Positions 1 to 56,919 of a stretch of 56,919 bases of DNA are shown here, piece by piece. The first letter of the stretch is position 1. Every line of letters starts with the position of its first letter. The translations under genes and the position numbers were made by a program. The notes under the pieces are model-generated. The model ran no database searches. It had not been told where the DNA came from and saw only the letters and a program-made list of their open reading frames with translations. Origin of the DNA: Zavarzinia sp. (GTDB lineage Bacteria; Pseudomonadota; Alphaproteobacteria; Zavarziniales; Zavarziniaceae); contig JAOZVS010000112.1 in NCBI GenBank assembly GCA_025869435.1, positions 1 to 56,919 on the forward strand, written 5' to 3'.

Positions 1-3000
1 CGTCCCCTTCCTCGCCCCGCAGGCTGTCACGGCCCGAGCCGCCGGAGAGCGTGTCGTTGTCGCGCCCGCCGAACAGCGTGTCGTTCTCGGCCCCGCCGAA
101 CAGGCGATCGTCGCCGCGCCCGCCGCGCAGGGTATCCTGCCCGCCGAGGCCTTCGAGCTTGTCGAGCTCATTGCCGCCGACCAACTCGTTGCGCTCGCCA
201 TCGCCTCGCAGGTTGTTGCGGCCGGTGGCGGAGCCGAGAAGATTCTCGATCCCGGCGAAGGTGTCGCCCGCCGCGTCGCCCGTGCCCGCCACGCCGCCGT
301 CGAGGGCGACGGTAACGCCCGTGGTCTCTTCATAGCTGGCGGCATCGATGCCGTCGCCGCCGGTCAGGGCATCCGCCCCGGCGCCGCCGACCAGCACATC
401 GTCGCCGCCGTCGCCCAGCAGCGCGTCGTCGCCCCCCCGGCCCTCGATCCGGTCGCCGCTGCCGCCGCCTTCAAGACGGTTGCCATCGGCGTCACCCTGC
501 AGCAGGTCGGTGAAATCCGAGCCGCGCAATGTCTCGACCGAGGAATAGCGGTCACCGGCGGCGAAGCCCGTGTTGCGGGCAATACCCGCCAGATCGACCT
601 GCACCGCCCCGCCCGCCAGCAGATAGGAGGCGATATCGCCGCCCTGGCCGCCGACGAAAGCCTCGCGCCCCGCCCCCGCGAGGAAGAGATCGCCGCTGTC
701 CAGCCCCTCGAAGGTCAGGTCCTGATCGTTGCCGATGAAGATGTCGACATGGGCGCTACCCCGGAAGGCTTCGATCGAGGTGAAACTGTCGCCCGTCGCG
801 TCGCCCCCCGTGAATTCCGGCACCGGCCGAAGATCGAGGATGACGCTGCGGATCGAGTTTTCATAGGACGCGGTATCGAAACCGTCGCCGCCGTCGAGAC
901 GATCGGCCCCGATGCCGCCGATCAGGACATCATTCTCGCCGCCGCCCTGCAGCGTGTCGGCCAGGTCGCCGCCGACCAGCGTATCCGCGCCCCGGCCGCC
1001 GCGTAAGGTCGTGGCCTGGTCGCGGGCGCCGCGAATCTCGTCGTCGAAAGCCGTACCCTCGACGATTTCGACCCGAACGAACGTATCGCCGCCGGCATCG
1101 CCCCGGCCGAAGGCGGGGTCGTTCATGTCGAGGGCGATGCGCGAGGCCGCGCCGGCATAGCTGGCGGTATCGATGCCGTCGCCACCGTCCAACGCATCGG
1201 CACCGCCGGCCCCGATCAGCACATCGTCGCCCTCGTCGCCGAACAGCTGGTCGTTCCACAAGCCGCCGTCCAGCCGATCGTCGCCGGCATCGCCATGCAG
1301 CACGTCGTCGCCCGACTGGCCGAACAGTGTATCGCCGCTGCCGCCGCCATCGAAGCGGTTGCCGGCATCGTCGCCCGCCATGACGTCGGTGAAGGCGGAG
1401 CCGACCCAGCGTTCGATGCTGGCGAATGTATCGCCCGCCGCATCGCCGGAATTGGCCCCCGGCACCGCCAGATTGAGCGTGATGCCGAAGCCGGCGGTCT
1501 CGTAGGACGCGGTGTCGAAGCCTTCGCCGCCCGACAGATTGTCCCGGCTGCCGCCGCCGATCAGCCTGTCGTCGCCGCCAAGGCCGGCCAGATCGTTGAT
1601 CTGGCCATTGCCGATCAGCAGATCGTCATGGGCGGAGCCGATCACATTCTCGATGCTGGTCAGGATGTCGCCCGCGGCCTCGCCGGTGAAGCCCTGGCCG
1701 AGGCCGAGGTCGACATGGACCGGCTTCTGCGACAGGCGATAGGTCGCCGTGTCGGTGCCGGTGCCGCCGTTCAGCCGGTCGCCGCCATTGCCGCCCATCA
1801 GCACGTCGTCGCCGTCGCCGCCCTGGATATCGTCGTCGCCGCCAAGGCCGCGCAGGTCGTCGGCGCCGCCGAAGCCGCGCAGCCGGTTCACATTGTCATC
1901 CGCGAGGACGAAATCGCCGGCATCGGTACCATCGACATTCTCGATGCCGAAGATCGTGTCCGACAGGCCGGAAGCGGAGGCATTGCCGCCGCCGCCGAAA
2001 TCCTGCAGCGAGACGCTGACCGGCCCGGCGATATCGCGGTAGCTGACGGTGTCGATCCCCGCGCCGCCGTCGATCAGGTTGAGGCCGAGGCCCCCCGCCA
2101 GCGTGTCGTCACCGGCGAGGCCCAGCAGGTCGTCGTTGCCGTCCCGCCCCTCGAAGACATTGTTGATCGCCTTGGTCTCGCCCTTGATCACGTCACGAAA
2201 GCGGGAGCCGATGACATTCTCGACGCTGGTCAGGCGGTCGCCCTGGGCGAAGCCGCCGGTGCCGGCGGTGCCATCGGTCGAAATGGTGATGCCGGCGGTC
2301 GAAATCTGATAGTCGGCGGTATCGGTGCCCGTGCCGCCGTCGAGCCGGTCGGCCCCGCCCCGGCCGTCCAGCCGATCGTCGCCGCCGAGGCCCTTCAGGA
2401 TATTCGCGCCGTCGCCGCCGCTGAGCGAATCGCCGAAGCGCGAGCCGGTCAGATTCTCGATGCTGATCAGGCGGTCGCCCAATTCGTCGGAATTGCCGAA
2501 GATCTGGTTGATGTCGGCGGTCCGGATCGTGACCGAGACGCCGGTGGGCGCGCTTTCATAGCTCGCCGTGTCGTTGCCCTCGCCGCCGTCGAGCGTGTCC
2601 GCCCCGCCCCGGCCTTCCAGAATATCGTCGCCGCCGAAGCCGCGCACGGTCTGCGCCGCGTTGTCGCCGCGGAATTCGTCGGCCTCGGTCCGCGTCGCAT
2701 CCATCTCGAAGATCTCGATGCTGGAATAGGAGACATTGGCGATGCGGTTGCTGGCGCTGTTGGTGAAGGCGAAGCCCGAACGGCCGGCCTCGATATCGAC
2801 GAAAACGCCCTTCACCCCGGTCGGGAACAGCGGCTCCGAATCGCTGGGCTCGGCATCGCCGGTGCCCGTGATGACGTAGCGGACGGTGTCGGTGCCGCTG
2901 CCGCCGATGATCACTTCATTGCCGGCGTCGTCGGACAGGATGTCATCGCCCGAACCCCCGTCCAGCGTGTCGTTGCCGATACCGCCATGGAGGATGTCGT

Positions 3001-3298
3001 CGTCGCCATCGCCGAACAAGCGGTCGTCGCCGCCGTCACCGAAGATCACGTCATCGCCCGAGCCGCCGTGGAATTCGTCGTTGCCGCCACTGCTCCAGGA
3101 ACTGAAGCCGTGGACCGCGAAATTGAAGGCGATGCGGGCCGGGCCGCCGCTCCAGGCGCCATCGGCGATCAGATCGGCGCCGCCGAAGCCGAACACGACA
3201 TCATTGCCGCCCCGGCCATAGATATCGTCGGCGCCGGAGGTGACGCCATCGGCGCCGTCGATCGTCTCGGCCGAAGTCGTGCCGCGGATGTCTGCCAT
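1..3298 (-). CDS. RTX calcium-binding repeat protein, 5' part (C-terminus outside window)
   Basis: The frame is open from the ATG at 3298 to the window edge, giving about 1,099 residues without a stop. The protein starts MADIRGTTSAETIDG, with no signal peptide. It is built almost entirely of glycine/aspartate nonapeptides (GGxGxDxLx, for example GGDDRLFGDGDDD), which bind Ca2+ in parallel beta-rolls. Between the rolls a second motif of the type G-x-D-T-A-S-Y recurs ten times (minus-strand copies near 331, 622, 861, 1156, 1501, 1737, 2036, 2308, 2557 and 2873). It is followed each time by a beta-rich linker and a GD-x-x-x-S-I-E-N-x-x-GS segment, so the protein is a string of modules of roughly 80-115 residues. 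Proteins of this type are normally exported by a type I secretion system through a C-terminal signal, which would lie outside this window. Adhesin, S-layer-like or enzyme roles cannot be told apart because no catalytic domain is visible in this part. Confidence 0.9.
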   Translation of the reverse strand, partial: MADIRGTTSAETIDGADGVTSGADDIYGRGGNDVVFGFGGADLIADGAWSGGPARIAFNFAVHGFSSWSSGGNDEFHGGSGDDVIFGDGGDDRLFGDGDDDILHGGIGNDTLDGGSGDDILSDDAGNEVIIGGSGTDTVRYVITGTGDAEPSDSEPLFPTGVKGVFVDIEAGRSGFAFTNSASNRIANVSYSSIEIFEMDATRTEADEFRGDNAAQTVRGFGGDDILEGRGGADTLDGGEGNDTASYESAPTGVSVTIRTADINQIFGNSDELGDRLISIENLTGSRFGDSLSGGDGANILKGLGGDDRLDGRGGADRLDGGTGTDTADYQISTAGITISTDGTAGTGGFAQGDRLTSVENVIGSRFRDVIKGETKAINNVFEGRDGNDDLLGLAGDDTLAGGLGLNLIDGGAGIDTVSYRDIAGPVSVSLQDFGGGGNASASGLSDTIFGIENVDGTDAGDFVLADDNVNRLRGFGGADDLRGLGGDDDIQGGDGDDVLMGGNGGDRLNGGTGTDTATYRLSQKPVHVDLGLGQGFTGEAAGDILTSIENVIGSAHDDLLIGNGQINDLAGLGGDDRLIGGGSRDNLSGGEGFDTASYETAGFGITLNLAVPGANSGDAAGDTFASIERWVGSAFTDVMAGDDAGNRFDGGGSGDTLFGQSGDDVLHGDAGDDRLDGGLWNDQLFGDEGDDVLIGAGGADALDGGDGIDTASYAGAASRIALDMNDPAFGRGDAGGDTFVRVEIVEGTAFDDEIRGARDQATTLRGGRGADTLVGGDLADTLQGGGENDVLIGGIGADRLDGGDGFDTASYENSIRSVILDLRPVPEFTGGDATGDSFTSIEAFRGSAHVDIFIGNDQDLTFEGLDSGDLFLAGAGREAFVGGQGGDIASYLLAGGAVQVDLAGIARNTGFAAGDRYSSVETLRGSDFTDLLQGDADGNRLEGGGSGDRIEGRGGDDALLGDGGDDVLVGGAGADALTGGDGIDAASYEETTGVTVALDGGVAGTGDAAGDTFAGIENLLGSATGRNNLRGDGERNELVGGNELDKLEGLGGQDTLRGGRGDDRLFGGAENDTLFGGRDNDTLSGGSGRDSLRGEEGD

Positions 3299-3438
3299 CA
3301 TGCGCTCCCTGGTCTCTGCGGGGCCGCCACCGGCCGCCCCGCCACGTCGCGGGCAAGGCGGGACTGTCGCCAGCCACGGGTGCGGCTGGCCGGCAAGCGA
3401 CCGGACATCAAGCAAACCGCCGACGGTCGGGCTCCCCC

Positions 3439-3477
3439 CTCATGCCGGCGCCTAAGAATTAATCTCATGCCGGCGCC
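3439..3477. repeat. 14-bp direct repeat pair upstream of RTX gene
   Basis: Two exact copies of CTCATGCCGGCGCC are separated by 11 bp (TAAGAATTAAT). The AT-rich spacer lies about 150 bp upstream of the RTX start and overlaps a possible minus-strand -10 element. The arrangement looks like a pair of operator sites, but no regulator is identified. Confidence 0.45.
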
Positions 3478-3554
3478 GGAACAACCCGCGTCCTGACTGG
3501 CGGGCGTGACCCGGGTCACATTCCCGCCGATTGCGGCAAGGCGGGGGACTCCGG

Positions 3555-3583
3555 TTGACTTCGGCCCAAAGCCCCCGTATAGA
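3555..3583 (+). promoter_or_regulatory. Sigma-70 promoter of the rpmH operon
   Basis: TTGACT (3555-3560) and TATAGA (3578-3583) are separated by exactly 17 bp, close to the housekeeping consensus. Transcription would start near 3590, leaving a leader of about 60 nt before rpmH. This is the best-looking promoter in the window and fits a ribosomal-protein gene. Confidence 0.7.
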
Positions 3584-3648
3584 CCGTGGCTCGTTTCGGC
3601 AAGGCGCTGGCAAAGCACCCTGTCGGCCAATGATAATGGAGTAATCCG

Positions 3649-3783
3649 GTGAAGCGGACCTATCAACCGAGCGCCATCGTGCGCAAGCGCCGTCATGGCT
3701 TCCGTTCGCGCATGTCGACCGTGGGTGGCCGGGTGGTGATCGCCCGTCGCCGCGCCAAGGGGCGCAAGCGTCTTTCGGCCTGA
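3649..3783 (+). CDS. rpmH: 50S ribosomal protein L34
   Basis: A 44-residue, highly basic protein with the full L34 signature: it begins MKRTYQPS, contains [12 protein letters not shown], and ends in GRKRLSA. Length is the family norm. The start is GTG with a GGAG ribosome-binding site at 3638-3641. L34 is part of the large ribosomal subunit. The gene leads a typical bacterial block with rnpA, yidD and yidC directly downstream, and its own sigma-70 promoter lies about 65 bp upstream. Confidence 0.97.
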
Positions 3784-3788
3784 CGACC

Positions 3789-4223
3789 ATGCCGGCCGCT
3801 GACAGGCCGGCCTCGACGGATCTGCCGCAGCCGCATGAGAGCCCCGAGCAAGGGGCATTCGTGCGGCTGCGGCTTGTTCGCCTGAAGACACGGCAGGAGT
3901 TTCTGGCAGTGGCTGGGGCAAGACGAAAGTTCACGACCCCGGGCCTGATGCTTCAGGCCATGGCCCGTGCCGACGCCGATGCGGCGGAAGCCCGCGTCGG
4001 CTTCACGGCCTCGCGCAAGGTCGGCAATTCCGTGGTGCGCAATCGCTCCAAGCGCCGGCTGCGCGCGCTCGTCGACGAGATCATGCCGGCCCAGGCCCTC
4101 GGCGGGACCGATTATGTCCTCGTGTGCCGCCAGGAGACGGCGGTGCGGCCGTTCGACGATCTGCGCCGCGACCTGACCACGGCCCTTGGCCGCCTGAAGC
4201 TGCTGCGGAGCCCGCAGCCGTGA
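3789..4223 (+). CDS. rnpA: Ribonuclease P protein component
   Basis: Protein subunit of RNase P, which helps the catalytic RNA cut 5' leaders from pre-tRNAs. The diagnostic RNR motif is present as [13 protein letters not shown], preceded by [12 protein letters not shown]. The frame gives 144 residues from the ATG at 3789. The first 24 residues are not family-like and a GTG at 3861 ([14 protein letters not shown]) gives about 120 residues, the usual length, so the true start may be 3861. The gene lies 5 bp after rpmH and its stop overlaps the GTG start of yidD. Confidence 0.95.
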
Positions 4224-4531
4224 GGGCCCGGCTGTCCGCGCTCGCCGTCGCGCTGCTCAGCCTTCCCGTGCTGATCTGGCGTTATCTGATTTCGCCGGCC
4301 CTGCCGCCGGCCTGCCGCTACATGCCGAGTTGCTCGGCCTATGCGCTGGAAGCCCTTCGCGTGCATGGCCCCGTCCGGGGCAGCGCGCTGACGGTCCGCC
4401 GCCTGTGCCGCTGCCATCCCTTCGGTAGCCATGGTTACGACCCCGTACCCCCCAGGGGCACGACATTATTCGCATGCCGCTCCGCGGCCACTCCCCCCAT
4501 CACGCCCACAGGTGCCGGTGATGCTCGATAA
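4220..4531 (+). CDS. yidD: Membrane protein insertion efficiency factor YidD
   Basis: A small (103 residue) membrane-associated protein that helps YidC/Sec insert membrane proteins. It shows the family core: an N-terminal hydrophobic helix, then [23 protein letters not shown], then [15 protein letters not shown], with the conserved cysteines. The GTG start overlaps the rnpA stop, and the 3' end runs 11 bp into yidC, so the three genes are probably translationally coupled. The tail after DPVP is longer than in many YidD proteins and has no visible motif. Confidence 0.93.
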
Positions 4532-6338
4532 TCGCAATCTGATCCTGGCCGTCGTCGCCTCGATTCTGATCCTGCTCGGCTTCAACTACTTCGTCGACGC
4601 GCCGCGCCAGCGCCAGCGGGAACAGGCGGCGGCGATCGCGCCGGCAACGGCCCCCGCCGTCCCCGGCACGCCCTCGGCGACCCCGGCGCCGGACGCCGAC
4701 CCGGCGACCGCCGCCGCCGTTGGCCCCGCCGTGCCGATGGAGCGCCCCGCCGCCCTCGCCCTCAGCCCGCGCCTCGACATCGAGACCGCCCGTCTGCATG
4801 GCTCGGTGGCGCTGAAAGGCGGCCGGATCGACGACGTGACCCTGCGCGACTATCGCGAAACCACCGATCCGGATAGCCCGGAGATCAAGCTGCTGTCCCC
4901 GATCGGCTCCATGACCCCCTATTTCGCCGAATTCGGCTGGGTCGCGCCGGCCGGTGGCACGGTGAAACTGCCGGACGCGGACACCGTCTGGTCGGGCTCG
5001 GGCAAGCTGACGGAAAAGACCCCGGTCACCCTGACCTGGGACAATGGCCAGGGCGTCGTCTTCACCCGCGTCATCGGTCTCGACGAGAACTACATGTTCA
5101 CGATCGAGGACAAATTCGCCAACAACACCGGCGCCCCCCTCGCCCTCTTCCCGCGCGCCCTCGTCGCCCGCGTCGAGATGCCGGCGACCGAAGGCCTGTT
5201 CATCCTGCACGAGGGGCCGGTCGGCATCCTGAACGGCAAGCTGGAAGAACACGACTACAAGAACATGACGGAAGAGGCCGTTCCGCCCGTGACCACCAAG
5301 GGCGGCTGGATCGGTATCACCGACAAATACTGGCTCTCGGCCATCGTGCCCGACCAGACGGCAGAAGTGACGGCGAAATTCGCCCACACCCGCTTCGGCG
5401 ACCGCGACCGGTTCGAGGTGAATTACACCGGCGGCGCGCTCGATGTCGCGGCCGGTGCCAGCGGCGGGGTCACCCACCGCCTGTTCGCCGGCGCCAAGAT
5501 CGTCGACCTGCTGCAGGCCTATCGCGACAACCTCGGCATCGAGCGTTTCGAATATGCCGTGGACTTCGGCTGGTTCTTCTTCCTGACCAAGCCGATCTTC
5601 CTGATCCTCGATTTCCTCTATCGCCTCGTCGGCAACTTCGGCGTCGCCATCCTGATCCTCACCCTGGCGTTCAAGGGCGTGTTCTACCCGCTGGCGAACA
5701 AGTCCTACCGGGCGATGAACAAGATGAAGGACGCCCAGCCCGAGATGCAGCGCATCCGCGAGCAGTTCGCCGACGACAAGGCGCGCCAGCAGCAGGAACT
5801 GATGGCGCTCTACAAGCGCGAGAAGATCAATCCATTGGCCGGCTGCCTGCCGATCCTGATCCAGATCCCGGTGTTCTTCTCGCTCTACAAGGTGCTCTAC
5901 GTCACCATCGAGATGCGGCACGCGCCCTTCTTCGGCTGGATCCAGGATCTGTCGGCGCCCGATCCGACCCATATCCTGAATCTGTTCGGCCTTATTCCGT
6001 GGGACCCGCCGGGCTTCCTCGCCCTTGGCGTCTGGCCGATCCTGATGGGCATTTCGATGTTCCTGCAGCAGCGCATGAACCCGGCGCCGCCCGATCCCAT
6101 CCAGCAGCGCATCTTCATGCTGATGCCGATCATCTTCACCTTCTTCCTGGCGACCTTCCCGGCGGGCCTGGTCATCTACTGGACCTGGAACAACCTGCTC
6201 TCGATCGCCCAGCAGTGGATGATCCGGCGCCGGACCCCGGCCCCCGTCGCCGTCGCGGCCGGTGCCCCGACGGCCTCGAAGGCCCTGCCGGGTCGTTCCG
6301 GCAGCCCGACCGGCGGCCGGCCGCCGGGCAAACGATGA
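4521..6338 (+). CDS. yidC: Membrane protein insertase YidC (Oxa1 family)
   Basis: A 605-residue inner-membrane insertase. The start at 4521 is chosen because the protein then begins [20 protein letters not shown], the typical first membrane segment. A Pro/Ala-rich linker, the large periplasmic domain (about residues 100-330) and the Oxa1 core follow ([20 protein letters not shown], then [35 protein letters not shown] and a last segment near [14 protein letters not shown]). The frame is open upstream to 4431 but that extension is not family-like. Overlaps yidD by 11 bp and engB by 4 bp. Confidence 0.97.
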
Positions 6339-7006
6339 CCGACAAGCTGCGACCCGAAGACGGCGCCGTCACGCCCGAGACCCTCGAGGCGGGACGGAAG
6401 CTGTTCGCGGCCGAATGCCAGTTCACCTGGGGCGCGACCAGGCTCGCCGAGCTGCCGCCCCCGGGCCTGCCCGAGATCGCCTTCGCCGGGCGCTCCAATG
6501 TCGGCAAATCGTCGCTGGTGAATGCCCTGACCGGGCGGAACACCCTCGCGCGGGTGTCCAACACCCCGGGGCGGACCCAGCAGCTGAATTTCTTCAATCT
6601 CGGCGACCGCCTGACCCTCGTCGATCTGCCGGGCTACGGCTTCGCCAAGGTCTCCAAGGACAAGGTCGCCCAATGGGTCGACCTGACCGAGACCTTCCTG
6701 GCCGGCCGCCCGAACCTGAAGCGGGTCCTCGTCCTGATCGACAGCCGCCACGGCCCCAAGGCCCCCGACCATGCGGCGATGAAGCTGCTCGACAAGTCGG
6801 CGGTGTCCTATCAGATCGTGCTGACCAAGACCGACAAGATGAAAACGGCCGAACTCGAGGCCATGACCAAGACCGTCGCCGAGGCGATCCGGCCCCATGT
6901 CGCGGCCCATCCGGTGATCCTGCCGACGTCGAGCGAGACCGGTGCCGGCATTCCCGAGTTGCGTGCCACCCTCGCGGCACTTGGCAATCCGGCCGCATTG
7001 GGTTAA
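6335..7006 (+). CDS. engB: Ribosome biogenesis GTPase EngB/YihA/YsxC
   Basis: A 223-residue P-loop GTPase needed for late large-subunit assembly. Motifs visible: G1 [10 protein letters not shown]2 around [13 protein letters not shown]3 DLPGYGFA, G4 TKTDK. The ATG overlaps the yidC stop (ATGA), which fixes the start. The same neighbourhood (yidC-engB-argB) is common in alphaproteobacteria, and argB follows after 32 bp. Confidence 0.96.
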
Positions 7007-7038
7007 GCGAAGCCCACTCTCGGGACAAGGAAGCTGTG

Positions 7039-8001
7039 ATGAGCGACAAGCCGGATACCGCCGCCGCCGAACGGGCCGACCTGAAACTGCGCACCCGCTG
7101 GCTGCATACCGCCACGACCATCACCGAAGCCCTGCCCTACATGCGGCGCTACGCCGACAGCAGCTTCGTCGTCAAATACGGCGGCCATGCCATGGGGGAC
7201 GACGCGGCGGCCAAGGCCTTCGCCCGCGACATCGTCCTTCTCAAGCAGGTCGGCATCAATCCGATCGTCGTCCATGGCGGCGGCCCGCAGATCGGCAAGA
7301 TGCTGGACCGGCTGGGCATCAAGTCGTCCTTCATCGATGGCTTGCGCGTCACCGATCAGCCGGCGGTCGAGGTGGTGGAAATGGTCCTCGCCGGCTCGAT
7401 CAACAAGCAGATCGTCGGCGCGATCAATGCCGCCGGGGGCAATGCCATCGGCATTTCCGGCAAGGACGGCCCGCTGATCCGCGCCCGCAAGCTGACCAAG
7501 ACCAAGCACGACCCCGAATCGAACATCGAGAAGGTGCTCGACTATGGTTTCGTCGGCGAGCCCGAATCGGTCGATCCCCGCGTGCTCTATCTGTTCGAGC
7601 GGTCGGACTTCATCCCCGTCGTCGCGCCCATCGGCATCAGCGAGGACGGCCACACCTATAATATCAATGCCGATACCGCGGCGGGCGCCATCGCCTCGGC
7701 CATGCGGGCCTCGCGCTTCCTGCTGCTGACCGACGTGCCGGGCGTTCTCGACAAGGACGGCAAGCTGATCGACCGCATGACGGCGGAACAGGCCCGCGCC
7801 CTGATCGCCGACGGCACGATCCACGGCGGCATGATCCCCAAGGTGGAAACCTGCCTCGATGCGGTCGACAGCGGCGTCGAGGCCGCCGTCATCCTTGACG
7901 GCCGCACGCCCCATGCCCTGCTGCTGGAAACCTTCACCGCCCATGGCGCCGGCACGTTGATCGAGAGCGCCGCCCACGCCGGCCGCGGCATCGAGCGCTA
8001 G
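7039..8001 (+). CDS. argB: Acetylglutamate kinase
   Basis: A 320-residue amino-acid kinase that phosphorylates N-acetyl-L-glutamate, the second step of arginine synthesis. Visible motifs: [13 protein letters not shown] (phosphate-binding glycines), [28 protein letters not shown], and [15 protein letters not shown] near the C-terminus. The start follows an AAGGAAG ribosome-binding site. It is the last gene of the rpmH operon and converges on glsA. The N-terminal extension of about 25 residues before the kinase core is typical of arginine-sensitive forms, but inhibition by arginine is only inferred. Confidence 0.96.
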
Positions 8002-8023
8002 TCCGGCCGAGTCCGCGCCCGCA

Positions 8024-8983
8024 TCACTCGCCGAAGATCGACCAGTTCATCCGCCGCGACAGAAGCTCGAGCGCGGCGGATCCAAGGACGGAGTTGCCCT
8101 GGGCGTCGAGCCCGGGCGACCACACCGCGATCGAGGCCTTGCCCGGCACCACCGCCAGGATGCCGCCGCCCACGCCACTTTTCGCCGGCATGCCGACCCT
8201 GAAGGCGAAATCGCCCGAACCGTCGTAATGACCGCAGGTCAGCATCAGGGCATTGATGCGCTTGGCCCGCTCGGCCGAGATGACCTTGCCGCCCGCCGTC
8301 GGATGGCGCCCGGCGAAGGCGAGATAGCGCCCGGCCATCGCGAGCTGCCGGCAGGACATGGCGATGGCGCAGTGGTGAAAATAGACCCCGAGCACCATTT
8401 CGACCGGATGGCGCAGATTGCCGCAGGCGCGCAGGTAATTGGCCAGGGCGGCGTTGCGGAATCCCGTCGCCTGTTCCGAAGCGGCGACGGCACGGTCGAT
8501 ATGAATGGTCTCGTCGTCCGAGACATACCGCAGGAAGCGCAGGATCTCGCCCAGCACCGCCTTGGGCGTGTGACCGGCCAGGATCGCGTCGGCGACGGCG
8601 ATCGCCCCCGCGTTGATCAGGGGATTGCGCGGAATGCCCTTCTCGTATTCCAGCTGCACGATGGAATTGAACGGGTTGCCCGATGGCTCCTTCCCGACCC
8701 GCTGCCACAGCGCGTCGCCGACCTTGCCGAGGGCGAGGGTGAGGGTGAAGACCTTCGAGATGCTCTGGATCGAAAACAGCGTGTCGCCGTCGCCCGCGAC
8801 ATGCTGTGCCCCCTCGGCATCGACGACCGCGATGCCGAACCTCGCCGGATCGATTCCCGCCAGCTCCGGGATATAGGTTGCGACGGCGCCGCGATCGACA
8901 CGGGCAATCATATCCGCCGTTATTTCTTGCACCGCCAAGTTGATTTCGCTCAAGAGCCCGCCTTTTGCTGCATCAGCTAACAA
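8024..8983 (-). CDS. glsA: Glutaminase (serine-dependent beta-lactamase fold)
   Basis: Hydrolyses L-glutamine to glutamate and ammonia. The 319-residue protein shows the whole family core: [13 protein letters not shown], the nucleophile motif S-I-S-K in [47 protein letters not shown], and the C-terminal [26 protein letters not shown]. The frame begins at a TTG (8983) with a weak ribosome-binding site. No better start exists before the conserved region, so the exact N-terminus is uncertain by a few residues. Faces the chemoreceptor gene across 86 bp. Confidence 0.94.
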
Positions 8984-9005
8984 AGCAAAATTTGGCCCGA
9001 CTTAC

Positions 9006-9032
9006 CAATTTTTAGGAAAACGGGGCCGATAT
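9006..9032 (+). promoter_or_regulatory. Candidate sigma-28 (FliA) promoter of the chemoreceptor gene
   Basis: GCCGATAT at 9025-9032 matches the FliA -10 consensus GCCGATAA in 7 of 8 positions, and CAATTTTT at 9006-9013 matches TAAAGTTT in 5 of 8. The spacer is the expected 11 bp. It lies 38 bp upstream of a chemotaxis gene, a usual FliA target. Confidence 0.45.
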
Positions 9033-9069
9033 TCGCTTTCACTGATTTCCGGTCGAGAGGTCTTTATTC

Positions 9070-10677
9070 ATGTTCGCACGCCGCAAGGAAGCTGAAGCCA
9101 CCGCTTCGGCGGAACTCACCCAGGTGAAAGGTGAGCTCGCCGCCCTGAGACAAATGCTCGACTCCATGCCCGTCAACGTCATGATGTGCGAGCTGAAGGA
9201 TTTTTCCATCACCTATCTGAACAAGACATCGATCGAAACATTACGCAAACTCGAGCATCTGCTGCCGGCCAAGGCGGATCAATTGCTCGGCCAGTCGATC
9301 GATATTTTCCACAAGGCTCCCGCCCATCAGCGCCGCCTCCTGGCCGACCCCCGGAACCTGCCGCACCGCGCGCGCATCAAGCTCGGGCCCGAGATCCTGG
9401 ACCTTCAGGTTTCCGCCATCTACGACGCCACGGGCAAATACATCGGCCCGATGCTGACCTGGTCGATCATCACCGAATTCGTGCGCCAGGAGCGCGAAAC
9501 CAAGCGCCTGATGCGCATGCTCGACGACATGCCGATCAACGTCATGACCGCCGACAAGGATACGCTTGAGATCAATTACATCAACCGCACCTCGATCAAC
9601 ACCCTGCGGGCGGTCGAACATCTGCTGCCGATTAAGGCCGACAACGCGCTTGGCACCTGCATCGACATCTTCCACAAGAATCCCTCGCACCAGCGCCGGA
9701 TGCTGGCCGATCACCGCAACCTGCCGCATAGCGCCAAGATCAGGCTCGGGCCCGAGACGCTGGACCTGCGCGTTTCGGCGATCATGGATGACGATGGCAC
9801 CTACATCGGCCCGATGGTGACCTGGTCGATCATCACCAAGACCGTGCAGGTCATCGACAGTTTCGAGCAGAATGTGAAGACCGCCGTCGAATCCGTCGCA
9901 GGTTCGGCCGACGAGATGCGCGCCGCCGCCGATGTCATGTCCAACGTGGTGCAGGAAACGGTCGTCCAGGCCGGAACCATCGCCTCCAACGCCGACGAAG
10001 CCTCGGCCAATGTCCAGACCGTCGCCGCCGCGACCGAGGAACTGGCAGCCTCCGTCGCCGAGATCGGCCGTCAGGCGACCCAGTCGTCGACAGTCGCCCA
10101 GGCGGCGGTGGCCCAGGCCGAGAAGACCAATGTCACCGTGAAGGGCCTCGCCGAGGCGTCCGAGCGGATCGGCGCCGTGGTCAAGCTGATCAACGATATC
10201 GCCGGCCAGACCAATCTCCTCGCGCTCAACGCGACGATCGAGGCGGCCCGGGCGGGCGAGGCGGGCAAGGGCTTCGCCGTCGTCGCTTCCGAGGTGAAGA
10301 ACCTCGCCAACCAGACCGCCAAGGCGACCGAGGAGATCGCCGGCCAGATCACCTCGATCCAGGGCGCGACCCATGACGCGGTCGGCGCGATCACGGCGAT
10401 CACCCAGACCATCGGCCAGATCAATGAAATCGCCGGGGCCATCGCGGCGGCGGTCGAACAGCAGGGCAGCGCAGTGCAGGAAATCAGCCGCAACGTCCAG
10501 GAGGCCGCCGGTGGCACCCGCGAAGTCACCAACAATGTCGGCACGCTGAGCCAGGCGACCAGCGAATCCGGCCATGCCGTCGGCAAGGTCGCCAATGCCG
10601 CCAGCTCCCTCGCCGATCAGGCCGCGCTGATGCGCCGCGAAGTCGACAAGTTCCTCGAGGAGGTGAAGAAGCTGTAA
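9070..10677 (+). CDS. Soluble methyl-accepting chemotaxis protein with duplicated sensor module
   Basis: 535 residues, no membrane segment or signal peptide, so a cytoplasmic receptor. A short coiled-coil start is followed by two homologous PAS-like modules (about residues 30-136 and 151-255, offset 121 residues). Both share the pattern LDxMPxNVM, then HLLPxKAD, IDIFHKxPxHQRR, LGPExLDLxVSAI and YIGPMxTWSIIT. The C-terminal half is the signalling domain with the hairpin tip GQTNLLALNATIEAARAGE and GFAVVASEVKNLA. It transmits ligand or redox state to CheA/CheW. There is no CheR-docking pentapeptide at the C-terminus (it ends EEVKKL). Ribosome-binding site GAGAGG about 10 bp upstream. The ligand is unknown. 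Confidence 0.93.
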   Translation: MFARRKEAEATASAELTQVKGELAALRQMLDSMPVNVMMCELKDFSITYLNKTSIETLRKLEHLLPAKADQLLGQSIDIFHKAPAHQRRLLADPRNLPHRARIKLGPEILDLQVSAIYDATGKYIGPMLTWSIITEFVRQERETKRLMRMLDDMPINVMTADKDTLEINYINRTSINTLRAVEHLLPIKADNALGTCIDIFHKNPSHQRRMLADHRNLPHSAKIRLGPETLDLRVSAIMDDDGTYIGPMVTWSIITKTVQVIDSFEQNVKTAVESVAGSADEMRAAADVMSNVVQETVVQAGTIASNADEASANVQTVAAATEELAASVAEIGRQATQSSTVAQAAVAQAEKTNVTVKGLAEASERIGAVVKLINDIAGQTNLLALNATIEAARAGEAGKGFAVVASEVKNLANQTAKATEEIAGQITSIQGATHDAVGAITAITQTIGQINEIAGAIAAAVEQQGSAVQEISRNVQEAAGGTREVTNNVGTLSQATSESGHAVGKVANAASSLADQAALMRREVDKFLEEVKKL

Positions 10678-10704
10678 TTCACGGCTTCTCATCAGGGCAA
10701 ACAA

Positions 10705-10732
10705 AAACGGCCGGGCGATCGCCCGGCCGTTT
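10705..10732. terminator. Bidirectional intrinsic terminator
   Basis: A perfect 28-bp palindrome (arm AAACGGCCGGGCGA, centre between 10718 and 10719) with A- and T-rich edges lies between the convergent chemoreceptor and sdhB genes. It can terminate transcription from both sides. Confidence 0.8.
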
Positions 10733-10756
10733 CATGTTCGGACCCTGCCCCGTGGC

Positions 10757-11536
10757 TCAGCCGCGGCGCTCGACCATCATCTGCTTGATGCCGGCGATCG
10801 CCTTCGCCGGGTTCAGCCCCTTGGGGCAGGTATTGGCGCAGTTCATGATCGTGTGACAGCGATAGAGGCGGAACGGGTCCTCGAGATTGTCGAGACGCTC
10901 GCCCGTGCCTTCGTCGCGGGTGTCGACCAGCCAGCGATAGGCCTGCAGCAGGACGGCGGGGCCGAGGTAACGGTCGCCATTCCACCAGTAGCTGGGGCAG
11001 GAGGTCGAGCAGCAGGCGCAGAGGATGCACTCGTAGAGACCGTCGAGCTTCTCGCGCTCTTCCATCGACTGCAGGCGCTCGCGCGTCGGCGCCGGGGTCT
11101 GCGTCTGCATCCACGGCTTGATCGAGGCATATTGCGCGTAGAAGTGGGTCAGGTCCGGCACCAGATCCTTCACCACCGGCATATGCGGCAGCGGATAGAT
11201 CTTCACCTCGCCCTTCACGTCCTCGATCGCCTTGGTGCAGGCGAGCGTGTTGCCCCCGTCGATGTTCATCGCGCAGGAACCGCACACGCCTTCACGGCAG
11301 GAACGCCGGAAGGTGAGCGACGGATCGACCTCGTTCTTGATCTTGATCAGCGCGTCGAGAACCATCGGCCCGCACTGGTCCATATCCACTTCGAAGGTAT
11401 CGAGGCTGGGGTTCTGGCCCTTGTCCGGGTCGTAGCGATAGATCTTGAACGCCTTCACGCGCTTGGCGCCCGTCTTGGCCTTCACCGTCTTGCCGGTGCC
11501 GACTTTCGAATTCTTGGGCAGTGCAAATTCGACCAT
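10757..11536 (-). CDS. sdhB: Succinate dehydrogenase iron-sulfur subunit
   Basis: 259 residues. Carries the three Fe-S clusters that pass electrons from FAD to quinone. Visible: the [2Fe-2S] loop [15 protein letters not shown], then [12 protein letters not shown] and [17 protein letters not shown] for the [4Fe-4S] and [3Fe-4S] clusters. The start at 11536 ([12 protein letters not shown]) has an AAGG site upstream. A TTG at 11566 would add ten basic residues that are not family-like. Last gene of the sdhCDAB operon, 26 bp after sdhA, ending just before a bidirectional terminator. Confidence 0.97.
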
Positions 11537-11562
11537 TGGCCTTGCCTTTCTATCCCGCCGCC

Positions 11563-13350
11563 TCAATACACGCGCGGACGCGGCGTGATGTATTCGATCT
11601 CGTCGGTGAGCGTATAGGTGTGCACCGGGCGATAATCGATCGCCACGTTGCCCTTCTCGTCCGCCCAGGCGAGGGTGTGCTTCATCCAGGTCTCGTCATT
11701 CCGGTCCGGGAAATCCTCGCGGGCATGGGCGCCCCGGCTTTCCTGGCGGTTGGCCGCGCCATGCATGGTGACCATGGCCTGGCGCAGCAGATTGTCGAGC
11801 TCGAGGGTTTCCTGCAGATCGGTGTTGTAGATCATCGAGCGGTCGGTCGTGCCGATGTCGCCCCACATGTTCCACACTTCGCCGATCAGCTGCTTGCCTT
11901 CCTCCAGCACTTCGCCGGTACGGAAGACGGCGCAGTTGTTCTGCATCACGCGCTGCATCTGGCCGCGAACCTGCGCGGTCGAGGACGAGCCCTTGGCGTG
12001 GCGCAGGTAATCGAAGCGGTTCAGCGCGAAATCGGCCGAATCCTTGGCCAGATCCTTCTGCGCCGCGCCCGGCTTCACGATCTCGGCGGCGCGGATCGCG
12101 GCGGCGCGGCCGAACACCACGAGATCGATCAGCGAGTTGGAGCCGAGACGATTGGCGCCATGCACCGAGACGCAGGCCGCCTCGCCGATCGCCATCAGGC
12201 CCGGGATCACCGAATCCGGGTTGCCGTCCTTCAGGGTGACGACTTCGCCATGATAGTTGGTCTGAATGCCGCCCATGTTGTAGTGGACGGTCGGCAGCAC
12301 CGGGATCGGCTGCTTGGTGACATCCACGCCGGAGAACACCTTGGCGCTTTCCGAAATGCCCGGCAGACGCTCGTGCAGGATCTTCGGATCGAGATGCTCG
12401 AGGTGCAGGTAGATGTGATCCTTGTTGGGGCCGACGCCGCGGCCCTCGCGGATCTCGATGGTCATGGCGCGCGAGACGACGTCGCGCGACGCCAGATCCT
12501 TGGCCGAGGGGGCGTAGCGTTCCATGAACCGCTCGCCCTCCGAATTGCGCAGGATGCCGCCTTCGCCGCGGGCGCCTTCGGTGATCAGGCAGCCGGCGCC
12601 ATAGATGCCGGTCGGATGGAATTGCACGAATTCCATGTCCTGCAGCGGCAGGCCGGCGCGCAGCACCATGCCGCCGCCGTCGCCGGTGCAGGTATGGGCC
12701 GAGGTCGCCGAGAAATAGGCCCGGCCGTAGCCGCCCGTCGCCAGCACGACGATCTTCGCCCGGAAGCGATGGATCGAGCCGTCCTCGAGGCACCAGGCGA
12801 TGACGCCCCGGCATTCGCCGTCTTCCATGATCAGATCGAGCACGAAATACTCGATGAAGAACTGGGCGTCGAAGCGTAAGGACTGCTGGTACAGCGTGTG
12901 CAGGATGGCGTGGCCGGTCCGGTCGGCGGCGGCGCAGGTGCGCTGGGCCTGGCCCTTGCCGTAATGGGTGGTCATGCCGCCGAAGGCGCGCTGGTAGATC
13001 TTGCCTTCCGCCGTGCGCGAGAAGGGCACGCCGTAATGTTCGAGTTCGATCACCGCCTCGGGGGCGCTGCGACACATGTATTCGATGGCGTCCTGGTCGC
13101 CCAGCCAGTCCGACCCCTTGACGGTGTCGTACATGTGGAAGCGCCAGTCGTCCTCGCCCATGTTGCCGAGGGCGGCGGAGATGCCGCCCTGAGCCGCCAC
13201 GGTGTGGGAGCGGGTCGGGAAGACCTTGGTGATGCAGGCGGTCTTGAGACCGCGCTCGGCCATGCCGAAGGTGGCACGAAGGCCAGCACCGCCGGCGCCG
13301 ACGACCACGACATCATAGGTATGGTCGATGATGGAATAAGCCTGGGGCAT
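11563..13350 (-). CDS. sdhA: Succinate dehydrogenase flavoprotein subunit
   Basis: 595 residues. Catalytic subunit that oxidises succinate to fumarate and holds covalent FAD. Visible: dinucleotide-binding [16 protein letters not shown]-attachment region [11 protein letters not shown], active-site segment [21 protein letters not shown], and C-terminal [21 protein letters not shown]. The ATG at 13350 ([13 protein letters not shown]) is chosen. A GTG three codons upstream (13359), directly after the sdhD stop, is an equally possible start. Operon order is sdhC-sdhD-sdhA-sdhB. Confidence 0.97.
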
Positions 13351-13359
13351 GGACGTCAC

Positions 13360-13749
13360 TCAGATCGCGATTTTGAGGATCGAGAAGAGGGCCGCGGCCG
13401 CCAGGGCCACGGTCGCGAAATTGACCAGCAGCTGGACCACGATCTTGGTCGACTCGGTGTGGATATAGTCTTCGATCACGACCTGGGCGCCGAGCTTCAG
13501 GTGCCAGAAGCCGACCCCGACGAAGAGGCCGAGCAGCACGGCGACGAGCGGCTGCGCCACCCAGGCGGTGAAGACTTCGTAAGGGCTGCCGGCGAGCACG
13601 ACGAGGCTGGCGACGAACCAGATGGTCAGCGGCACCAGGGCGATCGCGGAGACGCGCTGCATCCACCAGTGATGGGTGCCATCCTTGGCCGAGCCGAGGC
13701 CGCGAACGGCACCGATCGGCGAGCGGAGCGAGGAACGGGGGGAAGCCAT
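13360..13749 (-). CDS. sdhD: Succinate dehydrogenase membrane anchor subunit
   Basis: 129 residues with three hydrophobic segments. Begins MASPRSSLRSPIGAVRGLGSAK and has the conserved HHWWMQRVSAIALVPL entry to the first helix, which lines the quinone site, and GFWHLKLGAQVVIEDYIH, which probably supplies a heme b ligand. Starts 13 bp after sdhC ends, and sdhA follows at once. Confidence 0.94.
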   Translation of the reverse strand: MASPRSSLRSPIGAVRGLGSAKDGTHHWWMQRVSAIALVPLTIWFVASLVVLAGSPYEVFTAWVAQPLVAVLLGLFVGVGFWHLKLGAQVVIEDYIHTESTKIVVQLLVNFATVALAAAALFSILKIAI

Positions 13750-13762
13750 GTTCTTTTCGTCC

Positions 13763-14146
13763 TCAGAGAATGAATGCGAGGAGCCAGATGACGACGGTCA
13801 GCGCCAGCGAACCGGCGACCACCGCGACCGAGGCCTTGTGCGAGACCACCTTGTCGAAGCCCCAGCCGGCATCCCAGAACAGGTGCCGCAGGCCGTTCAG
13901 CAGGTGGAAGCTCAGCGCCAGCGTGAAGCCGAACAGGATGAGGAGGCCGAGGAAGGAGCCGGCGAACCACTGGAAGCCGGCATAGGCCTCGGGGCCCGAG
14001 GCGGCGGCGACCAGCCACCAGGTCAGCATCAGGGTTCCGAAACCAAGACCGACGCCCGTGGCGCGGTGGGTGATCGACGCGATTGCGGTCAGCGGCAGGC
14101 GGTAGACCTGGAGATGCGGCGAGAGCGGACGCTCGACTTGAGCCAT
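13763..14146 (-). CDS. sdhC: Succinate dehydrogenase cytochrome b556 subunit
   Basis: 127 residues with three membrane helices. The start at 14146 (MAQVERPLSPHLQVYRLPL) follows a GAGGA ribosome-binding site. The open frame upstream to 14236 is not family-like. Signature motifs RPLSPHLQVYR, SITHRATG and SFHLLNGLRHLFWD (heme-ligand histidine) are all present. First gene of the sdh operon. Confidence 0.95.
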   Translation of the reverse strand: MAQVERPLSPHLQVYRLPLTAIASITHRATGVGLGFGTLMLTWWLVAAASGPEAYAGFQWFAGSFLGLLILFGFTLALSFHLLNGLRHLFWDAGWGFDKVVSHKASVAVVAGSLALTVVIWLLAFIL

Positions 14147-14246
14147 CGCTGGTCCTCTTTTTCTGAAGGTCGAACCCCCGCCCGACCTGGGAACTGCCCT
14201 TGCAAGGGCTGAATGCCGATGGAAACGGAGTCTCATCGGCGGCCTG

Positions 14247-14274
14247 ATACTAAAGGCGGATCACCGCCAGTCAA
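14247..14274 (-). promoter_or_regulatory. Candidate promoter of sdhCDAB with palindromic spacer
   Basis: On the minus strand TTGACT (14274-14269) and TAGTAT (14252-14247) are 16 bp apart. The spacer contains the inverted repeat GGCGG-TGAT-CCGCC (14255-14268). This gives a leader of roughly 95 nt before sdhC. A protein bound to the inverted repeat would block polymerase, so it may be the control point of the TCA-cycle operon. Confidence 0.5.
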
Positions 14275-14310
14275 CGAAACCTAAGTCAAAAGCCCGAAAA
14301 CCCATTTCCC

Positions 14311-14395
14311 CGTCATCCCGGCGAAGGCCGGGATCTTCCGAAGGCCGGGCTTCGGTGCCTTTTCGTCGCGAGGTCCCGGCCTTCGCCGGGACGAC
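14311..14395. repeat. Dispersed inverted-repeat element, copy A
   Basis: Two arms of about 23-25 bp, 14311-14335 and 14373-14395, can pair over a perfect 17-bp core (CCCGGCGAAGGCCGGGA). Related sequences occur at 23465-23544, 37873-37901, 46233-46316 and 46346-46370. This copy sits between sdhC and the end of the mesaconyl-CoA hydratase gene. It is too ordered to be chance and resembles REP/palindromic-unit elements. Confidence 0.8.
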
Positions 14396-14406
14396 GCATC
14401 CCTGTG

Positions 14407-15444
14407 TCAGTGGCGCGGGATCAGCACCCAGTAATCGAAGTCGAGCACGACATTCTCGCCCGACTCGGGGAAACCGGCACAGGGCAGGTTCTTGGTCGCC
14501 AGGGTGCGGATGCGCAGCGCACCGACATCCTTGCGGCCCTCGATCTCGGCCTTGTCCTTCACTTCGGACCAGGCGAAGAGCGTATCGCCCGCGAAGGTCG
14601 GCGCGACGTGGCGCCCGCCGTTGATGGCGGCGACGAAGATCGCGTTGCCGAGGCCGTTGAACGACAGCGCCCGGGCCAGCGAGATGACGTGGCCACCATA
14701 CATCAGGCGCCGGCCGAAACGGCCGTCCTTCTCGGTGAACTGGTTGAAATGGACCCGCGCGGTGTTCTGATAGAGGCGGGTCGCCATCATGTGCTCGGCT
14801 TCCTCGATCGTCATGCCGTCGACATGATCGATCTTCTCGCCCACCGCGTAATCCTCCCAGAGATGGGGGGAGCCGGACAGCGCGGTATCGAAGCTCGACA
14901 GATCGAGGCCGGCGGGCACGGTCAGGAATTCCGGGGTGACGACCGGCGCAAGCTCCGGCACCACGGCTTCCGGCGCCGGGCTGGCCTTGTCGCGCTTCCG
15001 CACCATCACCCAGCGGCAATAGTCGAGCACGAGGTCGCCCACGTCGTCCCGCCCGGTGGAGCGGACATAGACGGTGCCGGTTTCCCTGTTCGAATTTTCC
15101 TTGAGCCCGATCACGGTCGAGACCGTGGACAGGGTCGTGCCCGGCGCCACCAGCTTGTGGAAGCGCCCTTGCGCGTAACCGAGATTGGCGACGGCATTGA
15201 GCGAGACATCCGGCACGGTCTTGCCGAAGACGACATGGAAGGTCAGCAGGTCGTCGATCGGCGCGCCCTTCAGCCCCGCCGAACGGGCGAAGGCGGCGGA
15301 AGACTGGATGACGAAACGGCTGCCGGTCAGCGCGGTGTAAAGCGCGGCGTCACCATCGGTCACGGTGCGCGGCGTCGCGTGCACCAGTTCCTGGCCGACC
15401 GCGAAATCCTCGAAGAAATTGCCTTTGGCGGTCTTGGTGCTCAT
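14407..15444 (-). CDS. mch: Mesaconyl-CoA hydratase (double MaoC/hot-dog)
   Basis: 345 residues with two MaoC-like hot-dog halves. The N-terminal half starts NFFEDFAVGQELVHATPRTVTDGD and the second LWEDYAVGEKIDHVDGMTIEEAEH. In the ethylmalonyl-CoA pathway this family hydrates mesaconyl-CoA to beta-methylmalyl-CoA. The gene for a malyl/beta-methylmalyl-CoA lyase lies 4 bp upstream in the same operon, which fits this assignment closely. The start at 15444 (MSTKTAKGN) is the first family-like methionine. Substrate is inferred from family and context. Confidence 0.85.
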   Translation of the reverse strand: MSTKTAKGNFFEDFAVGQELVHATPRTVTDGDAALYTALTGSRFVIQSSAAFARSAGLKGAPIDDLLTFHVVFGKTVPDVSLNAVANLGYAQGRFHKLVAPGTTLSTVSTVIGLKENSNRETGTVYVRSTGRDDVGDLVLDYCRWVMVRKRDKASPAPEAVVPELAPVVTPEFLTVPAGLDLSSFDTALSGSPHLWEDYAVGEKIDHVDGMTIEEAEHMMATRLYQNTARVHFNQFTEKDGRFGRRLMYGGHVISLARALSFNGLGNAIFVAAINGGRHVAPTFAGDTLFAWSEVKDKAEIEGRKDVGALRIRTLATKNLPCAGFPESGENVVLDFDYWVLIPRH

Positions 15445-15448
15445 GTCG

Positions 15449-16318
15449 TTACCCCCGGGCCGCGATGGCGTCGGCCAGGGCGCAGATGCGCTTGGCATTC
15501 TCGACATGCAGGTTCTCGATCAGCTTGCCCTCGACCAGGACGACGCCCTTGCCCTCGGCCTCGGCCGCGGCGAAGGCGTCGATGATCTTGCGCGACCAGG
15601 CGATCTCGCTCTCGGACGGGGCGAAGACGACATTGGCGCCCTCGACCTGGCCGGGATGGATCAGGGTCTTGCCGTCGAAGCCGAGTTCCACGCCCTGCAG
15701 GCAGGAGGCGCGATAGCCGTCCTCGTCCTTGAGGTCGAGATAGACGCCGTCGAGGATCGAAAGACCGTAAGCCCGCGCCGCCAGCATGGTGATGCCGAGG
15801 GAGGTGAGCATGGGCAGGCGCATCGGCGTGTGGCGCGAATGCAGGTCCTTGGTCAGGTCCGAGGTGCCCATGACGAAACAGGTGAGGCGCTTCGAGCTGG
15901 CGGCGATCTCGGCCGCGCGCAGGATGCCCAGCGGGGTCTCCATCATCGCCCAGATGGTCGTGGTGGCCGGCGCGCCGACCTCGTTCAGCAGGGCCTCGGT
16001 CTTCAGGATGGTCGCCGGGTCCTCGACCTTGGGCAGCAGGATCGCATCGGGGCCGAGCGGGGCCAGCGCCTTGATGTCGTCGATGCCCCAGGGCGTTTCC
16101 AGCCCGTTGGTGCGGACGATCACTTCGCGGAAACCGTAACCGCCGGTCTTCAGCGCCTCGGCGATCTGGTCGCGGGCCAATTCCTTGGCATCGACGGCGA
16201 CCGCGTCCTCGAGATCGAGGATCAGCCCGTCCGCCGGCAGGCTGCGCGCCTTGTCGAGGGCACGGGCATTGGCGCCCGGCATGTAGAGGACAGAGCGGCG
16301 CGGCCGGACAGTGCTCAT
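15449..16318 (-). CDS. CoA-ester lyase/thioesterase of the CitE/Mcl family
   Basis: 289 residues with a CitE-like TIM-barrel. Visible: RRSVLYMPGANARALDKARSLPADGLILDLEDAV, IVRTNGLETPWG, AILLPKVEDPATI, AMMETPLGILRAAEIA, FVMGTSDLTKDL, GFDGKTLIHPGQVEGANVVFAPS. Family members cleave L-malyl-CoA/beta-methylmalyl-CoA (Mcl1) or hydrolyse malyl-CoA (Mcl2). Length and sequence look closer to the thioesterase-type Mcl2, but I cannot decide between them. Transcribed with mch, so part of an ethylmalonyl-CoA pathway for C2 assimilation. Confidence 0.85.
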   Translation of the reverse strand: MSTVRPRRSVLYMPGANARALDKARSLPADGLILDLEDAVAVDAKELARDQIAEALKTGGYGFREVIVRTNGLETPWGIDDIKALAPLGPDAILLPKVEDPATILKTEALLNEVGAPATTTIWAMMETPLGILRAAEIAASSKRLTCFVMGTSDLTKDLHSRHTPMRLPMLTSLGITMLAARAYGLSILDGVYLDLKDEDGYRASCLQGVELGFDGKTLIHPGQVEGANVVFAPSESEIAWSRKIIDAFAAAEAEGKGVVLVEGKLIENLHVENAKRICALADAIAARG

Positions 16319-16358
16319 GGTTTCCCCGTTCGATCGGAAAAAAGATTGCGAAAATCGG

Positions 16359-16374
16359 GCTGACTATAGTCAGC
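16359..16374. promoter_or_regulatory. 16-bp perfect palindrome over the -10 box of the CoA-lyase operon
   Basis: GCTGACTATAGTCAGC is a perfect palindrome and contains the minus-strand -10 box TATAGT (16368-16363). It sits 41 bp upstream of the lyase start. A dimeric repressor bound here would occlude RNA polymerase. Confidence 0.6.
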
Positions 16375-16390
16375 GGACGACGACAGGCAA
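16363..16390 (-). promoter_or_regulatory. Promoter of the CoA-lyase/mesaconyl-CoA hydratase operon
   Basis: Minus strand TTGCCT (16390-16385), 16-bp spacer, TATAGT (16368-16363). Start of transcription near 16355 gives a leader of about 37 nt with an ACGGGG ribosome-binding site before the ATG at 16318. Confidence 0.6.
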
Positions 16391-16423
16391 GGCTGCAACG
16401 CAGCAAAAATGCGGCGATGCGCC

Positions 16424-16451
16424 TTGCCTGCCGGTTTACCTTGCCTATCGT
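16424..16451 (+). promoter_or_regulatory. Promoter of pdxY, mirror of the CoA-lyase promoter
   Basis: Plus strand TTGCCT (16424-16429), 16-bp spacer, TATCGT (16446-16451). Its -35 box lies in one arm of an inverted repeat AGGCAAGGC (16385-16393)/GCCTTGCCT (16421-16429) whose other arm holds the -35 box of the divergent operon. A transcript from about 16458 would have a 25-nt leader. Confidence 0.5.
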
Positions 16452-16482
16452 GCCAAAAGCGCCGCCGAAAGATCGCTTCACC

Positions 16483-17316
16483 ATGCCCGTGCCGACCATC
16501 CTGTCCTTCCAGTCCCGAGTCGCGGCCGGCCATGTCGGCAGCTCCGCCGCCAGTCCCGTGCTGCAGATGCTGGGCTGCGAGGTGATCGAGGTGCCGACGG
16601 TGCTGCTCTCGGCCCATCCGGGCCACGGGCGGCCGGGGGGCGGGACCTTGCCGGCCTCGCTTCTCGCCGGGATCATCGACGGGCTGGAGCGGGTCGGCCG
16701 TCTCGACGGGGTCGATGGCGTGATCGTCGGCTATCTCGGCACGGTCGAAAATGGCGCCCTCGCCGCCGCGACCATCGAGCGGGTGCGGGTCCGGACCCCC
16801 GGCGTCCGCGTCTTGGTCGATCCGGTGATCGGCGACCGGGACGGCGGGCGCTATGTCGCCGATGGCATCCTGGAATGTTTCCGCGACCGCCTGATCCCCC
16901 TCGCCGATATCGTGAAGCCCAATCATTTCGAGCTGGAAGCCCTGACCGGCCAGCCCATCGCCAGTCTGGACGAGGCCGCCGCCGCGCTCGAAGCCCTGAA
17001 GGTGCCCTTTCCCCTCGTCACCTCGCTGGAATGGGGTGGTGACCTCGCCACCCTCGCCCTGATCGGGGGACGCCGCCTGATGGCGCTGACGAAACCGGTG
17101 GCGCGGCCGCCCCATGGCCTCGGCGATACGCTGGGCGCCGTCTTGATGGCGCATCTGGCCCGGGGTCTGGCGCCCGAGGCGGCGCTGGCGCGCGCCATCG
17201 GCGTGGTCGAGGCGCTGATCGGCGCGAGCCTTGCGCTCGGTCTCGACGAGCTGCCGCTGGTCGCCGCCGCCCCGCTTGTGACGCATGGCCCGCCGCGACC
17301 GCTGGTCCTCTGTTGA
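16483..17316 (+). CDS. pdxY: Pyridoxal kinase PdxY
   Basis: 277 residues, ribokinase-like fold. Phosphorylates pyridoxal to PLP in the vitamin B6 salvage route. The start at 16483 gives the family N-terminus PTILSFQSRVAAGHVGSSAA. Further motifs are GYLGTVENG, VDPVIGDRDGGRYV, DIVKPNHFELEALTG and the ATP/anion-hole region PPHGLGDTLGAVLMAHLARG. The usual catalytic signature G-T/L-G-D is present (GLGDTLGA). The frame is open to 16417 but that part lies in the promoter region. Followed after 31 bp by dapF. Confidence 0.9.
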   Translation: MPVPTILSFQSRVAAGHVGSSAASPVLQMLGCEVIEVPTVLLSAHPGHGRPGGGTLPASLLAGIIDGLERVGRLDGVDGVIVGYLGTVENGALAAATIERVRVRTPGVRVLVDPVIGDRDGGRYVADGILECFRDRLIPLADIVKPNHFELEALTGQPIASLDEAAAALEALKVPFPLVTSLEWGGDLATLALIGGRRLMALTKPVARPPHGLGDTLGAVLMAHLARGLAPEAALARAIGVVEALIGASLALGLDELPLVAAAPLVTHGPPRPLVLC

Positions 17317-17341
17317 GAAAGGCGCGGAAGCAGCCTATATA
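17313..17341 (+). promoter_or_regulatory. Sigma-70 promoter directly in front of dapF (leaderless)
   Basis: TTGAGA (17313-17318) and TATATA (17336-17341) are exactly 17 bp apart, and the -35 box overlaps the pdxY stop codon. The ATG of dapF begins only 7 bp after the -10 box, about where transcription should start, and no ribosome-binding site precedes it. Confidence 0.55.
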
Positions 17342-17347
17342 GCGGCC

Positions 17348-18190
17348 ATGGACGGCATTCCCTTTATCAAGATGCACGGCCTCGGCAATGATTTCGTCAT
17401 CGTCGACGCCCGCACCTCCCCCGTGGAGATCAACGAAGCGCTGGCGCAGGCGATCGCCAACCGGCGCACCGGCGTCGGCTGCGACCAGCTGATCGTGCTC
17501 GAGTCATCGGACAAGGCCGATGTCTTCATGCGGATCTGGAACCCCGACGGCTCGGAAGCCGGCGCCTGTGGCAATGCCACCCGCTGCGTCGGCGCCCTGC
17601 TGATCGCCGGTGCCCGCCGCAACGAGGTTTCGATCGAGACGGTCTCGGGCCTCCTGCTCGCCGCCTCGGCGCCGGACGGCTATATCACCGTCGACATGGG
17701 CGAGCCCCGGCTGGACTGGTCGGAAATCCCGCTCGCCCGCGCCATGGACACGGTGAAGCTCGACTATGCCGCGGCCCCCGGAATGGCCGGGCCTTCGGCG
17801 GTCAACATGGGCAATCCCCATGTCGTCTTCTTCGTCGACGATGCCGAAAGCGTGAAGGTCGAAGCCCTCGGCCCCGCGATCGAGCATGATCCGCTGTTCC
17901 CCCAGCGCACCAATGTCTCCTTCGTCTCGAAGCAGAAGGACGGCTCGCTGCGCGTCGTCGTCTGGGAACGCGGCGCCGGCCGGACCCTCGCCTGCGGCAC
18001 CGCCGCCTGCGCGACCGTGGTCGCCGCCACCCGCCGCGGTCTCGTCGACCGCAAGGCGGTGATCTGGATGGATGGCGGCCGCCTCGACATGGAATGGCGG
18101 GAGTCGGACGGCCATGTGATCATGACCGGCCCGGTCGCCGTCGCCTTCTCGGGCGTGATCGCCCTGCCGCCCCGGGTGAAGGCCGCCTGA
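17348..18190 (+). CDS. dapF: Diaminopimelate epimerase
   Basis: 280 residues. Converts LL- to meso-diaminopimelate for lysine and peptidoglycan. The two catalytic cysteines are visible in EAGACGNATRCVG and TLACGTAACATV, and the N-terminus IPFIKMHGLGNDFVIVDAR is classic. The start at 17348 is set by this motif; the open frame upstream to 17285 overlaps pdxY and lacks similarity. No Shine-Dalgarno is present, consistent with a leaderless mRNA. First gene of a run dapF-mtaB-ftsY-yciB that is common in alphaproteobacteria. Confidence 0.97.
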   Translation: MDGIPFIKMHGLGNDFVIVDARTSPVEINEALAQAIANRRTGVGCDQLIVLESSDKADVFMRIWNPDGSEAGACGNATRCVGALLIAGARRNEVSIETVSGLLLAASAPDGYITVDMGEPRLDWSEIPLARAMDTVKLDYAAAPGMAGPSAVNMGNPHVVFFVDDAESVKVEALGPAIEHDPLFPQRTNVSFVSKQKDGSLRVVVWERGAGRTLACGTAACATVVAATRRGLVDRKAVIWMDGGRLDMEWRESDGHVIMTGPVAVAFSGVIALPPRVKAA

Positions 18191-18196
18191 GGTCCC

Positions 18197-19450
18197 ATGT
18201 CCGCCGGGATCGAGGTCATCACCTTCGGCTGCCGCCTCAACGCCTATGAATCCGAGGTGATGAAGCGGCACGCCGAAAACGCCGGCCTCGACCATGCGGT
18301 CATCGTCAATACCTGCGCCGTCACCTCGGAAGCGGTGCGCCAGGCCCGCCAGGCCATCCGCAAGGCCCGGCGCGAGAACCCGAACGCAAAGCTGATCGTC
18401 ACCGGCTGCGCCGCCCAGGTCGAGCCCGAGCGTTTCGCCGAAATGGCCGAGGTCGATCAGGTCGTCGGCAACATGGAAAAAATGGCGGCCGAGACCTGGG
18501 CGCCAGATTTCGGCGTCGGCGAGACCGAGAAGGTCCGCGTCGCCGACATCATGGCGGTGCGCGAGACCGCCGGCCATCTGGTCGAGGGCTTCGAGGGCCG
18601 CGCCCGCGCCTTCGTCCAGGTCCAGAACGGCTGCGACCACCGCTGCACCTTCTGCATCATCCCTTACGGCCGGGGGCCGTCCCGCTCCGTCCCCATGGGC
18701 GCCATCGTCGACGAGGTACGCCGCCTCGTCGCCGCCGGCCATAACGAGGTGGTGCTGACCGGCGTCGACCTCACTTCCTATGGCGAGGATCTGCCGGGCA
18801 CGCCCAGCCTCGGCCAGCTGACCCGCCGCCTGCTGAAGGCCGTGCCGGAATTGCCGCGCCTCCGCATTTCCTCGATCGACGCCGCCGAGGCGGACGACGA
18901 CCTGATCCAGGCCCTCGCCGAGGAAGAGCGGCTGATGCCGCATCTCCATCTCTCGCTCCAGGCCGGCAACGACCTCATTCTGAAGCGGATGAAGCGCCGT
19001 CACCTGCGCGCCGACGCCATCCGTTTCGCCGCCCGCCTGCGCGCGGTTCGGCCCGATATCGCGCTGGGCGCCGATTTCATCGCCGGCTTCCCGACCGAGA
19101 CCGAGGAAGCCTTCGAGGACACCCTGCGCCTCGTCGACGAGGCGGGCCTGACCTATCTCCATGTCTTCCCCTTCTCGCCCCGGCCGGGCACGCCCGCCGC
19201 CAAGATGCCCCAGGTCGGCCGCGCCGTGGCCAGGGAACGGGCGGAGCGCCTGCGCGCCAAGGGCGACCTCGCCCTGCACCGCTTCCTCGACAGCCGCATC
19301 GGCCGGACCGAACAGGCCATCGTCGAGACCCCGCTGATTGCCCGCAGCGAGCATTTCGCCGCCATCCGCCTGACCGCGCCGGCCCGTCCGGGCGATATAA
19401 TTCGCGTTACCATTGGCGCCCGTTCGGGCGCGGAGCTCGTCGCCGCATGA
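18197..19450 (+). CDS. mtaB: tRNA t6A37 methylthiotransferase MtaB
   Basis: 417 residues, radical-SAM enzyme that adds a methylthio group to N6-threonylcarbamoyladenosine 37 in tRNAs. N-terminal UPF0004 domain (EVITFGCRLNAYESEVM, NTCAVTSEAVRQ, VTGCAAQ), then the radical-SAM cysteines in NGCDHRCTFCIIPYGRG, and GADFIAGFPTETEEAFEDT. The C-terminal TRAM part is short. Lies 6 bp after dapF and overlaps ftsY by 4 bp. Confidence 0.95.
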   Translation: MSAGIEVITFGCRLNAYESEVMKRHAENAGLDHAVIVNTCAVTSEAVRQARQAIRKARRENPNAKLIVTGCAAQVEPERFAEMAEVDQVVGNMEKMAAETWAPDFGVGETEKVRVADIMAVRETAGHLVEGFEGRARAFVQVQNGCDHRCTFCIIPYGRGPSRSVPMGAIVDEVRRLVAAGHNEVVLTGVDLTSYGEDLPGTPSLGQLTRRLLKAVPELPRLRISSIDAAEADDDLIQALAEEERLMPHLHLSLQAGNDLILKRMKRRHLRADAIRFAARLRAVRPDIALGADFIAGFPTETEEAFEDTLRLVDEAGLTYLHVFPFSPRPGTPAAKMPQVGRAVARERAERLRAKGDLALHRFLDSRIGRTEQAIVETPLIARSEHFAAIRLTAPARPGDIIRVTIGARSGAELVAA

Positions 19451-20409
19451 CCGATATCGAAAACGAAGGCACGGGCGAGAAGAAATCGGGCTGGTTCGGC
19501 CGCCTGAAGGCCGGGTTGTCCCGTTCCTCCTCCTCCCTCGGCCAGTCGATCACCGGCCTCTTCAAGAAGCGCAAGCTCGACGACGAGACGCTGGACGAGC
19601 TGGAAGAGGCCCTGATCCAGGCCGATCTCGGCGTCGCCGTCGCGACCGAAGTGCGCGAAGCCCTGTCCAAGGGCCGTTTCGGCAAGGAAATCGGCGACGA
19701 CGAGGTGAAGGCCGTCCTTGGCGGCGAAATCTCGCGCATCCTGAAATACTCGGAAAAGCCGCTGGTGATCGACGCCAGCCGCCGGCCCCATGTCATCCTG
19801 ATGGTCGGCGTCAACGGCAGCGGCAAGACGACGACCATCGGCAAGCTGGCCAGCCGCTTCAAGGCGCAGGGCCTCAAGGTGATGATGGCGGCGGGCGATA
19901 CCTTCCGCGCCGCCGCGATCGAGCAGCTCGCGGTTTGGGGCGAGCGCTCGGGCGTGCCCGTCGTGACCCGCCCCGCCGGCTCCGACGCCGCCGGCCTTGC
20001 CTTCGATGCCCTCGAACAGGCGAAGCGCGAAGGCTATGACGTGCTGCTGATCGACACCGCCGGCCGGCTGCAGAACAAGGAAGGCCTGATGGCCGAGCTG
20101 ACCAAGATCGAGCGGGTGATCAAGAAGCTGGACGAGAGCGCGCCCCACGACACGATCCTGGTGCTGGACGCGACGACCGGCCAGAACGCGGTCAATCAGG
20201 TCGACGTCTTCGAGCGCGTCGCCAAGATCACCGGCGTCATCATGACCAAGCTGGACGGCACGGCGCGGGGCGGCGTCCTCGTCGCCGTCTCGAAGAAATA
20301 CTGGATGCCGATCCACGCCATCGGCGTCGGCGAAGGCATCGAGGACCTGCAGGATTTCAACGCCGACGCCTTTGCCCGCGCGCTGGTCGGCACGGCCGAG
20401 AGGGCGTGA
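19447..20409 (+). CDS. ftsY: Signal recognition particle receptor FtsY
   Basis: 320 residues, NG-domain GTPase that docks SRP-ribosome complexes at the membrane. Visible: N-domain [21 protein letters not shown]1 [40 protein letters not shown]4 [10 protein letters not shown] and the C-terminal [12 protein letters not shown]. The acidic A-domain is nearly absent, as usual in alphaproteobacteria. Start overlaps mtaB (ATGA). Confidence 0.97.
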
Positions 20410-21005
20410 CCATGGCGACCTCGGCCCCGACCGCGCACAAGAGCAAGATCAACCCGCTGCTGCGCCTCGTCCTCGAGGCGGGGCCGCTCGGCGTGTTCTT
20501 CTTCTGCAATTCGCGTTTCGGCATCTTCACCGCGACCGGCGCCTTCATGGCCGCGACCGTGGCCGCCCTCGCCGTCAACTGGGCGCTGGAGCGGCGGCTG
20601 CCGGTGATGCCGCTGGTCTCGGGTGTGTTCGTTCTCGTCTTCGGCGGGCTCACGCTCTATCTCGAGGACGAGTTGTTCATCAAGCTGAAGCCGACCATCG
20701 TCAACAGCCTGTTCGCGGTCATCCTGCTGGGCGGGCTGGCCGCCGGCCGTTCGCTGCTGAAACCGCTGTTCGGCGCGGCCTTCCAGCTGGACGACGCGGG
20801 CTGGCGCAGCCTCACCTTCCGCTGGGCGCTGCTGTTCATCGTGCTCGCGGTCGTCAACGAAGTGGTGTGGCGCAATTTCTCGACCGAGACCTGGGCCGCC
20901 TTCAAGGTCTTCGGCATCATGCCGCTGACCATCCTCTTCACCATCGCCCAGATGCCCCTGATCCTCCGCCACCAGTTGCCGGAAGAAAAGGACGCGCGGG
21001 ACTGA
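20406..21005 (+). CDS. yciB: Inner-membrane septation protein A (YciB/IspZ)
   Basis: About 199 residues (GTG at 20406 overlapping the ftsY stop, or ATG at 20412). Five or so hydrophobic segments, with the family start [20 protein letters not shown] and the later [25 protein letters not shown]. An integral membrane protein linked to cell-envelope integrity and septation; the biochemical role is not known. Ends back to back with the convergent NUDIX gene (no spacer). Confidence 0.93.
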
Positions 21006-21551
21006 TCACGCCGCCGGCAGCGGTGCCCTGCCGTCTTCGCCGGGCGGATTGGTGAAGGGCGGAAAAGCCGTCCGCCCCTCGACCGCGCGCCAATGGTGCA
21101 AGGCCCAATGGACCGAGGGAAAGGCGATCTCGCACCAGGGAATTTCGTCCCAGGCGAAGAGGCGGACCTCCAGGCTTTCCGGTCCCGCCGCGAAATCCGC
21201 GCTGGCCAGGGTCGCGCGGTGGATCATCTGGACCTGCGAGATGCGCGGGATCGAATAGACCGCCAGCAGGGCATCGATGGTGATCTCGGCGCAGGCTTCC
21301 TCCATCGCTTCCCGCGCCGCGCCCTCGGCGACGGATTCGCCTTCCTCCATGAAGCCGGCCGGGATGGTCCAGAAGCCGCGCCGCGGCTCGATCGCGCGGC
21401 GGGCCAGCAGGAAGCGGTCACCATGGGTGACGACCGAGCCGACGACGATCTTCGGGTTCACGTAATTGATGAAGCCGCAGGTCCGGCAGACCTCGCGTTC
21501 GCGGTCGTCGCCTTCGGGAATCGTCGGATGGAAGTGAGGGCCGGTGCTCAT
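21006..21551 (-). CDS. NUDIX hydrolase with N-terminal zinc-ribbon-like segment
   Basis: 181 residues. The N-terminus carries CRTCGFINYVNPKIVVGSVV, a half zinc-ribbon-like element seen in NudC-like hydrolases, followed by a Nudix box GFMEEGESVAEGAAREAMEEACAEI-like segment (about residues 68-92). The glycine near the end of the box consensus is replaced by cysteine, while the metal-binding REAMEE is intact. The substrate is unknown. Convergent with yciB. It could be transcribed from the ccm run upstream or on its own; 48 bp separate it from the small gene upstream. Confidence 0.85.
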   Translation of the reverse strand: MSTGPHFHPTIPEGDDREREVCRTCGFINYVNPKIVVGSVVTHGDRFLLARRAIEPRRGFWTIPAGFMEEGESVAEGAAREAMEEACAEITIDALLAVYSIPRISQVQMIHRATLASADFAAGPESLEVRLFAWDEIPWCEIAFPSVHWALHHWRAVEGRTAFPPFTNPPGEDGRAPLPAA

Positions 21552-21599
21552 GGCCCGATTGTCGCGGCGACGCGACCCGGGGGCAAGGCCCCCCTTGGA

Positions 21600-21860
21600 T
21601 CAGACCGTGAGGTCGATCAGCCGGCCAAGGCCGGGTTGCAGCGGCCGGGGACTGGCGCCCGGGGCTTCGCGGCGCTGGCTGGAACCGCCCTGGGCCTCGC
21701 CGCCGACGCGGATATCGACCCCGGTCGAGAGACGGGTCGCCGCCTCCGCCGTCTGGCTCTGCACGCCTTCGGCCTTGGTCGCCGGCGCGCGCACGCCCGA
21801 GCCGCCCTGCGAGAGCGAGGCGATGGCGGTCAATATGGCGGGACTCGGCTTGATATCCAT
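21600..21860 (-). CDS. Small protein of unknown function between ccmI and NUDIX gene
   Basis: 86 residues, starting MDIKPSPAILTAIASLSQGG after a GGGGGAA ribosome-binding site 9 bp upstream. No membrane segment or known motif. Only the hydrophobic N-terminal 15 residues and the C-terminus LGRLIDLTV look ordered; the middle is Gly/Ser/Ala/Arg-rich. It follows ccmI by 31 bp on the same strand. I do not recognise it. It may be a genuine small conserved gene or a spurious frame in GC-rich DNA. Confidence 0.5.
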   Translation of the reverse strand: MDIKPSPAILTAIASLSQGGSGVRAPATKAEGVQSQTAEAATRLSTGVDIRVGGEAQGGSSQRREAPGASPRPLQPGLGRLIDLTV

Positions 21861-21891
21861 GGCGTCAGTTTCCCCCGGCAGGCCTTAACGC

Positions 21892-22995
21892 TCACTTAAC
21901 GGGAAGTCTCGCCCTGGCGGCGACAAGGCCCTCGGCGATGGCGGCATCGTCCGGCTTCAGGGCGGCGGCCTTTTCCCAGGCGGCGACCGCTTCCGGCGCC
22001 TTGCCCAGGACATCATAGGCCCGGGCGAGGCGCAGCCAACCGTCGAGATCGCCGGGCTGTTCCTTCAGACGCTCGGCGAGGCGGGCGACCATGCCCTCGA
22101 TCATCGACTGACGCTCGTCGGGGCTCATGGCCTGCGCGGCGGCGGCATCGGCTGCCGTCGGGCCGGGCGCCACGGGCGCGGCTTCCGGCACCGGCGCGCC
22201 GGCGGCCCGCAGGCCCGCCGTCACGGCATCGCGAATGGGATCGTCGGCGGCTACATCCTTCAGGATCGCCTGCCAGTCGGCGACGGCGCCGGCCGTATCG
22301 CCATTGGCGAATCTGGCGTAGGCCGCGAAATGGCGGGCGGCGGCATTGGCGGGCTGGAGGGTCAGCGCCTGATCGATCAGGGCCTTCGCTTCCGGGCCGA
22401 CCATGCCGTTGGCCGCCGCGATGCGCAATTCGGCCGCGCCGAGGCGGGCATCGACCGAATCGGGGATCAGGACGATCACCTTCTCGTAAGCCTCGGCCGC
22501 CTCGATCAGCTTGCCTTCGGCCGCCCGGGCGCGGGCCAGCAGAGCCCAGCCGCGCGGATCGTCCGGCGCCGCCTTCATGCGGGCCTCCAGGGCATCGACC
22601 AGGCGGCGGGTCTCGTCTTCCTGGCCCTGCGCGGTCACCCGTTCGGCCAGCGGCCGGTCGACGAGGCCGGGCGCCCCCAGCTCGTCATAGAGCAGCGCCG
22701 CCGCCGCCGGCACGCCCAGCGCGACGGCGAAGGCCAGCACCAGCGACGGCCGGCCGGACAGTTTGCGCCCCGCGCCGACGCGCAGCAGGCGGCGCTCGAT
22801 TTCCAGCCTGGCGTTCTCGGCATCGGCGGCCGGCATCTGGCCATTGGCCGCCTCCGCCGCCAGTTCCGCCAGCTGGGCGCGATAGACCGCGCGTTCCGCC
22901 GCGGCGGCATCGGGGCCGGCGCCGGCCCGCATCAGCGGGCGCAGCAACAGGATGGCGACCACGGCCGCCAGCAGCCCGAAGGCGACGAACATCAT
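21892..22995 (-). CDS. ccmI: Cytochrome c maturation protein CcmI (CycH)
   Basis: 367 residues. Membrane-anchored TPR chaperone that holds apocytochrome c for heme ligation together with CcmF and CcmH. Starts MMFVAFGLLAAVVAILLLRPL, has a second membrane helix near SLVLAFAVALGVPAAAALLY, then periplasmic TPR repeats (WALLARARAAEGKLIEAAEAYEKV, DGWLRLARAYDVLGKAPEAVAAWEKA). The start overlaps the ccmH stop. An open frame continues upstream through ccmH in another frame and is a shadow. Confidence 0.93.
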   Translation of the reverse strand: MMFVAFGLLAAVVAILLLRPLMRAGAGPDAAAAERAVYRAQLAELAAEAANGQMPAADAENARLEIERRLLRVGAGRKLSGRPSLVLAFAVALGVPAAAALLYDELGAPGLVDRPLAERVTAQGQEDETRRLVDALEARMKAAPDDPRGWALLARARAAEGKLIEAAEAYEKVIVLIPDSVDARLGAAELRIAAANGMVGPEAKALIDQALTLQPANAAARHFAAYARFANGDTAGAVADWQAILKDVAADDPIRDAVTAGLRAAGAPVPEAAPVAPGPTAADAAAAQAMSPDERQSMIEGMVARLAERLKEQPGDLDGWLRLARAYDVLGKAPEAVAAWEKAAALKPDDAAIAEGLVAARARLPVK

Positions 22996-23567
22996 GCCGG
23001 GTCCTCGTCCTTCAGCAGGCTGTCCAGCCTTGCCCGTTCTTCCGCCGTCAGGGCCTGCGCCTCGGGCTCGATGCCGGGCCGGCGACGGCGCCACAGGATG
23101 ATGCCGGCGCCGAGCGCCAGCAGCGCGAAAGGCCCGAACCAGAGGGCGAAGGTCGCCGGCTCGAGGGGCGGGCGCAGCAGCACCCAGTCGCCGTAGCGGT
23201 CGACCAGGTATTTCTGGATCGCCGGCTCGTCGTCGCCGGCGGCGAGACGCTCGCGCACGATATGGCGCAGGTCCGCCGCCAGCGGCGCGTTGGAATCCTC
23301 GATCGACTGGTTCTGGCAGACGAGGCAGCGCAGGCCGCGCGAAATCTCGCGCGCCTTGGCTTCCATGGCCGGGTCGGCCATGGGCTCGTCGACGCCGATG
23401 GCAAGGGCGGGCACCGACGACAAGAGCAGCGCGGCCGCCAGCACCAGCGCGCGCCACCCCTTGGCGTCATCCCGGCGAAGGCCGGGATCTCGGGCCGATC
23501 GAGGCGCCCTGCCGGCGAAAGGCCCCGGCCTGCGCCGGGGCGACGAGAGACGAAGAGGGAACTTCAT
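22992..23567 (-). CDS. ccmH: Cytochrome c maturation thiol reductase CcmH (CycL) with repeat-derived N-terminus
   Basis: 191 residues. Periplasmic thiol reductase that keeps apocytochrome c cysteines reduced for heme attachment. The active-site motif is RCLVCQNQSIEDSNAPLA, and a C-terminal helix (FALWFGPFALLALGAGIILW) is followed by a basic tail. The ATG at 23567 overlaps the ccmG stop (ATGA), so the start is well supported. But between the first nine residues (MKFPLRLSS) and the hydrophobic signal core WRALVLAAALLLSSVPALA lies an Arg/Pro-rich stretch encoded by a dispersed inverted repeat (23465-23544), which lengthens the signal peptide n-region by about 27 residues. Export may still work. 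Confidence 0.92.
   Translation of the reverse strand: MKFPLRLSSPRRRPGPFAGRAPRSARDPGLRRDDAKGWRALVLAAALLLSSVPALAIGVDEPMADPAMEAKAREISRGLRCLVCQNQSIEDSNAPLAADLRHIVRERLAAGDDEPAIQKYLVDRYGDWVLLRPPLEPATFALWFGPFALLALGAGIILWRRRRPGIEPEAQALTAEERARLDSLLKDEDPA
23465..23544. repeat. Dispersed inverted-repeat element, copy B, inside ccmH
   Basis: Left arm 23465-23489 (CGTCATCCCGGCGAAGGCCG then GGATC) is identical to the left arm of copy A at 14311. The right arm 23521-23544 is the degenerate inverse. The whole element is read in frame within the 5' end of ccmH. Confidence 0.8.
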
Positions 23568-24109
23568 TTCAGCAGCTTCTCGGCCCGGGGCAGCAATTCG
23601 CCGCGGATCACCGCTTCGTCGAGGGGGCCGACATGCTTCCACACGATCTCGCCCGCGGGCGAGACCAGATAGGTTTCGGGCACGCCATAGACGCCCCAGT
23701 CGATGGCGACGCGGCCGGTCACATCGGCGCCGATCAGCGCGTAAGGATTGCCCAGTTCGCCGAGGAAGGCGCGCGTCGCCTCGGGCTTGTCCTTGTAGGC
23801 GAGGCCGACGAGGCGGATTTTCGGCACCTTGGCGAGGGCGCTCAGCATCGGATGCTCGATCCGGCAGGGCGCGCACCAGGAGGCGAAGACATTGACCACC
23901 GTGACCGTGCCGGCGCGCAGGTCCGCGCTGGCGAGGCCCGGCGTGCCCTCGTCGAGGCCGGGCAGGGTGAAGTCGGGCACCGGCTTGCCGATCAGGGCCG
24001 AGGGCAATTCGCCCGGGTCCTTGCCCAGCCGGTCGTAGAAGAAGCCCGACAGGCCGATGACGACGGCGAGCGGCAGGGCCGCCAGCATGAAGCGATATTT
24101 GCCGTTCAT
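23564..24109 (-). CDS. ccmG: Periplasmic thioredoxin CcmG/DsbE
   Basis: 181 residues, an N-terminal membrane anchor (FMLAALPLAVVIGLSGFFY) followed by a thioredoxin domain with the active site ASWCAPCRIEHPML and the cis-proline loop YGVPETYLVSPAG. It reduces CcmH/apocytochrome c disulfides in the Ccm System I pathway. Nine bp after ccmF; overlaps ccmH by 4 bp. Confidence 0.96.
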   Translation of the reverse strand: MNGKYRFMLAALPLAVVIGLSGFFYDRLGKDPGELPSALIGKPVPDFTLPGLDEGTPGLASADLRAGTVTVVNVFASWCAPCRIEHPMLSALAKVPKIRLVGLAYKDKPEATRAFLGELGNPYALIGADVTGRVAIDWGVYGVPETYLVSPAGEIVWKHVGPLDEAVIRGELLPRAEKLLK

Positions 24110-24118
24110 GTCCCTGCC

Positions 24119-26083
24119 CTATTCCGCCGGCTGAGCTTGGGCGGCCGCGCGCCGCACCGGGGCGCCGACCCGCAGGCGCCGGTCGCTGAGCGAGACGAGA
24201 CCACCGAAAGCCATCATGATGCCGCCGGCCCAGATCCACATGACGAAGGGTTTCCAGTAGATGCGGGTGGCGTAGCCCGGCCCGGTCTTCTCGCCGACGA
24301 CGACATAGAGATCGCCGATCGGCGTCGAATGGATCGCCGCCTCGGTGGTTTCCATGGGCGGGGCGCGGAATTTCCGCGTCTCGGGCGACAGGGTGCCGAC
24401 CCCCTCGACCTCGAAGCGGCCCCGGGTCGCGGTGTAGTTCGGCCCCGGCACATCCTCGACACCCTGGAACGTCAGGCTGTAGCCGGCGATTTCAACCGTG
24501 TCGCCCGCTTTCATGACGCCGAGATGTTCTTGCGAAAAGCCGGTCGCGGCGGCGATGCCGATGACCGAGACCGCCATGCCGAAATGGGCCAGACTCATGC
24601 CCATGGCACCGCGTGGCAGGGTGACGAGACGCCGGAAGGCACCCATGGGGCCGAGCTTCGCCAGTTGCACCCGCTGCGCCAGTTCGACCAGCACCGCCCC
24701 GCCGAGGAAGAAGGCGAGCACGAAGCCGAGCACGGCCAGGACCGGCGCATCGGTCGTCGCCAGCACGATGGCGATACCGCCGAGGACCGCCAGCGCCGCG
24801 ACCAGTTTCACCTTGGCCAGAGCCGTCAGCAGGCTGCCGCGCTTCCACGGCAGCAGCGGCCCGATGCCGAGGGCGAGGATCAGCGGCACCATGATCGGCA
24901 TGAAGGTCGCGTTGTAATAGGGCGGCCCGACCGAGACCTTGGCCCCGCCCAGCACGTCGAGGATCAGCGGATAGAGCGTGCCGAGAAGGACGGTCGCCGT
25001 CGCCGTCGCCAGCAACAGGTTGTTGAGGACGAGGGAGCTTTCCCGCGAGACGGTCTGGAACAGCCCACCCGCCTTCAGCGCCGGTGCGCGAATGGCGTAA
25101 AGGGTGAGCGCGCCGCCGGTGACCGCCAGCAGGAAGATCAGGATGAAGAAGCCCCGGGTCGGGTCGGAGGCGAAGGCATGGACCGAGGTGAGCACGCCCG
25201 AGCGGACGAGGAAAGTGCCGAGCAGCGAGAGCGAGAAGGCGAGAATGGCGAGGAGGATGGTCCAGCTTTTCAGCGTGTCGCGCTTCTCGACGACGATCGC
25301 GGAATGCAGCAGCGCGGTCGCCGCCAGCCAGGGCATGAGCGAGGCATTCTCGACCGGATCCCAGAACCAGAAGCCGCCCCAGCCCAATTCGTAATAGGCC
25401 CAGTAGGAACCGCCGCTGATGCCGATGGTCAGGGCCGACCAGGCCGCCAGGGTCCAGGGCCGCACCCAGCGCGCCCAGGAGGGCGGCACCCGTCCTTCGA
25501 TCAGGGCGGCGACGGCGAAGGAAAAGGCGATCGAGATGCCGACATAACCGGCATAGAGGAAGGGCGGATGAAAGGCGAGGCCCGGGTCCTGCAGGATCGG
25601 GTTGAGGCCGTTACCCTCGAGCGGGGCGGGATCGATCCGCGCGAAGGGATTGGAAGTGAAGATCATGAAGGCGAGGAAGCCGACGCCGACCAGCCCCTGA
25701 ACCGCGAGCGCCCGCGCCCGGAAACCGTCCGGCAGGTTGCGCCCGAACAGCGCGACCATGGCGCCGAACAGGGTGAGCATCAGCGCCCAGAGCAGCAAGG
25801 AGCCCTCGTGGTTGCCCCAGACGCCGGTCACCTTGTAGAGCATCGGCTTCAGCGAATGGCTGTTGCCGTAGACATTCACCAGCGAGAAGTCGGACGTTAC
25901 ATAGGCATGAACGAGGGCGGCGAAGGCCCCGGCGACCAGCAGGAACTGCAGGACGGCGGCGGTATCCGCCAGTTTCATCGACGGCCCATGGCCGCGCGCG
26001 GCGCCCGCCATCGGCACGATGCCCTGCACCAGGGCGACGACGAAGGCGAGGATGAGGGCGAAATGGCCGAGTTCGGCGATCAT
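24119..26083 (-). CDS. ccmF: Heme lyase CcmF
   Basis: 654 residues, multi-spanning membrane protein that transfers heme from holo-CcmE to apocytochrome c. The WWD heme-handling motif is present as WGGFWFWDPVENASLMPW, with the typical flanking KSWTILLAILAFSLSLLGTFLVRSGVLTS region and PLLPWKRGS. Length is the family norm. Overlaps ccmE by 4 bp. Confidence 0.97.
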   Translation of the reverse strand: MIAELGHFALILAFVVALVQGIVPMAGAARGHGPSMKLADTAAVLQFLLVAGAFAALVHAYVTSDFSLVNVYGNSHSLKPMLYKVTGVWGNHEGSLLLWALMLTLFGAMVALFGRNLPDGFRARALAVQGLVGVGFLAFMIFTSNPFARIDPAPLEGNGLNPILQDPGLAFHPPFLYAGYVGISIAFSFAVAALIEGRVPPSWARWVRPWTLAAWSALTIGISGGSYWAYYELGWGGFWFWDPVENASLMPWLAATALLHSAIVVEKRDTLKSWTILLAILAFSLSLLGTFLVRSGVLTSVHAFASDPTRGFFILIFLLAVTGGALTLYAIRAPALKAGGLFQTVSRESSLVLNNLLLATATATVLLGTLYPLILDVLGGAKVSVGPPYYNATFMPIMVPLILALGIGPLLPWKRGSLLTALAKVKLVAALAVLGGIAIVLATTDAPVLAVLGFVLAFFLGGAVLVELAQRVQLAKLGPMGAFRRLVTLPRGAMGMSLAHFGMAVSVIGIAAATGFSQEHLGVMKAGDTVEIAGYSLTFQGVEDVPGPNYTATRGRFEVEGVGTLSPETRKFRAPPMETTEAAIHSTPIGDLYVVVGEKTGPGYATRIYWKPFVMWIWAGGIMMAFGGLVSLSDRRLRVGAPVRRAAAQAQPAE

Positions 26084-26571
26084 GGCTTCTGCCCCGTTTC
26101 CGTGCCGGGATGGGGGCCGGCGGGCAGCGGATCGCCTTCCTTCCAGCGCCCCGAGGCCTTCAGCGCCTCGACGACTTCCTTCGGCATATAGGTCTCGTCG
26201 TGTTTCGCCAGGACTTCGGCGGCGAGGACGCTGCCGTCCGGCTGGCGGTTGCCTTCGGCGACCACGCCCTGCCCTTCGCGGAACAGGGCCGGCAGGATGC
26301 CGTGATAGGTGACGGACACGCTGGTCGTCAGGTCGGTGACGTGGAATTCGATGGTCTTGCCGTCGTCGCTGCGCTTGACCGAGCCCTGCTCGACGAGGCC
26401 GCCGATGCGGATGCGCTGGCTGGGCGGCGGCGCCTTGGCGACGACATCGGTCGGCGACAGGAAGAACACCAGCTGGTCGCCCAGCGAATAGAGGACGAGA
26501 CCGGCGGCGGCGCCAAGGCAGGCGAGACCGGCGATGGCGATGGTCAGGCGGCGGCGTTTGCGCGGGGTCAT
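26080..26571 (-). CDS. ccmE: Heme chaperone CcmE
   Basis: 163 residues. N-terminal anchor RLTIAIAGLACLGAAAGLVLY then an OB-fold periplasmic domain. The heme-binding histidine is His124 in LAKHDETYMP, and GGLVEQGSV is the other signature. Carries heme from the CcmABCD complex to CcmF. Overlaps both ccmD and ccmF by 4 bp. Confidence 0.97.
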   Translation of the reverse strand: MTPRKRRRLTIAIAGLACLGAAAGLVLYSLGDQLVFFLSPTDVVAKAPPPSQRIRIGGLVEQGSVKRSDDGKTIEFHVTDLTTSVSVTYHGILPALFREGQGVVAEGNRQPDGSVLAAEVLAKHDETYMPKEVVEALKASGRWKEGDPLPAGPHPGTETGQKP

Positions 26572-26762
26572 GCGGCTTTTCCCGGCCGGGCGCGACGCGC
26601 CGGCCTCGATTGTTCCAAAAGGGCCAGCTGGCGCTCCGCCTTGCGCAAGGCCCGGCGGCTGGCGATAGCGAGGCCGATCACCACGACGAAGGTCAGGGCG
26701 AAGGACGGCCAGACGAAACCGGCATAACCGCCCATGGCGAGAAAGGTGGCGACGGTATCCAT
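26568..26762 (-). CDS. ccmD: Heme exporter accessory protein CcmD
   Basis: 64 residues: one membrane helix (GGYAGFVWPSFALTFVVVIG) followed by a basic, coiled C-terminus (RRALRKAERQLALLEQ), the standard CcmD plan. It helps release holo-CcmE from the CcmABC complex. Starts 5 bp after ccmC, ends overlapping ccmE. Confidence 0.93.
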   Translation of the reverse strand: MDTVATFLAMGGYAGFVWPSFALTFVVVIGLAIASRRALRKAERQLALLEQSRPARRARPGKAA

Positions 26763-26767
26763 GGCGT

Positions 26768-27496
26768 TCAGGCTTCCCGGGCGGCGAGGCCGAGGGTGAG
26801 CGCCCGCACCCGCCGGCCGATCAGCTCCGCCTTCATCCGCCACAAGAGGACCGTGACGAAATAGAGCTGGAAGGCGATGGCGTTGACCAGCAGCGGCCAG
26901 AGGATCGAGGGGTCGATGGTCGGCCCGTCGAGGCGCATCACCGAGGAGGGTTGATGCAGGGTCGACCACCAGTCGACCGAGAATTTCACGATCGGCACAT
27001 TGACCGCGCCGACGAGGGCGAGAATGGCCGCCGCCTTCGACGCCCGCTCCGGCTCGTCGATCGCCGACCATAGGGCGATATAGCCGACATAGAGGAAGAA
27101 CAGCACCAGCATCGAGGTGAGCCGGGCGTCCCACACCCACCAGGTGCCCCACATCGGCTGGCCCCAGAGCGAGCCGGTGACGAGGGCGACGAGGCAGAAG
27201 CCGGCGCCCAGCGGCGCCGCCGCCTTGGCCGCGACATCGGCCAGCGGGTGCTTCCAGACGAGGCCGACGAAACTCGCGACCGCCATGAAGGAATAGCCGA
27301 ACATGGCGAGCCAGGCGGCGGGCACATGGACGAACATGATGCGGACCGTGTCGCCCTGCTGATAATCCGCCGGCGCGAAGCCGAGGCCCCAGACGAGGCC
27401 GGCGATGAAGGCGAGCACGGTGGCGGCGCCGAGCCAGGGCAGCAGCCGGTCGGCGAGGCGAAGGAAACGGGTCGGGTTGGCGAGGCGCGTCAACAT
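26768..27496 (-). CDS. ccmC: Heme-handling protein CcmC
   Basis: 242 residues, six membrane segments, with the WWD-type motif WGTWWVWDARLTSML and heme-ligand histidine regions (VHVPAAWLAM and TLHQPSSV). It attaches heme to CcmE. 51 bp separate it from ccmB upstream and 5 bp from ccmD downstream. Confidence 0.96.
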   Translation of the reverse strand: MLTRLANPTRFLRLADRLLPWLGAATVLAFIAGLVWGLGFAPADYQQGDTVRIMFVHVPAAWLAMFGYSFMAVASFVGLVWKHPLADVAAKAAAPLGAGFCLVALVTGSLWGQPMWGTWWVWDARLTSMLVLFFLYVGYIALWSAIDEPERASKAAAILALVGAVNVPIVKFSVDWWSTLHQPSSVMRLDGPTIDPSILWPLLVNAIAFQLYFVTVLLWRMKAELIGRRVRALTLGLAAREA

Positions 27497-27547
27497 GATG
27501 ATGTCTTATCCCTGACCGCCCCGCCCGACAACATGATCCAAATCATG

Positions 27548-28213
27548 CTAAAGTACAGCAAGGCGAAGTGCCGCAGCCGCCCCCAGGGTGCCGACCGGCA
27601 GGCTGACCAGCAGCACGGCGCCCAGAAGCGCCAGCGACGGCCCGGTATCGAGGCCGAGGGTGGCGAGATCGACCGCCCCCGCCCCGAAGATCAGCACCGG
27701 CACGTAAAGCGGCAGGATGAGCACGGCGATCAGGATGCCGGCCCGCCGCACCCCGACCGTCAGCCCCGCCCCGACCGCGCCGATCAGCGACAGGGTCGGC
27801 GTGCCGAGCAGCAGCGTCTTCACCAGCATGAGGATGCCCACCGGCTCCAGCCCGAGCAGGAGGCCGAGCAGCGGCGAGACGAGAACGAGCGGCAATCCGG
27901 TCGAGAGCCAATGGGCGAGGCATTTCGCCAGCACCACGACCGAAGCCGGCGCGCCGCCGAGCAGCAGCAGGTCGAGACCGCCATCCTCGAGATCGGCCTG
28001 GAACAGCCGGTCGAGCGACAGCAGGGTCGCCAGCAGGGCGCCGATCCAGATCACGGCCGGCGCCACCCGCGCCAGTTCCGCCCGCTCCGGCCCGGAAGCG
28101 AGGGGGAACAGCGTCGCCGCGATGACGAAAAAGCCGATGACGAGCCCGACCGAGCCGCCTTGCGCGAAAGCAAGGCGCAGATCGCGCCGCAATAGGGCAA
28201 GGAAAGCACTCAT
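27548..28213 (-). CDS. ccmB: Heme exporter protein CcmB
   Basis: 221 residues, six hydrophobic segments, ABC-transporter permease partner of CcmA. Starts MSAFLALLRRDLRLAFAQGG; conserved stretches LDRLFQADLEDGGLDLLLL and KCLAHWLSTGLPLVLVSPLLGLLLGL. The length matches the family, so the start at 28213 is preferred over the longer open frame to 28369. Confidence 0.95.
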   Translation of the reverse strand: MSAFLALLRRDLRLAFAQGGSVGLVIGFFVIAATLFPLASGPERAELARVAPAVIWIGALLATLLSLDRLFQADLEDGGLDLLLLGGAPASVVVLAKCLAHWLSTGLPLVLVSPLLGLLLGLEPVGILMLVKTLLLGTPTLSLIGAVGAGLTVGVRRAGILIAVLILPLYVPVLIFGAGAVDLATLGLDTGPSLALLGAVLLVSLPVGTLGAAAALRLAVL

Positions 28214-28243
28214 CGCGAAGCCTCGTCGAAAGCCCACCCGACA

Positions 28244-28291
28244 GCAGCCCCCTCTCCGCCCTTCAGGGGGGAGAGGGATGGGGTGAGGTGG
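28244..28291. repeat. Hairpin-forming repeat between ccmA and ccmB
   Basis: A stem CCCTCTCC (28250-28257)/GGAGAGGG (28270-28277) with an inner CCCT/AGGG pairing, followed by GATGGGGTGAGGTGGGT. It has the look of a dispersed palindromic element of the common CCCTCTCC...GGATGGGGTGAGG type. It lies in a 100-bp gap inside an otherwise tightly packed operon. Confidence 0.6.
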
Positions 28292-28313
28292 GTGCTTTCC
28301 ACGAAAAACAGCG

Positions 28314-28925
28314 TCATGCCGCCTTCTCCAGAACGAAGGTCCGGGCATTGGGCAACGCCAGGCCGTCATGGGTGGCGACCACCACCATGCCGCCGACCGC
28401 GCGATGATCCCAGATCAGCCCGGCCAGCACTTCGACCGAGGCGGCGTCGAGACTGACCGTCGGCTCGTCCAGCAGCCACAGGGGACGTCGGGCGAGGGCG
28501 AGGCGGGCGAGACCGAGGCGGCGCTTCTGCCCGGCCGAGAGCACGCCCGCCGGCAGAGGGCCGAGGGCGCCCAGCCCGAAACGGTCGAGGGCGGCGTCGA
28601 CGGCATCGACCGGCGTGCCCTCGAAGCGGGCCCAGAAGGCGAGATTGTCGAAGGCGGTCAGGGCGAGTTTCAGCGCGTCGCCATGGCCCGCGTAGCGCAG
28701 GCGCCGGCCGTGGGCCTCGCGGTCGTCGGCGATCGATGCGCCGTCCCAGGTCACACGGCCGACAGTGGGCGACAGCAGCCCGGCGAGAAGGCGCAACAGG
28801 GTCGACTTGCCGGCGCCGTTCGGGCCGCGCAGCACCACCGCCTCGCCCGGGCCGACCGTCAGCTCGATCCCGGAAAAGACCGCCCGCTCGCCCCTGATGA
28901 TGCCGAGGTCCGAGGTCGCCAGCAT
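28314..28925 (-). CDS. ccmA: Heme ABC exporter ATP-binding protein CcmA
   Basis: 203 residues. Walker A LRGPNGAGKSTLLRLLAGL, signature LSAGQKRRLGLARLALA, Walker B LWLLDEPTVSLD, and H-loop ATHDG. It powers release of holo-CcmE. The start at 28925 (MLATSDLGIIRGER) is 4 bp after the upstream crotonase gene. The longer frame to 28994 lies in that gene and is not family-like. Confidence 0.96.
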   Translation of the reverse strand: MLATSDLGIIRGERAVFSGIELTVGPGEAVVLRGPNGAGKSTLLRLLAGLLSPTVGRVTWDGASIADDREAHGRRLRYAGHGDALKLALTAFDNLAFWARFEGTPVDAVDAALDRFGLGALGPLPAGVLSAGQKRRLGLARLALARRPLWLLDEPTVSLDAASVEVLAGLIWDHRAVGGMVVVATHDGLALPNARTFVLEKAA

Positions 28926-28929
28926 GACG

Positions 28930-29694
28930 TCAGTCGACCTTGCCGCCGCCGCGCCCTTCGCCATCAACGAAGCGCCGCGCGCCCGTCGCCGCATCCTCGA
29001 GCACGCTGGCGCCGATGTAGAATTCGTTCTGCAGCGCGCTGTCGAGCGACAGGTTCCACTGCTCGTAGGCCGAACGCCGGTCGGACTTCATGCAGGCCTG
29101 CGGGAAGGCGGCGATTTCGGCCGCCAGGGCTTCGGCCGCCGCGCGCGCCGTGCCCGCGGGCACCACTCGGTTGACGAGACCCATCTGCAGCGCCTCGGCG
29201 GCGCCGACCGCGCGGCCGGTGAGAATGAGGTCCATGGCCCGGCCGAAGCCGATGATGCGCGGCAGGCGCACCGTGCCGCCATCGATCAGGGGCACGCCGA
29301 ATCGGCGGCAGAAGACGCCGAGGATCGCATCCTCTTCCGCGACCCGCATGTCGGCCCAGAGCGCGAGTTCGAGGCCGCCGGCGACGGCATGACCCGAGAT
29401 CGCGGCGATGACCGGCTTCGACAGATCGAGGCGGGTCGGCCCCATCGGGCCATCGCCATCGGGCTCGGCGCGGTTGGTGTTCTCGCCGCTCGCGAAGGAT
29501 TTCAGATCGGCGCCGGCGCAGAAGGTGCCATGGTCGCCCCAGAGCACGGCGACCCGGGCGTCCTCGTCGGCATCGAAGGCGCGGAAGGCATCGGAGAGGG
29601 CTTCGGCGGTCGGGCGGTCGACGGCGTTGCGGGCATGGGGACGCGACAGGATGATCGTCGTCACAGGCCCGTTGGTCTCGACATGCACGGCCAT
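28930..29694 (-). CDS. Crotonase-family protein (enoyl-CoA hydratase-like)
   Basis: 254 residues. Crotonase fold with the first oxyanion-hole segment FCAGADLKSF and the second around ISGHAVAGGLELALWADMRVA. Then RRFGVPLIDGGTVRLPRIIGFGRAMDLILTG. Aligned by eye on the GGT-x-R-L motif, the position of the first catalytic Glu of classic hydratases (Glu144) is not acidic, and the second (Glu164) is Asp, so simple enoyl-CoA hydration is doubtful. Leads the ccm operon (ccmA starts 4 bp downstream) and is divergent from acnA. Its reaction is unknown. Confidence 0.85.
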   Translation of the reverse strand: MAVHVETNGPVTTIILSRPHARNAVDRPTAEALSDAFRAFDADEDARVAVLWGDHGTFCAGADLKSFASGENTNRAEPDGDGPMGPTRLDLSKPVIAAISGHAVAGGLELALWADMRVAEEDAILGVFCRRFGVPLIDGGTVRLPRIIGFGRAMDLILTGRAVGAAEALQMGLVNRVVPAGTARAAAEALAAEIAAFPQACMKSDRRSAYEQWNLSLDSALQNEFYIGASVLEDAATGARRFVDGEGRGGGKVD

Positions 29695-29797
29695 GGCAAG
29701 GCTCCTTCACCAGCTCGAATTGCGCGCATCATAGGCACGCATGGCGGCCTAGCCAGAAAAATCGCGCGGTTCAAGGGCTCACGACCATCGTCGGGAC

Positions 29798-29826
29798 TTC
29801 ACGAGCGCGCATCGCCTCACTATGCT
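29798..29826 (+). promoter_or_regulatory. Candidate promoter of acnA
   Basis: TTCACG (29798-29803), 17-bp spacer, TATGCT (29821-29826), giving a leader of about 80 nt before the GTG of acnA. Box quality is moderate. Confidence 0.4.
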
Positions 29827-29912
29827 CGCAACCGATCCACGAGGCTGATCGCAGCAGCGGTCTCCATGCCTTTCGTGTCGTCGCCTGAATTGTTCATTCA
29901 TGGAGTCGCTCC

Positions 29913-32624
<2,712 letters not shown>

Positions 32625-32646
32625 TCCGTCTGCATCCGACAGAATG

Positions 32647-32677
32647 AAGGCCGGGGTGGCGACACCCCGGCCTTTTT
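32647..32677 (+). terminator. Intrinsic terminator of acnA
   Basis: A 12-bp perfect stem (AAGGCCGGGGTG/CACCCCGGCCTT) with a GCGA loop, followed by a run of five T. Confidence 0.9.
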
Positions 32678-32696
32678 CATGCTCAGGCGCCTTTCG

Positions 32697-32843
32697 TTAT
32701 CATTTCGCCACGACCAAGCTAAATTATAATCATTTTACCACGACAATTATCGTTTCCCCACGACCTGCCGATTTTCTGATGTCGCCGGCCTGAGCCATTT
32801 CATTTCACCACGATGCGCGCATAATCTAATCGTTTTACCATAG
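32697..32843 (+). repeat. Five helically phased direct repeats upstream of fic
   Basis: Five copies of a 13-bp unit, consensus C[AG]TTT[CT]nCCACGA, in the same orientation: CATTTCGCCACGA at 32701, CATTTTACCACGA at 32731, CGTTTCCCCACGA at 32751, CATTTCACCACGA at 32801 and the diverged CGTTTTACCATAG at 32831. Start-to-start spacings are 30, 20, 50 and 30 bp, all multiples of 10, so every unit faces the same side of the helix. Most are preceded by an A/T-rich triplet ending in T. The whole block is visibly AT-rich for this genome. No insertion-sequence ends are seen. Confidence 0.85.
32725..32730 (+). promoter_or_regulatory. Perfect TATAAT -10 box of fic, between repeats 1 and 2
   Basis: TATAAT is a perfect -10 hexamer. 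The matching -35 position falls inside repeat 1 and the expected transcription start (about 32737) inside repeat 2. Anything binding the repeats would therefore control this promoter. No clear -35 consensus is seen. Confidence 0.55.
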
Positions 32844-32854
32844 CTGGAATCGAA

Positions 32855-34363
32855 ATGGCCTCGCCGCACGGAACAGAAAAAGAACTCGCCGCTGCGGGGC
32901 AGGCGTGGCTTCGGCAGCATCTGGGGCTTGCCGTGCCACAGCCCGCCGTGCGGAGTTTCTGTGGCCCTGGCAGCCGCAGGACCATTCATGACGGTGACCA
33001 GACCAGCGAATTCTACCCGCCCCGCTATTGGCCCGGCGAAGCCGTGCTGGATCACCTGAAATTCAGCCTGAAGCATGAAGCGCTGGACCTTCGGATCATC
33101 GTCGCCACGCTTCATCGCCTGCCGCCGATGGACCTGCTGGCCTGGATCAAGGACGCCCCGACCAGCAAGTACACCCGGCAGATCTGGTTTCTCTACGAGC
33201 ACTTCACCGGCCAGCACCTTGATCTGCCGGACTTGACCATGGGGTCTTATGTTCCGGCGATCGACCCGGCGCGGCATGTAACAGCCGGGTCCCGGAATTC
33301 CCCGCGTCACAGGGTCTACAACAACCTCATCGGCGGAAAGCGCCTGGCCGTCATCGTCCGCCGGACCCCAAAGCTCGAAAGCCTGATGTCTGTCGATATC
33401 GAGGCCGCCGTTCTTGCCGTCGTCGATCGCTACGATCCCGACCTCATAAGGCGCGCCACGAGCTACCTCTATACCAAGGAAACCCGTTCATCCTTCGCGA
33501 TCGAGGGAGAAAAGCCGAGCGCCCAGCGCACGGAACGCTTCATCTCGGCGCTGCGTCGGGCCGTCGACTTCGATCCCGTCGACCGAAGCGCTCTCATTGC
33601 TCTTCAGAACCAGATCGTCGAGGCGCGATATGCGGCACATGACTGGCGTGATTTCCAGAACTTCGTCAGCGAGACGACACCCGATTTCGAGGAACGAATC
33701 CACTATATCTGCCCACGGCCGCAGGATGTGCCGGACCTCATACGCGGCTGGCAGTTCATGGCCGACACGCTGGAAGATGATACGGCGATCCCACCCGTCC
33801 TTGCCGCGGCGATCGTCTCCTTCGCCTTCGTCTTCATTCATCCGTTCGAAGACGGCAACGGACGCATCCATCGCTTTCTGATCAACAGCGTCCTCGCGAG
33901 AAGGGGCGCGATTCCCGATGGTTTCATCTTCCCTGTATCCGCATCCATCCTGCGGCAGAAGCTCGTGTATGACCGCGTGCTGGAGCAATTCTCAGCTCCC
34001 CTGCTCGACCTCATCGCCTGGCATTGGCAAGGTCGGGACCTCGTGGTCGAAAACGACACCGCCATCCTCTACCGCTACTTCGATGCGACGGCCCAGGCCG
34101 AGTTTCTGTACGAACGGGTGATCGACACGATCGCCAACGACCTGCGCGAGGAACTTCGTTTCCTGTCGGTGTTCGACAAGGCGACCGCCGCGATGCGGGA
34201 AATCGTCGATATGCCCGACCGTCGCCTGCATCTGTTCTTCAAGCTGTGCCTGCAGAACGCCGGCCGTCTGTCCAGGGGCAGGAGAGACGATTTCCCCGAA
34301 CTGACGGACGGGGAAATCGCGGCCCTCGAACAAGCGATCGCCGACGCGCGCGCCGAAGGCTGA
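32855..34363 (+). CDS. Fic-family protein with N-terminal inhibitory motif (class II)
   Basis: 502 residues. The Fic core motif HPFEDGNGRIHR (about residues 329-340) carries the catalytic His and phosphate-binding Asn/Arg, so AMP transfer to a protein hydroxyl is expected. An autoinhibitory motif S-F-A-I-E-G (residues 213-218, [ST]xxxE[GN]) lies before the core, the class II arrangement in which one protein contains its own antitoxin helix. The first 150 residues are a separate domain I do not recognise (YTRQIWFLYEHFTGQHLDLPD). The C-terminus QNAGRLSRGRRDDFPELTDGEI could be a small winged-helix-type module. Start is ATG 12 bp after the last upstream repeat. It stands alone between acnA and a convergent reductase gene. 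Target protein unknown. Confidence 0.9.
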   Translation: MASPHGTEKELAAAGQAWLRQHLGLAVPQPAVRSFCGPGSRRTIHDGDQTSEFYPPRYWPGEAVLDHLKFSLKHEALDLRIIVATLHRLPPMDLLAWIKDAPTSKYTRQIWFLYEHFTGQHLDLPDLTMGSYVPAIDPARHVTAGSRNSPRHRVYNNLIGGKRLAVIVRRTPKLESLMSVDIEAAVLAVVDRYDPDLIRRATSYLYTKETRSSFAIEGEKPSAQRTERFISALRRAVDFDPVDRSALIALQNQIVEARYAAHDWRDFQNFVSETTPDFEERIHYICPRPQDVPDLIRGWQFMADTLEDDTAIPPVLAAAIVSFAFVFIHPFEDGNGRIHRFLINSVLARRGAIPDGFIFPVSASILRQKLVYDRVLEQFSAPLLDLIAWHWQGRDLVVENDTAILYRYFDATAQAEFLYERVIDTIANDLREELRFLSVFDKATAAMREIVDMPDRRLHLFFKLCLQNAGRLSRGRRDDFPELTDGEIAALEQAIADARAEG

Positions 34364-34369
34364 TCCCCC

Positions 34370-35359
34370 TTACAGCCGCTTCACCGGCGGCGCCATGAAG
34401 GCGGGGGAGACCGGGTCGGGGATGCAGCGGGCGAGGATGGCGTCGATCTCGGCCTTGGCTTCGGCATCGACGGTCCAGCCGTCGATATCGCCGACGGGAT
34501 CGAGCTGGTCGGGGCGGCGGGCACCCCAGAGGGCGACGGTCGGCCCCTGGTCCAGCACCCAGCGGATAGCGAGTGACAGCACCGTCTTGCCCCAGCGGCG
34601 GCGGGCGAGGGCGTCCAGCTCGGCGACCGCGTCGAGATAATGGGCGAAGCGCGGCGCCTTGAACTTGGGGTCGTTCTGGCGGAGGTCATCGCCGGTGAAG
34701 GGCGTGTCGATCTTGATGCGGCCGCTGAGCAGGCCCCGGCAGATCGCGCCATAGGACAGGACGGTAAGGCCGGTCCTGGCCGCATAGGGCAGGACATCGG
34801 CCTCGATCTCGCGCTCGAGGAGATTATAGGGCGGCTGCACGGCGTCGAGCGCGGCGACGGCGCGGAACTCGTCCATCTGTTCGGGCGAATAATTGCTGAC
34901 GCCGATCGAGCGGATCTTGCCCGCCGTCTTCAGGTCTTCCAGCACCCGCGCCGTCTCGTCGATGGGGGCTTCGAGGTCCGGCCAGTGAATCTGGTAGAGG
35001 TCGATGACATCGGTGCGCAGCCGGCGCAACGAGTCCTCGATCTCGAGGCGCAGGCGCTCGGGGCGCGAGTCGCGGAACACCTTGCCGTCCTTCCAGGCAA
35101 GGCCCGCCTTGGTCGCGATCTGCGCCTTCGCCCGGTAGCCGCCGATGGCGAGGGCCTTGCCGACAATGTCTTCCGAGGTGCCGAAACCATAGACCGGCGC
35201 GGTATCGATCAGGGTCACGCCCCGGTCGACGGCGCTGTGGATGGTGGCGATGGACGAAGCCTCGTCGGTGCCGCCCCACATCCAGCCGCCGATCGCCCAG
35301 GTGCCGAGGCCGATGCGCGACGTCGTCACGCCCGAGCTGCCGATTTCGATCTGTTCCAT
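34370..35359 (-). CDS. Aldo/keto reductase
   Basis: 329 residues, TIM-barrel NADPH-dependent reductase. The catalytic tetrad is visible: Asp and Tyr in LIDTAPVYGFG, Lys in IATKAGLAW, His in LYQIHWPD. Cofactor region near PQLDPVGDI-like WGARRPDQLD. The ATG at 35359 has a GGGA site 7 bp upstream; ATG 35365 is possible. Divergent from a LysR regulator with an operator-like palindrome between them, so the regulator may control this gene. Substrate unknown. Confidence 0.9.
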   Translation of the reverse strand: MEQIEIGSSGVTTSRIGLGTWAIGGWMWGGTDEASSIATIHSAVDRGVTLIDTAPVYGFGTSEDIVGKALAIGGYRAKAQIATKAGLAWKDGKVFRDSRPERLRLEIEDSLRRLRTDVIDLYQIHWPDLEAPIDETARVLEDLKTAGKIRSIGVSNYSPEQMDEFRAVAALDAVQPPYNLLEREIEADVLPYAARTGLTVLSYGAICRGLLSGRIKIDTPFTGDDLRQNDPKFKAPRFAHYLDAVAELDALARRRWGKTVLSLAIRWVLDQGPTVALWGARRPDQLDPVGDIDGWTVDAEAKAEIDAILARCIPDPVSPAFMAPPVKRL

Positions 35360-35441
35360 GCCCATGTCCCATCGAGAAAGCCACAACGGTCTCAACGATG
35401 GCGCCCGCCCGCCGATCTTTCCAACAGAAATAAGCGATGAT

Positions 35442-35464
35442 ATTCATCTGCTGAACAGATGAAT
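35442..35464. promoter_or_regulatory. LysR-type operator palindrome
   Basis: Perfect 9-bp arms ATTCATCTG (35442-35450) and CAGATGAAT (35456-35464) around CTGAA. It fits the T-N11-A dyad of LysR-type binding sites and lies in the shared region between the reductase and the regulator, just in front of the regulator start. Confidence 0.65.
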
Positions 35465-35474
35465 GAACCGTGCC

Positions 35475-36377
35475 ATGGAACTTCGCCAGCTACAGCATTT
35501 CGTCGCCGTCGCCGAGGAGGAGCAGTTCACCCGCGCCGCCCGACGGGTGAACATCGTGCAATCAGCCCTCTCCACCTCCATCCGCCAGCTGGAGGTGGAG
35601 CTGGGCGCGCCCCTGTTCATCCGCAGCACGCGCCAGGTGCGCCTGACCGCGGCGGGCCGGGTGCTGCTGGACAAGGCACGCGCGGTGATCGAGGCGGCAC
35701 GGGATGCGCGGGAGGCGGTCGCCGCCGTGCAGGGGCTGCGTCAGGGCACGCTCTCGATCGGCTCGGTCCAGGCCTTGCCGGCCTTTCTCGACCTGCCCAG
35801 CCTGCTCGCCCGGTTCCACCGCCTGCATCCGGGCATCGAGGTGCGTCTGTGCCAGGGCGATGCCGGCCATCTGATCGACAAGATCCGGGACGACCGGCTG
35901 GACCTCGCCATCCTGCCCCTGTGCGATCCGCCGCCCGATATCGCCACCCGCCTGATCGCCTGCGAGGATCTGGTGCTGGCGACGGCGCCGGGCCATCCGC
36001 TGGCCGGGCGGGAGGCCCTGCCGCTGGAGGCCCTGCGCGGTCAGCCCTTCGTCGATTTCGCGCCGGCCTGGGGCACGCGCCGGCTGATCGACCGCAGCTT
36101 CGCCGACGCCGGGCAGGAGCGGCACATCGCCTTCGAGGTCAGCGATCTCGAAACCCTGCTGGAATTGGTCGCGCGCGGCCTCGGCGTCGCCCTGATCCCC
36201 GAGGCGATCGCCCGGGCGCGGCGCCCCGCCCTCGCCATCAGCGGGCTCGCCGGCCCGGAAATGTGCTGGGAACTGGTGGTCGCCCATGCCGAACCCGCCG
36301 GCCATCCGCCGTCGCCGGCAACGGCGAGTTTCCTCGATCTTCTCGCCGAGGCGGGCGGCCTGGTCGAAGCCGCCTGA
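35475..36377 (+). CDS. LysR-family transcriptional regulator
   Basis: 300 residues from MELRQLQHFVAVAEEEQFTRAARRVNIVQSALSTSIRQLE, a textbook LysR winged-helix, followed by the LysR substrate-binding domain (two alpha/beta lobes, TLSIGSVQALPAFLDLP and LGVALIPEAIARA). An ATG at 35463 is also open but would place the start inside the operator palindrome, so 35475 is preferred. Likely regulates itself and the divergent aldo/keto reductase. Confidence 0.93.
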   Translation: MELRQLQHFVAVAEEEQFTRAARRVNIVQSALSTSIRQLEVELGAPLFIRSTRQVRLTAAGRVLLDKARAVIEAARDAREAVAAVQGLRQGTLSIGSVQALPAFLDLPSLLARFHRLHPGIEVRLCQGDAGHLIDKIRDDRLDLAILPLCDPPPDIATRLIACEDLVLATAPGHPLAGREALPLEALRGQPFVDFAPAWGTRRLIDRSFADAGQERHIAFEVSDLETLLELVARGLGVALIPEAIARARRPALAISGLAGPEMCWELVVAHAEPAGHPPSPATASFLDLLAEAGGLVEAA

Positions 36378-36465
36378 GCCCCTGCGCCGGCCTGCGGCAA
36401 AGGCGGCGCTTGCTTGTGCGCCGCACCTGTCCCCAAACTGTCATGGACATCGAGGGGAGGGGCCC

Positions 36466-37845
36466 ATGCTCAAGGACGCGCGCGGCAACGACGTGACCAC
36501 CGACAACCCCGTGGCGGTTTCCGCCATCAACCGCATGTGCGACCAGTGGCTGGGCTACGGCCAGGCCGCCAGCGCCATCTTCGAGGGGATCGCCGCCGAT
36601 CCCCGCTGCACCCTGGCCCAGACCCTGGGCGCCGTGCTCAACCTCTTCCTCGAATCCGCCGCCGGTGTCCGCGCCGCCCAGCCTTTCCTGCAAAAGGCCC
36701 GCCAGGCGGTGAACAAGGCGACGAAACGCGAGCAGCTGTGGCTCTTCGCGGTCGAGGCCTGGGCCAAGGGCGATACCGACCTCGCCATCCGGCTTCATCT
36801 CGACATCGCCACGCACTGGCCGCGCGATCTCGCCAATGTGAAACTCTGCCAGTATCATCAGTCCAATCAGGGCGATGCCCAGGGCATGCTGGCAGTGGCC
36901 GACAGCGTGCTGCCCGCCAATCGCGACGATCCCTATATCCACGGCATGCGGGCCTTCGCCCTTCATGAATGCGGCCGCCTGCGCGATGCCGAGATCGCCG
37001 GCCGCTATGCCGTCGAGCTGCGTCGGCGCGAGCCTTTCGCCCATCACGCCGTCGCCCATGTCCTCGACACCGAAGGCCGGCTGGACGAGGGCATCGAATG
37101 GCTGGAAGCCCTGGCCGATACCTGGGACGACTGCAATTCCACCATGCTGACCCACAACTGGTGGCACCTCGCCCTGATGCATCTCGACCGGGACGACGGC
37201 GAGGCCGTGCTCGACCTCTTCGACCAGCGGATCTGGGGTGTCTGGAAGGAATGCGCCCAGGACCAGATCAATGCCGCCGCCCTCCTGTGGCGGCTCGAGC
37301 TGTGCGGCGTCGATGTCGGCACGCGCTGGCGCGATGTCGCCCGCCATGTCGGGCGGCGCGAGGCGGACCATATCGAGCCTTTCCACGACCTGCATTACCT
37401 GATGGCCCTGCTGCGCGGCGGGCAGGATGGTCAGGCCCGGCGCCTGCTGCTGGCCATGGAACAGGAAGCGACCAGGGCCAAGCGCCACCGCCGCGCTGCC
37501 TGGACGGAAGTCGCGCTGCCGCTGGCGCGGGGCCTCGCCGCCCATGCCGCCGGCCAGTACCGGGAGGCGGCGACGGAAATATGCGCCGCCCTGCCCCGGA
37601 TCGAGTTGATCGGCGGTAGCCGGGCCCAGCGCGACCTCTTCGTCCAGACCTATGTCGATGCCAGTCTGAAATCGGGCCAGACCCGCGACCTCGCCGCCCT
37701 CCTGTCGGAGCGGGCGCGGCGCCGCCCGACCGTCGCCCGGCATTTCCGCGATCTGGCCCGCCTCGCCCGGATCGAAGGCGCGATCCCTCGCGCCGTCGAT
37801 GCCGAACACCGGGCCGAGGCCCTGGCGCGGAGCTACGCCGTCTAG
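36466..37845 (+). CDS. TPR-repeat protein of the TTC38 family
   Basis: 459 residues, all-helical, with repeated TPR-like pairs. Recognisable family features are TDNPVAVSAINRMCDQWLGYG at the start, RDDPYIHGMRAFALHECGRLRDAE, EPFAHHAVAHVLDTEGRLDEGIEWLE and THNWWHLALMHLDRDDGEAVLDLFD. No signal peptide. A GAGGGG ribosome-binding site supports the start. Eukaryotic TTC38 is poorly understood and bacterial copies have no known function. Confidence 0.85.
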   Translation: MLKDARGNDVTTDNPVAVSAINRMCDQWLGYGQAASAIFEGIAADPRCTLAQTLGAVLNLFLESAAGVRAAQPFLQKARQAVNKATKREQLWLFAVEAWAKGDTDLAIRLHLDIATHWPRDLANVKLCQYHQSNQGDAQGMLAVADSVLPANRDDPYIHGMRAFALHECGRLRDAEIAGRYAVELRRREPFAHHAVAHVLDTEGRLDEGIEWLEALADTWDDCNSTMLTHNWWHLALMHLDRDDGEAVLDLFDQRIWGVWKECAQDQINAAALLWRLELCGVDVGTRWRDVARHVGRREADHIEPFHDLHYLMALLRGGQDGQARRLLLAMEQEATRAKRHRRAAWTEVALPLARGLAAHAAGQYREAATEICAALPRIELIGGSRAQRDLFVQTYVDASLKSGQTRDLAALLSERARRRPTVARHFRDLARLARIEGAIPRAVDAEHRAEALARSYAV

Positions 37846-37872
37846 AGCGAATGACGGAAGCGGCGCGCCCCT

Positions 37873-37901
37873 TGTCGTCCTCCCGGCGAAGGCCGGGGAT
37901 C
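37873..37901. repeat. Dispersed repeat element, single arm (copy E)
   Basis: Contains the TCCCGGCGAAGGCCGGGGAT core of the element described at 14311 but no second arm. It sits in the 67-bp gap between the convergent TPR-protein and TAXI genes. Confidence 0.6.
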
Positions 37902-37912
37902 AAGGACGGGGG

Positions 37913-38980
37913 TCAGATCGGCCCGGTGAGCGGCAGGCTGATACCCTTTTCCTGATAGAAGCGGGCGGCGCCGGGGTGCAGGGGCACGGCGATCCCCGCC
38001 GTCGCCCCGTCGAGGCTGATGGCGGCGGCGCGGGGGTGGCCGGCAGCCAGGGTCGCGGCATTCTCGGGCGCGAACAGCGTCCGCGTGATGTCGTGGATCA
38101 GGGCGTCGCTGGCTTCGGCGGCGCAGATCCATTGCGCGCCGACATCGACCGTCTCGGTCGCCATCACCGTCGGATAGGCACCGGACGGAATGAAGCCCGC
38201 CATGAAGAAACGCCCTTCCGACAACAGGCGCTCCCGCGCCGGGCCGTTGATCGGGATCAGCACGATCTGGCGCTGGGGCGCGATATCGGTGATGCCCGCG
38301 GCCGGCACCCCGCCGAGAAAGAAGAAGGCATCGATCTCGCCGCTGATCAGGGCATCGGCCGATTGCGATGGCCCCAGCTCGACCTCGGTCAGGCGCTTGA
38401 TGGCGACGCCGTAAGCCTTGAGGATCATCAGGGCATCACCCCTGGTGCCCGAACCCGCCCGGTCGAGCGACACGCGCTTGCCCGCCAGATCCTTGACCGA
38501 GGTGATGCCGGCGTCCCGCCGGGCGACGAGATGCATGCTCTCGCGGTAGAGATTGGCGATCACCCGCAGATTGTCGAGCGGCGGCTGATCGGGAAACAGC
38601 TTGCCGGCATGGGCCAGCGCGACGACATCCGCCTGCGCCAGCGCCGTTTCGACCGCGCGGGTGGCCACCGCCTGAACATTCTCGACCGAGCCCTGGCTGG
38701 TTTCGGCCGTGGCGACGAGGCCGGGCACTCCGCAGGGCGCGCCCACGTCGCAGGGCGGCAGGCCGGGCGGATGGCTGAGCAGGCGGGCGATGGTCTCGCC
38801 CACCGGGTAATAGGTGCCGGCGGCGCTGCCGGTCGCGATCCTCAGATAGCGCGCTTCCTGCGCCCGCGATGCCCTGCCGCCGAGCACGAAGCCGAGCGAG
38901 GCCAGCAACAGACCGCGCCGGCTCGGGAGGAGCCGTGCGGGGAACGCGATGACGGGGGCGGAACGGTCAGGATGGTCCAT
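37913..38980 (-). CDS. TAXI-family TRAP solute-binding protein
   Basis: About 355 residues. A Tat-like signal (SRRGLLLASLGFVLGGRASRAQ) is followed by the TAXI domain: RYLRIATGSAAGTYYPVGETIARLL, ATAETSQGSVENVQAVA, ADVVALAHAGK, KDLAGKRVSLDRAGSGTRGDALMILKAYG and FFFLGGVPAAGI. Such proteins deliver a carboxylate-type ligand to a DctM/fused permease, but no permease gene is nearby, so this is an orphan binding protein. The N-terminus is uncertain: M at 38980 is the last good methionine, with a longer frame to 39034. Confidence 0.9.
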   Translation of the reverse strand: MDHPDRSAPVIAFPARLLPSRRGLLLASLGFVLGGRASRAQEARYLRIATGSAAGTYYPVGETIARLLSHPPGLPPCDVGAPCGVPGLVATAETSQGSVENVQAVATRAVETALAQADVVALAHAGKLFPDQPPLDNLRVIANLYRESMHLVARRDAGITSVKDLAGKRVSLDRAGSGTRGDALMILKAYGVAIKRLTEVELGPSQSADALISGEIDAFFFLGGVPAAGITDIAPQRQIVLIPINGPARERLLSEGRFFMAGFIPSGAYPTVMATETVDVGAQWICAAEASDALIHDITRTLFAPENAATLAAGHPRAAAISLDGATAGIAVPLHPGAARFYQEKGISLPLTGPI

Positions 38981-39100
38981 GGCTGGCCAGGACAAATGTT
39001 CATGGATCATCCGCCCATGAGATTGCGGGTGCAAGCATCGGCAGGCCGGTCATGCTAGAGTGGCTCTACCCTTTGTCACCAGTGTTGCCCGTAGGCCACC

Positions 39101-39949
39101 ATGTCTGTCGCCCGCCTTGCCCGAATTCTCATCGTCGCCGTCGTCTCCGCCGGCGCCGCGGCCCTGCTCGCCGGCAACCTGCCGGGCAAGGACGCGGGCA
39201 CCCGTGCCGCCGCCGCCGCCGGACCGCCGACCGGTCTCGAGTTGCTGACCATGCCCACGGGCGACGATCCGGTGGCCCTCGCGGTCGACAGTCGGGGCGG
39301 AGACGAGACCTATCCGGTCTGGCTGTGGGCGCCGGCCAGTACCGACACGAACGTCGGCCGGATCGAGGAAACCACGGTCGAGGGCGATGTTCTCGCCCTG
39401 TCGGGCTGGGCCGGCGACATGTCGCTGGGCCTGCGCATGTCCGATGTCCTGCTGGTCGCCTGCGACCGGGTGATCGCCAGCGTGCCGGTGAGCCAGCCGC
39501 GCGACGATATCGCCGCCCGCCACCCCAATCTGACCACCGCCGGCTGGTCGGCCCGGCTGGCCCTCGCCGACCTTGGCCCCTGCCGCCAACCGGATGTGAC
39601 AGCCTATGGCGTGGCCCGCTTCGGCAATGTCCTGTTCCCGGTCGAAGGCGCGGTGCCGGCGCCGGCCGGCGCGGGCGGCGGATTGCCCGCCGGCGTCCAG
39701 CTGGCCCGCCTGCCCGACGCCATGCGCAGCCCCGAGCGGGCGGATGCCCCGGTGCGGGTGGTCAATCTGGATGGCGACGGCATCGCGCTGCGCCGCTGCG
39801 GCCGCGACCAATGCGCCGTCATCGGCCGCCTGCCCGCCGGGCGCCAGCGCCTCGTCATTCTCGACAGCCAGTCCGGCTGGCAACTGGTCGCCAACAGCGG
39901 CGGCAGCGCCGGCTGGGCCCCAACAGACCGGCTTTACGGCAGCAACTGA
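39101..39949 (+). CDS. Exported protein with C-terminal SH3-like domain
   Basis: 282 residues. N-terminal signal or anchor (LARILIVAVVSAGAAALLAG) without a lipobox cysteine. The middle (about 45-190) is a beta-rich region I do not recognise, with cysteines at VACDRV and GPCRQP. The last 60 residues (VRVVNLDGDGIALRRCGRDQ... GWQLVANSGGSAGWAPTDRLY) resemble a bacterial SH3b domain, which often binds cell-wall peptide. Divergent from the TAXI gene. Function unknown. Confidence 0.75.
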   Translation: MSVARLARILIVAVVSAGAAALLAGNLPGKDAGTRAAAAAGPPTGLELLTMPTGDDPVALAVDSRGGDETYPVWLWAPASTDTNVGRIEETTVEGDVLALSGWAGDMSLGLRMSDVLLVACDRVIASVPVSQPRDDIAARHPNLTTAGWSARLALADLGPCRQPDVTAYGVARFGNVLFPVEGAVPAPAGAGGGLPAGVQLARLPDAMRSPERADAPVRVVNLDGDGIALRRCGRDQCAVIGRLPAGRQRLVILDSQSGWQLVANSGGSAGWAPTDRLYGSN

Positions 39950-39982
39950 CGGCCCGGAGACCTTTTGGAAATCCGGCGGCTC

Positions 39983-40660
39983 TCAGCCCCATGGCCCGGG
40001 CCGGGGCCGCAGCCGGTCGCGGAAGGGCCGGATCAACGCGATGCCGACCAGGAAGCCGCCGATATGGGCGACCCAGGCGATCTGTTCCGCGCTGGCCGCC
40101 CCCGACAGGCCATCGACCAGCTGGAACACGAACCAGAAACCGATGGCGACGAAAGCCGGCACCGGCACCGGGAAGAAGCCGATGAGGACGACCACCGGCT
40201 GGCGCGGATACAGCATCAGATAAGCGCCGAGCACGCCCGAAATCGCCCCTGAAGCGCCGATCAGCGGCGCCTTCGACAAGGGATCGACCAGCCCCTCGCC
40301 GAGCGCCGCCATCGCCGCGCAGAACAGGTAGAAGGCGAGATAGGGCAGATGGCCCAGCGCATCCTCGACATTGTTGCCGAAGATCCAAAGGAACAGGAGA
40401 TTGCCCCCGAGGTGCCAGATGTCGCCATGCAGGAAGGCATAGGACAGCAGCGAGGCCGCCGAGGGCACGGCGCCAATATCGTAATCGGCCGGCAATCCGT
40501 GAAACAGGAAATAGGGCACGAAACCATAGCGCAGGGCGTCAAGCTCGACATGGCCGAGAGACTGCTGCACCAGCCAGATGCCGGCGCAGAGGATCATCAT
40601 CGTGTTGTTGACCAGAGGTCGCCTGCGGGTCGGCAAACCATCGTGCAGAGGCAGGACCAC
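39983..40660 (-). CDS. Rhomboid-family intramembrane serine protease
   Basis: 225 residues, six membrane helices. The catalytic serine is in GASGAISG, the catalytic histidine in VAHIGGFLVG, and the HGDIWHLGGNLLFLWIFGNNVED loop is typical. The GTG at 40660 (MVLPLHDGLPTRRRPLV) has an AAAGG site upstream and matches the family N-terminus; the upstream open frame to 40885 is not family-like. Cuts membrane-anchored substrates; targets unknown. Confidence 0.92.
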   Translation of the reverse strand: MVLPLHDGLPTRRRPLVNNTMMILCAGIWLVQQSLGHVELDALRYGFVPYFLFHGLPADYDIGAVPSAASLLSYAFLHGDIWHLGGNLLFLWIFGNNVEDALGHLPYLAFYLFCAAMAALGEGLVDPLSKAPLIGASGAISGVLGAYLMLYPRQPVVVLIGFFPVPVPAFVAIGFWFVFQLVDGLSGAASAEQIAWVAHIGGFLVGIALIRPFRDRLRPRPGPWG

Positions 40661-40752
40661 CGGATACCTTTCGCGAGGACAGTCAGGCTCGGCAAGCCCC
40701 TTGCCGAATCTCGGGGCCAAGAGTGTCGAAAATCGGGCGGAATGCCAGCGCG

Positions 40753-41982
40753 CTATCGCTCGAAATGGGAGACCAGTTCGATATGGGACGACCAGGCGAA
40801 CTGGTCGACCGGCAGCACGGACCCCAGCTGGAAACCGGCCTCGGCCAGGATGCGCGCGTCGCGGGCGAAACTGGCCGGGCTGCACGAGACGGCAACGATG
40901 CGGCGCACCGGACTGTCGGCCAGGGTGCGCACCTGCGCCTCGGCGCCTTCGCGCGGCGGATCGATCACGACGACATCGCCCGCGTCGAATTCCACCGCCT
41001 CGACCGGCCGGCGATAGAGATCGCGCCGCGTCGCCTCGACATGCTTCAGGCCCCGGCCCTGACGCCAGCCCCTGGACAGGGCCGCCACAGCCGCCGCGTC
41101 GCCCTCATAGGCGATGACCGGCATCAGTTTCGCCAGCGGCAGGCTGAAGGTGCCGCAGCCGGCGAAGAGATCGACCGCCCGGCGATGCCCCTCGCCCAGC
41201 CGCGCCAGCACGGCCTCGACCAAAGCCGCTTCGCCCGCGGCCGAAGGCTGCAGGAAACCGGCCGGCGGCGGCGCCACCAGCGTCCCGCCGAAGGACAGAT
41301 TCGGTGCCCCCCGCTCCAGCACGGTTTCGCCCGCCGCCGTGATCCGCGCGACATCATGGGTATTGGAGAATTCCGCCAGGGCTTCCCGCGCGGCGAGGTC
41401 GAGACGGATCTTGGCCCCGTCGAGGGCGAGATCGGTCCCGCCGGGCAGCAGGGTCACCGTCGCCGCCTCGAAGGCCAGGCGATGGGCGAGCGCGCGCAAA
41501 GGCGCGATCAGCCGCGACAGGCCGGGCAAGATCGCCGGGCAGGTCTCGATATCGACGAGGCGATGGGCGCGCCGCTCGTGAAAGCCGAAGAAGATGCGCT
41601 TGCCGACCCTGAGCACAGCGAATTTCACCCGCCGCCGCTCGCCGGGGGGCAGGGATTTCGTCGGCAGGACCTCGACATCGTCGAAGCCCCGATGGGCCAG
41701 CGCCGTGCGGATCCCCTCGCGCTTGAAGGCGGCGATGGCGTCCGGCGCCAGATGCTGCAACTGGCAGCCGCCGCAGCGCCCGAAGACGGCGCAGGCAGGC
41801 TGAACCCGGTCTGGCGACGGCTCGATCACCGTATCGAGAACGGCCGACTTGCCCTCGGGCGTCACCCGGACCAGCTCGCCCGGCAGGGCGAAGGGGACAT
41901 GGAGCGGGCCCTTCGGCCCCTCGATCACGCCATCACCCTGGGCGCCGAGGCGGATCACCCGGGCTTCGATCATTTCAGGCAT
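40753..41982 (-). CDS. Class I SAM-dependent RNA (uracil-5-)methyltransferase, RlmD/TrmA family
   Basis: 409 residues. N-terminal TRAM-like part (VIRLGAQGDGVIEG), Fe-S cysteines in CAVFGRCGGCQLQHL, Rossmann SAM-binding DLFAGCGTFSLPLAK, DPPREGAE and the catalytic Cys in VAVSCSPASFARD. Probably modifies U in 23S rRNA or tRNA; which uridine cannot be told. ATG 41982 overlaps the tlyA stop region by 8 bp (ATG 41973 possible). Confidence 0.9.
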   Translation of the reverse strand: MPEMIEARVIRLGAQGDGVIEGPKGPLHVPFALPGELVRVTPEGKSAVLDTVIEPSPDRVQPACAVFGRCGGCQLQHLAPDAIAAFKREGIRTALAHRGFDDVEVLPTKSLPPGERRRVKFAVLRVGKRIFFGFHERRAHRLVDIETCPAILPGLSRLIAPLRALAHRLAFEAATVTLLPGGTDLALDGAKIRLDLAAREALAEFSNTHDVARITAAGETVLERGAPNLSFGGTLVAPPPAGFLQPSAAGEAALVEAVLARLGEGHRRAVDLFAGCGTFSLPLAKLMPVIAYEGDAAAVAALSRGWRQGRGLKHVEATRRDLYRRPVEAVEFDAGDVVVIDPPREGAEAQVRTLADSPVRRIVAVSCSPASFARDARILAEAGFQLGSVLPVDQFAWSSHIELVSHFER

Positions 41983-42718
41983 CGCGCTTCGCCCCGATGA
42001 GGAATTCCACATTGCCCTCCGGCCCCTTGATCGGGCTTTCGGTGATACCGAGCACGCGCCAGCCGGGCCGGCTGGCCACCCAGGCCTCGATCCGGTCGCA
42101 GACTTCCCTATGCAGCTCGGGCTCGCGCACCACGCCGCCCTTGCCGACCCGGCCCCGGCCGACCTCGAACTGCGGCTTGATCAGCGCGACGAGATAGGCC
42201 CCCGGCCTGGTCAGCGCGAGCGCCGCCGGCAGCACGGTTTCGAGGCCGATGAAACTGGCATCGCAGACGACGATATCCGCCGGCCGGGGAATGATCTCCG
42301 CATCGAGATTGCGGGCATTGGTCCGCTCCAGCACGGTGACGCGGGCATCGGTCCGCAGTTTCCACGCCAGCTGGCCGTGGCCGACGTCGACGGCATAGAC
42401 ATGGGCGGCCCCGCGCGTCAGCAGCACGTCGGTGAAGCCCCCGGTGGAGGCGCCGACGTCGATGGCGACGAACCCTGTCGGGTCGATGGCGAAGGTGTCG
42501 AGGCCCTTTTCCAGCTTCAGCCCCCCGCGCGAGACCCAGGGGTGCGCCTGACCCTTCACGTCGAGGGGGATATCCTCGGCCACCTTGTCGCCCGCCTTGT
42601 CGAGGCGTCTGGTGCCGGTGAAGACAAGGCCCGCCATGATGACGGCCTGCGCCTTCGCCCGGCTCTCGACCAGACCCCGGTCGACCAGCAATTGATCCAG
42701 CCGCACCTTGGCCATCAT
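41975..42718 (-). CDS. tlyA: TlyA-family rRNA 2'-O-methyltransferase / hemolysin A
   Basis: 247 residues. S4-like RNA-binding N-terminus (VRLDQLLVDRGLVESRAKAQAVIMAGLV) followed by an FtsJ-like domain (FVAIDVGASTGGFTDVLL, VVCDASFIGLETVLPA, LIKPQFEVGRGRVGKGGVV). Family members methylate cytidines in 16S/23S rRNA. The 42718 ATG overlaps the MATE gene stop. Middle of a three-gene minus-strand run. Confidence 0.93.
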   Translation of the reverse strand: MMAKVRLDQLLVDRGLVESRAKAQAVIMAGLVFTGTRRLDKAGDKVAEDIPLDVKGQAHPWVSRGGLKLEKGLDTFAIDPTGFVAIDVGASTGGFTDVLLTRGAAHVYAVDVGHGQLAWKLRTDARVTVLERTNARNLDAEIIPRPADIVVCDASFIGLETVLPAALALTRPGAYLVALIKPQFEVGRGRVGKGGVVREPELHREVCDRIEAWVASRPGWRVLGITESPIKGPEGNVEFLIGAKRDA

Positions 42719-44148
42719 GCCACCTCGATCAGGTCGCGGTAGGCGGGGATGCGGCGCCGGCTGGCGAAACGCCGGACCATCAGCACCGCGAAGGCGCCGA
42801 TGGCGATGACGAAGCCCCACCAGACCCCGTCGCCGCCAAGCCCGAAGGGAAAGGCCAGCGCCCAGGACAGGGTGAAGCCGAGCCCCCAGTAGCACAGCAT
42901 GGCATAGAGCATGGGCACCCGCGCATCCTGCAAGCCGCGCAGCAGATTGACGGCGACGACCTGCGCCGCGTCGACCACCTGGAACAGGGCGCCCAGGACG
43001 AGAAAGCCGGTGGCATAGGTGAAGACCGCGGCATTGTCGGCCGTGGTCCGGTCGGCCAGGAACAGGCCGGCCAGATCCTCGCGCCAGACCAGCATGACGA
43101 GCGCCATCGCCCCCATGAAGCCGCAACCGAGCACCAGCGCCGTCCAGCCGGTGCGGCCGATGGCATCGGCATCGCGGCTGCCGGCGGCGATGCCGATCCG
43201 GATCGCCCCGGCCTGGCCGATGCCCAGCGCGAACATGAAGGTGACCGAGGCGATCTGGATCGCGATCTGGTGGGCGGCGAGCGCCAGCGGCCCGATCAGC
43301 CCCATCAGCTGCGCCGCGCCCGAGAACAGCAGGACCTCGAAGGTGATGGTGAGACCGATCGGCGTGCCGAGACGCACGACCTCCAGCAGCTTCTGACCAT
43401 CGGCCCGCCAGAAGCGGCCGAACAGGCGAAAGCGCCGGAAGCACCGGTCCAGCAGGATGAAGACGACAAGCGCGATCAGCGCCAGCAGGCCGGAGGCGAC
43501 CGAGCCGAGGCCGGCGCCGACGACACCCAGCGCCGGCAGGCCGAAATGACCGAAGATCAGGGCATAGATGAAGATGCCGTTCACCGGCACCTGCAGCATG
43601 GCGATGACGAGGGCGGCGCGCGGCCGGTCGTAGGTCGCCATGAAATTGCGCAGCACGACATACCAGGTGCCGGTCAGCAGGATGGGCGAGACGGCGCGGA
43701 CATAGCGCTCGGTCTCCGCCGCCAGCGTCTCCTCCTGGCCGATCAGGCGAAGGAGAATGCCGATGTTCCACAGAAGGGCGATCACCGGCAGGCAGACGAA
43801 GCCGGTCGCCCAGAAGGTCTGGCGGACGATGCGGCGCACCTCGCGCATGTGATGGCGCTTCGCCCCGACGGCATAGGCCATCAGCGGCACGGCCCCTTGC
43901 GCGAGGCCGATCAGGAACATCATCGGCACGATGATGACGGAAAAGCCGAGGGCGGCGGCGGCCAGCGCCCCCGGACCGACCCGGCCCAGCATGATGGTGT
44001 CGGTCGTCAGCATGGCGACGCCCGCCAGCTGGCCGAGGGCCAGCGGCAGGCCGAGGGCGATCAGCGCCCGGGCTTCGGCCATGACGCCGCGCCCGCTGCC
44101 CGTGGGCAACGCCGTCTGTCCCTTCACCCATCCGGCCGCTGCCGTCAT
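42715..44148 (-). CDS. MATE-family multidrug/cation antiporter
   Basis: 477 residues, about twelve hydrophobic segments in two homologous halves. Signature stretches are LALGLPLALGQLAGVAMLTTDTIMLGRVG, VPLMAYAVGA and GALFQVVDAAQVVAVNLLRGLQDARVPM. Exports cationic drugs or metabolites in exchange for H+ or Na+. The first 22 residues may not be translated (alternative M at residue 23). Divergent from queE. Confidence 0.9.
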   Translation of the reverse strand: MTAAAGWVKGQTALPTGSGRGVMAEARALIALGLPLALGQLAGVAMLTTDTIMLGRVGPGALAAAALGFSVIIVPMMFLIGLAQGAVPLMAYAVGAKRHHMREVRRIVRQTFWATGFVCLPVIALLWNIGILLRLIGQEETLAAETERYVRAVSPILLTGTWYVVLRNFMATYDRPRAALVIAMLQVPVNGIFIYALIFGHFGLPALGVVGAGLGSVASGLLALIALVVFILLDRCFRRFRLFGRFWRADGQKLLEVVRLGTPIGLTITFEVLLFSGAAQLMGLIGPLALAAHQIAIQIASVTFMFALGIGQAGAIRIGIAAGSRDADAIGRTGWTALVLGCGFMGAMALVMLVWREDLAGLFLADRTTADNAAVFTYATGFLVLGALFQVVDAAQVVAVNLLRGLQDARVPMLYAMLCYWGLGFTLSWALAFPFGLGGDGVWWGFVIAIGAFAVLMVRRFASRRRIPAYRDLIEVA

Positions 44149-44284
44149 CGAACCTCTCCTCGATCGAGCCGGGCACTATGACCGCCGACCTTCCGCTTGG
44201 AAAGGGGGGCGTGGGCAGGCCAGCCTTGCGCACGCAGGCGACAAGCAGCTAAACCCTTGGCCCTCGATCCCGCGCGGAGCCGCC

Positions 44285-44938
44285 ATGCCCTATGCCGTCA
44301 AGGAACTGTTTCCGACCCTGCAGGGCGAAGGCGCGCAGGCCGGCCGCGCCGCCGTGTTCTGCCGCTTCGCCGGCTGCAATCTGTGGTCCGGGCGGGAAGC
44401 CGACCGGGCGGAAGCGACCTGCCGCTTCTGCGACACGGATTTCGTCGGCACCGATGGCGACGGCGGCGGCAAGTTCCCTGACGCCGAAGCCCTGGCGACG
44501 GCGATCGAAGCCTGCTGGGGCGAGGAACGGGCCTATCGCTATGTCGTCTTCACCGGGGGCGAGCCCCTGTTGCAGCTCGACGAGGAATTGATCGAGGCGA
44601 TGCACGGGCGCGGTTTCGAGATCGCGGTCGAAACCAACGGCACCACGCGACCGCCTTCCGGCATCGACTGGATCTGCGTCAGCCCCAAGGCCGGCGCCAA
44701 CTGGTCCCTGCGCCGGGGCGACGAATTGAAGCTGGTCTTCCCCCAGGACGGCCTGATGCCGGAGGCGGTGGAAGAGATTCTGAAACCCGCCAGCGGCAAT
44801 GCCTTCCGCCATTATTTCCTGCAACCGATGGACGGCCCCGACCAGACGCGCAACATCGCCGCCGCCACCGACTATTGCCGGCGCCATCCGCGCTGGCGCC
44901 TCAGCCTGCAAACCCACAAGCTGATCGGCATTCCCTGA
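44285..44938 (+). CDS. queE: 7-carboxy-7-deazaguanine synthase QueE
   Basis: 217 residues, radical-SAM enzyme making the CDG core of preQ0. The three cluster cysteines follow the spacing C-X14-C-X2-C (C at [14 protein letters not shown], then CRFC), the larger-loop form known from some QueE proteins, with [23 protein letters not shown] at the N-terminus and [19 protein letters not shown] downstream. Followed by queC after 17 bp. Confidence 0.95.
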
Positions 44939-44955
44939 ACCCCGGAGATCGCCCC

Positions 44956-45654
44956 ATGACGGAAAAAGCCCTGGTCCTGTTTTCGGGCGGTCAGGATTCG
45001 ACGGTTTGCCTCGCCTGGGCGCTCGACCGTTTCGAGACGGTGGAGACCATCGGCTTCGATTACGGCCAGCGCCACAGCATCGAGCTTGAGTGCCGGCAGA
45101 CCGTGCGCCGCCGTCTTGCCGAGGATTTCCCGCGGTGGCGGGACCGCCTGGGCGAGGATCATCTGCTCGATCTCGGCATTCTCGGCGCGATCAGCGAAAC
45201 CGCCCTGACCCGCGACGACGAGATCCGCCTGCAGGCCGATGGTCTGCCCAATACCTTCGTGCCCGGGCGCAACCTGCTGTTCTTCACCTTCGCCGCGACC
45301 ATCGCCTGGCGTCGGGGCCTGCGCCATCTCGTCGGCGGCATGTGCGAGACCGATTATTCCGGCTACCCCGATTGCCGGGACGATACGCTGAAAGCCTTGC
45401 AGGTCGCGCTGAACCTCGGTATGGACCGGCGCTTCGTCGTCGACACGCCGCTGATGTGGATCGACAAGGCGCGGACCTGGGCCCTGACCGAACAGCTGGG
45501 CGGCCCGGCCCTCGTCGAGCTGGTCCGGGCGGAAACCCACAGTTGCTACAAGGGCGAGCGGCAGGTGGAACATCCCTGGGGCCGGGGCTGCGGCCGATGT
45601 CCCGCCTGCGACTTACGCGCCACCGGCTGGACGAAATGGCGCACGGGGCGCTGA
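44956..45654 (+). CDS. queC: 7-cyano-7-deazaguanine synthase QueC
   Basis: 232 residues. PP-loop [18 protein letters not shown], then [18 protein letters not shown] and the C-terminal Cys set [16 protein letters not shown] that holds zinc. Converts CDG to preQ0. ATG at 44956; the open frame upstream overlaps queE and is a shadow. Part of queE-queC-queD. Confidence 0.96.
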
Positions 45655-45672
45655 ACAGGACAGGCATTCTTC

Positions 45673-46206
45673 ATGGATTTCGTCATCACCCGGCAGATCG
45701 CCATCGACGCCGGGCACCGTATCGCCAGCCACGGCTCGAAATGCCGGCACCTGCATGGTCACCGCTATGTGATCGAGGCCAGCTGCCGGCCGGTCGCCGG
45801 CGACTTGCAGGATCAGGGCGAACAGGCCGGCATGGTGCTCGACTTCGGCTTCCTGAAGGACGAGATGATGACGCAGGTCGACACGCCCTGTGATCACGGC
45901 CTGATCGCCGATCTCGCCGACCGCGCCCTGCTCGGGCTTTTCGTGCCCGAGGGCCGGAATGGCGATGAATGGCACGCCGCCCTGGCCGCCACCGTCCGCG
46001 CGCAAGGCTTCGCCGCGACCAGCGATAGCCGCCTTGGCCAGAAGCTCTATGTCGTGCCCTTCCCGCCGACGGCGGAAGGCCTCGCCCGCCACTGGTTCGA
46101 GCGCCTCGCCCCCGCCATCACGAGGCGCAGCGATGGCAAGGCGGTGTTGACCCGCGTCACCGTCCACGAAACCCCGAACTGCCGGGCCGACTACGCGCCT
46201 CTGTAA
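45673..46206 (+). CDS. queD: 6-carboxytetrahydropterin synthase QueD
   Basis: 177 residues, longer than the usual 120-150. Catalytic Cys and zinc histidines in IDAGHRIASHGSKCRHLHGHRYVIEA, plus CDHGLIADL and the C-terminal ETPNCRADY. Makes carboxytetrahydropterin, the step before QueE. The extra length is an insertion around EGRNGDEWHAALAATVRAQGF. The three enzymes together give preQ0 from GTP-derived dihydroneopterin triphosphate. Confidence 0.93.
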   Translation: MDFVITRQIAIDAGHRIASHGSKCRHLHGHRYVIEASCRPVAGDLQDQGEQAGMVLDFGFLKDEMMTQVDTPCDHGLIADLADRALLGLFVPEGRNGDEWHAALAATVRAQGFAATSDSRLGQKLYVVPFPPTAEGLARHWFERLAPAITRRSDGKAVLTRVTVHETPNCRADYAPL

Positions 46207-46232
46207 TGCTTATGGTATCTTAGAAAGTACCC

Positions 46233-46316
46233 CGTCGTCCCGGCGAAGGCCGAGACCTTGTGCCGGACAAGGCACCTCCCTCGTCACGAGACTCCGGCCT
46301 TCGCCGGAGTGACGAC
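46233..46316. repeat. Dispersed inverted-repeat element, copy C
   Basis: Left arm 46233-46257, right arm 46291-46316, sharing the CCGGCGAAGGCCG core with copies A and B. Lies between the convergent queD and aminotransferase genes and may double as a terminator hairpin. Confidence 0.75.
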
Positions 46317-46345
46317 AGGGGTGGAAACGAAAGCGACAAAAACCG

Positions 46346-46370
46346 CGTCGTCCCGGCGAAGGCCGGGACC
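46346..46370. repeat. Dispersed repeat element, single arm (copy D)
   Basis: CGTCGTCCCGGCGAAGGCCG followed by GGACC, the left arm alone, about 30 bp after copy C in the same gap. Confidence 0.65.
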
Positions 46371-46407
46371 TCGACCCGAATAAGGCCCCATCTACGGTGA
46401 CGGTGCG

Positions 46408-47589
46408 TCAGCGTTTCGCGTGACGGTCGGCGAAGCGCAGGATGCGGTTGCAGGCGTCTTCCATGACCGGCAGGTCATAGGTCATGGAGAGGCGCAGGTG
46501 CCCGCCCGCTTCCGGGCCGAAGGCGTCGCCGACCAGGGTCGTCACCCGCTCTTCCTCGAAGAGGCCATTGGCGAATTCGTCAGCGGAAAGGCCGGTGCGG
46601 CGGACGTCGACCATGACGAACATGCCGCCTTCGGGCCGGTGGCACGACAGATGGGGGCTCTGTCCCAGTCGCTCGAAGACGAGACGGCCGCGCGCCCGGT
46701 AGGCTTCCTTCATGCGCTTCTGCGCCGTCTGGTCGCCCTCGATCGCCTCGAGCGCCGCCGCCTGGATGAAGGGCGGGCAGGAATAGATCATGCACAGCAC
46801 GAGCCGGCAGTAATGCTCGACGAAATCCCGGGGGCCGACCGCCCAGCCGATGCGAAAGCCGGTCATGGCGTGGGATTTCGACAGGCTGCAGACGGTGATC
46901 GCCCGTTCGGCCATGCCGGGCAGGCTGGCCGGACTGACATGCGGCCGCTCGTGGGCGAGGCTGGCATAGACCTCGTCGGTCAGGACCCAGAGGTCGCGGC
47001 GCCTGGCGACATCGGCCACCGCCTCGATTTCCTCTCGGGTCATGACCGCGCCGGTCGGATTGTTCGGCGTCGTCAGCATCAGGCCCCGCACGCCCGGCTG
47101 GGCCGCCGCCTTCTCGAGATCGGCCGGATCGAGGTGGAAGCCCCGCTCGGGATAAAGCGGTACGTCGACGATGGTGCCCCCGGCGGCGCCGATCAGCGCC
47201 TCATAGGTCACATAGCGGGGCGAGGGCACGATCACCGCGTCCCCGGGGCCAAGCAGGACCTGGGCCGCCGCGAACATGGCCGATTGCGCCCCGGCGATGA
47301 CGACGACGTTTTCCGCCTCGACCTCCTGTCCGGTCAGGCGGGTGTGGTATCTGGCGATGGCGGCGCGCAAGGCCGGATCGCCCGGGATATCGCCGTAATG
47401 GGTATCCCCTGCGTCGAGCGAGGCTTTCAGGGCGGCATTGATATTGGGGGCCGAATCGAAATCGGGATCGCCGACCGACAGCAGGATGATCTCTTCACCC
47501 CGGCGCTGGGCTTCGACGCCGCGGAAATGAATGCCCCAGGCGGTGGAGCCCTTGCCCCCCAGCCGCTCGACCCTCGAAGAAAAATGCAT
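46408..47589 (-). CDS. PLP-dependent aminotransferase, arginine:pyruvate transaminase (AruH)-like
   Basis: 393 residues, class I/II aminotransferase. The PLP lysine is in SLSKSHAMTGFRIGW; other matches to AruH are GEEIILLSVGDPDFD, GDTHYGDIPG, VVVIAGAQSAMFAAAQVLLGPGD and GGMFVMVDVRRTGLSADEFA. AruH starts arginine breakdown by transamination with pyruvate in Pseudomonas. No other aru genes are nearby, so the substrate could also be another amino acid. Start at 47589 (MHFSSRVERLGGKGS). Confidence 0.88.
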   Translation of the reverse strand: MHFSSRVERLGGKGSTAWGIHFRGVEAQRRGEEIILLSVGDPDFDSAPNINAALKASLDAGDTHYGDIPGDPALRAAIARYHTRLTGQEVEAENVVVIAGAQSAMFAAAQVLLGPGDAVIVPSPRYVTYEALIGAAGGTIVDVPLYPERGFHLDPADLEKAAAQPGVRGLMLTTPNNPTGAVMTREEIEAVADVARRRDLWVLTDEVYASLAHERPHVSPASLPGMAERAITVCSLSKSHAMTGFRIGWAVGPRDFVEHYCRLVLCMIYSCPPFIQAAALEAIEGDQTAQKRMKEAYRARGRLVFERLGQSPHLSCHRPEGGMFVMVDVRRTGLSADEFANGLFEEERVTTLVGDAFGPEAGGHLRLSMTYDLPVMEDACNRILRFADRHAKR

Positions 47590-47677
47590 GACACGCCCTG
47601 TGGAAATCCGAAACGCCACAATAGCCAAGGCCCGGCGCCCCCGCCACCATGGCCCCCCTGCGCGGGGTGCAGACCAC

Positions 47678-48862
47678 CTAGACGCCGAGCCGGCGCCTCG
47701 CCTCGCCGAGGCAGGCCTCGCGCCCGGGCGGCGGGTCTTGCGCCAGCCACCAGTCGAGGAGATCCTTCATCATCCGGCTGACCGCGGGGCCGGGGGCGAG
47801 GCCAAGCGCCAGCAGATCGCCGCCCTTCAGCGGGAATTCGGGCACGTCGAGGGCGGCTATCCGCGCCGCCAGCGCGCCATCGCCCGCCAGCAGGGCGCGG
47901 TCCTCGGCCGCCTGGCGGCCGTGCAGGGTGATCAGGCGCCGCAAGGCCGCCGCTCCATCGGGCAAGGCATCGGGCGCCAGCGCCGCCGCCAGCCGCGCCT
48001 TCTGCGCGTTGGACAGGCGCAGCCGGCCGGCGACCGCCGCCCCGGTCAGGGGCTGGCCCGGCAACAGCGCGGCGAGGCGGAGCAAAGGATCATCCGACAG
48101 GGGCATGAGCCGGGTCAGACGCTCGCCACCCTCCGCCTCGGGCAGCAGCACGGCGAGCACGCCGCAAGCCGCCATCAGGGCGATGGCTTCGGGCGCCCGG
48201 GGCAGGGCCAGGGTCTTCAGCAACTCCGTCGCCACCCGCTCCGCCGACAGCCGGGTCAGCTCGTGCCGGGCCGACGCGATGGCGGCCAGCGCCGCCGCGT
48301 CGGCCGGACCTTCGGCGAAACGGAAATGGAAGCGAAAGAAACGCAGCGCCCGCAGGTAATCCTCGGCCAGACGCTGCCTGGCCTCGCCGATGAAACGCAC
48401 CCGCCCGGCGGCAAGATCGGCAAGCCCGCCCACGGGATCGAACAGTGTGCCGTCCGCATCGGCATAAAGCGCGTTGATGGTGAAATCGCGCCGGGCCGCG
48501 TCTTCACGCCAGTCGTCGGTGAAGGCGACGGTGGCGCGGCGGCCGTCGGTCTCGACATCGCGGCGCAGGGTCGTCACCTCGACCGCGACATGATCGGCGA
48601 TCACCGTCACCGTACCATGGTCGATGCCGGTGGGAACGGTCTTCAGGCCGGCGGCCCTTGCCCGTTTCATGACGGACGCGGGATCGAGCTGGGTCGCGAT
48701 ATCGATATCCGCAGGCACCTCGCCCAGCAGGGCATCGCGCACGCAGCCGCCGACGAAGCGGCAGGTCGCGCCGCCCGCCGAAAGCGCGTCGACCACCGCG
48801 CGCACCGGCGCCGACTGGCGCCAGCCGCCCGGCGGCAGGCGCGCGGGCAGCGCCCTCGTCAC
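47678..48862 (-). CDS. cca: CCA tRNA nucleotidyltransferase
   Basis: 394 residues. Adds or repairs the 3' CCA of tRNAs. Class II nucleotidyltransferase motif FVGGCVRDALLGEVPADIDIAT, the RRDFTINALY motif, DYLRALRFFRFHFRF and the basic/acidic C-terminal region. Overlaps DUF6111 upstream by 4 bp (ATGA) and is the last gene of the four-gene operon DUF1285-NUDIX-DUF6111-cca. Confidence 0.93.
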   Translation of the reverse strand: MTRALPARLPPGGWRQSAPVRAVVDALSAGGATCRFVGGCVRDALLGEVPADIDIATQLDPASVMKRARAAGLKTVPTGIDHGTVTVIADHVAVEVTTLRRDVETDGRRATVAFTDDWREDAARRDFTINALYADADGTLFDPVGGLADLAAGRVRFIGEARQRLAEDYLRALRFFRFHFRFAEGPADAAALAAIASARHELTRLSAERVATELLKTLALPRAPEAIALMAACGVLAVLLPEAEGGERLTRLMPLSDDPLLRLAALLPGQPLTGAAVAGRLRLSNAQKARLAAALAPDALPDGAAALRRLITLHGRQAAEDRALLAGDGALAARIAALDVPEFPLKGGDLLALGLAPGPAVSRMMKDLLDWWLAQDPPPGREACLGEARRRLGV

Positions 48863-49134
48863 TTCGGCTCAGCCTCGATCCGGCCGGGCACCAGCTTGCC
48901 GTCCTGCATATGGGCCGGGATGTAACGGCCGCCCGCCGGCTCCCCGCCGAAGAAGGCGAGGCCGAGGGTGACGGTGATGATCAGCATCAGGCCGATCGCC
49001 ACCAGCGGCACCCAGGGCAAGGGCCGCTTCTCGGGTGGCAGGCGCTCGCGCCAGCGCTCGAACCGCAACCACAGGAGGTAGGAGGCGAAGGGCAGAATGA
49101 AGGCCAGAACATAGAGCAGGATGATGCGGCCCAT
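48859..49134 (-). CDS. Small membrane protein, DUF6111 family
   Basis: 91 residues, two hydrophobic segments (ILLYVLAFILPFASYLLWL and VPLVAIGLMLIITVTLGLAFF) joined by a basic loop, ending GGRYIPAHMQDGKLVPGRIE. That C-terminal motif and the position next to cca and a CoA pyrophosphatase are what I know of DUF6111. Function unknown. Confidence 0.85.
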   Translation of the reverse strand: MGRIILLYVLAFILPFASYLLWLRFERWRERLPPEKRPLPWVPLVAIGLMLIITVTLGLAFFGGEPAGGRYIPAHMQDGKLVPGRIEAEPK

Positions 49135-49135
49135 T

Positions 49136-49765
49136 TCAGCCCTTCCCCAGTCGGGTCGCCAGATTGACCAACATGCCCGCGGTCGCCCCCCAGATGTAAT
49201 GCTCGCCATAGGGCATGGCATAGAAATAGCGCTGCACGCCGTTATAGTCCCGGCTCTGGCACTGACGGTTGGCCGGATCCATCAGGAAGTCCAGCGGCAC
49301 TTCGAAAACCTGCGCGACTTCGCCGGGATCGGGCGTCAGGGTGAAACCGGGCGTGAGGAAACCGACGACCGGCGTCACATGGAACCCGGTCGATGTTTCG
49401 TAGGCGTCGAGGAAACCCGCGACCGAGACATAATGCCGGTCGAGGCCGATCTCCTCGGACGCCTCGCGCAGGGCGGCGGCGACCGGATCCTTGTCCCCGG
49501 GCTCGATCCGGCCGCCGGGGAAACTGACCTGGCCGGCGTGATGGGTCAGATGCTCGGTCCGCCGCGTCAGCAGCACGGTCAGGCCCGAGGGATGCTCGAC
49601 CAGCGGCACCAGAACGGCGGCCGGGCGCAAGATCCGGTTGGTTGGGAAGACGCCGCGCAGGTCGGGGTTCAGGTCGAAATCGCCGATGCGCGGCACCGCC
49701 GCCGGGCCATGGTCGGCCGGGTCCAATTGGTGGCGAAGACGGGCCGCGATATCGCCCCGGGTCAC
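49136..49765 (-). CDS. CoA pyrophosphatase-type NUDIX hydrolase
   Basis: 209 residues. The UPF0035/NudL pattern [26 protein letters not shown], then the Nudix box ending [11 protein letters not shown]. Family members split CoA to 3'-phosphoadenosine and phosphopantetheine. GTG start overlaps the DUF1285 stop (GTGA); an upstream GGGGGA serves as ribosome-binding site. Confidence 0.9.
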
Positions 49766-50385
49766 GGCGCGTCCCCCGCCGCCGTCCCGTCCAGCCGGCC
49801 GAGCGACCAGAAGCGCCCCGCCGACCAGACGCCGAGGTCGCCCGCCGCCGCCCGCTCGACGGCGGCATTGACGAGTTCGTAGAACACCGCCCGGTTGATC
49901 AGCGCATCCAGCCGGTCGCGGACGCGGACGTAAGGAGAAGGCTCGCCCGTCGCGGCGTCGATCTCGACCCGCAGGGGATGATCGGCGTCGAGGGTGAATT
50001 CGTCTTCGACATTGGTGCGGAAACGAATCACCTGGGCCTCGCCCTCCCCCTCGAATTCGGCCGCGACGACGAGGAAAGGCGCATCGACGACCTTGATGCG
50101 CACCTTCTCGACCGGCGTCACCAGATAATAGGCATCGTCCTTGTCGCGCAGCAGGATGGTCGAAAACAGCCGCACGAGGGGTGCGCGGCCGATCGGCGAT
50201 TTCATGTAATGCCAGCTGCCGTCGCGCCGGATTTCCATGTCGATATCGCCGCAGAAGGGCGGATTCCATAGGTGGATGGGCGGCAACCCGCGCTTGCCGC
50301 CGCCCGTCTCGCCAAGGGCGGCCCGCGCCGCCGCGGCCAGCCCCTGGGCATCCGGTGCTCTTCCCTTATTGTCGCTCGCTGCCAT
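49762..50385 (-). CDS. DUF1285-family protein
   Basis: 207 residues. The DUF1285 core is visible: [66 protein letters not shown] (about residues 33-98), then [17 protein letters not shown]. Soluble, no signal. Function unknown. First gene of the operon with CoA pyrophosphatase, DUF6111 and cca. Start at 50385 (MAASDNKGR); an in-frame start at 50406 is possible. Confidence 0.87.
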
Positions 50386-50501
50386 GAGCCCCTGTTCCTG
50401 ACACATTCATGTCGCCAACTGACACGCAGCCGACGGGTGGTCGACGGCCGTCTGGTGGCGCCGCCCGTTTTCGGGTTAGCTTCGTTTCGGTCCTTCCTCA
50501 A

Positions 50502-50507
50502 TATAGT
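50502..50507 (+). promoter_or_regulatory. -10 box close to the moxR start (possibly leaderless)
   Basis: TATAGT at 50502-50507 lies only 7 bp before the ATG at 50515 and no Shine-Dalgarno precedes it. The -35 is weak (CTTCGT-like region near 50480). Confidence 0.35.
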
Positions 50508-50514
50508 GGGCACA

Positions 50515-51513
50515 ATGGCGAACGTCAGCGATGGCCGCGAGGCCCTGGTTCAGGAAATCGACCGGCTGGGGTCACGACTCGGCAGCCTCAAGAGCGCCAT
50601 CGGCGAAATCGTCTTCGGTCAGGAGACGGTGATCGAACAGGCGCTGGTCACCCTGCTGGCCGGCGGCCACGGCCTGCTGGTCGGCGTGCCCGGCCTCGCC
50701 AAGACCCGCCTCGTCGAGACGCTGGGCACCGTCCTCGGCCTCGACGAGAAGCGGGTGCAGTTCACCCCCGACCTGATGCCGGCGGATATCCTCGGCTCCG
50801 AAGTGCTGGAAGAGGGCGAGGATGGCCGCCGGGGCTTCCGCTTCGTGCGCGGCCCGGTGTTCTGCCAGCTGCTGATGGCGGACGAGATCAACCGCGCCAG
50901 CCCGCGCACCCAGTCCGCCCTTCTCCAGGCGATGCAGGAGGGGGAGGTTTCGATCGCCGGCCAGCGCCATCCGCTGCCCCGGCCGTTCCATGTCCTCGCC
51001 ACCCAGAACCCGCTGGAGCAGGAGGGGACCTATCCCCTGCCCGAAGCCCAGCTCGACCGTTTCCTCCTCGAAATCAATGTCGACTATCCCGATCGCGCGG
51101 CCGAGCGGCAGATGCTGATCGCCACGACCGGGGCCGGCGGCGTCACCGCCCGCCGCGTGCTCGAGCCGGGCGAACTGGCCGAGGCGCAGGGCCTCGTGCG
51201 CCGGCTGCCGGTCGGCGAATCGGTCGTGGACGGCATTCTCGATCTCGTCCGCTCGGCCCGGCCGGGCGGCGAGGGGCGGGCGGACCTCACCCGGCTGATC
51301 GCCTGGGGCCCCGGCCCCCGCGCGGCGCAGGCGCTGATGCTGGCGTCGCGGGCGCGGGCGCTGATCGACGGCCGCTTCGCCCCGTCCAAGGACGACGTCA
51401 TCGCCCTGGCGGCGCCCATCCTGCGCCACCGCATGGCCCTGACCTTCGCCGCGCGGGCCGAGGGCGTCACCATCGGCCATGTGATCGAGCGGCTGGTCGA
51501 GCCGCTGCGCTAG
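50515..51513 (+). CDS. MoxR-family AAA+ ATPase
   Basis: 332 residues. Walker A region LLVGVPGLAKTRLVETL, Walker B LLMADEINRASPRTQSALLQAM, and the MoxR signature ATQNPLEQEGTYPLPEAQLDRF. MoxR ATPases act as chaperones that switch on VWA-domain partner proteins, and a DUF58 protein follows directly. Start at 50515 (MANVSDGREAL); the open frame upstream is a shadow. Confidence 0.94.
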   Translation: MANVSDGREALVQEIDRLGSRLGSLKSAIGEIVFGQETVIEQALVTLLAGGHGLLVGVPGLAKTRLVETLGTVLGLDEKRVQFTPDLMPADILGSEVLEEGEDGRRGFRFVRGPVFCQLLMADEINRASPRTQSALLQAMQEGEVSIAGQRHPLPRPFHVLATQNPLEQEGTYPLPEAQLDRFLLEINVDYPDRAAERQMLIATTGAGGVTARRVLEPGELAEAQGLVRRLPVGESVVDGILDLVRSARPGGEGRADLTRLIAWGPGPRAAQALMLASRARALIDGRFAPSKDDVIALAAPILRHRMALTFAARAEGVTIGHVIERLVEPLR

Positions 51514-51528
51514 GGAGCAACCCGCAAG

Positions 51529-52398
51529 GTGCCCGTTTCAGCGCTTTCCGGCGAAGCCCTCGGGGCCAGCCTGCCGCCGCTTCTGGTCGAGGCGCAGCGG
51601 GTGGCGGCGACCGTCGAACAGGGCGTTCACGGACGCCGCCGGGTCGGCATGGGCGACAGCTTCTGGCAGTTCCGCCCCTACCGCGCCGGTGACGAGATCC
51701 GCGACATCGACTGGCGCCAGTCGGCGCGCGGCGACCGCAGCTTCGTCCGCGAGCGGGAATGGGAAGCGGCGCAGACCGTCTTCCTGTGGATCGACCGCTC
51801 TCCTTCGATGGATTTCGCCAGCGCCAAAGGCTTGCCGACCAAGGCCGACCGCGCCGCCCTGCTCGGCCTTGCCCTCGCCTCGCTGCTGCTGCGCGGCGGC
51901 GAACGGGTGGGGCTGATCGGCCGGGGTCCCACCGGCCATGCCGGGCGGCCCTGGCTGCTGAATCTCGCCGAAATCCTGTCCCGGCCCGAGCCGTCGCCCA
52001 CCAGCCTGCCGCCCCTCGCCGATCTGCCGCGCGACTGCAGGGTGGTGATCATCGGCGACCTGCTGCGCCCGGAGGCCGAGATCGAAACCCTGATCGAAAG
52101 TTTCGCCGCGCGCGGCGCCAAGGGTCATCTGGTCCAGGTGCTGGACCCGGCCGAGGCGGATTTTCCCTATGCTGGCCGCAACCGCTTCATCGGCACCGAG
52201 GGCGAGGGGCAATTGCTGGTCGGCCGGGCCGAGACCCTGGCGGAGGCCTATCGCCGCCGCCTCGCCGCCCATTACGACGCGATCGAAAATACCGCGCGGC
52301 GCATCGGCTGGGGCGTGATGCGCCATCAGGTCGACCGGCCGCCGGCGGCGACCCTGCTCGCCCTCTTCCTCGCCCTCGCCGATCTGGGGCGGCGCTGA
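51529..52398 (+). CDS. DUF58 protein (MoxR partner)
   Basis: 289 residues. GTG start with a GGGAG site. Hallmark GHGRRRVGMGDSFWQFRPYRAGDEIRDIDWRQSARGDRSFVREREWEAAQT, with the metal-site-like D-x-S-x-S in IDRSPSMDF. VWA-like fold, expected client of the upstream MoxR ATPase. Probably on the inner face of the membrane. Confidence 0.92.
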   Translation: MPVSALSGEALGASLPPLLVEAQRVAATVEQGVHGRRRVGMGDSFWQFRPYRAGDEIRDIDWRQSARGDRSFVREREWEAAQTVFLWIDRSPSMDFASAKGLPTKADRAALLGLALASLLLRGGERVGLIGRGPTGHAGRPWLLNLAEILSRPEPSPTSLPPLADLPRDCRVVIIGDLLRPEAEIETLIESFAARGAKGHLVQVLDPAEADFPYAGRNRFIGTEGEGQLLVGRAETLAEAYRRRLAAHYDAIENTARRIGWGVMRHQVDRPPAATLLALFLALADLGRR

Positions 52399-52399
52399 C

Positions 52400-55099
52400 A
52401 TGCTCGGCCTCGGCGCTCTCGGCTTTTCCGCCCCCTGGCTGCTGCTCGGCCTCTCCGCGCTGCCCGTCATCTGGTGGCTGGTGCGCCTCACCCCGCCCGC
52501 GCCGCGCCAGACCCGTTTTCCCGCCCTCGCCCTGCTGCTCGACCTGCCCCAGCGGCAGGAAACGCCGGAGCGGACGCCCTGGTGGCTGATCCTGCTGCGC
52601 CTCCTGCTCGCCGGCCTCGTCATCATCGGCCTCGCCGGGCCGGTGCTCGACCCGTCGCGCGCGACGGGCGGCAGCGGTCCCTTGCTGATCGTGATCGACG
52701 ACGGCTGGGCCGCCGCCTCCCACTGGCGGGAGCGGATCGCCGCGCTGGAGCCCCGCATTCTCGCCGCCGAAAGCGCCGGCCGGCCCATCCGCCTGCTGAC
52801 CACCGCGCCCGATGCCGCCGGCCCCCGCCCGGCCCCCGCCCTGACGACTTACGCCGAGCTGAAGGGCGCCGTCGCCGCCCTCGCCCCCAAGCCCTGGCCG
52901 GTCGACCGGGCGGCGGCGGCCAAGGTGCTGGAAGCCCTGCCCGACGATGCGGTGGGCGAGAGCCTGTGGCTGGACGATGGTCTCGAGGACGGCCATGGCG
53001 AAGCACTGGCCGCCGCGCTTCGCCGCTTCGGCCCGGTGACGCGCCTGAGCCTCGGCCCCGGCCATGCCGCCTTCGCCCTCGACGCGCCGCGCCTGGTGGC
53101 GGAAGGCCTCGCCGTCGATATCGCGCGGGCGGAAGCGGATGGGCCGCGCCGCCTGACCCTGGTCGCCCGCAACGAAAGCGGCCAGGTCCTCGGCCGCGAG
53201 ATCGCCGAGATCGGCCCCGACGAAGCCGGCCACGGCGTGACCATCGACCTGCCGCCCGAGTTGCGCAACAAGGTCGTCCGCATCGACATCCCCGAGGAAG
53301 CCTCGGCCGCCGCAACCCGCCTGATGGACGGGCGCTGGCGCCGACGCATCGTCGGCCTCGCCTTCGACGGCGGCGACGAAGCCCTGCGCCCCCTCGTCTC
53401 GGAAGCCTATTTCCTGGAGCGCGCGCTGTCGCCCTTCGCCGACGTGCGCCGCGCCCCCCTCGCCCGCCTGCTGGAAGCGCCGCCTTCGGTGATCGTGCTG
53501 CCCGACATCGGCCATGTCCCCGCCGCCCAGCGCCCGGCGCTCGAAGCCTTCATCGAGAAGGGCGGCGTGTTGCTGCGCTTCGCCGGGGCGCGTTTCGCCG
53601 CCTCGGCCGACGATCTGCTGCCGGTCAGGATCCGGGCCGGCGACCGGGCGCTGGGCGGCGCCCTGTCCTGGACCGAACCCGCCAGCATCGCCCCCTTCGC
53701 CGCCGACAGTCCCTTCGCCGGCCTCGTCCCCAGCCCCGACGTGAAAGTCTTCCGCCAGGTTCTGGCCGAGCCGTCGCTGGAGCTGGACGCCCGCACCTGG
53801 GCGCGGCTGACCGACGGCACGCCGCTGATCACCGGGGCGCGGCGGGGCGCCGGCCTCCTCGTCCTCGTCCATACCTCGGCCAATTCCGACTGGTCGAGCC
53901 TCGCGCTCTCCGGCCTCTTCGTCGACCTGTTGCGCCGGATCACCGGCCTCGCCGAGGGCGAGGGCGGCGCCATCGAGGGGAACCGCGCCCTGCCGCCCCT
54001 CGCCAGTCTGGACGGCTTCGGCCATCTGGGCGGCGTTTCGCAGGGCGCCGGCCCCATCGCCGCCGACCGAATCGCCGAAACCCCGCCGGGGCCGCGGAGC
54101 CCGCCCGGCTTCTATGGCGATCCCGCCGCCCGTCAGGCCCTGAACCTGTCGCCCGATCTCGACGCGCTCGCGCCGCTGCCCGATATGGCCGGGGTTACCG
54201 TGGCCTTGCCGGAAGTCGCACCGGCGCTGGCCCTCGGCCCCTGGCTGATCCTGGCCGCCCTCGCCCTGCTCGCCCTCGACATCCTCGTCGCGCTGCGCCT
54301 GACCGGCCGGCTGGTGCCGACCGCGCTCGGCGCCCTCGCGCTGATACTGGCCCAGCCGATCGAGCGGGCGCGGGCGATCGAGCCGGCGGAAGCCGCCGCC
54401 GAAATCCACCTCGCCTATGTCGTCACCGGCGATGCCGCGACCGACGATATGAGTCTCGCGGGCCTGCGCGGTCTTTCCGCCGCCCTCGCCCAGCGCACCT
54501 CGGTCGAGCCGGGGGCGCCGGTCGGCCTCGATCTCGCCAGCGACGAACTCGCGCTGTTTCCGGTGATCTACTGGCCGATGGTGGCGGGTTTCGATCCGGG
54601 GCCGGAGGCCATGGCGCGGCTGGACGGCTTCATCAAGGCCGGCGGCGTCGTCCTGTTCGATACCCGCGACATCGCGCAAGGCACCGGCGTCCTGCCCGGC
54701 GGCGCGGGCTCGGCCGGGGACGAGACTTTGCGCCTCGTCCTGTCGCGCCTCGACGTGCCGCCGCTGGTGCCCGTGCCGGCCGACCATGTGCTGACCAAAT
54801 CCTTTTATCTGCTGCAGAATTTCCCCGGCCGCTACGAGGGCGGGCAGGTCTGGGTCGAGGCCAATGCTTCGCCCGCCAATGACGGGGTCTCGGGCTATGT
54901 CGTCGGGCCGAACGACTGGGCCGCCGCCTGGGCCGCCGACGACCAGGGCCGGCCCCTCGCCGCGCTGGAGCCGGGCGGCAGCCGCCAGCGCGAGATGGCG
55001 CTGCGCTTCGGCATCAACCTCGTGCTCTATGCCCTGACCGGCAATTACAAGGCCGATCAGGTCCATGTCCCCGCCCTTCTCGAAAGGCTGGGGCAATGA
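52400..55099 (+). CDS. BatA-like/DUF4159 membrane protein
   Basis: 899 residues. The N-terminus (FSAPWLLLGLSALPVIWWLVRLTPPAPRQTRFPAL) is the TIGR02226/BatA membrane unit, with a second helix LLRLLLAGLVIIGLAGPVL. A large periplasmic region follows, two more helices (ALALGPWLILAALALLALDILVAL and VPTALGALALILAQPI), then a C-terminal DUF4159 domain (AEIHLAYVVTGDAATDDMSLAGLRGLSAAL, ALFPVIYWPMVA, GGVVLFDTRD). Overlaps the last gene by 4 bp. Function unknown; part of the MoxR cluster. Confidence 0.88.
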   Translation: MLGLGALGFSAPWLLLGLSALPVIWWLVRLTPPAPRQTRFPALALLLDLPQRQETPERTPWWLILLRLLLAGLVIIGLAGPVLDPSRATGGSGPLLIVIDDGWAAASHWRERIAALEPRILAAESAGRPIRLLTTAPDAAGPRPAPALTTYAELKGAVAALAPKPWPVDRAAAAKVLEALPDDAVGESLWLDDGLEDGHGEALAAALRRFGPVTRLSLGPGHAAFALDAPRLVAEGLAVDIARAEADGPRRLTLVARNESGQVLGREIAEIGPDEAGHGVTIDLPPELRNKVVRIDIPEEASAAATRLMDGRWRRRIVGLAFDGGDEALRPLVSEAYFLERALSPFADVRRAPLARLLEAPPSVIVLPDIGHVPAAQRPALEAFIEKGGVLLRFAGARFAASADDLLPVRIRAGDRALGGALSWTEPASIAPFAADSPFAGLVPSPDVKVFRQVLAEPSLELDARTWARLTDGTPLITGARRGAGLLVLVHTSANSDWSSLALSGLFVDLLRRITGLAEGEGGAIEGNRALPPLASLDGFGHLGGVSQGAGPIAADRIAETPPGPRSPPGFYGDPAARQALNLSPDLDALAPLPDMAGVTVALPEVAPALALGPWLILAALALLALDILVALRLTGRLVPTALGALALILAQPIERARAIEPAEAAAEIHLAYVVTGDAATDDMSLAGLRGLSAALAQRTSVEPGAPVGLDLASDELALFPVIYWPMVAGFDPGPEAMARLDGFIKAGGVVLFDTRDIAQGTGVLPGGAGSAGDETLRLVLSRLDVPPLVPVPADHVLTKSFYLLQNFPGRYEGGQVWVEANASPANDGVSGYVVGPNDWAAAWAADDQGRPLAALEPGGSRQREMALRFGINLVLYALTGNYKADQVHVPALLERLGQ

Positions 55100-56919
55100 G
55101 CATCGGCATCGACGCCTCGCCCCTTCTGCCCCTGTGGCTGATCGCGGTCGCCGCCCTGCTGCTGCTGGTGCCGACGGGCCTCGCGCTGTGGCGGCGCGGC
55201 CGGGGCGCCCTCTTGCGCCTGCTGCTCGGCCTTGCGCTGCTCGCCGTGCTGATCAACCCGATCGCCAGCGAGGAGACGCGCCGCGGCCTCGACGATATCC
55301 TGCTGCTCGCGGTCGATCGCTCGCCCAGCCAGCAATTGGGCACCCGCCCGGCCGAGACCGAGGCGGCCCTCGCGAGCCTTCGCCAGAAACTCGCCCGCCT
55401 GCAGGGCATCGAAGTTCGGGAGGTGAGCGTGGGCGCCGATCCCGCCGGCACGCTGCTGATGGGCGCGGTCGGCCAGGCCCTCGCCGATATTCCGCGCGAC
55501 CGCCTCGCCGGGGTCATCGCCCTGTCCGACGGCCGCGCCGCCGATGCCGGGACGCCGCCGCCGGGGCTGGAAGCGCCCTTCCACCTTCTGGCGACCGGCA
55601 GGCCCGGCGAGCGCGACCGCCGCGTCACCATCCTCGAAGCGCCGTCCTATGCCGTCATCGACAAGGAGGTGTCCATCCGCCTGCGCGTCGATGACGCCGA
55701 AGCGGGCGAGCGCATCGCCGGCATTCCGGCCCGCGTCACCATCGCCGCCGACGGCCGCCCGCCGGTAACGCGCGAGGTGCCGGTGGGCACGCCGGTGACG
55801 ATCGAGGTCACCCCCAAGAAGCGCGGCCCCAATATCTTCGAGATCGCCGTCGCCCCCGGCCCGGCCGAACTGACCCCGGCCAACAACACCGCCATCGTCT
55901 CGATCAACGGCATCCGCGACCGCTTACGCGTGCTGCTCGTCTCGGGCGAGCCGCATATGGGCGAGCGGGCCTGGCGCAACATCCTGAAGTCCGATCCGTC
56001 CGTCGACCTCGTCCATTTCACCATCCTGCGCCCGCCCCAGAAGCAGGACGCGACGCCGGTGAACGAGCTGTCGCTGATCGCCTTCCCGACCCGCGAGCTG
56101 TTCGAGGAGCGGCTGTCGGATTTCGACCTCGTCATCTTCGACCGCTACCGCCAGCGCGGCATCCTGCCGTCCAATTATCTCGGCAATGTCGTCGACTATG
56201 TGGAAAACGGCGGCGCCCTGATGATCGCCGCCAGCCCCGACGCGGACGAGCCCTTGAGCCTCTTCGCCGGCATCCTGTCGGACGTGTTGCCGGCCCGGCC
56301 GCGCGGCCCCGATGTCAGCGCGGCGTTCCGGCCCGCGCTGACCGCCGCCGGCCGGCGCCATCCGGTCACCGCCGACCTGCCGGGCGCGGGACCGCCGGGT
56401 GGGGAGCCGGGCTGGGGCCGCTGGCTGCGCATGTCGGATCTCGAGGCGCAATCGGGCACCACGGTGATGACCGGCGCCGGCAACCGCCCGCTGCTGATCC
56501 TCGACCGGGTGGGACGGGGCCGCGTCGCCCTCCTCGCCTCGGACGAAGCCTGGCTGTGGCAGCGCGGCTTCGAGGGCGGCGGCCCGCAAGCCGAATTGCT
56601 GCGCCGGATCGCCCATTGGTCGATGCAGGAACCCGATCTCGAAGAGGAAGACCTGCGCGCCCATGTCCAAGACGGCACCATCGCGATCGAGCGCCGCAGC
56701 CTGTCGCCCCAGCCGCCCCCGGTCGATGTCGAAGCGCCATCGGGCCGCAGCCGCAACATCCGCCTGACCGACCATGACGACGGCATCGCCACCGCCAGCA
56801 TCGCCGCCGACGAGGCCGGCCTGTGGCATGTCTCGGATGGCACGCGGGTGGTCAGCGTCGCGGTCGGCGATACCGGCGGGCGCGAGATGGCGGATGTCCG
56901 CGCGACCACGGACACGCTC
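55096..56919 (+). CDS. Membrane protein of the MoxR cluster, glutamine-amidotransferase-like domain (3' cut)
   Basis: 608 residues in the window, running off the edge. Two N-terminal helices (LLPLWLIAVAALLLLVPTGLALW, LLRLLLGLALLAVLINPIA), then a VWA-like region (ILLLAVDRSPSQQLG), a beta-sandwich, and a class I amidotransferase-like region (RLRVLLVSGEPHMGERAWRNIL, DLVIFDRYRQRGILPSNYLGNVVDYVENGGALMIAASPDA). I do not see a catalytic Cys, so it is likely non-enzymatic. Overlaps the DUF4159 stop (ATGA). Confidence 0.87.
   Translation, partial: MSIGIDASPLLPLWLIAVAALLLLVPTGLALWRRGRGALLRLLLGLALLAVLINPIASEETRRGLDDILLLAVDRSPSQQLGTRPAETEAALASLRQKLARLQGIEVREVSVGADPAGTLLMGAVGQALADIPRDRLAGVIALSDGRAADAGTPPPGLEAPFHLLATGRPGERDRRVTILEAPSYAVIDKEVSIRLRVDDAEAGERIAGIPARVTIAADGRPPVTREVPVGTPVTIEVTPKKRGPNIFEIAVAPGPAELTPANNTAIVSINGIRDRLRVLLVSGEPHMGERAWRNILKSDPSVDLVHFTILRPPQKQDATPVNELSLIAFPTRELFEERLSDFDLVIFDRYRQRGILPSNYLGNVVDYVENGGALMIAASPDADEPLSLFAGILSDVLPARPRGPDVSAAFRPALTAAGRRHPVTADLPGAGPPGGEPGWGRWLRMSDLEAQSGTTVMTGAGNRPLLILDRVGRGRVALLASDEAWLWQRGFEGGGPQAELLRRIAHWSMQEPDLEEEDLRAHVQDGTIAIERRSLSPQPPPVDVEAPSGRSRNIRLTDHDDGIATASIAADEAGLWHVSDGTRVVSVAVGDTGGREMADVRATTDTL

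What the first reader, a model, noticed from the sequence alone, without database searches (positions are those of the whole stretch)
32697..32843. Five same-orientation repeats phased in 10-bp steps upstream of a lone Fic gene
Seen directly: 13-bp units at 32701, 32731, 32751, 32801 and 32831, spaced 30, 20, 50 and 30 bp, all on one helix face. A perfect TATAAT lies between units 1 and 2, so unit 1 covers the -35 position and unit 2 the start site. Unit 5 sits 12 bp before the ATG. Inference: a dedicated cooperative operator array controls the Fic protein, perhaps bound by its own terminal domains. I know of no described regulator with this motif. This is the best candidate in the window for an undescribed system.
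Basis: partly seen in the sequence, partly recalled or inferred. Interest (0 to 1): 0.82.

Follow-up and report, generated by a model that had tools for sequence, protein, structure and literature searches.

The report
Conserved operator array before Fic gene
A probable anti-virus toxin gene of the Fic family carries, just before and at its start, a patterned set of short DNA repeats that is kept in distant bacteria and is most likely the switch by which the toxin turns its own gene down.

Summary
The repeats are real and conserved, but relatives show another rule than the one proposed: not five units in 10-bp steps, but rigid three-unit modules with spacings 30 and 20. The window has two, 100 bp apart: 32697/32727/32747 and 32797/32827/32847; the last, degenerate and overlapping the start codon, was missed. 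A motif learned from eight fic loci of other bacteria (51-55% protein identity) ranks window units 3, 5, 2 and 1 as 1st-4th of 113,806 positions and both triplets first. Motif-free, 50 of 63 independent upstream regions show at least two of the spacings 20, 29/30, 49/50; control offsets give 1-4 of 63. A strict triplet pattern has 5 exact places in 372 alphaproteobacterial genomes, all before this fic family or its remnant. The gene is a class II Fic protein matching PADLOC candidate PDC-S24 over its length. Its N-terminal domain weakly resembles the antitoxin AbiEi, which binds repeats at its own promoter. Best reading: a dedicated operator for autorepression by the Fic protein. Conservation is shown; binding and repression are inferred.

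The parts
32697..32713 (+). unit 1 (distal triplet, first): TTATCATTTCGCCACGA
   Evidence: rank 4 of 113,806 with a motif trained on 8 relatives only
32727..32743 (+). unit 2 (distal triplet, second): TAATCATTTTACCACGA
   Evidence: rank 3 of 113,806
32747..32763 (+). unit 3 (distal triplet, third): TTATCGTTTCCCCACGA
   Evidence: rank 1 of 113,806
32797..32813 (+). unit 4 (proximal triplet, first): ATTTCATTTCACCACGA
   Evidence: rank 131 of 113,806
32827..32843 (+). unit 5 (proximal triplet, second): TAATCGTTTTACCATAG
   Evidence: rank 2 of 113,806
32847..32863 (+). putative degenerate unit 6 (proximal triplet, third), overlaps the fic start codon: GAATCGAAATGGCCTCG
   Evidence: at the spacing kept in relatives; rank 500 of 113,806; core kept in L026
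32820..32825 (+). putative -10 element CATAAT at the 5' edge of unit 5
   Evidence: kept in the same-genus relative; in L096 and L099 a TAGAAT lies at the edge of the second unit, 16 nt after TTGATT in the first unit (read by eye); no consensus -35 here, the simple scan does not list this site
32725..32730 (+).
   Evidence: present but not kept in L026
32647..32674 (+). 12-bp perfect inverted repeat plus T-run, likely the terminator of the upstream aconitase-like gene; upstream limit of the fic control region
   Evidence: (I5); not reported by the simple scan
32855..34363 (+). fic gene, 502 aa, class II Fic protein, PADLOC candidate PDC-S24
   Evidence: Pfam Fic 242-347; PDC-S24 588 bits over residues 13-499; 54 of 54 aligned sequences match PDC-S24
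32891..33346 (+). N-terminal domain (residues 13-164) weakly resembling the AbiEi antitoxin C-terminal domain
   Evidence: AlphaFold model; Foldseek 1zel prob 0.87, E 0.12, TMq 0.47, no hit at E<=0.001; hhalign P 0.0005 over 146 columns, reversed controls 0.18 and 0.63
33491..33508 (+). inhibitory helix motif S213-FAI-E217-G218, (S/T)xxxE(G/N), N-terminal to the Fic motif (class II)
   Evidence: E217 invariant and S213 nearly invariant in 54 sequences; motif definition in PMC9755527 passages
33839..33874 (+). Fic catalytic motif H329PFEDGNGRIHR340
   Evidence: H329, P330, D333, G334, N335, G336, R337, R340 invariant in 54 sequences

Best explanation
The units are a dedicated operator of a self-regulated, self-inhibited Fic toxin that probably serves phage defence. 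The protein, probably through its AbiEi-like N-terminal domain and perhaps a basic C-terminal helical region, binds the same-strand units as two three-site modules (spacings 30 and 20). Occupied sites cover the promoter and block RNA polymerase, keeping a dangerous enzyme scarce; when the protein is titrated or altered, for example during infection, synthesis rises. Shown: units, triplet geometry, conservation with this gene family in distant bacteria, scarcity elsewhere, class II motifs. Inferred: the ligand is the Fic protein itself, the effect is repression, the place of the promoter, the role in defence.
For: 63 independent upstream regions (<75% protein identity): 159 sites against 13 on the reverse complement and 11.6 in shuffles, each locus left out of training (the starting seeds included the five window units); pair distances 20 (37 pairs), 29-30 (29), 49-50 (35), every other distance at most 6. 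Motif-free: offset 20 in 52 of 63 regions, 30 in 34, 50 in 31, mean over all offsets 5.7. Triplet score >=15 in 39 of 63 upstream regions, against 0 of 640 chunks around 21 loci that match only in the Fic domain, 0 of 197 coding chunks, 0 of 63 reverse complements (this PWM was trained on the positives). Held-out test: a motif from 8 relatives, seeded from their own arrays, finds both window triplets first. A strict 29/20 triplet pattern has 5 exact places in 372 alphaproteobacterial genomes: 4 at 3 intact genes of this family, 1 at a 38-aa remnant. Nine of the ten plasmid loci fetched have a gene table, and the genes beside fic differ from record to record, so no constant neighbour there could be the binder. 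Class II motif. AbiEi-like domain. Precedents: CccR, a Fic-HTH protein, represses its own promoter (PMC9755527, passages); AbiEi and Rv2827c bind repeats at their own promoters (PMC7319586, passages).
Against: No binding or expression data. No HTH domain among the Pfam hits (E<=1) of 54 members. The AbiEi similarity is weak: Foldseek E 0.12 with nothing at E<=0.001, hhalign probability 30%. AbiEi operators are inverted repeats, these are direct. AbiEi upstream regions gave scattered motif hits in 14 of 31 and, in the 20 looked at, no peak at 20, 30 or 50. A family-wide motif trained on 51 loci below 45% identity does not single out the window's units (ranks 21 and 40, the rest 713-5373; no window triplet among the five best of either strand) because the window's clade uses a 17-bp dialect ending CCACGA. 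3 of 63 loci show none of the spacings and 10 only one. The strict pattern does not find the window's own array. A partner gene elsewhere in the genome was not tested for. Start codons and promoters are inferred from sequence only; the one promoter-like site found by the simple scan is elsewhere, 32674-32703.
Confidence: 0.6

Rival explanations
1. The array is an operator, but for a host regulator or xenogeneic silencer acting in trans, not for the Fic protein.
For: No recognised DNA-binding domain in Pfam; the units look AT-richer than their surroundings in the window (by eye); relatives lie on plasmids of many genera.
Against: The geometry is seen in Pseudomonadota and Bacteroidota and, more weakly, in single Deinococcota (L127) and Myxococcota (L013) loci, which share no obvious silencer (recalled); the exact strict triplet occurs only at this gene family or its remnant in 372 genomes; the motif has dialects that go with Fic subclades.
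Confidence: 0.2
2. The repeats act in the mRNA, as protein- or sRNA-binding repeats in the 5' leader and first codons, controlling translation.
For: The proximal triplet lies at or inside the coding start in many relatives, for instance encoding FSGPVTVFH in L060 and L069.
Against: The distal triplet lies upstream of the likely (inferred) promoter in the window and in five Bacteroidota loci; spacings are near multiples of the DNA helical repeat; no Rfam family reaches its gathering score.
Confidence: 0.1
3. The array is a remnant or end of a mobile element (Tn7-like end sites, iterons) or a chance repeat cluster.
For: Direct repeats with helical spacing resemble iterons and transposon end sites (recalled).
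Against: The array keeps its place relative to the fic start: 19 of 63 independent loci have a unit at exactly -44 from the codon aligned to residue 14; the gap between the aconitase-like gene and fic holds no gene; shuffles and reverse complements do not give it.
Confidence: 0.03
4. The units are bound by the Fic protein not mainly to repress but to hold the toxin inactive on DNA; loss of host DNA during infection frees it (DNA as antitoxin).
For: Up to six or seven sites per locus, more than simple repression needs; the array is specific to this gene family.
Against: Few sites per cell could hold only few molecules; the class II helix already offers inhibition. No direct evidence.
Confidence: 0.07

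Closest known systems
CccR (YPK_0951, Yersinia pseudotuberculosis), Fic protein with C-terminal HTH that represses its own promoter (PMC9755527, passages read)
   Same: class II Fic protein; operator near -35/-10 of its own gene; one gene is both toxin and regulator (there shown, here inferred)
   Different: one palindromic site AGATAATCAT-N26-ATGATAATCT and an HTH seen in the crystal structure; here two triplets of non-palindromic direct repeats and no recognised HTH; CccR is a T6SS effector, secretion was not examined here
AbiE type IV toxin-antitoxin system, antitoxins AbiEi and Rv2827c (PMC7319586, passages read)
   Same: several binding sites at the promoter (two 23-bp repeats for AbiEi, four within 131 bp for Rv2827c); N-terminal domain of this Fic resembles the AbiEi C-terminal domain
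   Different: AbiEi has an N-terminal winged HTH, inverted repeats and a separate toxin gene; here the domain is fused to Fic and the repeats are direct
PADLOC candidate PDC-S24 (PADLOC-DB 2.0.0)
   Same: the gene itself: 588 bits over residues 13-499
   Different: the library entry is a protein model only; the term PDC-S24 is in no paper of the library
SoFic anti-phage Fic protein (PMC12249575, abstract and passages)
   Same: Fic domain, 76 bits over residues 220-381
   Different: the SoFic model matches only residues 220-381, not the N-terminal domain; SoFic has a downstream antitoxin gene AS1; 21 loci that match only in the Fic domain show no array

Membership tests
PADLOC PDC-S24 (candidate single-gene defence) | full-length match to model PDLC04966 | tested here: met
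   588.2 bits, E 3.6e-177, residues 13-499 of model 6-489/497; 54 of 54 aligned sequences
PADLOC PDC-S24 (candidate single-gene defence) | protects a host from phage | not testable with these tools
   needs phage assays; one neighbouring-gene hint only: a plasmid copy inside a type I restriction operon
[quoted passage not shown]
   H329PFEDGNGRIHR340; S213FAIEG218
Autorepressing Fic protein (CccR-like) | conserved repeat array at the start of its own gene | tested here: met
   the promoter itself is not mapped
Autorepressing Fic protein (CccR-like) | protein binds and represses its own promoter | not testable with these tools
   needs gel shift and reporter assays
Autorepressing Fic protein (CccR-like) | C-terminal HTH domain | tested here: inconclusive
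   no Pfam HTH in 54 members; C-terminal helices with conserved basic residues; whole-model Foldseek matches to SoFic-type structures, aligned ranges not given
Autorepressing Fic protein (CccR-like) | palindromic binding site | tested here: not met
   units are same-strand direct repeats
AbiEi antitoxin | AbiEi domain recognised by Pfam | tested here: not met
   no AbiEi family among the hits at E<=1 of 54 members; only remote similarity by fold and profile
AbiEi antitoxin | adjacent AbiEii nucleotidyltransferase toxin gene | tested here: not met
   neighbouring ORFs read as an aconitase and a convergent aldo/keto reductase (names recalled from sequence, no family search run on them)

The most novel reading that the evidence does not exclude
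PDC-S24 is a one-chain toxin-antitoxin-operator system: an AbiEi-descended domain fused to a class II Fic enzyme reads a direct-repeat triplet operator found with the gene in distant bacteria, so that one polypeptide is toxin, its own inhibitor and its own repressor; the multi-site array may also act as a sensor that releases toxin when host DNA or transcription is disturbed by phage.
Probability: 0.35. Interest if true: 0.78.

Novelty: new variant of a known kind. Interest (0 to 1): 0.63.

Why it matters
How solitary Fic toxins are kept silent until needed is, to my knowledge, largely open. A strongly conserved operator that travels with a candidate defence gene gives a direct handle: the binder, the repression and the trigger can be tested in a laboratory strain. 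The rigid 30/20 triplet of direct repeats is an unusual operator architecture (my judgement), and the possible AbiEi-like domain would link type IV toxin-antitoxin regulation to Fic enzymes. The array is also a specific genomic marker: the five exact places of a strict triplet pattern in 372 alphaproteobacterial genomes were at this gene family or its remnant.

Tried and rejected
Whole-array 10-bp phasing: rejected, since distances between triplets vary. TATAAT promoter at 32725: not kept in L026. Family-wide motif as detector of the window: fails, which led to the clade-specific dialect test. Known RNA element: nothing near a gathering score. Phage origin: only 1 partial match in 50,697 phage records. 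Similar operator at AbiEi genes: scattered motif hits in 14 of 31 upstream regions, no 20/30/50 peak in the 20 compared with themselves. C-terminal region against AbiEi: P 0.096 and 0.7. N-domain profile against PDB sequences: nothing meaningful. Second structural aligner: not available. PADLOC web server paper (PMC9252829, passages): no mention of PDC or Fic found in the main text.

in full: 53 places at up to 2 mismatches in 39 of 372 genomes; the backwards control gives about 31 by my own sum of its table, so the two-mismatch places are mostly chance. Beside this fic family were 5 of 5 exact, 5 of 9 one-mismatch and 2 of 39 two-mismatch places, as known from coordinates (E<=1e-50) and tblastn on the 30 fetched loci. 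That pattern misses most fic loci, the window's included (dialect). The pair pattern gave 7 places in 11 genomes with a control of similar size. Downstream control regions have their highest counts at offsets 18 (13 of 59) and 30 (12 of 59), far below 52 of 63.

Row handling: 97 loci had a tblastn match; 65 remained at <75% identity and 63 had enough upstream sequence. Searches returned at most 30 loci each, so not every match was fetched (30 loci for 45 listed places), and 10 of 259 plasmid records were fetched. Several contigs are from metagenome bins; L007 (labelled Gemmatimonadetes) and L009 (labelled Gammaproteobacteria) are very similar upstream and L009 was dropped as redundant, so bin labels may be wrong.

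Full report
What is there. The 230-bp gap between the stop of an aconitase-like gene (29913-32624; name recalled from its sequence) and the fic gene (ATG at 32855, 502 aa) holds five same-strand units at 32697, 32727, 32747, 32797 and 32827. Four match TCRTTTNNCCACGA exactly. In the 3.49-Mb genome held (75.5% complete), these are the only exact matches; two further places match with one mismatch, and the backwards control gives five. Downstream of fic lies a convergent ORF on the minus strand.

The protein. Pfam finds only Fic, residues 242-347. PADLOC's candidate PDC-S24 matches over residues 13-499 with 588 bits, and all 54 aligned sequences match it. That PDC stands for phage defence candidate is recalled. 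The catalytic motif H329PFEDGNGRIHR340 and the inhibitory motif S213FAIEG218 make it a class II Fic protein (definition from passages of PMC9755527).

Relatives. I gathered loci from genome contigs (18 loci), 96 genomes related to the window's, its class (32 of 385 genomes with a match at E<=1e-50), the class of a Bizionia genome (8 of 247 at E<=1e-30), the class of a genome labelled Gammaproteobacteria (38 of 295) and plasmids (259 records at E<=1e-20, 257 covering at least 80% of the query; ten fetched). In all, 97 loci were usable and 63 were independent (<75% protein identity, enough upstream sequence).

The array is conserved and its geometry is a triplet. A motif of consensus TAATCGTTTTTCACGA, scored on each locus with that locus left out of training (seeds included the window units), finds 159 sites in 63 upstream regions against 13 on the reverse strand and a mean of 11.6 in shuffles. 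Pair distances cluster at 20 (37), 29-30 (29) and 49-50 (35); every other distance has at most 6. Without any motif, 52 of 63 regions match themselves at offset 20, 34 at 30 and 31 at 50, with a mean of 5.7 over offsets 12 to 110; 59 downstream regions have a mean of 4.2 and a highest count of 13 (offset 18), then 12 (offset 30). At least two of the three spacings occur in 50 of 63 regions, one in 10, none in 3 (L123, L117, L064); five sets of control offsets give two or more in 1 to 4 of 63. Loci such as L029 and L065 carry a run of seven positions on the 30/20 grid; others have two separate triplets.

The window fits this rule. With 30 and 20 as the module, units 1-3 are one triplet and units 4-5 plus a sixth position at 32847 a second. 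The sixth (GAATCGAAATGGCCTCG) overlaps the start codon and is degenerate. A motif trained on eight fic loci of 51-55% protein identity, seeded from their own arrays and holding no window or same-genus sequence, ranks window units 3, 5, 2 and 1 as 1st to 4th of 113,806 positions, unit 4 as 131st and unit 6 as 500th; its best triplet is 32697 and its next separate one 32797, while the best on the minus strand scores -1.1. Against this, a motif trained on 51 loci below 45% identity does not recognise the window (ranks 21 and 40 at best, no window triplet among its five best per strand), because this clade uses a unit one base longer ending CCACGA. The same-genus relative L026 (70% identity) keeps both triplets but 123 bp apart instead of 100, and its linker contains a short duplicated segment. 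So the triplets move as blocks; one 10-bp phase over the whole array is not conserved.

Promoter. L026 lacks the TATAAT at 32725 but keeps CATAAT at 32820-32825, at the edge of unit 5. In L096 and L099 the first unit contains TTGATT and a TAGAAT lies 16 nt further on, at the edge of the second unit (read by eye). In five of nine kept loci from Bacteroidota (L016, L021, L085, L086, L087) a TAnnTTTG box lies just upstream of the first proximal unit (that this is the Bacteroidota -7 element is recalled). I therefore place the promoter at the proximal triplet, covered by the units; this is inference. The simple scan lists one promoter-like site elsewhere, 32674-32703, and none at the proximal triplet.

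Specificity. Around 21 loci that match only in the Fic domain, 0 of 640 chunks reach a triplet score that 39 of 63 upstream regions reach. In 372 alphaproteobacterial genomes the pattern TTTTTCA-29-TTTTTCA-20-TTTTTCA has 5 exact places: four beside three intact genes of this family (G275 twice, G315, G230; coordinates) and one beside a 38-aa fic remnant (G180, locus L152), followed by an Xre-like and a RES-domain ORF. With mismatches the pattern is mostly noise, and it misses the window's dialect.

Who binds? No neighbour recurs in the nine plasmid loci with a gene table, and Pfam shows no HTH in 54 members. The N-terminal domain, modelled alone (mean pLDDT 91), has as first Foldseek hits ANT(2'')-Ia 5kqj (prob 0.63, E 0.03) and the AbiEi-type antitoxin Rv2827c 1zel (prob 0.87, TMq 0.47, E 0.12); nothing reaches E 0.001. 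PMC7319586 (passages) reports that a DALI search with AbiEi gave Rv2827c first, then adenylyltransferases including 5KQJ. Profile comparison with AbiEi_1 proteins gives P 0.005 and 0.003 with 6 sequences and 0.0005 with 32 (probability 30%, 146 columns in order), against 0.18 and 0.63 for reversed controls and 0.7 for the C-terminal region. Suggestive, not proof. In AbiEi the C-terminal domain is the antitoxin and also contributes to DNA binding.

Mechanism. I propose autorepression by the Fic protein on a six-site operator (confidence 0.6). Conservation, geometry and gene specificity are shown; binding, repression and defence are inferred. Closest precedents are CccR and AbiEi; the array differs from both in being made of direct repeats in 30/20 triplets. 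Seven literature searches (listings seen) showed no account of this array; 'PDC-S24' occurs in no paper of the library.

Noticed in passing
L152 (G180:C36), about 1480-3025: A perfect array precedes a 38-aa fic remnant, which is followed by an Xre/MbcA-like ORF (below Pfam's cut-off) and a RES-domain ORF: a toxin-antitoxin pair seems to have replaced the Fic gene while its operator stayed.
   Followed up: partly
L127 (Deinococcus psychrotolerans plasmid), 1-7476: The fic relative lies between hsdS and hsdR of a type I restriction operon that also holds an AbrB/MazE-like and a PemK/MazF-like gene.
   Followed up: no
relatives such as L060 and L069, first codons of fic: The last two operator units lie inside the coding sequence and encode the peptide FSGPVTVFH, so DNA and protein constraints overlap there.
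   Followed up: partly
L026, between the two triplets: The linker holds a tandem duplication of about 22 bp (GATAACGATCCAGGGGATCTTT twice), probably the reason for its longer inter-triplet distance.
   Followed up: no
L007 and L009: Contigs labelled Gemmatimonadetes and Gammaproteobacteria are very similar upstream of fic and in the protein: recent transfer or mis-binned contigs.
   Followed up: no
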